Shown: piece by piece, positions 1 to 36,322 of the stretch
Layout: every line of letters starts with the position of its first letter
Position numbering within the stretch: the stretch's first letter is position 1
NCBI RefSeq assembly: GCF_003591005.1
Contig: NZ_QYYD01000037.1
Span: forward strand, 1-36,322
Reading direction: 5' to 3'
DNA from: Rhodopseudomonas palustris
GTDB lineage: Bacteria; Pseudomonadota; Alphaproteobacteria; Rhizobiales; Xanthobacteraceae
Length of the DNA: 36,322 nucleotides
Notes under the pieces: generated by a model
Told to the model about the DNA's origin: nothing
Seen by the model: the letters and a program-made list of their open reading frames with translations, nothing else
Databases searched by the model: none
Program-made: the position numbers and the translations under genes

Positions 1-104
1 CCCCCGGGCGGGGGTTTATGGTGCTGGCGTTTTTTGGGGCGGCCCTTTCAACAAAACAAACTCTCCGGTTGTATGGCGGCCGGGGGCGCCACATTGGTCG
101 CCCC

Positions 105-139
105 AAAAACGGCGGGCGCGGCCCCGGGCCGGGCGCCGG
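105..139 (-). terminator. Probable terminator of serA
   Basis: Just past the serA stop, the minus strand carries a very GC-rich imperfect hairpin (about 110-139, outer arms CGGCG/CGCCG and inner GGCC/GGCC) followed by a run of five T (plus-strand A run 105-109). This is the shape of a rho-independent terminator. The stem is imperfect, so confidence is moderate. Upstream of it, bases 1-104 hold no gene I can support. Confidence 0.4.
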
Positions 140-147
140 TCACTCGA

Positions 148-1737
148 TCAGAACGTCAGCGCCTTGGCCTGCTTGACCTGCGGCAGTTCCTGCACCTTGG
201 CGATCACCTCGGCCGGGGCCGGGCCGTCGATCGTCACCAGCGCGATGGCGTCGCCACCCTGGGCGTGACGGCCGAGGTTGAAGGTCGCGATGTTGACCTT
301 GGCGTCGCCCAGCAAGCTGGCGAACTTGCCGATGAAGCCCGGCTTGTCCTCGTTGGTGACGTAGATCATCGACTGGCCGAACTCGGCGTCGACGCGGATG
401 CCCTTGATGTCGACCAGTCGCGGCTTGCCGTCGGCATAGACGGTGCCAGACACCGAACGCTCCTGCCGCTCCGTCGTCACCGTCAGGGTGATCAGGCTCT
501 CGTAGTCGCTCTCGGCGGCGCGGACGACTTCGTCCACCACCATGCCGCGCTCCTTGGCGATCACCGGCGCCGACACGACGTTGATGTCGCCCAGCATCGG
601 CCGCAGCAGCCCCGACAGTACCGCGGAGGTCAGCGCCTTGATCTTCATCTCGGCGACTTCACCTTCGTAGGTGATCGTCACCTTGGTGATGCCGGTCTCG
701 GTGAGCTGGCCGGCGAACGAGCCGAGCTTTTCGGCGAGCTCGATGAACGGCTTCAGCTTCGGCGCTTCTTCCGCCGTGATCGACGGGAAGTTGACCGCGT
801 TGGTGATGGCGCCGCTGAGCAGGTAGTCGCTCATCTGCTCGGCGACCTGCAGCGCGACGTTCTCCTGCGCCTCGGTGGTCGAGGCGCCGAGATGCGGCGT
901 GCAGATCACGTTGGGCAGGCCGAACAGCACGTTCGAGGTCGCCGGCTCTTCGGAGAACACATCGAACGCCGCGCCGGCGACGTGACCGGACTTTAGCGCT
1001 TCGGCCAGCGCCGCCTCGTCGACCAGACCGCCGCGGGCGCAATTGATGATGCGGACGCCCTTCTTCATCTTGGCGATCGCGGCCGCGTCGATGATGTTCT
1101 TGGTCTTCTCGGTCAGCGGGGTGTGCAGCGTGATGAAGTCGGCGCGCTTGAAGATGTCCTCGAGCTCGACCTTCTCGACGCCGATGTCCTTGGCGCGCTC
1201 CGGCGACAGGAACGGATCGAACGCGATCACCTTCATACGCAGGCCGAGCGCGCGGTCGGCGACGATCGAACCGATGTTGCCGCAGCCGATCACGCCGAGC
1301 GTCTTGGCGGTGATCTCGACGCCCATGAAGCGGTTCTTCTCCCACTTGCCGGCCTGGGTCGAGGCGTCGGCGGCGGGGATCTCACGCGCCAGCGCCAGCA
1401 TCATGGTGATGGCGTGCTCGGCGGTGGTGATCGAATTGCCGAACGGCGTGTTCATCACGATGATGCCCTTGGCGGTCGCCGCGGGAATCTCGACGTTGTC
1501 GACGCCGATGCCGGCGCGGCCGATCACCTTGAGCTTCGACGCCTTCTCGAGGATCTTGGCGGTCGCCTTGGTGGCGGAGCGGATCGCGAGGCCGTCGTAG
1601 TTGCCGATGATCTCGGCGAGCTTCTCTTTGTCTTTGCCCAGCGCCGGCTGGAAATCGACGTCGATGCCGCGATCCTTGAAGATCTGCACGGCGGCTTCCG
1701 ACAGCGCGTCGGAAATGAGGACTTTGGGAGCGGTCAT
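148..1737 (-). CDS. serA: D-3-phosphoglycerate dehydrogenase (529 aa)
   Basis: Cytosolic NAD-dependent enzyme that oxidises 3-phosphoglycerate to 3-phosphohydroxypyruvate, the first step of serine synthesis. The 529 residues match the long type: substrate-binding domain, Rossmann NAD domain with GCGNIG at 151-156, an intervening domain, and a C-terminal ACT domain from about residue 456. The 2-hydroxyacid dehydrogenase catalytic residues are visible as Arg235 (CARGG), Glu264 (SEEP) and His282 (PHLGAST). The ATG is preceded by AGGAGAA at good spacing. It lies 169 bp downstream of serC on the same strand, so the two probably share a transcript. The ACT domain suggests serine feedback, which is inferred because long-type enzymes differ in this. 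Nothing is truncated or odd in the protein. Confidence 0.97.
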   Translation of the reverse strand: MTAPKVLISDALSEAAVQIFKDRGIDVDFQPALGKDKEKLAEIIGNYDGLAIRSATKATAKILEKASKLKVIGRAGIGVDNVEIPAATAKGIIVMNTPFGNSITTAEHAITMMLALAREIPAADASTQAGKWEKNRFMGVEITAKTLGVIGCGNIGSIVADRALGLRMKVIAFDPFLSPERAKDIGVEKVELEDIFKRADFITLHTPLTEKTKNIIDAAAIAKMKKGVRIINCARGGLVDEAALAEALKSGHVAGAAFDVFSEEPATSNVLFGLPNVICTPHLGASTTEAQENVALQVAEQMSDYLLSGAITNAVNFPSITAEEAPKLKPFIELAEKLGSFAGQLTETGITKVTITYEGEVAEMKIKALTSAVLSGLLRPMLGDINVVSAPVIAKERGMVVDEVVRAAESDYESLITLTVTTERQERSVSGTVYADGKPRLVDIKGIRVDAEFGQSMIYVTNEDKPGFIGKFASLLGDAKVNIATFNLGRHAQGGDAIALVTIDGPAPAEVIAKVQELPQVKQAKALTF

Positions 1738-1750
1738 GGGATTTCTCCTA

Positions 1751-1901
1751 CACCCTCCCCTTGAGGGGGAGGGTCGGCGCGTAGCGCCGGGGTGGGGTGA
1801 AAGCGTCGAGAATGGAAATTGGAGTCCGAGGGCGGGGAGAGTCTGTCACCCCACCCCGCCGCACCTACGGTGCGTCGACCCTCCCCCTCCAGGGGAGGGT
1901 G
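1751..1901. repeat. Inverted pair of Bradyrhizobium-type palindromic repeats
   Basis: Two related ~50-base units (1751-1800 and about 1845-1901) face each other. Each has a CACCCTCCCCT...AGGGGGAGGGTCG foot and a GGGGTGGGGTGA end. Between these ends each unit has its own small hairpin with different bases: GGCGC/GCGCC on the left and CGCACC/GGTGCG on the right. The element fills almost the whole serC-serA gap, from 6 bases past the serC stop to just above the serA Shine-Dalgarno. I recognise the style from dispersed repeats of this bacterial group. Confidence 0.8.
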
Positions 1902-1906
1902 ACTGA

Positions 1907-3079
1907 TCAAGCCGCTTGCGCGAGGCCGGCCTTGGTGGTCTCGAACGCGTAGTCGAGCCACTCGGTGAGCAGCTTGACGTCGTTCGCCTCGACCGTGGCG
2001 CCGCACCAGATGCGCAGGCCGGCGGGGGCGTCGCGATAGGCGCCGAGATCGTAGCCGGCCCCTTCCTTCTCGACCACCGCAACCAGCTTCTTGGCGAAGT
2101 CGGCCTGGGCCTCGGCCGGGAGCGAAGTAATCGCCGGATCGACGACCTTCAGGCAGACCGAGGTGTTGGAGCGGATCGCCGGATCGGCGGCCAGGAAGTC
2201 GGCCCACTTGGCCTTCGCCTGCCAGTCGGTCAGCACCTTGGTGTTGGCGTCGGCACGGGCGATCAGGCCCTTGAGGCCGCCGACCGACTTCGCCCAGTTG
2301 AGCGCATCGAGATAGTCCTCAACGCAGAGCATCGACGGGGTGTTGATGGTCTCGCCCTGGAAGATGCCCTCGATCAGCTTGCCGCCCTTGGTGAGGCGGA
2401 AGATTTTCGGCATCGGCCAGGCCGGCGTGTAGCTCTCGAGACGTTCCACGGCGCGCGGCGACAGGATCAGCATGCCGTGCGCGGCTTCCCCGCCGAGCGC
2501 CTTCTGCCAGGAGAAGGTGACGACATCGAGCTTGGCCCAATCCAGCGGCTGCGCAAAGGCGGCCGAGGTGGCGTCGCAGATGGTCAGGCCTTCCCGGTCG
2601 GCCTTGATCCAGTCGGCGTTCGGAACACGCACGCCCGAGGTGGTGCCGTTCCAGGTGAAGACGATGTCGGTATTGCAATCGACCTTGGAGAGGTCGGGAA
2701 TTTCGCCGTAACCCGCCTTGAGCTTGGTGACGTTGGGGAGCTTCAGCTCCTTGGTGACGTCGCCGACCCAGCCGTCGCCGAACGATTCCCACGCCAGCGT
2801 GGTGACCGGGCGCGGCCCGAGCAGCGACCACAGCGCCATCTCGACGGCGCCGGTGTCGGACGCCGGAACGATGCCGATCTTGTAGTCCGCCGGCACTTCA
2901 AGCACGTCGCGCGTGAGATCGATCGCGAGCTTGAGCTTGGCCTTGCCGACCTTCGCGCGATGCGAGCGGCCGAGCGGGGCGTCCTTGAGGTTTTCGGGGG
3001 ACCAGCCGGGGCGCTTCGCGCAGGGGCCGGAGGAGAATTGCGGCGCATTCGGCCGCGAAGCGGGCTTCGCAACAGTCAT
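1907..3079 (-). CDS. serC: Phosphoserine aminotransferase (390 aa)
   Basis: PLP enzyme that transaminates 3-phosphohydroxypyruvate with glutamate to give phosphoserine, the second step of serine synthesis. It directly precedes serA. The 390-residue length and the N-terminal segment ([14 protein letters not shown]) fit the SerC subgroup common in alphaproteobacteria. The PLP lysine is Lys193 in [10 protein letters not shown], with the cofactor-binding Asp169 in ICDATS. The ATG at 3079 has GGAAGGA six bases upstream. A sigma70-like promoter with a perfect TTGACA lies about 75 bases upstream of the start. The enzyme normally also serves pyridoxine synthesis, which is family knowledge and not shown here. 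Confidence 0.96.
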
Positions 3080-3132
3080 AGTCTATCCTTCCAGATAGCT
3101 GCCTCTCGGTGGGGAGAGGTTTCCCGCCGCTG

Positions 3133-3160
3133 GGGATAGTCCTTTGGAGCCGAATGTCAA
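3133..3160 (-). promoter_or_regulatory. Candidate sigma70 promoter of serC-serA
   Basis: Read on the minus strand, TTGACA (3155-3160) is followed after 16 bases by TATCCC (3133-3138). Predicted start near 3126 gives a leader of about 47 bases with the Shine-Dalgarno intact. The -35 is perfect. The -10 is weak (TATnnn only), which is common in GC-rich alphaproteobacteria. Confidence 0.5.
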
Positions 3161-3290
3161 GGATATCGCGGTTCCGGGAGATGCCGGACATCCGACGCCC
3201 CTGCGGACAGCAACCGCAGATCCTTTGCGTCCATAGCGGTTCCGCTTCGCTTCGAAAGAGAACCGCCGCAGATGGCATCACCCCAAGCAA

Positions 3291-3336
3291 ACCCTCATGG
3301 TGAGGAGGCGCGAAGCGCCGTCTCGAACCATGGGCC
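3291..3336. repeat. Short palindromic repeat (CCTCATGGTGAGG type)
   Basis: An imperfect palindrome with outer arms around CTCATGGT and ACCATGGG and an inner GGCGC GAA GCGCC hairpin. It resembles a dispersed CCTCATGGTGAGGAGC...CTCGAACCATGAGG element I know from Bradyrhizobium-group genomes. Only one copy is seen in this window. Confidence 0.5.
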
Positions 3337-3430
3337 ACCAGTGCCGAGTTGCTCCAGCTTCGAGACTCGCAAGCTCCTCTGCGCCTGCCCGGAAACGCGC
3401 CCTTGGGACCCAGGCACTTTCCTAACCACG

Positions 3431-3519
3431 CGTCATGCCCGGCCTCGTGCCGGGCATCCACGCCTTGCTGAATGAGATGCCGAAAAGGCGTGATGGCCGG
3501 GACAAGCCCGGCCATGACG
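3431..3519. repeat. Family A palindromic repeat, copy 1
   Basis: Ends are CGTCATG and CATGACG. One arm is a GCCCGGC/GCCGGGC hairpin and the other a GGCCGGG/CCCGGCC hairpin, joined by a ...CCACGCCTTGCTGAATGAG...AAAAGGCGTG... centre. The same element recurs at 7393-7483, 13648-13776 and 24496-24624. This copy has the same orientation as the one at 24496. Confidence 0.85.
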
Positions 3520-3568
3520 AATGTCTGATCGCTGCACTTAGTACTTTGCCGTGGATCGATCCATGCAA

Positions 3569-3598
3569 AACGAGCGGTGAAATAACTCACCGCTCGTT
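3569..3598 (-). terminator. Terminator of the 97-residue secreted protein gene
   Basis: Perfect 12-bp stem (AACGAGCGGTGA with TCACCGCTCGTT) and a 6-base loop, followed on the minus strand by TTTTGC. It lies 20 bases past the stop of the gene ending at 3619. Confidence 0.75.
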
Positions 3599-3618
3599 CG
3601 CATCTTGGTTCGCTTCGG

Positions 3619-3912
3619 TTATCGGCCAGTGCCGGAGCCAGCTGCGCCGGAGCTACCCGTGGTGGCGCCCGCTGCGCCCGCGCCGGTCGACGTCCCCGCG
3701 GCCGCTGCGCCGCTGGAGGTCGAGTTAGGCGTGGCCGTGACCGAACCGGCGTTGGACGCTCCGTTTGTGGAGCCTTGCGACGCTGCCTCACCGCCCGCCT
3801 TGCTGGCCGAGTTGGCCGGCGACGTGCTGCTGCCGGTCTGCGCCGAGGCGAAGGCGGTCGATGCCAGCAACGCGGCTGCGACGACGGCGGTCATTCGAAA
3901 CTTGGACTGCAT
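3619..3912 (-). CDS. Small secreted Ala/Ser/Thr/Gly-rich protein (97 aa)
   Basis: Function not recognised. Residues 1-24 form a clear Sec signal peptide (MQSKFRMTAVVAAALL... ending AFASA-Q). The mature part is about 73 residues of low-complexity Ser, Ala, Thr and Gly ending in GTGR, with no cysteine and no domain. The ATG at 3912 was chosen over an upstream in-frame start because GGAGGAAG sits just upstream and the signal peptide then begins properly. It has its own terminator. A GGAAC-N18-TT sequence about 55 bases upstream hints at stress-sigma control but lacks a full CGTT. The next minus gene (4207-4551) encodes a protein of the same style. I read it as a periplasmic or surface protein. 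Confidence 0.75.
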   Translation of the reverse strand: MQSKFRMTAVVAAALLASTAFASAQTGSSTSPANSASKAGGEAASQGSTNGASNAGSVTATPNSTSSGAAAAGTSTGAGAAGATTGSSGAAGSGTGR

Positions 3913-3946
3913 TATCAGCTTCCTCCGTTGTAGTGACTGATAAGCC

Positions 3947-3971
3947 AATCCAACAGTGCGCGAGCCGTTCC
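3947..3971 (-). promoter_or_regulatory. Weak EcfG-like promoter candidate
   Basis: On the minus strand GGAAC (3967-3971) is followed after 18 bases by TT (3947-3948). The -10 reads GATT rather than CGTT, so this is only a partial match to the alphaproteobacterial general stress promoter. The spacing equals that of the perfect site at 10698-10722. Confidence 0.25.
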
Positions 3972-4098
3972 TCACGCCGCCAGCGTCGATGCATCGCAGG
4001 CCACACGAACGAGCAGCGGAACACGACACACATGACTGTCCGAACACCGCGGCGCGTTGTTCGGCCAGACATGATGTGATGAGTGATCCGTGACTGGA

Positions 4099-4197
4099 GC
4101 GTTTTCGAGCGAAGTGGATACCGGTTCGCGTGAAGAAAACGCGTCAAAAGAAAGACTAGAGCTCCGGTTCTGATTCTATCAGAACCGGAGCTCTAGT
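4099..4197. repeat. Dispersed Rhizobiales repeat with two hairpins
   Basis: The first hairpin has arms GCGTTTTC (4099-4106) and GAAAACGC (4135-4142), with inner arms GCGAA (4109-4113) and TTCGC (4125-4129). The second is the perfect 20-bp stem at 4155-4197. The stretch GAGCGTTTTCGAGCGAAGTG and its continuation are, to my knowledge, a widespread dispersed element of Rhizobiales genomes. It lies in the gap between the two small secreted protein genes. Confidence 0.7.
4155..4197 (-). terminator. Perfect 20-bp hairpin terminator
   Basis: Arms 4155-4174 and 4178-4197 are exact reverse complements of 20 bases with a 3-base loop. On the minus strand the hairpin begins 9 bases past the stop of the gene ending at 4207 and is followed by CTTTCTTTT. 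It therefore can work as that gene's terminator while also being part of a dispersed repeat. Confidence 0.75.
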
Positions 4198-4206
4198 GAT
4201 GAGTTA

Positions 4207-4551
4207 TCAGCGACCGACCTGCCCGGGGAACCCCGGCGAGGTCGTGCTGTCGCCCGGCAGTCCGCTCGGCGAGGCACCGCTGCCGATCGTCCCCGGCGAG
4301 GATGTATTCGGCACGCCGGGCTGGTTGATCCCCGGCGTGTTGAGCGTCGAGCCGGTCGTGGCTCCGGTCGCGCCGGTTCCGGTTGCCGTGGTGCTCGTGC
4401 CGCCGGGGGACGAACTGATGCCGGCGCTGCCGGCGTTCTGTGCCCCCGTTGTCGGATCGACCGCCACGCCTGATGGCGTGGTGGTTTGCGCGTGGGCCGC
4501 AGACACAGCCATGACGGCGGCGATCAGCGTAGCTGGTGATAGCAGGCGCAT
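4207..4551 (-). CDS. Small secreted Thr/Gly/Ser/Pro-rich protein (114 aa)
   Basis: Function not recognised. A signal peptide (MRLLSPATLIAAVMAVSAAHA-Q, about 21 residues) precedes a low-complexity mature region. That region has many TGATGATTG-like and SSPG segments, turns Pro/Gly rich toward the end, and finishes GQVGR. There are no cysteines and no known domain. Start chosen at the ATG at 4551, where GGGAGAA lies just upstream and the signal peptide begins. The frame open further upstream is Arg/Cys-rich and not protein-like. It resembles the 97-residue protein downstream in composition and ending (both end GR), so the two may be distant paralogues. A GGAAC-N15-GGTT sequence lies about 30-50 bases upstream. 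Confidence 0.75.
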   Translation of the reverse strand: MRLLSPATLIAAVMAVSAAHAQTTTPSGVAVDPTTGAQNAGSAGISSSPGGTSTTATGTGATGATTGSTLNTPGINQPGVPNTSSPGTIGSGASPSGLPGDSTTSPGFPGQVGR

Positions 4552-4578
4552 TGGATTCTCCCGTTTACTGTCCGGGAC

Positions 4579-4603
4579 AAACCGATCGCCTAGCTGGCGT
4601 TCC
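4579..4603 (-). promoter_or_regulatory. EcfG-like promoter candidate
   Basis: On the minus strand GGAAC (4599-4603) is followed by a near-consensus GGTTT (4579-4583); the TT spacing is compatible with GGAAC-N16/17-CGTT. The predicted start would leave a leader of about 20-25 bases before the ATG at 4551. One mismatch in the -10. Confidence 0.4.
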
Positions 4604-4664
4604 CTCACATTGCGATCACGCGTTGTCGCGCAGCTCTCTCCGCGACATCTCGGATTTTGAACGC

Positions 4665-5264
4665 TCACGCAGTCGCGCCGACCGGCGCGAGGCCGAGCGC
4701 GCGTTCGGCATCGCCGATCCAGCGGCACACGGACGGATAATCCTGCAACGCAAAACCGCCTTCAGCGGCGAGCCGGGTGTAGGCCAGCAGCGCCACATCG
4801 GCCAAGGTGCAGTGATCACCGACGAGGAAGGCGGTGCCAGTCAGATGCCGTTCCATCAATGCGAGCGCCGCCTGCCCGCGTCGGACCCGATCGGGATCGA
4901 GCGCAGACGCCGGTTTGCCGAGATACACCATCTGATAGCGGCACACCGCGATGTAAGGCTCGTGGCTGTACTGCTCCCAGAACAGCCACTCGTCCATCTT
5001 GGCGGTCAGATACGGATCGCGCGGAACGAACGCGCTGTCGCGGGCCAGATAGCGGATGATCGCGTTGGATTGCGCCAGCGGCCGGCCATCGTCCAGCACC
5101 ACGACCGGGACCTGCCCGGCCGGATTGAGCGCGAGAAACTCCGGCGAGCGCGTCTCACCTTGCAGCGTATCGACGGCGATCCAGTCGTAGGGCAACGACA
5201 GCGCGTCGCACACCCACTTCACCTTCAGGCAATTGCCCGAATTGAGATCGCCGTAAATCCGCAT
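4665..5264 (-). CDS. Glutathione S-transferase family protein (199 aa)
   Basis: Cytosolic GST fold: thioredoxin-like N-domain (residues 1-77) and helical C-domain. The N-domain has NPAGQVPVVV with the cis-Pro at 53, then QSNAIIRYLA at 65-74, where Gln65-Ser66 occupies the usual Glu/Gln-Ser glutathione-binding position. The C-domain has GDHCTLADVALLAYTR, the N-capping box. The ATG at 5264 begins exactly at the first beta strand (MRIYGDLNSGN); a longer TTG-started form to 5321 would add a non-homologous tail. Substrate unknown; such stand-alone GSTs usually act in detoxification or as peroxidases. A second GST at 22223 is similar across the QGETRSPEFLALNPAGQVP region. It follows the OMP gene at 5344 by 79 bases and may be cotranscribed. 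Confidence 0.88.
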   Translation of the reverse strand: MRIYGDLNSGNCLKVKWVCDALSLPYDWIAVDTLQGETRSPEFLALNPAGQVPVVVLDDGRPLAQSNAIIRYLARDSAFVPRDPYLTAKMDEWLFWEQYSHEPYIAVCRYQMVYLGKPASALDPDRVRRGQAALALMERHLTGTAFLVGDHCTLADVALLAYTRLAAEGGFALQDYPSVCRWIGDAERALGLAPVGATA

Positions 5265-5343
5265 CGCTCCCGCGCCCCATGATCGCGCGGGCAGTCGATC
5301 AGGCGCAGGCAGCTCCGTCAATGAGCCGGCTGATGGCGACCGG

Positions 5344-6141
5344 TCAGAACTTGTAGCCGACGCCGCCGCGCACGGTGGAGACCGCGGTGTTGATCGGCGC
5401 GGCGAATTTCTGGTATTCCCACTCGGCGCGCACGAACAGGCCGCGATACACCATCATGTCGATGCCGAGGCCCGCCGAATAGCCGTAGATGAAGTGGCTG
5501 TTCTGGATCTGCGTGGAGGTGAGCGGCGTGAACGGCACGCCGCCCTGGGTGCCGGTGATCGTGGCGGTGCGGACGATATCGGCCTGGCCGAGCGAAACGC
5601 CGCCGAACGCGTAAGGCAGGAACCCGCCGATCGCCCAGCCGGCGCGAAGACGCGCCGAACCGACGTCATTGACCTTGATCGAGGCATTGGCCGCATAGTT
5701 GGCCACGTAGTTCACGCCATCGACCGTCATCTGCCGTCCCATGAAGCCGCTCATGCCGCCGCCAAAGCTGCCGTGCAGGTAGTTGGCTTCGACGCCGAGC
5801 ACGACGTCGTCCCACTGCGCATTGTAGCCGGCGAAGCCGCCCCAACCCTGCCCGTGCGCCGAGGTCTTGCCGAGCACCGGCCAGGACGAGGTGCCCATCG
5901 AATTTTCGATCACCGTATTGACCAGGAGCCGGGAGGCGAGCTCCTGAGTCGAATTGGTGAGGTCCATGTCGGAGGTGCCGTAGCCGGCCTGTCCGCCGAC
6001 GTAGAAGCCCTGCCAGTTGACGACGCCGGGCGTGTCGACCACCGCACCGCGCAGCGCGCCGAACTCCGGCATGTCGGCCGCCTGGGCGCCGTGCGCCATC
6101 GTGATCACCGCCGCTGCCGCAGCTACCCACACTCCACGCAT
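5344..6141 (-). CDS. Outer-membrane beta-barrel protein, Omp31-like (265 aa)
   Basis: A signal peptide ends at AQA-A (residue 21/22). The mature protein begins with a short linker, then WQGFYVGGQAGYG, the typical first strand of small Omp25/Omp31-type barrels. Alternating aromatic and Gly-rich strands follow (GWGGFAGYNAQWDDVVLGVE, RLRAGWAIGGFLPYAFGGVS). It ends in GGVGYKF with the C-terminal Phe needed for BAM recognition. It is probably an eight-stranded barrel that anchors or shapes the outer membrane; specific transport is unproven. The ATG at 6141 has GAGGAGCG upstream. The GST gene lies downstream. A second OMP gene lies upstream with its own terminator between them, so this one has a separate promoter. 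Confidence 0.88.
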   Translation of the reverse strand: MRGVWVAAAAAVITMAHGAQAADMPEFGALRGAVVDTPGVVNWQGFYVGGQAGYGTSDMDLTNSTQELASRLLVNTVIENSMGTSSWPVLGKTSAHGQGWGGFAGYNAQWDDVVLGVEANYLHGSFGGGMSGFMGRQMTVDGVNYVANYAANASIKVNDVGSARLRAGWAIGGFLPYAFGGVSLGQADIVRTATITGTQGGVPFTPLTSTQIQNSHFIYGYSAGLGIDMMVYRGLFVRAEWEYQKFAAPINTAVSTVRGGVGYKF

Positions 6142-6229
6142 CGCAACGCTCCTCGACCATTCGGGTACGCTGCGATCATCGCCTGTTAACCTTAATCAAT
6201 CCTTGTCGCATGGCACTTTCAAAAACAAA

Positions 6230-6256
6230 AACGGCGCGGGAAGCTCCCGCGCCGTT
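6230..6256 (-). terminator. Strong terminator of the OMP gene at 6283
   Basis: Perfect 12-bp stem (AACGGCGCGGGA / TCCCGCGCCGTT) with a 3-base loop, followed on the minus strand by TTTTGTTTTTG. Begins 26 bases past the stop of the upstream OMP gene. Confidence 0.9.
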
Positions 6257-6282
6257 AACACGTCTTAATCGGCCAGGGCCTA

Positions 6283-7128
6283 TCAGCCCTTGCGCATCAG
6301 CGGCGGCGGCGGCGCGTAGACCGGCGCCGAGTCCAGATTCCAACGCACGCCGAGCTTCACGTCGTGCGAAGTGATGTCCTTGAACTTGAAGGTGTTGTTG
6401 GTGGTCAGGCCGGTGAAGTCGGAGAGCACGCCGGTGTAGCCGTCGCCGAGATTTAGGTAGCTGTAAGCGAGTTCGAGGGTCAGGTTGGGATTGACCTTGT
6501 AGGCCAGACCGGTGTGCAGCGCCCACGCCAGATTCCATTTCGAGGCGGTCGGCGCGCTGGCAAAGCTGGTGGTCGAGAACGGCAGGTTGTTGATGCCGGT
6601 GTCGGTGAAGCCGGCCATGGTCACCCGCGCGGCGCCGACGCCGGCGCCGATGAACGGCGTCACGCACCACCAGGTGCCGAGATCGACGTAACCGTTGGCC
6701 ATCACCAGCCATTCGGATTTGCTGGCGCCGTAATTGTCGATGCCGCTGTAAGGCGTGCCGAACGAGGTGCCGGTGAACCGGTCGGTGCCCTTGAAGTTCG
6801 AATTGCCGCGATACTGGCCGACGAGGTCCGCGCGGAACCACGGGTTGAACTGATAGCCGACGCCGATGCCGTAGATCCCGGCTGCATCGAAGCTGGTCGT
6901 CTGATCGAACGAGGTCAGCTGCGAATAGGCCGAGTCGCGGCCGTAGCGCAGATCCTTGACCTGCTGGTTGCTGAAGCCGATATCGCCGCGCAGATACCAA
7001 CCACCGAAGTCTTCAACCGGCGGCGGCGCATAGGCCGGCGGCGGTGCGATGGGCATATCGGCGGCAAACGCCGCCGAGCACATCATCGAAGCCGCTCCGG
7101 CGGCCAAAATCTTCGTCACGCTACGCAT
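6283..7128 (-). CDS. Outer-membrane beta-barrel protein, porin-like (281 aa)
   Basis: A signal peptide (MRSVTKILAAGAASMMCSAAFA-ADMP, about 22 residues) precedes a Pro-rich spacer, PPPAYAPPP. The barrel follows from FGGWYLRGDIGF. Many amphipathic strands are readable (GIYGIGVGYQFNPWFRADLVGQ, LTLELAYSYLNLG, HDVKLGVRWNL). After the last strand the protein adds a second Pro-rich tail and ends MRKG, not an aromatic residue, which differs from the 265-residue neighbour. Such Pro-rich ends are frequent in Bradyrhizobium-group OMPs and may contact peptidoglycan; that is inference. The ATG at 7128 was preferred to a TTG at 7149 because the signal peptide begins there and AAAGGA lies upstream. Confidence 0.85.
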   Translation of the reverse strand: MRSVTKILAAGAASMMCSAAFAADMPIAPPPAYAPPPVEDFGGWYLRGDIGFSNQQVKDLRYGRDSAYSQLTSFDQTTSFDAAGIYGIGVGYQFNPWFRADLVGQYRGNSNFKGTDRFTGTSFGTPYSGIDNYGASKSEWLVMANGYVDLGTWWCVTPFIGAGVGAARVTMAGFTDTGINNLPFSTTSFASAPTASKWNLAWALHTGLAYKVNPNLTLELAYSYLNLGDGYTGVLSDFTGLTTNNTFKFKDITSHDVKLGVRWNLDSAPVYAPPPPLMRKG

Positions 7129-7392
7129 TGGCTTCGTCCTTTGGTCCAATGATGATCAACGGAAGGCTCCGCAACCGGAAACCCTTGGTAGGACGATGCC
7201 ATCAATTCCTTAAGCGCCACTTAACCCTAATTTTTAAGGTTGATATTTGGTGATGGAACGGTGCGCGCTGGTAACGACGGTCCACCCGCCCTTCGCTTCG
7301 ACCACTAACAAACCGTTACTTAATGGCGTTGCAGGAGCCGTCGGTTGCGCATGTGACGGCGGCTGAAGCCGGATTCGTACGCTCGTTAGTTC
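7129..7392. other. Upstream region of the OMP gene, no gene seen
   Basis: This stretch must hold the OMP promoter. It includes an AT-rich part near 7205-7250 (unusual against the GC-rich background), which is a plausible core promoter or UP-type region, but I cannot place -35/-10 boxes with confidence. No coding frame is convincing. Confidence 0.4.
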
Positions 7393-7483
7393 CGTCATGG
7401 CCGGGCTCGTCCCGGCCATCCACGCCTTTTCTGCATCTTAATTCAGCGAGGCGTGGATGCCCGGCACAAGGCCGGGCATGACG
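7393..7483. repeat. Family A palindromic repeat, copy 2
   Basis: Same element as 3431-3519 in the opposite orientation, with GGCCGGG/CCCGGCC arm first and GCCCGGC/GCCGGGC arm second. It lies 37 bases downstream of the MFS gene stop on its transcription path and may act as that gene's 3' hairpin. Confidence 0.85.
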
Positions 7484-7520
7484 CGGAGAGGGCTGAGTGT
7501 CAGCCCCATCGGCCGCACGC

Positions 7521-8780
7521 CTAGTGCGCGTGGCGCGGCATTCTGGGCAGCAGCACCGCGAGCAGACCCAGCGCCGGCAGGAACGAGCAGATCTGGTACA
7601 CCACGTCGATGCCGTAGCGGTCCGCGAATTCGCCGAGCGCGGCGGCGCCGACGCCGCCGATGCCGAAGGCGAAGCCGAAGAACAGCCCGGAGATCATGCC
7701 GAGGCGGTGCGGCACCAGCTCCTGCGCGAACACGATGATGGCCGAGGTCGCCGACGCCAGGATGAAGCCGATGAACATCGTCAGCACAGCGCTGGCAGTG
7801 AGCCCGACATAGGGCAGCGCCAGCGTGAACGGCAGCGCGCCGAGGATCGAGAACCAGATCACGTAGCGCCGCCCGAAGCGGTCGCCGAGCGGCCCGCCGA
7901 AGAACACCCCGGCCGCGACCGAGGCGAGGAAGATGAACAGGAACAGCTGCGCGGTCTGGGTCGAGACGTGGAATTTCTCGATCAGATAGAACGTGTAGTA
8001 GCTCGACAGGCTGGCCATGTACATGTGCTTGGAGAACAGCAGCGCCACCAGCACCACCAGCGCGGCCAGCACGCGGCGTCGGCCGGGCGCGTGCGGATGC
8101 GGCTTCGCCACGACCTTGCGGGCCGCGACCAGCGGCTTGTACCAGACGCCGATCCGCCACAGCACCAGGATGGCGAGGAACGCTATCGTCGAGAACCAGG
8201 CGATCGACGGCTGGCCGAACGGCACCACGATCAGTGCCGCCAGCAGCGGGCCGAGCGCGGTGCCGGCATTGCCGCCGACCTGGAAGACCGACTGCGCCAT
8301 GCCGAAGCGGCCGCCGGATGCCAGCCGCGCGATGCGCGCCGATTCCGGATGAAACACCGCGGAGCCGAGCCCGATCATAGCCGCGGCGATCAGGATCACC
8401 GCGTAGCTGTGGGCGATGCTGAGCAGCAGCAGGCCCAGAAACGTCGAGCTCATGCCGATCGCCAGCGAGAACGGCTGCGGCCGCTTGTCGGTGAAGGCGC
8501 CGATCACCGGCTGCAGCAGCGAAGCTGTGAACTGGAACGCCAGCGTGATCAGCCCGATCTGGGCGAAGTCCAGCGCGTAGTTCGCTTTCAGGATCGGATA
8601 CACCGACGGAATCAGCGACTGCATGGTGTCGTTGAGGAAGTGCGAGAAGCTGATGCCTCCGAGTACCACATAGGCGGGGCCCGCGGACGGCGGCGAGGTC
8701 GACGAGGTCCCAGGCAGCGCCGTTTCCGGCGCCGCAACCGGGGCAGCATTCTCCACATCGACGGCGACCGGCTTGTTCAC
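7521..8780 (-). CDS. fsr: MFS exporter, fosmidomycin-resistance (Fsr) type (419 aa)
   Basis: Inner-membrane major facilitator with about twelve hydrophobic segments. A hydrophilic Ala/Pro-rich N-terminal extension of about 35 residues precedes TM1. The start of the core (FSHFLNDTMQSLIPSVYPIL) and HPESARIARLASGGRFGMAQSVFQVGGNAG are hallmark segments of the FSR subgroup. The MFS A-motif region appears as GPLGDRFGRRY. The subgroup is named for fosmidomycin export in E. coli; the natural substrate here is unknown. Start is GTG at 8780 (the next in-frame ATG lies inside TM1), with AGGAAA about ten bases upstream. It lies downstream of glmM behind that gene's terminator, so it is probably transcribed on its own. 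Confidence 0.9.
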   Translation of the reverse strand: MNKPVAVDVENAAPVAAPETALPGTSSTSPPSAGPAYVVLGGISFSHFLNDTMQSLIPSVYPILKANYALDFAQIGLITLAFQFTASLLQPVIGAFTDKRPQPFSLAIGMSSTFLGLLLLSIAHSYAVILIAAAMIGLGSAVFHPESARIARLASGGRFGMAQSVFQVGGNAGTALGPLLAALIVVPFGQPSIAWFSTIAFLAILVLWRIGVWYKPLVAARKVVAKPHPHAPGRRRVLAALVVLVALLFSKHMYMASLSSYYTFYLIEKFHVSTQTAQLFLFIFLASVAAGVFFGGPLGDRFGRRYVIWFSILGALPFTLALPYVGLTASAVLTMFIGFILASATSAIIVFAQELVPHRLGMISGLFFGFAFGIGGVGAAALGEFADRYGIDVVYQICSFLPALGLLAVLLPRMPRHAH

Positions 8781-8832
8781 AGCGGGGGTTTCCTGCGTAA
8801 CGAACGGCGCCAGCGGACGCCGTCAAACAAAA

Positions 8833-8860
8833 AGACGGCCGGCGAAGCCGCCGACCGTCT
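8833..8860 (-). terminator. Terminator of glmM
   Basis: 12-bp stem with one mismatch (8833-8844 with 8849-8860) and a 4-base loop, followed on the minus strand by TTTTTGTTTG. It begins 88 bases past the glmM stop. Confidence 0.8.
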
Positions 8861-8948
8861 GCAAACTAGAACCCGCGGCGCCGCCACGCCAGCGACGATT
8901 TACGATAGCTGCGATGCAGCCCGGACTACGCGTGCAGCGCAGCGATTA

Positions 8949-10301
<1,353 letters not shown>

Positions 10302-10425
10302 CTGATTCCCCCGCCTGCCACGATCCGCGCTCGCGGCCGAGAATCAGGCCGGCACGACGTGGCGAAACCCCGCTTATAGGGCCAATTTAGCTGTCGGCCC
10401 TTCAAAAAATATAAAGAAACATTAC

Positions 10426-10451
10426 GCGCCGCGGACCGAGGCCCGCGGCGC
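10426..10451 (-). terminator. Terminator of the 53-residue protein gene
   Basis: Perfect 9-bp stem (GCGCCGCGG / CCGCGGCGC) with an 8-base loop, followed on the minus strand by a T-rich tract that includes a run of six T. Starts 48 bases past the stop at 10499. Confidence 0.75.
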
Positions 10452-10498
10452 AAGTTATTGAAAACATTCAGACTCGCTTGGCAGATCGGCTTTCCGGA

Positions 10499-10819
<321 letters not shown>

Positions 10820-10821
10820 TC

Positions 10822-11961
<1,140 letters not shown>

Positions 11962-11979
11962 TTCGCCCTGCCCCCTCCG

Positions 11980-12098
11980 CGTCATTGCGAGCCAACGGGT
12001 CGGCACGAAGTGCCGCCCGATGACAGGCTCCGCGAAGCAATCCAGAAGCCGCGCAACGTGGCGTGGATTGCTTCGTCGCTTCGCTCCTCGCAATGACG
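11980..12098. repeat. Palindromic repeat (CGTCATTGCGAG family)
   Basis: Ends CGTCATTGCGAG and CTCGCAATGACG. Inner arms GAAGCAATCCA and TGGATTGCTTC. The left arm carries an extra hairpin (GGTCGGCAC GAA GTGCCGCCC region). It begins 18 bases past the lldD stop and fills most of the gap to the next gene. This is a well-known type of intergenic repeat in alphaproteobacteria. Confidence 0.85.
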
Positions 12099-12150
12099 GG
12101 GTGAGGTCAACTAACAAACAACAAAAGCAACAACAATCAGGAGGAAACCG

Positions 12151-12966
12151 ATGACAGACCCGCAACGCACCACGCAGCCTGCCGCCAGCGAGGTGCTCTA
12201 TGCCGTCGAAGACCACATCGCCACCATCACGCTGAACGCGCCGCAGCGGATGAACACGATCTCCGGGCCGATGCTCAACGAGCTCGCGGCGCTGCTGATC
12301 AAGGCCAATCAGGATCCCGACGTCCGCTGCGTCATCCTCACCGGCAACGGCCGGGCGTTCTGCGCCGGGCTCGACCTCACCAAGGAGCGCGGCGACGAGG
12401 GGCTCAGCGCGGCGTCGTCGCCGACCACGCTCGACCTGCGCAGCACCCCGCCGACCGTGCTGCACGCCATGGACAAGCCGACGATCTGCGCCGTCAACGG
12501 CGGCGCCGCCGGCTACGGCATGGATACCGCGCTCGGCTGCGACATCCGCATCATGGCGGAGTCCGCCAAGCTCGCGGCCGCGTTCGTCAAGCGCGGCGTC
12601 GTGCCGGAGAGCGGCGGCACCTGGTTTCTGCCGCGGATGATCGGCTGGGCCAAGGCATCCGAGCTGATCTTCACCGGCCGCACGCTGTCGGCACGTGAGA
12701 GTCTCGAATGGGGCCTCGCCAATGAAGTCGTGCCCGACGCCGAGCTGATGGGCCGCGCCCGTGCGGTGGCGAAGGAAATCGCCGGCAATGCGCCGCTTGC
12801 CGTGCAGGCCGCCAAGCGCATGATGCGGATCGGCCTCAACGAGACGTTCCCGGATCATGTCCACCATGTGTATTTGCAGCTGCTGCCGCTGTTCAAGACG
12901 CAGGATATGAAGGAAGGCATCGCCGCCTTCATGGAAAAGCGCGAGGCGAAATTCGTTGGCCGTTAG
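12151..12966 (+). CDS. Enoyl-CoA hydratase/isomerase family protein (271 aa)
   Basis: Crotonase-fold enzyme acting on acyl-CoA thioesters in the cytosol. The oxyanion-hole segments are AFCAGLDL (69-76) and NGGAAGYGMD (116-125), and the catalytic Glu153 lies in VVPESGGTWFLPR. The second family Glu position appears shifted, so hydratase, isomerase or another crotonase reaction is possible. A strong Shine-Dalgarno, AGGAGGAAA, precedes the ATG. The next gene begins 28 bases downstream and is probably cotranscribed. It is not close to other beta-oxidation genes, so the pathway cannot be named from context. Confidence 0.88.
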   Translation: MTDPQRTTQPAASEVLYAVEDHIATITLNAPQRMNTISGPMLNELAALLIKANQDPDVRCVILTGNGRAFCAGLDLTKERGDEGLSAASSPTTLDLRSTPPTVLHAMDKPTICAVNGGAAGYGMDTALGCDIRIMAESAKLAAAFVKRGVVPESGGTWFLPRMIGWAKASELIFTGRTLSARESLEWGLANEVVPDAELMGRARAVAKEIAGNAPLAVQAAKRMMRIGLNETFPDHVHHVYLQLLPLFKTQDMKEGIAAFMEKREAKFVGR

Positions 12967-12994
12967 CGGCTCGCGATTAGTCGGAGACGCCACG

Positions 12995-13627
12995 ATGTTC
13001 GAGACCGTCACCACGTTGCTCGACTGGCTCGGCGTCGTCGTGTTCGCCGTCACCGGCGCGCTGGTGGCGTCGCGCAAGGAGATGGACATCGTCGGCTTCG
13101 CGCTGCTCGGCACCGCGACCGGCATCGGCGGCGGCACGCTGCGCGACGTGCTGCTCGACCAGCCGGTGTTCTGGATCCGTGAGCCGGCCTATCTGGTCGC
13201 CTGCGTGGTCGTGTCCGGCATCGTGTTCTTCACCGCGCATATTCCGCAATCGCGCTACCGGGCGCTGCTGTGGCTCGACGCGGTCGGGATGGCGCTGTTC
13301 GCGGTCAGCGGGGCCGAGCGCGCATCGCTCGCAGGCGTCAACGGCATCGTCGCGGTGGCGATGGGCGTCGTCACCGCGACCTTCGGCGGCATCATCCGTG
13401 ATCTGCTCGGCGGCGAAATCCCGGTGATCCTGCGCCGCGAGATCTACGTCACGGCGGCGCTGCTCGGTGCCGCAGCTTTCGTCAGCTTGACGGCGCTCGG
13501 CGCCGGCCGCGATCTCAGCACCGCCATCGGCTTCGCCCTCGCCCTGCTGATCCGCGCCGCCGCCCTGCAGCGCGGCTGGTCACTGCCGCGCTACCGGCCA
13601 AGGCCGGGCGCGCAGGACGAGCAGTAA
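12995..13627 (+). CDS. UPF0126/TRIC-type membrane protein (210 aa)
   Basis: Inner-membrane protein made of two homologous halves, each with three hydrophobic helices. The repeated signature appears as GIGGGTLRD (43-51) and TFGGIIRDLLGGE (129-141), as in the UPF0126 (glycine transporter-like) family related to trimeric intracellular cation channels. Bacterial members conduct cations or are annotated as possible glycine permeases. The role here is unknown. Start at MFETV (12995) with GGAGA upstream. An earlier in-frame ATG at 12956 overlaps the previous gene and adds non-family residues. The C-terminus is basic and soluble. It is convergent with the gene ending at 13866, with a repeat in between. 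Confidence 0.88.
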   Translation: MFETVTTLLDWLGVVVFAVTGALVASRKEMDIVGFALLGTATGIGGGTLRDVLLDQPVFWIREPAYLVACVVVSGIVFFTAHIPQSRYRALLWLDAVGMALFAVSGAERASLAGVNGIVAVAMGVVTATFGGIIRDLLGGEIPVILRREIYVTAALLGAAAFVSLTALGAGRDLSTAIGFALALLIRAAALQRGWSLPRYRPRPGAQDEQ

Positions 13628-13647
13628 ACCTGTTAGCTCGGGGATGC

Positions 13648-13776
13648 CGTCATGGCCGGGCTTGTCCCGCCTGCGGGGCCGAAGCCCCATCGGCGCGGCG
13701 GAGGCCCGGCCATCCACGCCTTTTCTGCGTCTCCGTCAGCAAGGCGTGGATGCCCGGCACAAGGCCGGGCATGACG
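13648..13776. repeat. Family A palindromic repeat, copy 3 (extended arm)
   Basis: Same ends and arms as copy 2, but the GGCCGGG/CCCGGCC arm carries an extra segment of about 38 bases that itself folds (GGGGCCGAAGCCCC, CGGCGCGGCGG). A similar extension occurs at the same arm position in copy 4. It lies between convergent genes. Confidence 0.85.
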
Positions 13777-13865
13777 TGGATAGGAAGCGCCCGATGTCTA
13801 AGGGCATATTTCCTGCCAGCCTCCTCGGGATGAAGACCAGTGCAATGTAGACAGGGCGATCACCG

Positions 13866-14489
13866 TCACATCGGCGGCGTGATGCCGCCCTGGCCGACCG
13901 CGATGCGGCTGGTCTGGAACGAGCCGTCGGGCAGCGTCTTGCCGAACGCGATGATCTTGGCGCCCTGCTTGAGATCGGACCTCTCGGCTGGCACGTAGGT
14001 GACGATCTGGGTCTTCGGCGTCACGGTGATGACCTTCTCGCCGCCTTTGTACTTCACCTTGACGGTGTTGCCGTCGTTGCTGGTCACCGACTGATCGACG
14101 GTGGCGTTGGTCATTGTGCTGTTCGGGCCGAGGTCCCAGGCGCGCGAACCTTCGCCGGTGCCGCGCATCGCTTCCGGGAAGATGTGGATCTCGACCGCGT
14201 TGTGCGCACCGTTCGGGCCCGGCACCGTGGTGGCGCCGACGAATGCGCCGGGCTTGACCTCCGACAAGCTACTCGCCGCGATGCCGGCGACGCGCAGATC
14301 CGGCTGCAGCTGAAGCTTGACGTCCTGGCCGCTGCGCGACTTCACCGCAAGGCTGTCGCCGTCGACACGCTCGATCTCGCCGCGCACCTTGGTGGGCGTG
14401 GGCGATTGCTGCGCGGAGGCGGCGGACAGCGACAGCGCGAAGACGGTTGCGGCGATCAGCGGCGGGGTAGCAAAAACACGAATCGACAT
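13866..14489 (-). CDS. Secreted/periplasmic protein of unknown function (207 aa)
   Basis: A signal peptide ends at SAASA-QQ (about residue 26). The mature protein is rich in beta-strand-like segments: KVRGEIERVDGDSLAVKSRSGQDVKLQL, KPGAFVGATTVPGPNGAHNAVEIHIFPE, and later KVKYKGGEKVITVTPKTQIVTYVP, DLKQGAKIIAFGKTLPDGSFQTSRIAVG. The two halves read alike (regulator-like OB/beta modules with GxxVxV...G), reminiscent of DUF5666-type repeats, but I cannot confirm the family. No catalytic motif or cysteine is seen. Start chosen at MSIRVF (14489) with GGAGAA upstream. It lies between a convergent repeat and aroE; its role is unknown. Confidence 0.8.
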   Translation of the reverse strand: MSIRVFATPPLIAATVFALSLSAASAQQSPTPTKVRGEIERVDGDSLAVKSRSGQDVKLQLQPDLRVAGIAASSLSEVKPGAFVGATTVPGPNGAHNAVEIHIFPEAMRGTGEGSRAWDLGPNSTMTNATVDQSVTSNDGNTVKVKYKGGEKVITVTPKTQIVTYVPAERSDLKQGAKIIAFGKTLPDGSFQTSRIAVGQGGITPPM

Positions 14490-14547
14490 CGAGGAGTTCT
14501 CCAGCAAAGCCCCTGGAGCAAATGCTCTCGATCGCCGGTTATTCCTC

Positions 14548-15402
14548 TCACGTATGCGCGAGCAGATCAGCCTCGACTAATTCGCGCAGCTCGGCGGTGA
14601 CATGCGGCCGAGCGCCGAACCACAATTCGAAGCCGCGCACCGCCTGGTGCAGCAGCATGCCGAGGCCATCGGCGGTGCGCAGACCACGGCCGCGGGCTTC
14701 GGCCAGCAGTTCGGTCTCGAGCGGCACATAGACGAGGTCTGCCACCACCGCATCGCCCGGCAGCGGCTCGAGGTCGAGATCGAGCGACGGCTGGCCCTTC
14801 ATGCCGAGCGAGGTGGTGTTGACCAGCAGCCCCGCGCCCGGCAGCGCCGCGGCCGCTTCGGTCCAGGCGATCGGCGCGACGCGATCGCCGAACAGCTCGG
14901 CCAGCGCCTGCGCCCGCTCCATCGACCGATTAGCCAGCGCGATGCGCTTGATGCCGCGCTCCAGCAGGCCGAACAGCACCGCGCGCGACGAGCCGCCGGC
15001 GCCAAGCACCAACGCCTGCTCGGCGCGGTCCCAGCCCGGCGCGCTGGCGTCGAGATTGGCGATGAAGCCCTCGACGTCGGTGTTGGTCGAGCGCAGCACG
15101 TCGCCGTCATAGTACAGGGTGTTGGCGGCACCGACCGCACGCGCGCGCGCGTCCGGCTCCGTCAGCTGCAGCGCGCGCTCCTTGTGCGGGATGGTGACAT
15201 TGGCGCCGCTGTAGCCGTGGCCGCGCAGGTTGAGCACGAATTCGGCGAAGCCTTCGGGCGGCACCGCCTCGATCGAATAGCCGCCCGGAATACCGAGGCT
15301 GCGCAGCCAGTAATGGTGGATCAGCGGCGAGCGTGAATGCGCCGCCGGCCATCCGATCAGGCAGGCGGCGGTGTGGCCCGCGCCGGGATGCTGGGGCGTC
15401 AT
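14548..15402 (-). CDS. aroE: Shikimate dehydrogenase (284 aa)
   Basis: NADPH-dependent reduction of 3-dehydroshikimate to shikimate in aromatic amino-acid synthesis. The substrate domain shows SRSP (23-26), NVTIPHK with catalytic Lys74, and NTDVEG with Asp109. The cofactor domain has GAGGSSRA (134-141) and the NADP-selective NRSMERA (158-164). Length is typical. The start codon overlaps the stop of the upstream XRE regulator gene by 4 bases, so the two are translationally coupled. In many alphaproteobacteria aroE is instead near coaE and dnaQ, which are not seen in this window. Confidence 0.96.
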   Translation of the reverse strand: MTPQHPGAGHTAACLIGWPAAHSRSPLIHHYWLRSLGIPGGYSIEAVPPEGFAEFVLNLRGHGYSGANVTIPHKERALQLTEPDARARAVGAANTLYYDGDVLRSTNTDVEGFIANLDASAPGWDRAEQALVLGAGGSSRAVLFGLLERGIKRIALANRSMERAQALAELFGDRVAPIAWTEAAAALPGAGLLVNTTSLGMKGQPSLDLDLEPLPGDAVVADLVYVPLETELLAEARGRGLRTADGLGMLLHQAVRGFELWFGARPHVTAELRELVEADLLAHT

Positions 15403-15671
15403 GGCTCGACCTTGTCCGGAGCCGCCGAATGACGCAACCGCACGCCGCGGCCGCCGTCCTCGCTGCGGGCATGCTCGCCGATCAGCTCGACGCCGGCGCG
15501 GTTGAGCGCGTCGACCACCCGGGTCAGCGACTCGACGATGCCACGGACATTGCCGCCGCTGGCTTCCATCCGCTGGATGGTCGGCACCGACACGCCGGCG
15601 AGCTTCGCCAGCTCGCGCTGGTCGATCCCGAGCAGCGCCCGCGCCGCACGCATTTGAGCCGAGGTGATCAC
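15399..15671 (-). CDS. Small XRE-family DNA-binding protein (90 aa)
   Basis: A single helix-turn-helix of the Cro/C1 type fills residues 1-55: AQMRAARALLGIDQRELAKLAGVSVPTIQRMEASGG, with the recognition helix VSVPTIQRMEA. A conserved-looking helical part (LTRVVDALNRAGVELIGEH) and a charged tail follow. I chose the GTG at 15671 because AAGG lies five bases upstream and homologue-like proteins begin MITxAQMRAAR. A GTG at 15695 is also possible and adds eight residues. It overlaps aroE by 4 bases. Probably an autoregulatory or pathway regulator, or the antitoxin-like half of a degraded pair; no toxin gene is adjacent. Confidence 0.8.
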   Translation of the reverse strand: MITSAQMRAARALLGIDQRELAKLAGVSVPTIQRMEASGGNVRGIVESLTRVVDALNRAGVELIGEHARSEDGGRGVRLRHSAAPDKVEP

Positions 15672-15717
15672 GCCAGCCTTCCGATTTCGGTTCACCTACC
15701 GGCTACCGCAAATACGA

Positions 15718-15756
15718 AACGGCTTCAATGATGCTTCATGCATCATCGAAGCCGTT
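15718..15756 (-). terminator. Terminator of the EF-G-like gene
   Basis: Hairpin with outer 9-bp arms AACGGCTTC / GAAGCCGTT and inner ATGATGC / GCATCAT, followed on the minus strand by TTTCGTATTT. It begins 20 bases past the stop at 15776 and separates this gene from the XRE-aroE unit. Confidence 0.75.
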
Positions 15757-15775
15757 GCTCTCTCCGGCGGGCTGA

Positions 15776-17842
15776 TCAGGCGGCGACCTGGCGGTGCGCT
15801 GCGATGATCTGGTCGGCGGTGCGGCCGGTGACTTCGGCCATGTGGTCGAAGCTGCGGGTGAAGCTGCCGGCGCCCGCGGTGGCCGAGCGCAGCTCGACGA
15901 TCAGGTCGCCGATCTCCGCCTCGGGCAGCGTGGCGCGCACGACATCCCAGCCGGTCCAGCCCTCGCGGGTGTCGAAGCCGAGGATCTGGCCGCGCCGTCC
16001 GGACAGGATGGCGTTGACCTTGGCGGTGGCGTCGGTCGGGCAGACGATCTCGACGGTGTGGATCGGCTCGAGCAGCACCGGCTGGCACTGCGGCAGCGCT
16101 TCGGTGACGCCGATCCGCGCCGCGGTGCGGAACGCCTGATCCGAGGAGTCGACGCTGTGATACGAGCCGTCGGTCAGCGTGACATGAACGTCGACCACCG
16201 GGAAGCCGAGCGGCCCCATGCGCAGGCCGTCCGCCGCGCCCTCCTCGACCGCGCTGATGTAGTTGCGCGGCACCGCGCCGCCCACCACCGTTTCGGCGAA
16301 CACGAAGCCCTCGCCGCGCGGCAGCGGCTTGATATCGAGCACGACGTCGCCGAACTGACCGTGGCCACCGGACTGCTTCTTGTGCCGGCCGCGCTGCGTC
16401 ACCGACTTGCGGATCGTCTCGCGATAGCCGATCGCCGGCGGATGCGACTTGACGTTGACGCCGTAGCGCTCCTTGAGCCGCTCCAGCGCAACGCGAAGAT
16501 GCATTTCGCCCTGGCCCCACAGCACGATATCGTGGGTCTGCGGATCGTGGACCACGGTCAGCGACGGGTCTTCTTCCGACAGCCGCTGCAGCGACTGGCC
16601 GAGCTTGACGTCGTCCTTGCGGTCGGCGGCCGCCAGCGCCATCGCCAGCACCGGCGGCGCCGCAGCGATCGCAACCAGCGCTGACGGCGCGGCCTTGCCG
16701 TTCGCAAATGTGTCGCCGGTCTTGATCGCATCGAGCTTGCCGAGCGCGACGACCTCGCCGGCACCGGCGGAGGAGCGCTTACTATCGTGCCCGCCACCAA
16801 CCGACTGAATGCCCGAGACCCGCGCCGACTCGCCGGTCGCCGACAGCACCGTATCGCCGTCGTTCAGCGTGCCGGAGAACAACCGCGCGAGCGACAGCTT
16901 GCCGCCATGCTGCAGATGATTGGTCTTGAACACGTAGCCGACCGCGTCCTTGGCGGTGGCGACGCCGAGCCGCGCCGCCGTCTCGGCCACGTCGGGCGCC
17001 TCGTGGCGCAGCGCCTTGAGCAGCCGCATCACGCCGTTCTCGCGCAGCGCCGAGCCGAGCAGCACCGGGCAGATCAGGCCTTCGCGCAGTTCGCGGGCGA
17101 GATCGTCGAACACCGCGTCGCGCGGCGGCGGGATGTCCTCGAGCAGTTGCTCCATCAGCGCGTCGTCGTGATCGGCGAGCTTCTCGAGCATCGAGAAGCG
17201 GGCTTCCTTCTCGCGATCGAGGTCGCCGCCTTCCAGCGCCATCACTTCGGAGGGCTTGTGCTCGCGATAGACGAACGCGCGCTCCAGCGCGAGGTCGACA
17301 TAACCGGCGATCAGGTCGCCGTTCCAGATCGGGATCTGGCGCAGCACCAGAGGAATACGCGAGGCCGGCTGCAGACTGTCGAGCACTTCGCGGACGCGCT
17401 TATTGGCGCGGTCGATCTTGTTGAGGAACAGAAAGCGTGGAATGCCGAGGTCTTCGAGTTCGCGCAGGATCAGCTGCAACTGCGGCAGCTTGCGCTCGTC
17501 GGCTTCGCACACCACCACGGCGGCATCGACGGCGGGCAACGCGGCGCGCATGTCGTGCGCGAATTCGACCGAGCCGGGACAGTCGAGAAACGTGTAGGTC
17601 TCACCCATGAACTGAGTGGTTGCGGCGTTGAGGCTGAGCCCCATCTTGTGTGCTCGCGCCTCGGCGCTGGCATCGCCGACCGAAGTGCCGGCGTCCACCG
17701 AACCGGCGCGCGGCACCGCGCCGGTGCGCGCCAGGATCGCTTCGAGCAGTGTGGTCTTTCCGCTTTGGAAAGGGCCCACCAGTGCGATGCACCGGGGACC
17801 CGAACCTTTAGTGATTGAGGGATTTCTGACGTCTTGTCCCAT
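15776..17842 (-). CDS. EF-G-like translational GTPase (688 aa)
   Basis: Five-domain elongation-factor-G architecture: G domain at the N-terminus with P-loop GPFQSGKT (23-30), G3 DCPGSVEF (87-94), G4 NKID (141-144), then domains II to V. The G3 motif departs from the EF-G consensus DTPGHVDF: the catalytic His position is Ser91. The P-loop also lacks the AHIDAGKTT form. This fits the divergent EF-G-like group (EF-G2 type) rather than the main fusA, which is normally in the rps-tuf operon, not seen here. It may have weak or altered GTPase and a role in recycling or stress, which is inference. ATG at 17842 has AGGAGG six bases upstream. It ends at its own terminator. A FNR/FixK-like box lies upstream. 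Confidence 0.93.
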   Translation of the reverse strand: MGQDVRNPSITKGSGPRCIALVGPFQSGKTTLLEAILARTGAVPRAGSVDAGTSVGDASAEARAHKMGLSLNAATTQFMGETYTFLDCPGSVEFAHDMRAALPAVDAAVVVCEADERKLPQLQLILRELEDLGIPRFLFLNKIDRANKRVREVLDSLQPASRIPLVLRQIPIWNGDLIAGYVDLALERAFVYREHKPSEVMALEGGDLDREKEARFSMLEKLADHDDALMEQLLEDIPPPRDAVFDDLARELREGLICPVLLGSALRENGVMRLLKALRHEAPDVAETAARLGVATAKDAVGYVFKTNHLQHGGKLSLARLFSGTLNDGDTVLSATGESARVSGIQSVGGGHDSKRSSAGAGEVVALGKLDAIKTGDTFANGKAAPSALVAIAAAPPVLAMALAAADRKDDVKLGQSLQRLSEEDPSLTVVHDPQTHDIVLWGQGEMHLRVALERLKERYGVNVKSHPPAIGYRETIRKSVTQRGRHKKQSGGHGQFGDVVLDIKPLPRGEGFVFAETVVGGAVPRNYISAVEEGAADGLRMGPLGFPVVDVHVTLTDGSYHSVDSSDQAFRTAARIGVTEALPQCQPVLLEPIHTVEIVCPTDATAKVNAILSGRRGQILGFDTREGWTGWDVVRATLPEAEIGDLIVELRSATAGAGSFTRSFDHMAEVTGRTADQIIAAHRQVAA

Positions 17843-17954
17843 CGCCGCCTCCTTCTTCTGGAGCTCGGCCCGTAATTGGGTCGGCAAGACGAGATGCTTC
17901 CGCAACACTGGACGGTTGGCAAGCGGGAAAAATTACGTTGCTTCCATGACCGGC

Positions 17955-17968
17955 TTGAGCAGGATCAA
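17955..17968 (-). promoter_or_regulatory. FNR/FixK-like box upstream of the EF-G-like gene
   Basis: On the minus strand TTGAT-CCTG-CTCAA, nine of ten bases of the FNR/FixK/AadR consensus TTGAT-N4-ATCAA. A TAATTT at 17930-17935 could be the -10, placing the box centre roughly 39-41 bases above the predicted start, close to a class II activator position. Confidence 0.4.
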
Positions 17969-17986
17969 GGACAACAACAAATCGTT

Positions 17987-18015
17987 GCTGCGGCGCAAGC
18001 GAGTTGCGCCGCAGC
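17987..18015 (-). terminator. Hairpin terminator of the first DUF992 gene
   Basis: Perfect 12-bp stem (GCTGCGGCGCAA / TTGCGCCGCAGC) with a 5-base loop, 11 bases past the stop at 18027. The following minus-strand tract (AACGATTTGTTG) is only moderately T-rich. Confidence 0.6.
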
Positions 18016-18026
18016 GAACTGATCAG

Positions 18027-18494
18027 TTAGCGACCCGGACGCAATTCGAGTTCTTGCAGACCGACCGCGACGTTGACGCCGGTCTGGCCTTGCAGACTGA
18101 GCGGCTGCAGCGCGATCGAATTCGACGAACCGCCGACCAGGACATTGGCGCCGGCGCCGACGCCGATCGCCGCCGAGCCCTGCGCGCCCGCGTAGTTGCC
18201 GGCGAGGTCGCCGGGGCCGAAGCGCTCGACCGGTGCGAACACCGCCCAGGCGAGCGCGGTTTGCTCAGTGATACCGATGTCGAGACCGATCTTGCGGACG
18301 GTCGCGACATACGGCGTGTCGGGGCGGCCGTTGACGCGCAGCACGCAACCGAGATTGGTCACCGAGCCGACGATGAAGCCCATGCTGGCGCCACCACGGC
18401 ATTCCAGCACGCCGACCTGCACGCGGTTCTGAGCATGGGCGGCGCCGGCGATCAGCGAAGCGGCGATACCGAGCAGAAGCGAAATGCGGCGCAT
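18027..18494 (-). CDS. Secreted DUF992 protein (155 aa)
   Basis: A signal peptide of about 21 residues ends at AHA-Q. The mature part matches the DUF992 pattern: RVQVGVLECRGG, FIVGSVTNLGCVL, then LAWAVFAP and GDLAGNYAGA, ending ALQPLSLQGQTGVNVAVGLQELELRPGR. Two cysteines, 32 and 50, lie 18 residues apart, as in the paralogue upstream (34 and 52), and are likely a disulfide. Function unknown; the family is essentially alphaproteobacterial and exported. ATG at 18494 is set by the signal peptide, with GGAGAAA upstream; the longer frame reads as non-coding. It has a separate terminator and an 11-base direct repeat in its promoter region. Confidence 0.85.
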   Translation of the reverse strand: MRRISLLLGIAASLIAGAAHAQNRVQVGVLECRGGASMGFIVGSVTNLGCVLRVNGRPDTPYVATVRKIGLDIGITEQTALAWAVFAPVERFGPGDLAGNYAGAQGSAAIGVGAGANVLVGGSSNSIALQPLSLQGQTGVNVAVGLQELELRPGR

Positions 18495-18520
18495 GAAAGA
18501 TTTTCTCCAGTTCAACGTGA

Positions 18521-18554
18521 TGCGGATAGTTTGCATAAAGTCTTGCGGATAGTT
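18521..18554. promoter_or_regulatory. 11-base direct repeat upstream of the DUF992 gene
   Basis: TGCGGATAGTT occurs at 18521-18531 and again at 18544-18554, a 23-base period. It lies 27-60 bases upstream of the start codon at 18494, where a promoter would be. It could be an activator site pair or an incidental duplication. Confidence 0.35.
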
Positions 18555-18706
18555 CGCGGATCCTGACGTCGCAGCTGTTGGCATACCGACAGATGACCAA
18601 AGTCATCGCTGCTGCAATTCAGGCGCAGCGGCCAGCATCTAGTCACAGCAATCGCAAATCTTCAATGACGGTTCCAGCAACGCGTGCGGCGCGCCGGACA
18701 AGAAAA

Positions 18707-18731
18707 AAGGGCCCGCGCGAGGCGGGCCCTT
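18707..18731 (-). terminator. Strong terminator of the second DUF992 gene
   Basis: Perfect 10-bp stem (AAGGGCCCGC / GCGGGCCCTT) with a 5-base loop followed on the minus strand by TTTTTT. It lies 25 bases past the stop at 18756. Confidence 0.9.
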
Positions 18732-18755
18732 GGTCACGACGCGCGCGCGCCGCGA

Positions 18756-19277
18756 TCAGCGGTGATGCCGATGATGACGCTTGTGCTTGCGATACTTGCG
18801 CGGCAGGTCGGCTGGGCGCAGCTGCACGTCGACGATGCCGGCCGTGGCGTTGAGGCCGGTCTGGCCCTGCAGGCTGAGCGGCTGCAACGCATACGCATTG
18901 CCCGAACCACCGACCAACAGGTTGCCGCCGAAGCCGACGCCGAACGAGGCGTTGGCGCCGACGCCGCCGAAGCTGCCGGCGAGATCGCCGCGACCGATCT
19001 GGCGGGTCGGGGCGTAGACGGCCCAGGCGAGGCCGGTGTTCTGGGTAAAGCCGAGGTCGACGCCGATCCGCTGCAGGTTGGCGATGTACGGCTCCGGACG
19101 ACGGCCGTCGGACTTGAACACGCACTGCAGCTGGGTGGCCGAGCCGACCACGTAGCCGACGTTCGGGCCACCGGCGCATTCGAGCACGCCGACCTGCAGC
19201 CGCTCCTGCGCGCTCGCGCCGGTCACCGACGCGATCAGGCCGAGAGCTGCGACACCGAACAGTCTTGAGATGGACAT
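18756..19277 (-). CDS. Secreted DUF992 protein with basic tail (173 aa)
   Basis: Paralogue of the preceding DUF992 gene. The signal peptide ends ASA-Q (about residue 24). It then shows LQVGVLECAGG, YVVGSATQLQC, LAWAVYAP, GDLAGSFGG and ALQPLSLQGQTGLNATAGI. Cysteines 34 and 52 keep the 18-residue spacing. Unlike its paralogue it ends in a Lys/Arg/His cluster, RKYRKHKRHHRHHR (160-173), which may bind anionic polymers or metal; that is speculation. GGAG lies about eight bases above the ATG. A terminator and independent leader separate it from the first copy, so the tandem duplication did not keep a joint transcript. Function unknown. Confidence 0.87.
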   Translation of the reverse strand: MSISRLFGVAALGLIASVTGASAQERLQVGVLECAGGPNVGYVVGSATQLQCVFKSDGRRPEPYIANLQRIGVDLGFTQNTGLAWAVYAPTRQIGRGDLAGSFGGVGANASFGVGFGGNLLVGGSGNAYALQPLSLQGQTGLNATAGIVDVQLRPADLPRKYRKHKRHHRHHR

Positions 19278-19325
19278 TGAAAGAAACTCCGCATTTCAGG
19301 GATGAAGATTGCGGGGCGACAAGAA

Positions 19326-19356
19326 GGAACTGTCTTGGCCAAAACAAGGCAGTTCC
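19326..19356. promoter_or_regulatory. Inverted repeat in the leader of the second DUF992 gene
   Basis: Arms GGAACTGTCTTG (19326-19337) and CAAGGCAGTTCC (19345-19356) pair over 12 positions with one wobble, around a 7-base loop. It lies 49 bases upstream of the ATG at 19277 and 62 bases past the aatA stop. It could be an operator, a leader hairpin or a second aatA terminator. Confidence 0.4.
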
Positions 19357-19397
19357 AACACGCCGGAATGAATCCAGTGAATCTTGCCGATTTGTAA

Positions 19398-19417
19398 TGA
19401 ACGCGCCGTTGGCGCGT

Positions 19418-19420
<3 letters not shown>
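19398..19420 (-). terminator. Hairpin at the end of aatA
   Basis: Perfect 10-bp stem (TGAACGCGCC / GGCGCGTTCA) with a 3-base loop. The right arm overlaps the aatA stop codon. The following tract on the minus strand (TTACAAATC) is AT-rich but has no long T run. Confidence 0.5.
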
Positions 19421-20718
<1,298 letters not shown>

Positions 20719-20812
20719 GACGCTTGCGCCGACCAGTCGAACATACCGGCAGGTTCAGGAAGGCTTAAAGCGCCCTCGCTAGGGTGCGCCGACTCCTTGC
20801 GCACGAGCCCAA

Positions 20813-22060
20813 ATGTCCGAACTCTGGCAGCGATTTGCGACCGGCAGCTGGCTGACCCGCGAGCGCCTCCAGGTGTACAGCCTGCTGATGGGTGGCATCT
20901 GCGTGGCCGGGATGATTGGCTGGGTTGCGCTGTCGGACGGGCTGATCGACCGTAACGGCAAGCCGCTCGGCACCGATTTCTCCAGCTTCTATGCGGCCGG
21001 TTCGCTGGTGCTCGAGGGCAAGGCCAGCGCGGCTTACGACCTGGGAATCCACTATGCACGCCAGCAGCAGCTGTTCGGCACCGCCACGCCGTATTACGCC
21101 TGGCCGTATCCACCGTTCTTCCTGTTCATCGCGGCGCCGTTGGCCGTGCTGCCCTATTGGCTGGCGCTCGTAGTCTGGCAGGCGGCCAGCTTCGCCTTCT
21201 ACCTGACGGTGATCGGCACCATCCTGCGACGGGCCCGCGCCGGCGCCGCCGCTTGGGTCTGGCTGGCGCCGGCGGCGGTATTTCCGGCGGTGTTCGTCAA
21301 TCTCGGCCATGGCCAGAACGGCTTTCTCACGGCGGGGCTGTTCGGCGCCGCGCTGTGCGCGCTGCGCGCGCGCCCCATCCTCGCCGGCATCCTGTTCGCC
21401 ATGCTGGCCTATAAACCGCAATTCGCCGTGGTGATCCCGCTGGCGCTGCTGGCCGACGGGCGCTGGCGGACCATCGTCTCAGCCATCCTGGCTGTCGCCG
21501 CTCTGGCGGCAGCGACCACGCTGGCGTTCGGCCTGGAGATCTGGCCGGCATTTGCGGCCTCGACCGAAGCGTTCCGCAAGCTGTTGCTGGAGCAGGGCGA
21601 GGTTGGCTTCGAGAAGATGCAGAGCGCCTTCGCGGCGATCCGGATGTGGGGCGGCAGCTTGTCGCTGGCCTATGGGGTGCAGACCGCCCTGTCGCTGACG
21701 GTCATCGCCAGCACCATGTGGGCGTGGCGACGATGCGAGGATTTCGACGTGAAGGCTGCCGTGCTGGTGCTCGCGACCCTGCTGGCCTCCCCGCACACGC
21801 TCGACTACGACCTGATGCTGCTCGGCCCGGCGATCGCCTTCATGGTGAGCGCCGGCTATAATCACGGTTTCCGTCGTTACGAAGTCTCGCTGTTGGCGGG
21901 GGCCTGGGTCACACCGCTGCTGGCGCGCAGCGTCGCGGGCGCCGTGGCCATCCCGCTCGGCCTGCTGGTCACGCTGGCGTTGCTGGCGCTGGCGCTGCGC
22001 CGAGCGATCGATGCGAGTGCCACAGCGACCGAAGATCACCGCGAAATCGCGCAGGTGTGA
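20813..22060 (+). CDS. GT87 (DUF2029) polyprenyl-sugar-dependent membrane glycosyltransferase (415 aa)
   Basis: Integral inner-membrane protein with about ten hydrophobic segments. GTDFSSFYAAGSLVLEG near residue 53 carries the acidic DF pair after TM1, the hallmark of GT-C folds of the DUF2029/GT87 family. Further family points are YAWPYPPFFLF, NLGHGQNGFLTAG and the loop SPHTLDYDLMLLG. Members use polyprenyl-phosphate mannose or similar donors to build envelope glycans; the acceptor here is unknown. The ATG has a weak ribosome site. Divergent from aatA. The C-terminal ~15 residues are soluble and charged. Confidence 0.85.
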   Translation: MSELWQRFATGSWLTRERLQVYSLLMGGICVAGMIGWVALSDGLIDRNGKPLGTDFSSFYAAGSLVLEGKASAAYDLGIHYARQQQLFGTATPYYAWPYPPFFLFIAAPLAVLPYWLALVVWQAASFAFYLTVIGTILRRARAGAAAWVWLAPAAVFPAVFVNLGHGQNGFLTAGLFGAALCALRARPILAGILFAMLAYKPQFAVVIPLALLADGRWRTIVSAILAVAALAAATTLAFGLEIWPAFAASTEAFRKLLLEQGEVGFEKMQSAFAAIRMWGGSLSLAYGVQTALSLTVIASTMWAWRRCEDFDVKAAVLVLATLLASPHTLDYDLMLLGPAIAFMVSAGYNHGFRRYEVSLLAGAWVTPLLARSVAGAVAIPLGLLVTLALLALALRRAIDASATATEDHREIAQV

Positions 22061-22222
22061 GCGCAGAGCCTGCGCGGAAAGCAGCGCCGCAATTGATGCG
22101 TCGCAGCAGCGCTGGACTTTTTCCAACCCCGGGGTCTTGCGAGCCGCCGCTATCGGCATCATTGTTTGGCCGCGTTCGGGTCGGCAGATGCCCGGACAAC
22201 GAAGGCGAGCGAAACGACCGAG

Positions 22223-22876
22223 ATGTACAAGCTCTATTCGATGCAGCGCTCCGGCAACAGCTACAAGGCCCGCCTGGCTCTGGCGTTCCTGGATGCTCCG
22301 TATCGTTGCATCGAGGTTGACATCCTGCGCGGCGAAAGCCGCACGCCGGATTTCCTCTCCAAGAATCCGAGCGGCCAGGTACCGCTGCTGGAAGTCGCAC
22401 AGGGCCGCTATCTGGCAGAGTCCAACGCCATCCTCTGGTATCTGGCTGTCGGCACCTCGCTGGCCCCTGATACGAGGATGGACCGCGCCGAAGCCCTGCA
22501 ATGGATGTTCTTCGAACAGCATGCGCTGGAGCCGAATATCGGCTCGGCGTATTTCTGGCTGTGCCTGGTCAAGGGCGGCCGCGATCTGCAGACCCACGCG
22601 CTGGAAGACTGGTTGGAGCGCGGCTACGCGGCGCTGCAGGTGATGGAAAATCACCTGAAGACTCATGATTACTTCGCGGCCGGTCAGCTCACCATCGCCG
22701 ACATCGCGCTGTACGGATACACTCACGTGGCCGACCAATGCGACTTCGACTTGTCGACGTTCCCGTCCGTGAACGCCTGGCTGCGGCGCGTGGAACAGTC
22801 TCCGGGCTTCGTCACAATGGACTGGACGCCCGCCCCAGCGCCGTTAAGCCACGCCGATTTCGCCGCCGAAGCGTAG
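22223..22876 (+). CDS. Glutathione S-transferase family protein (217 aa)
   Basis: Thioredoxin-like N-domain: MYKLYSMQRSGNSYKARLAL, then KNPSGQVPLLEV with the cis-Pro at 54, and ESNAILWYLA with the Glu66-Ser67 glutathione-binding pair. Helical C-domain with AGQLTIADIALYGYTHVA, the conserved capping motif. The RGESRTPDFLSKNPSGQVP stretch resembles the GST at 4665, so the two are probably paralogues. Start at MYKLYS (22223) begins at strand one; longer starts add non-homologous residues, and the ribosome site is weak. Physiological substrate unknown. It lies 162 bases after the GT87 gene, which is not clearly an operon partner. Confidence 0.88.
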   Translation: MYKLYSMQRSGNSYKARLALAFLDAPYRCIEVDILRGESRTPDFLSKNPSGQVPLLEVAQGRYLAESNAILWYLAVGTSLAPDTRMDRAEALQWMFFEQHALEPNIGSAYFWLCLVKGGRDLQTHALEDWLERGYAALQVMENHLKTHDYFAAGQLTIADIALYGYTHVADQCDFDLSTFPSVNAWLRRVEQSPGFVTMDWTPAPAPLSHADFAAEA

Positions 22877-23007
22877 CCGAGACCGCAATCGGGCGGTCAT
22901 TCTGCCGTCTTTTCGACACGATTGACCGGCTGGCGCCCCATAAACGCCTGCAATCGCTTACAAATTCTCGTCGCACGGTGATTCGCCCCTGCTGCGAGGA
23001 TTTGGTC

Positions 23008-23187
23008 ATGTTTCGGTCGTCCGGCCATGAGGCCGGCTTCGTTCCGCGTTCAACGCCGTTTGGTTCACTCCGGTTGATGCGCGCCGTCGCGGCGTCGCTC
23101 GCCGCTGCCGTGGTCGTGCTCAGCGTCATCCTGCTGCTGGCCGTCGCCTCGACCGAGGCGAGCATGGCAATGCCATTCTCACTCTGA
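23008..23187 (+). CDS. Small single-pass membrane protein (59 aa)
   Basis: A short soluble N-part (MFRSSGHEAGFVPRSTPFGSLRL) is followed by one strongly hydrophobic stretch (AVAASLAAAVVVLSVILLLAVA) and ends ASMAMPFSL. GAGGA lies eight bases upstream of the ATG. No homologue is recognised. The frame and hydrophobic segment are gene-like but the reading is short, so it is less certain than its neighbours. It precedes the PQQ-type dehydrogenase by 81 bases, and could be in the same transcript. Confidence 0.5.
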   Translation: MFRSSGHEAGFVPRSTPFGSLRLMRAVAASLAAAVVVLSVILLLAVASTEASMAMPFSL

Positions 23188-23268
23188 GCTGCGCTTTCGA
23201 ACATCCGCGCCGTCGGCGAGTTACGTCGGCGTGCGCTGCATCTGCTTTGCTGGTGTGTGGAGGCCCTG

Positions 23269-24444
23269 ATGAAGGCACTGCTGGTCTGGGTCTCCGGTTC
23301 GCTGACGGCGGCCACGGTGATCATCGCGTCGTTCCTGATCGCCACCAAGAGCAGCGGCGAGCCGACTTCCTTCACCTCCTCGGCAGGTTCGCTGGCGGTC
23401 AAGACCTTCGCCGAGAACCTGGCCTATCCGTGGGGACTGGCATTCCTGCCGGAGGGCCGCGCGTTGGTGACCGAACGCCCCGGGCGAATGCGCGTTGTGT
23501 CGTCGCAGGGCGCGCTATCGCCACCCATTAGCGGCGTGCCAGAAGTCTGGGCCGCCGGCCAAGGCGGCCTGCTCGACGTCGTCACCGACAAGGACTACGC
23601 GACCAACCGCACCATCTACTTCTGCTACTCCGAGCGCACTACCGACGCTGGACGCAGCGGCGGCCGCACCGCCGTCGCACGCGCAGCGCTGAAGGAGGGC
23701 GACGCCCCGGCGCTCGAGGGCCTCAAGGTGATCTTCCGCCAGGACGGCCCGCTGTCGAGCGGCAATCACTACGGCTGCCGGATCGCTCAAGGCGCCGGCG
23801 GCAATCTCTACGTCACCCTCGGCGAGCATTTCAGCGGCCGCGACGAGGCGCAGAACCTCGGCAATCACCTCGGCAAAATCGTCCGGATCGCACCGGACGG
23901 CAGCGTGCCCAGGGACAATCCGTTCGTGGGCCGCGACGGCGCCAGGCCGGAGATCTGGAGCTGGGGCCACCGCAACGCGCAGGCGCTCGCCTTCAACCCC
24001 GTCGACGGCAAATTGTGGGAGATCGAGCACGGCCCACGCGGCGGTGACGAGGTCAACATCATCGGCGCCGGCAAGAACTACGGCTGGCCCGTGATCGGCT
24101 ACGGCATCGACTACTCAGGCGCCAAGATCCACGAGGCGACGGCCAGGCCCGGCATGGAGCAGCCGGTCAAATACTGGGTTCCGTCGATCGCGCCGTCCGG
24201 CATGGCGTTCTACACCGGCAAGTTGTTTCCGAAATGGAGCGGCAGCCTGTTCACCGGCGCGCTCGCCGGCAAGATGCTGGTGCGGCTGACACTGTCCGGC
24301 GACAAGGTCACCGGCGAAGAGCGGCTGCTGCAGCCGCTCAATGAACGCATCCGCGACGTCCGCCAGGGCCCCGACGGCGCGATCTGGCTGCTCACCGACA
24401 ACGCCGCCGGCCGCATCCTGCGCGTCACGCCGGCGAGCCAGTAG
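23269..24444 (+). CDS. PQQ-dependent aldose sugar dehydrogenase, YliI type (391 aa)
   Basis: Exported six-bladed beta-propeller quinoprotein that oxidises aldoses to lactones. An N-terminal hydrophobic signal (about residues 5-25) directs it to the periplasm, where it may stay anchored. Family points are [20 protein letters not shown], the active-site His167 in [20 protein letters not shown] with the PQQ-binding Arg235, and the calcium/PQQ region [21 protein letters not shown] (254-274, shortened here to its key residues His254, Asp260, Asn268). Start is the ATG at 23269 with GGAGG five bases upstream; a GTG at 23257 is in frame but worse placed. No PQQ biosynthesis genes lie in the window. 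Ends before a family A repeat. Confidence 0.88.
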
Positions 24445-24495
24445 TTAGTCCCCAGCCCAATAATCGGTCTCTCCAGTAGTCACTGACCTCCCCGC

Positions 24496-24624
24496 CGTCA
24501 TGCCCGGCCTTGTGCCGGGCATCCACGCCTTGCTGACTGGAACGCAGAAAAGGCGGGGATGGCCGGGCCTTCGCCGCGCCGAAGCGGCTTCGGCCGCGCA
24601 GGCGGGACAAGCCCGGCCATGACG
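24496..24624. repeat. Family A palindromic repeat, copy 4 (extended arm)
   Basis: Same orientation as copy 1. Its GGCCGGG arm is interrupted by about 38 bases that form a sub-hairpin (CGCCGAAGCGGCTTCGGCCG region), matching the extension in copy 3 reverse-complemented. It lies between the convergent stops of the PQQ dehydrogenase and dctM, 9 bases from the latter. Confidence 0.85.
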
Positions 24625-24633
24625 CGATGCTGA

Positions 24634-25956
24634 TCAGCGCGGCATCCCGAAGAACAGGTTCGGGAAGAACAGCGCGATCTGCGGCAGCATGATCACGATC
24701 AGCACGCCGAGGAACGTCACCAGCGCATAGGGAATGACCGACCAGTAGATGTCGCCCATCGTCACCTCGGGCGGCGCCACCGCCTTCAGGTAGAACAGAT
24801 TGAAGCCGAACGGCGGCGTCATGTAGCCGATCTCCATCATCATGATGAAGATGACGCCGAACCACACCGGATCCCAGCCATAGAGCTGCACCACCGGCAT
24901 GAACACCGGCAGCGTAATCAGCATGATGCCGACCGGATCCAGCACCATGCCGAGCAGCAGCAGCACCGCCAGGATGAAGATCAGTGCGCCCCATTCGCCG
25001 CCGGGCACCTGCGACACCAGATGGTTCATCAACTCGTTGGCGCCGAGCGTGGTGTAGGCGGTCGAGAAGGCGTGCGCGGCGAACAGGATCCACATGATCA
25101 GCGCGGTCAGCCGCAACGTCTGCATCGCCGAATCCGACAACACCGCGTATGTCAGCTTGCGATGCACCGCGGAGGCAATCAACGCGCCGAACACGCCGAG
25201 CGCTGCGGCCTCGGTCGGCGTCGCAAAGCCGCCGAAGATCGAGCCGAGCACCAGCAGCACGATCAGGATCGGCAGCGCCACGGCCTTCAGCGTGCTCAGC
25301 TTCAGCCGCCAGTCGCCGCGCTCTTCCGGCGGCAGCGCCGGCGCCAGTGACGGCTGCAGCCAGGCGCGCACGATGATGTAGATCGTCACCAGCACCACGA
25401 GCAGAATGCCGGGGCCGATGCCCGAGGCGAACAGCCGGCCGACCGAGACTTCGATCAGCATCGCGTACAGCACCATCAGGATCGACGGCGGCACCAGCAC
25501 GCCCCAGCCGCCGCCGGCGTTGATGGCGCCGATCGCCAGCTTCTTGTCGTAGCCGCGCTCCAGCATACGCGGCAGCGCGATCGCCCCCATCGTCACCACC
25601 GCGGCGCCGCTGATGCCGCTCATCGCCGCGAAGATCGCACAGATCATCACGGTGCCGATCGCCAGCCCGCCGCGCATCGCGCCGAACCAGACGTGCATCA
25701 TCCGGTAGAGATTCTGCGCGACGCCGGACTTTTCCAGCAGCATCGCCATGTAGACGTACATCGGGATGGCGATCAGCGTGAAGTTCGTCATCGAGTCCCA
25801 GAATTTGGACGCGACGATGTAGAAGCCGACCGGCCCCATGGCGAAGTACAGAAAGATCACCGAGATGCCGCCGAGCGTGAACACCAGCGGCGTGCCGATG
25901 AACAGGAACACCAGCAGCGAACCGAAGAACAGGAAGGTCAGAAGCTCGACAGACAC
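24634..25956 (-). CDS. dctM: TRAP transporter large permease (440 aa)
   Basis: Inner-membrane subunit that carries the transport pathway of a sodium-coupled TRAP uptake system. About twelve to thirteen hydrophobic segments are visible. Family landmarks include MYVYMAMLLEKSG, GAINAGGGWGVLVPPSILMVLYAMLIEVSVGRLF and the second pore-like half PVGIMLITLPVFMPVV with MMEIGYMTPPFGFNLF. Start is GTG at 25956 with a poor ribosome site, suggesting coupling to dctQ, whose stop is only 12 bases upstream. It is the last gene of the dctP-dctQ-dctM run and probably of the whole Mo-enzyme cluster. Substrate unknown; probably a carboxylate. Confidence 0.95.
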   Translation of the reverse strand: MSVELLTFLFFGSLLVFLFIGTPLVFTLGGISVIFLYFAMGPVGFYIVASKFWDSMTNFTLIAIPMYVYMAMLLEKSGVAQNLYRMMHVWFGAMRGGLAIGTVMICAIFAAMSGISGAAVVTMGAIALPRMLERGYDKKLAIGAINAGGGWGVLVPPSILMVLYAMLIEVSVGRLFASGIGPGILLVVLVTIYIIVRAWLQPSLAPALPPEERGDWRLKLSTLKAVALPILIVLLVLGSIFGGFATPTEAAALGVFGALIASAVHRKLTYAVLSDSAMQTLRLTALIMWILFAAHAFSTAYTTLGANELMNHLVSQVPGGEWGALIFILAVLLLLGMVLDPVGIMLITLPVFMPVVQLYGWDPVWFGVIFIMMMEIGYMTPPFGFNLFYLKAVAPPEVTMGDIYWSVIPYALVTFLGVLIVIMLPQIALFFPNLFFGMPR

Positions 25957-25968
25957 GAGATCGCCCGA

Positions 25969-26511
25969 TCAGTGAGAGGAAGCGTCGCCGGCCTGCTTGC
26001 CGAACGTGGCGGGATCGTTGTCGAGACCGGCGAGCGTGCGGACATCGGACGCGATCCGCACCAGCCCCTGCAGCAGCAGCAGCACGCCGGCGATCGGGAT
26101 CGCCAGTTTGACGGGCCAAATATATGGATTCCAGAGACTCGACGAGGTCTCGAGCTTGGCGGCCGACTCCCATGCCATGTCGGCGCTCTGCCAGATCAGC
26201 ACGGCGAGGAAGATGAAGAACAAGAACGAGGTGGCGAGATCCACCCTCGCCTTCTGCGCGCGGCTGAACCTGCCGTAGAAGATGTCAACGTTGACATGCG
26301 CCCGCTCGGCGAGCAGATAGCCGCCCGCCACCACCGCGTAGACGCCGAAGATCAGTTGCGCGAACTCCGAGGTCCAGATCGCCGCGCTGCCGACCACGTA
26401 GCGCATGATCACGTCGGCCATCAGCAGTACGAAGATCGGCACGATCAGCCATGCGGCAATCCGTGCGACCCAGTAATTGAGCCGGGTAATAGCGGCGGCA
26501 ATCTTCAACAT
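25969..26511 (-). CDS. dctQ: TRAP transporter small permease (180 aa)
   Basis: Four-helix membrane subunit that pairs with DctM. Hydrophobic stretches lie near residues 15-37 (IAAWLIVPIFVLLMADVIMRY), 48-68, 90-108 and 130-150. The family signature around the first loop is MRYVVGSAAIWTSEFAQLIFG, and the ER-H-V-V-D segment, AERAHVNVDIFYGRFS, is typical. The ATG at 26511 was chosen because residues before it read as a non-coding Arg-rich stretch. The ribosome site is weak (no clear AGGAG). It lies 126 bases after dctP, with a hairpin in the gap, and 12 bases before dctM. Confidence 0.92.
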   Translation of the reverse strand: MLKIAAAITRLNYWVARIAAWLIVPIFVLLMADVIMRYVVGSAAIWTSEFAQLIFGVYAVVAGGYLLAERAHVNVDIFYGRFSRAQKARVDLATSFLFFIFLAVLIWQSADMAWESAAKLETSSSLWNPYIWPVKLAIPIAGVLLLLQGLVRIASDVRTLAGLDNDPATFGKQAGDASSH

Positions 26512-26526
26512 AAGGTGACTTTCATG

Positions 26527-26547
26527 GCTCGGCACGCGGCGCCGAGC
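26527..26547 (-). terminator. Intercistronic hairpin between dctP and dctQ
   Basis: Arms GCTCGGC (26527-26533) and GCCGAGC (26541-26547), 7 bp with a 7-base loop and no T run. It could stabilise or attenuate the mRNA so that the binding protein is made in excess, as is common for TRAP systems. Confidence 0.35.
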
Positions 26548-26637
26548 GGAGCGCGCGATGCCCGGCCCGGCCCGATCCGTCCGGTCGTGGTGCGGCAAGA
26601 ACGGATGCTGCTGCGTTTCACGGCAGAGAACGACAGC

Positions 26638-27690
26638 TCAGACGTAGCCGAGGTCCGACATCAGCTTCGACAGGGCGGTGCCGCCTTTGGCGGCGATCTC
26701 GCCCTTCGCGGTCTCCTTCTGCAGAATCGTCTTCGACGCTTCGGCGAACTTCGCCAGCACTTCGTCGGGGAATCTCACCACCTCGACATTCATCTTGGCG
26801 CGACCGGTGGCAAGCGCCATCGCCTCCTGGTGCTGATACTCGACCGAACGCAGGAAGTAACGTTCCTCGATCAGTGACAGCAGCTGCAGCTTGAGATCCG
26901 GCGGCAGCTTGTCGAGCGCAGCCACATTGATGATCCAGGCGTCGTTGGTGATGCCGAGAGCCGGCTTCATGTGGAACGGCGCGACTTCCCAGAACTTCAT
27001 CGACAGCGCGCCGACCGCGGCGCCCCAATGCGCGCCGTCGACCACGCCGGTCGAAATCGCCTGATAGATCTCGGGACCGGCGACCTGTTGCGGTGAGGCG
27101 CCGGCGGCGGCGAAATACTCGAGCATCGAGCCGGCAGATCGAATCTTCAGCGAGGCGAGCTCGGCGGCCGAGCTGATCTTGCGCTTCAGCACGACTTCGG
27201 TCGGATAGGCTTTCTCGGCGAAGATCAACACCCCTTTCGGCTTCAGCTCTTCATTGACCAGCTTCTCGACGCCGAGATTCTTGGTGAAGTGCATCATCTC
27301 CCAAGGCTCGCGCAGCGTGCCGGGAACGCCGTACAGCAAGCCCATCGCCTGCGCCTCACCGAGAATATAAGCCGGCGATATCGTGCCCATCTGCACCACG
27401 CCGCGGCGCACAACGTTGTAGATCTCGCGGTCTTTTGCGATCTCGCCGGCGCCGAACGTCTCGAGCGTGAAGCGGCCGTCGGTGCGCACGGCAAGCTCCT
27501 TGGCGAGCGCGCCGAGACTGTCGTTGAACGAGCCGGACGCCTTCGGCCAATGCGCCTGCACCTTCCAGCTGACCTTCTGCTGCGCCAGTGCCGGACCAAT
27601 CAGCGCCGGTGCCGCCGCTGCGACGAGCGCGCCCTTGAGAATGCTGCGACGGTTCTTGCTGATCGAGCCTGGCACGCGTTTCTCCCTCAT
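26638..27690 (-). CDS. dctP: TRAP transporter substrate-binding protein, Tat-exported (350 aa)
   Basis: Periplasmic ligand-binding subunit of the TRAP system. The N-terminus has a twin-arginine motif (Arg14-Arg15 in NRRSILKG) followed by a hydrophobic stretch ending ALA-QQ (cleavage after residue 36). Binding-protein points are AHWPKASGSFNDSLGALAKEL, RTDGRFTLETFGAGEI, the carboxylate-binding Arg in LKIRSAGSMLEYFAAAGASPQQV, and the YQAISTGVVDGAHWGA region. The last part resembles the TakP-like group that binds alpha-keto acids, but I cannot assign the ligand. ATG at 27690 preferred: a longer frame starts 126 bases upstream without signal. AGGA lies about ten bases upstream. Co-directional with dctQ and dctM. 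Confidence 0.93.
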   Translation of the reverse strand: MREKRVPGSISKNRRSILKGALVAAAAPALIGPALAQQKVSWKVQAHWPKASGSFNDSLGALAKELAVRTDGRFTLETFGAGEIAKDREIYNVVRRGVVQMGTISPAYILGEAQAMGLLYGVPGTLREPWEMMHFTKNLGVEKLVNEELKPKGVLIFAEKAYPTEVVLKRKISSAAELASLKIRSAGSMLEYFAAAGASPQQVAGPEIYQAISTGVVDGAHWGAAVGALSMKFWEVAPFHMKPALGITNDAWIINVAALDKLPPDLKLQLLSLIEERYFLRSVEYQHQEAMALATGRAKMNVEVVRFPDEVLAKFAEASKTILQKETAKGEIAAKGGTALSKLMSDLGYV

Positions 27691-27866
27691 CTTGTTGTTG
27701 TCCTGATTGGACCATGCGGGAAATACAACAGTCAACGCGCCAACGCTGCTTGCTCGCAGCGACGATGTCGCAGCTACCTGCGCGGTTAGGTCGCGATGTG
27801 TCCGCCACCGGACCAACCGCCGCGCGAATGTCGCACCGCACCCTGCGCCTGAGCGTGGCGCCAGAC

Positions 27867-28934
27867 CTATGACGGAATCAATTTTTCAGCGCGCAATCGC
27901 TCGAACAGATCGAAGAAGCTGTCGTCGGTCGCCTGATAGTCGAGAAAGCCGAGCTTGCGGCTCTTGCTCATGTCGGTGACGACTTCGATCGGCCGGCCGA
28001 GATCGGCATCGGTGTGCCAAGCCGAACTCAGCACGCTGAGATCGGCTTCGGCGAGCCGATACTTGGCGGCGATCTCGCGCCAGATCGGCGCGGCGTCGGC
28101 GAGCTGCTGCTCGAGTGGAACGCCTTCGCCCGGAAACGGCGCAGGCGTCAGGCCGAAGTAATCGGCGATGCGGCTCCACATCCAGCTCCAGCGGAAGACG
28201 TCGCCATTGACGACGTTGAACGCCTGGTTACGCGCCGCCTCGGTGGTCGACGCCCATTCCAGATGGCGCGCCAGCAGCCGCGCGTCGGTCATGTCGGTGA
28301 GGCCGTTCCACTGCGCGGCCGAGCCGGGAAACAGGAACGGCCGGCCGGTCTCCTTGCAGATCGTGGCATACACCGCCAGCGTCACGCCCATGTTCATCGC
28401 GTTGCCGACCGCGTAGCCGATGATGGTGTGCGGCCGGTGCACGGTCCAGCCGAAGCCGTCGCGCTTGGCAGCGGCGAACACTTCATCCTCCTGGGCGTAG
28501 TAGAAATTCTCCAGATCGAGCCGCGGCTGGTCTTCGCGAAACGGCGTCGCCGGCAGCTTGCCTTTGCCATAGGCCTCGAACGGGCCGAGATAGTGCTTGA
28601 GCCCGGTGACCAGCGCGACGTGCTGCACCGACCCCGCCGGCGACAGCGCGTCCAGCAGGTTGCGCACCATCGCGCCGTTGACGCGGATATTCTCGGCCTC
28701 GGTGCTCTGACGCAGCCAGGTGGCGAGAAAGACATGGCTCGGGCGTAGATCCTTCAGCGCGGCCTGCAGCGCCGCGGCATCGAGCAGATCGGCGGCCACC
28801 GGAATGACGCCCTCGAGATGCTGCGGCGGGCGCCGCGCCAGGCCATGGATTTGCCAGCCCTGCTTGTGCAGATGCTGCGCGAGATTGTTGCCGACGATGC
28901 CGCTGGCACCGACGATGAGCGCTGAATGTGCCAT
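27867..28934 (-). CDS. PRISE-type SDR, NADPH-dependent enone reductase (355 aa)
   Basis: Extended short-chain dehydrogenase of the progesterone-5-beta-reductase/iridoid-synthase-like (PRISE) group, which reduces C=C bonds conjugated to carbonyls. NADPH motif GASGIVG (9-15) with Arg34-Arg35 nearby. The PRISE hallmark VTGLKHYLGPFEAYGKG carries Lys113, and NFYYAQED supplies Tyr145/Tyr146, the two residues that replace the classical SDR YxxxK. Later points are VHRPHTIIGYAVGNAMNMG and DMTDARLLARHLEWA. ATG at 28934 has AAAGGCG upstream. It lies between the ferredoxin reductase gene and dctP on the same strand, with a 13-base palindrome (CTGAACCGTTCAG) just above the ribosome site. Bacterial members are of unknown physiological role. 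Confidence 0.88.
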   Translation of the reverse strand: MAHSALIVGASGIVGNNLAQHLHKQGWQIHGLARRPPQHLEGVIPVAADLLDAAALQAALKDLRPSHVFLATWLRQSTEAENIRVNGAMVRNLLDALSPAGSVQHVALVTGLKHYLGPFEAYGKGKLPATPFREDQPRLDLENFYYAQEDEVFAAAKRDGFGWTVHRPHTIIGYAVGNAMNMGVTLAVYATICKETGRPFLFPGSAAQWNGLTDMTDARLLARHLEWASTTEAARNQAFNVVNGDVFRWSWMWSRIADYFGLTPAPFPGEGVPLEQQLADAAPIWREIAAKYRLAEADLSVLSSAWHTDADLGRPIEVVTDMSKSRKLGFLDYQATDDSFFDLFERLRAEKLIPS

Positions 28935-28949
28935 GGTCGCCTTTCGCTG

Positions 28950-28962
28950 CTGAACCGTTCAG
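28950..28962. promoter_or_regulatory. CTGAAC-N-GTTCAG palindrome above the PRISE gene
   Basis: Perfect 6-bp arms around one base, ending 15 bases upstream of the ATG at 28934. The size and symmetry suit a TetR-like operator. No TetR gene is in the window. Confidence 0.35.
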
Positions 28963-29077
28963 ATAGGCACCAGCAACGCCGAGCGCCAATCAACGTTCAG
29001 TGCGATGTGTGGAAGCTGCCAAACGCCTCGCGCAGGCTGGGCAGCCTCGGACGCTGGGACCGATCCAAGCGAGAGCG

Positions 29078-30382
29078 TCAAGATGCGGCGTCGAGCGCGG
29101 CGATCATCTCGGAAACGCTGACGAATTTCTCGCGCAGCCGGCCGCTGCGGGCCCCTTGCCGCTTCTCGGCGGCATCGATCGCGGTCCAGTCCTGGTAACT
29201 CACCAGCCGCGCAACGCGCTGGCGCAGCCGTGCCAGCAAGGCGTCGGGATCGCCGGCGCGCTGCGGCGCGCGCGTGGAAAGGTCGGCGAGGACCGCCTCG
29301 ATGGTCGCGAGGCTGCAGGCGCGGTTGGTGCCGATGGTGCCGCTCGGGCCACGTTTGCTCCAGCCGCAGACGTAGAGACCGGTCACGACCTCGTTGCCAT
29401 TGGCGGCGCGTCCGCCGACATTGGCGTGCACGCCGCGCTGCTCATCATAAGGCACACCGGCGATCGGGGCGGTGCGCCGGCCGATGCTGCTGAAGACGGC
29501 GCCGCAGGCGATCTGCTGCGCTGCGCCACCCTGACCGGCAAAGCGGATCGCTTCGACACGCTGCTCGCCGTCGATCGCGATCGGCAACAGGCCAAAGCGG
29601 AAGATGCAGCGCCGCGGCTTGGCGGGCGTTTGCGCCGCGAAGGTGCGCAGTAGTGCCAGCTTCTCGGCTCGCTCCGGATCGTCGGTCGTCTCGGGCAGAT
29701 CGGCGAGGTCGCGCGGATCGACCAAGGCGCCGCATTGCGCGAGGTCAAGAAAGTCGCGCAGTTCTTTGGCGCCGAACTTGGCCTGCGCCGGCCCGCCGCG
29801 GCCGACGACATGGACTTCGCGGACGCGGCTCTCGGCCAGCGCCTCGAGCGCGTGCGCGGCAATGTCGGTGTGGCGCAATTCGTCGGCGGTCTTCGACAGG
29901 ATGCGGGCGACGTCGAGCGCGACGTTGCCGTGGCCGATGATGGTGGCGACCTCGTGGCTGAGATCGAAGCGGTGGTCGCGATGATCGGGATGGCCGTTGT
30001 ACCAGGCGACGAAATCACCGGCGGAATAACAGCCCGGCAGCGTCTCGCCCGCAATGCCGAGCGGCCGGCTGAGATCGGCGCCGGTCGCCAGCACCACGGC
30101 GTCATAGGCCGCGCGCAGGTCGCCGATCGCCACGTCGTCGCCGACGCTGACGCCGCCGACGAAGCGAAAGCCGGGCAGCGCCGCGATCTTGTCGAAGGTG
30201 ATGCTGACCAGCTTGAGCTTGGGATGATCGGGCGCCACGCCGTAGCGCACCAGGCCGTACGGCACCGGCAGTTGCTCGAACATGTCGACGGCGATCGGCA
30301 CGCCGGAGCGCAGCAACGCCTCGGCCGCGTAGAAGCCGCTCGGACCACTGCCGACAATGGCAATTTGAAACGGGGCGCTCAT
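29078..30382 (-). CDS. fprA: Ferredoxin-NADP reductase, adrenodoxin-reductase type (434 aa)
   Basis: FAD enzyme moving electrons between NADPH and a ferredoxin. FAD site GSGPSG (11-16) and the PYGLVRYGVAPDHPKLK segment (41-57), a signature of adrenodoxin reductase/FprA. NADP site GHGNVALDVAR (150-160). The C-terminal GWSKRGPSGTIGTNR motif is also typical. The ATG at 30382 overlaps the ferredoxin stop by 4 bases (ATGA), strong evidence that the two partner each other. This is separate from the ferredoxin, unlike mycobacterial fused FprB. A longer reading upstream was rejected because it runs through the ferredoxin gene. Confidence 0.92.
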   Translation of the reverse strand: MSAPFQIAIVGSGPSGFYAAEALLRSGVPIAVDMFEQLPVPYGLVRYGVAPDHPKLKLVSITFDKIAALPGFRFVGGVSVGDDVAIGDLRAAYDAVVLATGADLSRPLGIAGETLPGCYSAGDFVAWYNGHPDHRDHRFDLSHEVATIIGHGNVALDVARILSKTADELRHTDIAAHALEALAESRVREVHVVGRGGPAQAKFGAKELRDFLDLAQCGALVDPRDLADLPETTDDPERAEKLALLRTFAAQTPAKPRRCIFRFGLLPIAIDGEQRVEAIRFAGQGGAAQQIACGAVFSSIGRRTAPIAGVPYDEQRGVHANVGGRAANGNEVVTGLYVCGWSKRGPSGTIGTNRACSLATIEAVLADLSTRAPQRAGDPDALLARLRQRVARLVSYQDWTAIDAAEKRQGARSGRLREKFVSVSEMIAALDAAS

Positions 30383-30684
30383 CGTCCGAGCGCGACCTTG
30401 CGTTCGTCGGCGCCGGGCAGCGGCGGCAGCCGCGCAGTGATCACCGGCGTTTCGGCGACGCGCTTGCGGTTGACGGCGATCCAATACTTCTTGTCGGCGG
30501 CCAGCCGATAGTCCGGCTCGATCGCGCCGACCGGGCACGCCGGCACGCAGCCGCCGCAATCGATGCAGTTCTCCGGGTCGATATAGGTCATGCTGCCGTC
30601 GAGGTGGAAACACTCGACCGGGCACACTGTCACGCATTCGGTGTAGCGGCAGCCCTTGCAATTATCAGTCACGACGTGGGTCAT
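30379..30684 (-). CDS. fdxA: 7Fe-type ferredoxin (101 aa)
   Basis: Small electron carrier with two clusters. Cysteines at 9, 12, 17, 21, 25, 40, 43, 46 and 50 match Azotobacter ferredoxin I after a one-residue shift: 9, 17 and 50 for the [3Fe-4S] cluster, 21, 40, 43 and 46 for the [4Fe-4S], and 12 and 25 free. The C-terminal part (VNRKRVAETPVITARLPP) fits FdxA. The ATG at 30684 follows the Mo oxidoreductase stop by 75 bases that contain a hairpin. It overlaps fprA by 4 bases. Likely partners are the reductase and the Mo enzyme. Confidence 0.95.
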   Translation of the reverse strand: MTHVVTDNCKGCRYTECVTVCPVECFHLDGSMTYIDPENCIDCGGCVPACPVGAIEPDYRLAADKKYWIAVNRKRVAETPVITARLPPLPGADERKVALGR

Positions 30685-30716
30685 CGTCGAAATTCCAGTG
30701 GTGAGACAAGACAACA

Positions 30717-30738
30717 GCCGACGCCGCGCGGCGTCGGC
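30717..30738 (-). terminator. Hairpin between the Mo oxidoreductase and ferredoxin genes
   Basis: Perfect 9-bp stem (GCCGACGCC / GGCGTCGGC) with a 4-base loop, followed on the minus strand by TGTTGTCTTGTCT. It could be a partial terminator or an mRNA stabiliser. It begins 21 bases past the Mo gene stop. Confidence 0.45.
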
Positions 30739-30758
30739 CTCGATCGGCGAGAGCCGAG

Positions 30759-32885
30759 CTACATCCGCCCGACCTGCACCAGCACGTCGGAGAACGTCGG
30801 TGCGCGGCCGAGATCGGCGAAGGCCGGCGGCGTCAAGGCGTGCACCGTGGCGCCCTTGCGGTTGGAGCGCTGCCAATAGCCGGACGGCGCCACCACGACG
30901 CCCGCCATCACGTCGGCCGACACCGTCGCATAGGCTTCGAACGAGCCGCGATCGTTGAACACGCGGATCGGCGCGCCGGCTTCGATGCCGCGATGCGCCG
31001 CATCGTCGGGATTGAGGATCACCGCCTGCTCCTCGCCGGCCTGCGCGGTCTGCGCCGGCAGATTGCCGTAGTTGGAGTTGAGGAAGGCGTGGCTCTTCGG
31101 CGAGATCAGGCTGAGCGGATAGCGCTCGGCCAGCTGCGGCGCGGTGCGGGCGCTTTCGTTGGGCGAGATGTAGTGCGGCAGCGGATCGACCGGCGTCGCG
31201 TCCTGATCGCCATTGTAGCCTTGACGGAACAGCGGCACGACAAAATTGCCGCCGCCGGTGATGGTCGACTTGAACTCGCACTTGCCGGTCGCGGTCGGGA
31301 AGTTGCCTTCGCGATGCGGCGCCCAATCGGCTGGCGCCGGCATGTTGAGCCGCGCATAGCCCTTCGCCTTGAGGTCGTCGAGCGTGATGCCTTCGAGCAC
31401 CGGATTGCTCCAGTCCAGCGAGGCTTCGATCATCTCGTCGTCGCTGCGATAGAAGGCCGGGTCGGTGATACCCATCGCCTTGGCGAGACGCCGGAACAGC
31501 TCGGTGTTCGGCACCGCCTCGCCGAGCGGCTCGATCGCCTGATTGTTGTACGACAGATAGAGATGCCCCCAGGAGAACATGATGTCCTTCTGCTCGAGCT
31601 GGGTGGTCGCCGGCAGCACGATGTCGGCGTACTTCGCGGTGTCGGTGATAAAGTGATCGCTGACCACCGTGAACAGGTCCTCGCGCTCCAGCCCCTTCTC
31701 GATCTTGTCCTGCTCGGTGACCATCGCCATCGGGTTGGCGTTGTAGACGAACATCGCCTTGATCGGCGGATCGAAGCCGAGTTCGCCGTTGAGCGCGCGG
31801 CCGAGCCGCCACGAATTGAGCACGCGCATATTTTCGGGCGCGAGTTCGGGCCGCATCAAGACTTCCCACTTCACCGGGAAGGCCCAGATCGGCAGCTGCA
31901 AAAGCCCGCCGCCGACGTGTTTCCAGGCGCCGATCAGCGCCGGCAGGCAGGCGATCGCCCGCACCGTCTGGCCGCCGCCGGCGTGGCGCTCGACCGCGAC
32001 GCCGATCCGCACCACCGCCGGCGGCGTCGTGGCGTATTCGCGCGCCAGCTTGAGGATGTCCTCGACCGGAATGCCGGTCTCCTGTGACGCAAATTCCGGC
32101 GTGTAGGTGGCGGCGCGCTCCACCAGTTCGTCGTAGCCGACCGTGTATTTGTCGATGTAATCGCGATCGACCAGATTCTCCTTGATGATGACGTGGATCA
32201 TCGCCAGCGCCAGCGCCGCGTCGGTGCCGGGACGGATCGGGATGTGCCAATCGGCCAGCCGCGCCGTGCGTGTCTTCACCGGGTCGATCACTACCAGCTT
32301 GGCGCCGTTCTTCTTGGCCTGCTCGATGAACGGCCAGTGATGCGAGTTGGTGCTGAGCGTGTTGCAGGCCCAAAGAATGATGTACTTCGAGTGCACGAAA
32401 CTCTCGGGATCGACGCCCGGCGTGTGGCCGATCGTCATCATATAGGCGGTGCACGAGCCGGAATCGCAGAACGTCCGCTCCAGGACGGTGGCGCCGAGCT
32501 TGTTGAATAGCGGGTCGCCGACATTGAGGCCGTTGATGACGCCCTGCGTGCCGAGATAGCTGTAGGGCAGGATCGCCTGTGGGCCGTCTTCGGCGATGAT
32601 CTTTTTCCAGCGCGACGCGATGGTGTCGATCGCCTCGTCCCAGCTGATGCGCTGGAATTGCTTGCTGCCCTTGGGCCCGACCCGCTTCATCGGGTAGAGC
32701 ACGCGCTTGTCGCTGTAGACGCGCTCTTCGTAGTTGTTGACCTTGACGCACAGCCGGCCGCGCGTGAACGGATGATCGGGATTGCCGCGCACCGCGATCG
32801 CCTTGCCGTCCTCGACCGTGGTGAGGATCGAGCAGGTGTCGGGGCAATCGTGCGGGCAGGCGCCTACGACGGTGGTCCGGGCCAT
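30759..32885 (-). CDS. Cytoplasmic molybdopterin (bis-PGD) oxidoreductase (708 aa)
   Basis: DMSO-reductase-superfamily Mo or W enzyme without a Tat signal, so cytoplasmic. A [4Fe-4S] site near the N-terminus uses Cys10, Cys14, Cys18 and Cys46 (CPHDCPDTC, then RLCVKV). The metal-ligand region aligns at residues 140-145 (CDSGSC), where Cys140 sits at the position of formate dehydrogenase Sec140. DHFITDTAKYADIVLPATTQLEQ and the C-terminal pterin-binding domain (VILNPDDAAHRGIEAGAPI) are standard. GGAGG lies upstream of the ATG. Substrate unknown; the nearby ferredoxin and NADP reductase suggest electrons shuttle to NADP(H), and the neighbouring TRAP and PRISE genes suggest an organic acid or enone. 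Divergent from the AraC gene. Confidence 0.92.
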   Translation of the reverse strand: MARTTVVGACPHDCPDTCSILTTVEDGKAIAVRGNPDHPFTRGRLCVKVNNYEERVYSDKRVLYPMKRVGPKGSKQFQRISWDEAIDTIASRWKKIIAEDGPQAILPYSYLGTQGVINGLNVGDPLFNKLGATVLERTFCDSGSCTAYMMTIGHTPGVDPESFVHSKYIILWACNTLSTNSHHWPFIEQAKKNGAKLVVIDPVKTRTARLADWHIPIRPGTDAALALAMIHVIIKENLVDRDYIDKYTVGYDELVERAATYTPEFASQETGIPVEDILKLAREYATTPPAVVRIGVAVERHAGGGQTVRAIACLPALIGAWKHVGGGLLQLPIWAFPVKWEVLMRPELAPENMRVLNSWRLGRALNGELGFDPPIKAMFVYNANPMAMVTEQDKIEKGLEREDLFTVVSDHFITDTAKYADIVLPATTQLEQKDIMFSWGHLYLSYNNQAIEPLGEAVPNTELFRRLAKAMGITDPAFYRSDDEMIEASLDWSNPVLEGITLDDLKAKGYARLNMPAPADWAPHREGNFPTATGKCEFKSTITGGGNFVVPLFRQGYNGDQDATPVDPLPHYISPNESARTAPQLAERYPLSLISPKSHAFLNSNYGNLPAQTAQAGEEQAVILNPDDAAHRGIEAGAPIRVFNDRGSFEAYATVSADVMAGVVVAPSGYWQRSNRKGATVHALTPPAFADLGRAPTFSDVLVQVGRM

Positions 32886-32947
32886 GTGTCTCCTCCGTGT
32901 GCACGTTCAGAACCTGCGCAAGGATGCGGCACCCGGCGCCACGTTGC

Positions 32948-32982
32948 TTTTCCAATCCTGCTTGGTTGTTTTCCAAATCTGC
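32948..32982 (+). promoter_or_regulatory. AraC-type direct-repeat operator in the divergent promoter
   Basis: TTTTCCAATCCTGC (32948-32961) and TTTTCCAAATCTGC (32969-32982) agree at 12 of 14 bases and are exactly 21 bases apart, two helical turns on one face. This is the usual arrangement for AraC-family activator sites. It lies 63-97 bases above the Mo gene start and 88-122 above the AraC start. Confidence 0.6.
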
Positions 32983-33069
32983 CGTGGACGGCAGCCCCCG
33001 TCCGTGGCATGGTAATTGCTTACCTGGACTGCTCTTGCCTGCACTCGCGTCAATCTGTGGAGATTCACG

Positions 33070-33975
33070 ATGGGGATGCTCGGCAATTCTGTCGACAAAT
33101 ATGTCAACGGCAGAATGCTCCAGACTTCGAACGACCGGCGCTGGTCCAACCTGCTGGCGGAGAGATGGAGCCACGAATCCGGCGACCTACCGTCGCTCCT
33201 GCCGCGCGACACCGAAATTGCCGTGCTGCTGCGCGGCTCGTCGGTGGTCGACCGCGAAGGCGCCGGGATGCGGCAGCGGACCCATGGCCGGCGCGGCACG
33301 GTGTGGCTGTGCCCGGCGGGAATCCGCGAGGATTTCATCCGGGTCGAGAGCCCGATGCACGAGTGCCTGCACATCTTCCTGCCCGGGCGGCCGTTCGAGG
33401 ACACCATGCTGCAGGACATGGACATCGATCCGGCCGGCATCGCGATCCGCTACGAGGCGATCGACCACGACATCTTCATCGAGCACGTCGCCGACCGCAT
33501 CCTTCAGGAGCTCACGCACGAATCCTCGACCGGGCGCCTGCTGATCGAGAGCCTCGGCCGCGCGCTGTCGGCGCATCTCGTGCACAGCTATGCCGACACC
33601 GCCGTTCGGCTGAGGCAAACGCAGGGCAGCAACCGGCCGCTCGATGCGCGACGCCTGGCGCGCGTCACCGATTTCATCAGCACGTCGGCCGAGCGCGACT
33701 TCAGCGTCAACGATCTCGCCTCGATCGCCTGCATGAGCCCGGCGCATTTTTCACGCAGCTTCAAGGCCGCGACCGGCTGCGCGCCGCACGAATATGTCAG
33801 CCGGCAGCGGCTCGATCTCGCCAAGCGCATGCTCGCCACCGACCGCCAGTCGCTCGCCGAGATCGCCTATGCGACGGGATTTTCGTCGCAAGCCAATTTC
33901 AACCGCGCCTTCCGCAAGGCGGTCGGCACCACGCCGCGACTGTATCGGGCGCAGCATCGCAACACGCTGACGTAG
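33070..33975 (+). CDS. AraC-family transcriptional regulator (301 aa)
   Basis: A variable N-terminal ligand or dimerisation domain (about residues 1-195, no recognised fold) precedes a typical C-terminal double helix-turn-helix (about 200-300). Helix-turn-helix 1 is DFSVNDLASIACMSPAHFSRSFKAATG. The second, SLAEIAYATGFSSQANFNRAFRKAVGTTPRLYR, is the AraC hallmark. The ATG at 33070 has GGAG eight bases upstream; an ATG at 33016 adds an extension not needed by the fold. It is divergent from the Mo oxidoreductase, and its gap carries a pair of 21-base-spaced direct repeats. Inferred activator of the Mo-ferredoxin-PRISE-TRAP genes; inducer unknown. Confidence 0.92.
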   Translation: MGMLGNSVDKYVNGRMLQTSNDRRWSNLLAERWSHESGDLPSLLPRDTEIAVLLRGSSVVDREGAGMRQRTHGRRGTVWLCPAGIREDFIRVESPMHECLHIFLPGRPFEDTMLQDMDIDPAGIAIRYEAIDHDIFIEHVADRILQELTHESSTGRLLIESLGRALSAHLVHSYADTAVRLRQTQGSNRPLDARRLARVTDFISTSAERDFSVNDLASIACMSPAHFSRSFKAATGCAPHEYVSRQRLDLAKRMLATDRQSLAEIAYATGFSSQANFNRAFRKAVGTTPRLYRAQHRNTLT

Positions 33976-34191
33976 CGCGGTCAGGCGGCGAAGATCAGCG
34001 GCGACATGATGCGCCGGCAAAGCCGAATCGCATGCGCGATCGGTCGGCTGCGTCACCGCCATGTAACAAACTACCGATAGGTTAATGCTGCGTTTGATCG
34101 TGACCCCCCGTCGCCGATCAGCGTCCCCAGCGGTCCCCGTCAGTCGCCGCGTCTGACCGGGGCCGCACCTTTTTGAGCGGACGATATTGCG

Positions 34192-35034
34192 ATGATCCGT
34201 TTTGTCCTGGTAATTGCCTGCGTGGTGCCGCTGACGCTGGCGCTGCTTCCCTTGCATATCTTGGCGCTGCGCTACGGCTGGCGCATTCAGCGCAGCATCC
34301 CGCATCTGTATCACCGCATCGTCTGCCGGTTGATCGGCGTTCGCATCCGTCAGGTCGGTCGCCGCAGCGGCACCGGCCCGGTGCTGATCCTCGCCAATCA
34401 CGTCTCCTGGCTGGATATCTGTGTGATCTCCGCGATGGCGCCGGTGTCGTTCGTCGCCAAGAGCGAGGTCGCCGGCTGGCCGGTGTTCGGCGCGCTGGCG
34501 AAGTGGCAGCGCACCGTGTTCATCGATCGCCAGGCCCGTCACCGCACCGGCGCGGCAACCGCCGAGATCGGCACGCGGCTCAAGGCCGGCGAAGCCATCG
34601 TGCTGTTCGCCGAGGGGACTTCAAGCGATGGCAGCCGCGTGCTGCCGTTCCGCTCGGCGCTGATCGGCGCGGTACATCACGCGCTCGGCGACGACAGCGA
34701 CACCACGGTCGGCGTGCAGCCGATGGCCGTGACCTACACCGGCTTCGGCGGCCTGCCGATCGGCCGCGAGTTGCGCGATCGCGTGGCGTGGTACGGCGAC
34801 GCCGAACTGATCCCGCATTTCATCGGCCTGCTGTCGGCCGGCGCAATCGACGTCACCGTGAGCTGGGGCGAGCCGATCCTGCACACGTCCGATCGCAAGG
34901 CGATCGCGCGCGACGCCGAAACGTCGGTGCGGCGGATGTGCGAAGCCGCGCGCCGCGCCGGCATGCAGGGCGCGATCGCGCCGCGGCCCGGTGTTGCGGC
35001 GCCGCAAGCTGGCGCGCAATTCGAACCGGCCTGA
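34192..35034 (+). CDS. plsC: 1-acyl-sn-glycerol-3-phosphate acyltransferase-like protein (280 aa)
   Basis: Inner-membrane acyltransferase, one hydrophobic anchor at residues 1-26. The HX4D catalytic motif is NHVSWLD with His70 and Asp75. The substrate-binding FAEGTSSDG follows near residue 141, with WQRTVFIDR at 105-113. These match PlsC-type enzymes making phosphatidic acid; the protein could also acylate an ornithine lipid or another lysophospholipid (OlsA-like). Start ATG at 34192; the ribosome site is weak. The C-terminal ~20 residues are Ala/Pro-rich. It stands alone between the AraC gene and the aldo/keto reductase, 105 bases before the latter. Confidence 0.88.
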   Translation: MIRFVLVIACVVPLTLALLPLHILALRYGWRIQRSIPHLYHRIVCRLIGVRIRQVGRRSGTGPVLILANHVSWLDICVISAMAPVSFVAKSEVAGWPVFGALAKWQRTVFIDRQARHRTGAATAEIGTRLKAGEAIVLFAEGTSSDGSRVLPFRSALIGAVHHALGDDSDTTVGVQPMAVTYTGFGGLPIGRELRDRVAWYGDAELIPHFIGLLSAGAIDVTVSWGEPILHTSDRKAIARDAETSVRRMCEAARRAGMQGAIAPRPGVAAPQAGAQFEPA

Positions 35035-35139
35035 ACTCGGCGCAGCTGCGACGCGCAGGGCTGGCGAGCGTTGGCCGCCTTGCTCCGGCGCGCCACGCGG
35101 GCCACAATCGGCGCTCTCGCGGCTCGCACAGGACACATC

Positions 35140-36081
35140 ATGCAACTTCGTAATCTCGGCGGCAGCGGCCTGCGCGTGTCGCTGGTCGGCCTCGGCTGCA
35201 ACAATTTCGGCCAGCGCACCGATCCCGACACCTCGAAGAAGGTGATCTACAAGGCGATCGATCTCGGCATCACGCTGTTTGACACCGCCGACATCTATGC
35301 GGGCCAGGGCGGCTCCGAAACCGTGCTCGGCAACGTTCTGGGCGATCGCCGCAAGGACATCGTGCTGGCGACCAAATTCAGCAAGCCGATGGCCGCCGAC
35401 GGCAGCAAGCAGGGCGCGTCGCGGCGCTACATCGTCGCCGCCGTCGAGGCCAGCCTGACGCGGCTGAAGACCGACTACATCGATCTGTATCAGCAGCACG
35501 ATTACGATCCGCTGACGCCGATCGACGAGACGCTGCGCGCCCTCGACGACCTGATCCGCGCCGGCAAGGTGCGCTATATCGGCAATTCCAACTTCCCGGC
35601 CTGGCGCATCGCCGAGGCCGAATACGTTGCGCACGCGCTCGGCACCCATCGCTACGTGTCGTGCCAGGACGAATACAGCCTCGTCGTCCGCGACATCGAA
35701 AAGGACCTGCTGCCGGCCGCGCAAGAATACAAGCTCGGCCTGTTGCCGTTCTTCCCGCTCGCCAGCGGCTTGCTCACCGGCAAGTATCAGCGTGGCGCCG
35801 AGATCGCCGCCAACACCCGCTTTGCCAAAATGCCGGCGATCCGCGACCGCTACTTCACCGAGGCCAATCTCGACATAGTCGACAAGCTCAAGGCGTTCGC
35901 CGACGCCCGCGGCAAATCGTTGCTGGATCTCGCCTTCTCGTGGCTCGCCGGTCGCCCGCAAGTCTCCAGCGTCATCGCCGGCGCCACCAGCCCCGAGCAG
36001 ATCGAGCAGAACGTCAAGGCGGCAAGCTGGCAGCTCACGCCGGAGGAGATGGCGGAGATCGATACGATCACCAAGAGTTAG
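35140..36081 (+). CDS. Aldo/keto reductase (313 aa)
   Basis: NADPH-dependent TIM-barrel oxidoreductase of the AKR superfamily, cytosolic. The tetrad is visible as Asp48, Tyr53, Lys79 and His120 (FDTADIYAGQGGSE, VLATKFSKP, DLYQQHDYDP). It also has GNSNFPAWRIAEA and the cofactor-binding SVIAGATSPEQIEQNVKAASW near the C-terminus. Substrate not predictable; the closest general type is the AKR of YajO/voltage-gated-beta-like groups. ATG at 35140 has AGGA; an upstream in-frame ATG at 35071 would add a tail unlike the family. Not coupled to plsC. Confidence 0.92.
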   Translation: MQLRNLGGSGLRVSLVGLGCNNFGQRTDPDTSKKVIYKAIDLGITLFDTADIYAGQGGSETVLGNVLGDRRKDIVLATKFSKPMAADGSKQGASRRYIVAAVEASLTRLKTDYIDLYQQHDYDPLTPIDETLRALDDLIRAGKVRYIGNSNFPAWRIAEAEYVAHALGTHRYVSCQDEYSLVVRDIEKDLLPAAQEYKLGLLPFFPLASGLLTGKYQRGAEIAANTRFAKMPAIRDRYFTEANLDIVDKLKAFADARGKSLLDLAFSWLAGRPQVSSVIAGATSPEQIEQNVKAASWQLTPEEMAEIDTITKS

Positions 36082-36110
36082 CATCGCCGCGCCCGTCCTC
36101 GCCCCACCAC

Positions 36111-36256
36111 CGTCATTCCGGGGCGCGCGCACCTTGCGCGCGAACCCGGAATCCCGAAGCGTCCTGCGCTACCGCCTTCCGCCCCAACATCGAGATTCCG
36201 GGTTCGCACCATCGGGCCGGCAAGGGCCGACCCGATGGTGCGCCCCGGAATGATGG
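36111..36256. repeat. Palindromic repeat (CGTCATTCCGGGGCGC family)
   Basis: Ends CGTCATTCCGGGGCGC and GCGCCCCGGAATGATGG. Both arms carry an inner GAACCCGGAATC / GATTCCGGGTTC pair and, within that, different hairpins: a CGCGCGCA/TGCGCGCG type on the left and a longer GCACCATCGGG/CCCGATGGTGC on the right. It starts 29 bases past the aldo/keto reductase stop. The rest of the window (36257-36322) shows no gene. Confidence 0.85.
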
Positions 36257-36322
36257 GGTGGACGGCCCCCGAACGGCATCGATGTGCCAGACTGAGGTTG
36301 TCGTAACTTCAGACGAGGGAGC

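Follow-up and report, generated by a model that had tools for sequence, protein, structure and literature searches.

The 36,322-nucleotide stretch of Rhodopseudomonas palustris DNA analysed here (the window) encodes a Mo/W-bisPGD oxidoreductase together with a 7Fe ferredoxin, an adrenodoxin-reductase-type ferredoxin reductase (FprA) and a divergently transcribed AraC-family regulator, a set whose gene order, ferredoxin-fprA overlap and upstream site recur in Alpha-, Beta- and Gammaproteobacteria, and which occurs apart from the PRISE and TRAP genes that adjoin it in the window. The four genes appear to move horizontally as a self-contained module, which probably specifies an AraC-controlled cytoplasmic chain from NAD(P)H via FprA and the 7Fe ferredoxin to a Mo/W reductase. 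The PRISE and TRAP genes look like independent neighbours at a variable chromosomal site. Open frames and Pfam and NCBIfam matches agree with the first-pass annotation of this DNA on eight genes, their families and their strands (seven minus, AraC plus). The features of the window and the borders of the variable site are as follows:

23257..24444, plus strand: PQQ-type sugar dehydrogenase (family similarity below its NCBIfam cut-off), left border of the variable site
24634..25956, minus strand: DctM, TRAP large permease (Pfam PF06808, over cut-off), apparently an independent neighbour of the Mo module
25969..26598, minus strand: DctQ, TRAP small permease (Pfam PF04290, over cut-off), apparently an independent neighbour of the Mo module
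26638..27816, minus strand: DctP, TRAP solute-binding protein (Pfam PF03480, over cut-off), apparently an independent neighbour of the Mo module
27867..28934, minus strand: PRISE-type enone reductase (SDR; PF22917), apparently an independent neighbour, outside the Mo module
29078..30382, minus strand: FprA, adrenodoxin-reductase-type ferredoxin reductase (PDB match 1lqt)
30379..30684, minus strand: 7Fe (3Fe-4S + 4Fe-4S) ferredoxin, FdI type (FdI alignment; cysteines aligned across relatives)
30716..30739, minus strand: G+C-rich stem-loop of 10 pairs in the Mo-ferredoxin gap (terminator scan)
30759..32885, minus strand: Mo/W-bisPGD oxidoreductase (Pfam PF00384/PF01568/PF04879; nearest structure acetylene hydratase)
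32948..32982, minus strand: tandem AraC-type half-sites (present in 46/46 divergons)
33016..33975, plus strand: AraC-family regulator (HTH_18), its true start probably internal to this frame
34192..35034, plus strand: PlsC-like acyltransferase, right border of the variable site

Conservation and spread of the module

Among 54 loci of Mo enzyme relatives, with genes mapped by our own codon-scored gene caller, the ferredoxin and FprA genes directly follow the Mo gene in 43, and AraC is divergent from the Mo gene in 45. The 4-base overlap already recognised in the window, where the ferredoxin stop and the fprA start share ATGA (30379-30382), is kept in all 43 relatives with a contiguous pair as called by the same method, and distances among the four module proteins correlate across these 43 loci (Spearman 0.59-0.88, values inflated by kinship). 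Ferredoxin and FprA/adrenodoxin-reductase chains feed cytochromes P450; the module has the same combination of ferredoxin and adrenodoxin-type reductase, but here the overlapping genes accompany a Mo/W enzyme. Of the gene order first described, the Mo enzyme with its own ferredoxin and FprA is borne out as a conserved unit, whereas the full seven-gene set is not conserved beyond this strain. The next gene after the module is moaA in 20 of the 54 loci and a MoeA-like gene once.

Of 20 genomes that encode the Mo enzyme, 12 gave an FprA relative, versus 2 of 20 that lack it (p = 0.002), a comparison that includes genomes with the genes apart; in the remaining 8 of the 20 Mo-enzyme genomes, no FprA relative was detected at E <= 1e-20. 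The ferredoxin-FprA pair is missing beside the Mo gene in 7 of the 54 loci, and small AT-rich genomes encode relatives of the Mo enzyme (54-56%) without the pair alongside. One genome (G026) possesses the AraC gene, the tandem site and the Mo gene, with neither ferredoxin nor FprA within the 19.5 kb examined and no FprA in the genome; therefore, the partner pair is not obligatory.

Carriers of the module include Rhodopseudomonas, Bradyrhizobium, Methylobacterium, rhizobia and relatives of Variovorax, with plasmid copies in Allorhizobium/Agrobacterium, Thioclava (with Glp) and Methylophaga (with MoaA). The Variovorax, Pseudacidovorax and Xenophilus copies nest within an alphaproteobacterial clade of the tree (support 0.978). 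Repeats, tRNA genes and base composition gave no sign of island borders. No conserved neighbour pointed to a substrate; beyond the core and moaA, neighbour families 5-12 were shared among Bradyrhizobium loci alone, which suggests plain synteny. A Streptomyces relative (43%), too distant for use, lies amid biosynthesis-like genes. Among the papers listed by literature searches in a library with few subscription papers, none describes the gene set in its title or the opening of its abstract. What emerges from the comparison is a portable Mo/W redox module that is probably regulated.

The Mo/W enzyme and its proposed electron transfer partners

The Mo enzyme belongs to the Mo/W-bisPGD (DMSO reductase/MopB) superfamily (PF00384, 150.4 bits; PF01568, 79.1 bits; PF04879, 49.3 bits; each over its cut-off) and has N-terminal [4Fe-4S] cysteines at positions 10, 14, 18 and 46. 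It is presumably cytoplasmic, no signal peptide being seen by eye. The metal ligand is probably Cys140, which is conserved in all 29 sequences compared. The predicted structure is of moderate quality (mean pLDDT 64, pTM 0.65, below 50 for residues 137-147 around Cys140), and therefore no active-site geometry was derived from it. Membership in the DmsA/YnfE family of DMSO/selenate reductases was rejected (TIGR02166, 313.9 versus 777.7 bits).

The ferredoxin can be aligned with the 7Fe ferredoxin FdI of Azotobacter and has the FdI-type cysteine pattern; it scores 108.7 bits against the cut-off of 135 for the FdxA equivalog model NF045490, and therefore does not earn the exact name FdxA. FprA is a full-length match to the FprA structure 1lqt (residues 4-427, E 1.2e-90). 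An Arg-Arg pair in FprA and adrenodoxin reductase presumably binds the 2'-phosphate of NADP. In the FprA of the window this pair is Arg-Gly, the second arginine being replaced by glycine; across 45 FprA sequences, the second arginine is lost in 32 and kept in 13. Because one of the two arginines is so often lost, the earlier description of the cluster as NADP-linked is unproven.

In the proposed mechanism, which we consider probable overall, AraC would sense the substrate or a related signal, bind the tandem half-sites and switch the operon on; FprA would move electrons from NAD(P)H onto the 7Fe ferredoxin, which would give them via the [4Fe-4S] cluster to the Cys-ligated Mo/W-bisPGD centre, and this centre would reduce, inside the cytoplasm, a small compound that can probably cross membranes. 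The suggested flow toward the Mo enzyme follows the habit of the family. NarB, a soluble bisPGD reductase fed by ferredoxin, acts on nitrate in a comparable way. Unlike the NarB/NasC-type assimilatory nitrate reductases, the module has a dedicated FprA and AraC, and the Mo enzyme falls outside the NasC family (NF047855, 203.8 versus a cut-off of 1100 bits).

Electrons might instead run in reverse, with the Mo enzyme oxidising its substrate and with ferredoxin and FprA relaying the electrons to NAD(P)+ in the manner of a formate-dehydrogenase-like soluble dehydrogenase, which we regard as unlikely. The closest structures include formate dehydrogenases, FdhF/FdhA share with the module enzyme the superfamily, a similar length and a Cys ligand (in the aligned HDCR enzyme), and the Mo gene is near FdhD-like and MobA-like genes in two small AT-rich genomes. 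The L117 locus, however, holds a second Mo-type gene, and therefore FdhD there need not serve the enzyme of the module. A histidine follows the Cys/Sec ligand of FdhF, as it does the ligand of the HDCR formate dehydrogenase, whereas the residue after Cys140 is aspartate (Asp141) in 26 and glycine in 3 of the 29 sequences; with this histidine missing and a formate dehydrogenase model score of 270.6 against a cut-off of 666.25 bits, the enzyme was not assigned to that family.

A non-redox enzyme resembling acetylene hydratase, with ferredoxin and FprA serving only to hold the metal reduced, at oxidation state IV, seems more doubtful still. The acetylene hydratase Ahy of Syntrophotalea/Pelobacter acetylenica (PDB 2E7Z) is the nearest solved structure both by sequence and by fold, likewise has an N-terminal [4Fe-4S] cluster, and carries its ligand Cys141 at the position aligned with Cys140 (chain index 138 in Ahy, an offset of 3 that also fits Cys12, Asp13 and Cys16). 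Bradyrhizobium sp. I71 is reportedly an aerobic acetylene user with a putative acetylene hydratase; Ahy is not known to have a ferredoxin/FprA pair. Acetylene hydratase needs reduction to W(IV) for activity, and its Asp13 is described as specific to the AH subfamily, a change to Ala abolishing activity (PMC12096430). A Mo-dependent acetylene hydratase is reported in the aerobe Rhodococcus opacus, and no aerobic acetylene hydratase had been characterised at that time (PMC7858054). On the other side, the identity to Ahy is just 24%, the superposition of the predicted structure is loose (rmsd 7.5), and in the alignment the equivalent of Asp13 is absent, being Pro15 in 29 of 29 sequences; the Cys ligand is thus present without the Asp, and the enzyme was not placed in the acetylene hydratase subfamily. 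Slightly less probable again is a reading of the module as the equivalent of acetylene hydratase in aerobes, acting without net redox change on an alkyne, alkene or similar compound while the NAD(P)H-FprA-ferredoxin chain would keep the metal at IV under oxygen. If true, this would be such an enzyme with built-in reductive activation, and would explain the use of oxygen-sensitive chemistry by aerobes. The reductive chain is the reading preferred here.

The tandem upstream site and the Mo-ferredoxin stem-loop

All 46 of the 46 divergons have tandem half-sites (GCAG-N4-GGAAAA, 21 bp apart, the first of them in the window at -97 relative to the Mo start codon) upstream of the Mo gene, a count inflated by kinship of the loci and by derivation of the consensus from the same regions that were scored. 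The mean score is 16.6 of 20 at spacing 21 versus 11.8-13.0 for the remaining spacings between 16 and 29; shuffled sequences matched the observed score in 4 of the 46 regions (1-2 of 300 each), and the site is present also in three loci outside the set used to derive the consensus. It occurs only once in the whole window, with no second AraC-type site in the site scan, and was not found in the five TRAP-without-module loci or the two PRISE loci scanned. AraC may well be an activator acting through this tandem site, which offers a direct route to the inducer, and hence to the substrate class.

Promoter and terminator consensus scans gave totals at the level of chance (1 found versus 1.4 expected, and 6 versus 5.3). 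The strongest stem of the terminator scan falls in the Mo-ferredoxin gap (30716..30739); of nine relatives inspected for this gap, five (L036, L037, L051, L063 and L083) have a similar stem, and the gap is just 2 bases long in 16 of 43 loci. This predicted stem-loop is a possible attenuator, or a possible end for part of the transcripts.

PRISE and TRAP genes at the variable site

The site between the PlsC and PQQ sugar dehydrogenase genes contains, in different relatives, nothing, TRAP alone (two relatives), the Mo module alone (one relative), PRISE alone, or the Mo module with TRAP; this strain is the only one among the relatives compared that has all three there. Of 16 genomes from the genus, only 1 has PRISE, whereas three genomes from a different genus in the family carry PRISE by itself at this chromosomal site. 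DctM and the Mo enzyme are each present in 8 of the 16 genomes, and no association of the two was found (5 with both, 3 with Mo only, 3 with TRAP only, 5 with neither; Fisher p = 0.62).

The first-pass annotation had joined the Mo part to the PRISE and TRAP genes as one probable cluster, from strand and order. A single pathway, with TRAP importing a compound for conversion by PRISE and the Mo enzyme, is very improbable given this separate occurrence. The genes do share one strand with short gaps in the window, and the Mo module and TRAP are adjacent in three of the five genus genomes with both. In the L181 locus, on a Pararhizobium plasmid, a TRAP set (~30% identity to that of the window) lies 1.3 kb from a PRISE relative, and in the L079 locus a 33% PRISE relative adjoins a 69% Mo relative. 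Nevertheless, 143 bp separate FprA from PRISE, the window has no second AraC-type site, and PRISE and TRAP were discarded as pathway partners of the Mo module. Neighbouring genes on the same strand, such as these, can mislead as to pathway membership.

The PRISE protein scores 66.9 bits against the Pfam cut-off of 27 (PF22917), and residues 4-354 of its 355 align with plant progesterone 5beta-reductase. The lysine of TGxKHY and the tyrosine of NFYY, residues with roles in PRISE enzymes, are both aligned to 2v6f. The true start of DctP is more likely the ATG at 27690, ahead of a twin-arginine motif (Tat signal).

Gene order of the core module

The window comes from a 5.62-Mb genome in 91 contigs, and all eight genes of the first-pass annotation are present in the order claimed:

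33016-33975, plus strand: AraC, opposite to the other seven genes
32885-30759, minus strand: Mo-bisPGD oxidoreductase (Mo enzyme)
30716-30739: G+C-rich stem-loop in the Mo-ferredoxin gap
30684-30379, minus strand: 7Fe ferredoxin
30382-29078, minus strand: FprA
28934-27867, minus strand: PRISE, an SDR-type enone reductase
27816-24634, minus strand: DctP, DctQ and DctM (TRAP), in that transcription order
24445-34191: variable site between a PlsC-like acyltransferase and a PQQ-type sugar dehydrogenase, searched with the window's proteins

The named relatives with 94-96% identity to the Mo enzyme are those of five Rhodopseudomonas strains. A scan of named genomes, which may miss records very near the window, gave 54 Mo-enzyme loci (L-numbers; genomes have G-numbers), with genes called by the authors' own gene caller. 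AraC is divergent from the Mo gene in 45 of the 54, Mo-ferredoxin-FprA is contiguous in 43, and MoaA, identified from sequence or in some records from annotation, comes next in 20. The 11 non-contiguous loci comprise two on contigs that stop right after the Mo gene (L035 and L038), one on a contig that stops within it (L084), one with a small additional gene ahead of ferredoxin-FprA (L080), and seven without this pair beside the Mo gene (L074-L077, L079, L081 and L088). The order recurs elsewhere as far as FprA, but PRISE and TRAP are not kept with it. The 4-base overlap reported between the ferredoxin and fprA genes (ATGA in the window) is kept in 43/43 relatives. Two bases separate the Mo and ferredoxin genes in 16 of the 43 contiguous loci, and the gap never exceeds 150; a stem resembling the window's, which may tune or end a share of transcripts, is found in five of nine gaps inspected (L036, L037, L051, L063 and L083) and not in the rest (L039, L053, L055 and L059).

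Plasmid records of Allorhizobium ampelinum S4, Agrobacterium tumefaciens, Thioclava (with a gephyrin-like Glp where MoaA would be) and Methylophaga pinxianii (AraC not adjacent) also have the module order. In a tree built after dropping rows L086 and L088, whose frames are broken, the copies from Variovorax, Pseudacidovorax and Xenophilus nest within an alphaproteobacterial clade (support 0.978) and the Bradyrhizobium copies split among separate groups, a placement suggesting that the module has probably moved horizontally.

PRISE and TRAP at the variable site

Among 16 genomes of the genus, the Mo enzyme is found in eight (E <= 1e-180), DctM in eight (E <= 1e-120) and PRISE only in the window's own (E <= 1e-20). 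Five genomes have both Mo enzyme and TRAP, three Mo enzyme only (G581, G583, G585), three TRAP only (G582, G028, G108) and five neither (Fisher p = 0.62). At the variable site, G581, G028, G108, G125, G156 and G190 have none of the three, G582 and G089 have only TRAP, G170 has only the Mo module, G584 and G141 have the Mo module with TRAP, and the window has all three; this reading omits G067, G181 and two contigs that stop just past the Mo gene (G585's L159, and L038, which by contig position matches G583). AraC-Mo-ferredoxin-FprA lies at another place in G089 and G581, as does TRAP in G170, G028 and G108. PRISE has matches in 14 of 248 family genomes (E <= 1e-60). Of the five nearest matches outside the genus, three are in genomes of a single second genus (G140, G607, G593), each with PRISE by itself at the variable site in the order AKR-PlsC-PRISE-PQQ sugar dehydrogenase-GST. 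The remaining two (G153, G123) are at other locations, with none of the window's genes nearby. Each of the three units (PRISE, TRAP, Mo module) thus occurs by itself at the variable site, and the proposed joining of PRISE/TRAP to the Mo part is not supported.

Plasmid PRISE relatives are ~65-74% identical among the best 15 of 178 records. At five such loci inspected, a small divergent helix-turn-helix gene adjoins PRISE in three and a sorbosone dehydrogenase-type gene in one; one with the helix-turn-helix neighbour also has a TRAP set 1.3 kb off, ~30% identical to the window's, and the Mo module is within 4 kb of PRISE in none of the five. PRISE directly adjoins a PQQ/sorbosone-dehydrogenase-type gene in three other-genus genomes (L197 6096-8492, L198 7827-10080, L201 3060-5142), and a different gene of this type on a Paroceanicella plasmid (L180 4001-6757). 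In Bradyrhizobium lablabi (L079 12352-13419), a 33% PRISE relative and a 69% Mo relative lie on opposite strands and converge, with no ferredoxin or FprA. By similarity, the window's DctP comes closest to the SmoM-type binding protein 2hzk (E 2e-24), a likeness that hints at 2-oxo acids as a possible substrate.

A tandem site ahead of the Mo gene

The 45 divergent loci and the window together supply 46 AraC-Mo intergenic regions. A repeat first seen in an alignment of 19 of these consists of tandem half-sites of the form GCAGNNNNGGATAA, 21 bp apart, and is present in 46/46 regions with 15 to 19 of 20 letters combined, the first half-site beginning 91 to 114 bp ahead of the Mo start. Best scores average 16.6 at spacing 21 versus 11.8-13.0 at other spacings from 16 to 29, and letter shuffles of the same regions reached the observed score in 4/46 (1-2 of 300). 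Because the consensus was built from the regions it scored, further loci were inspected: the site lies ~100 bp ahead of the Mo gene in G480 (L118), G089 (L119) and G026 (L120), and also occurs on two Agrobacterium-type plasmids (L106, L165) close to loci already used. It is absent from the Thioclava, Methylophaga and L115 loci, from five TRAP loci that lack the module (L147, L148, L152, L153, L155) and from two PRISE loci (L180, L181). The window has it once; L119 has three extra sites at threshold score 15, and for DNA of this kind the expectation from shuffling, 0.07 sites per strand in 36 kb, is thus too low.

The Mo enzyme, its electron partners and its relatives

Acetylene hydratase is the nearest solved structure both by sequence (203 bits) and by fold (Foldseek E 4e-35, TM 0.69, rmsd 7.5, 24% identity, with a moderate-quality model). 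Cys140 aligns with its ligand Cys and presumably with the ligand Cys position of polysulfide reductase and formate dehydrogenases. In 29/29 sequences Cys140, four cluster cysteines, Pro15 and Asp16 are invariant, and the residue following the ligand is Asp in 26 and Gly in three, unlike the His of formate dehydrogenases. Both family names were therefore withheld, that of formate dehydrogenase for want of this His and that of acetylene hydratase because Pro15 replaces Asp13, a residue described in a review as subfamily-specific, with activity lost on its substitution by Ala (PMC12096430). Among the NCBIfam models listed (25 of 26), the Mo enzyme reached no cut-off. A 35% paralogue is present at L032 (G000:C22:311037-313022), and most matches in one Mo-enzyme search were similar paralogues (31-39% identity).

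The window's FprA is similar over its length to both Mycobacterium FprA and bovine adrenodoxin reductase. The first of two neighbouring arginines, which we take to hold the NADP 2'-phosphate, is kept in 45/45 sequences and the second in 13/45 (30 Gly, 2 Ser), a loss that makes use of NADH possible. Of 20 genomes with and 20 without the Mo enzyme, 12 and 2, respectively, have FprA relatives (E <= 1e-20; p = 0.002; both sets hand-picked, not matched by phylogeny); dropping the adjacent cases G480, G114 and G086 turns the first count into 9/17. In G095 the ferredoxin adjoins the Mo gene with FprA ~6 kb off, and in G473 a ferredoxin-FprA pair is on a different contig. Since eight of the 20 genomes with the Mo enzyme have no FprA relative at this threshold, and G026 keeps AraC, tandem site and Mo enzyme with neither partner nearby, the pair is preferred, not obligatory. 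In G026 (L120 8220-13473) the Mo enzyme is 78% identical, and a convergent 33% Mo paralogue lies where ferredoxin-FprA would be.

The most parsimonious reading is a soluble chain, switched on by AraC, in which electrons would pass from NAD(P)H via FprA, the 7Fe ferredoxin and the [4Fe-4S] cluster to a Mo/W centre that would reduce a small compound. The same chain could run in the opposite direction, or could serve only to hold the metal reduced. No transporter or additional catabolic enzyme is kept alongside the module, which suggests a one-step conversion of a freely entering or cell-made compound, as in detoxification or assimilation. A literature search, with most subscription papers outside it, found no paper describing the module's gene set, and relatives within the acetylene hydratase subfamily are biochemically uncharacterised according to PMC12096430.

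Elsewhere, a 43% Mo-enzyme relative on a Streptomyces plasmid (L107 2004-14040) lies amid biosynthesis-like genes (2OG-Fe dioxygenase, iron-containing redox enzyme, DapF, aminotransferase, aldo/keto reductase). Mo-enzyme matches (E <= 1e-180) occur in 15 of 385 class genomes, own included; seven of the 15 are small genomes (0.8-1.4 Mb; G+C of stretches read 25-30% in six and 34% in one), and most of the seven are SAR11-like by size and composition. With neighbours named by eye, a 56% relative in one small AT-rich genome (L111 2795-10542) lies beside genes resembling TupABC (tungstate/molybdate ABC transporter), MoaA, FdhD and MobA, and the neighbours at L108-L110 and L112 do not look like such genes. 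Another 56% relative, in a second such genome (L117 7576-10808), adjoins an FdhD-like gene and a MobA-like fragment; this locus has a second Mo-type gene, and thus the island may also serve a formate dehydrogenase. A gammaproteobacterial MAG (L080 2489-2797) and a small AT-rich genome (L108 7554-7874) each have a small monooxygenase-like gene (ABM/YdhR-type by eye) close to the Mo enzyme.
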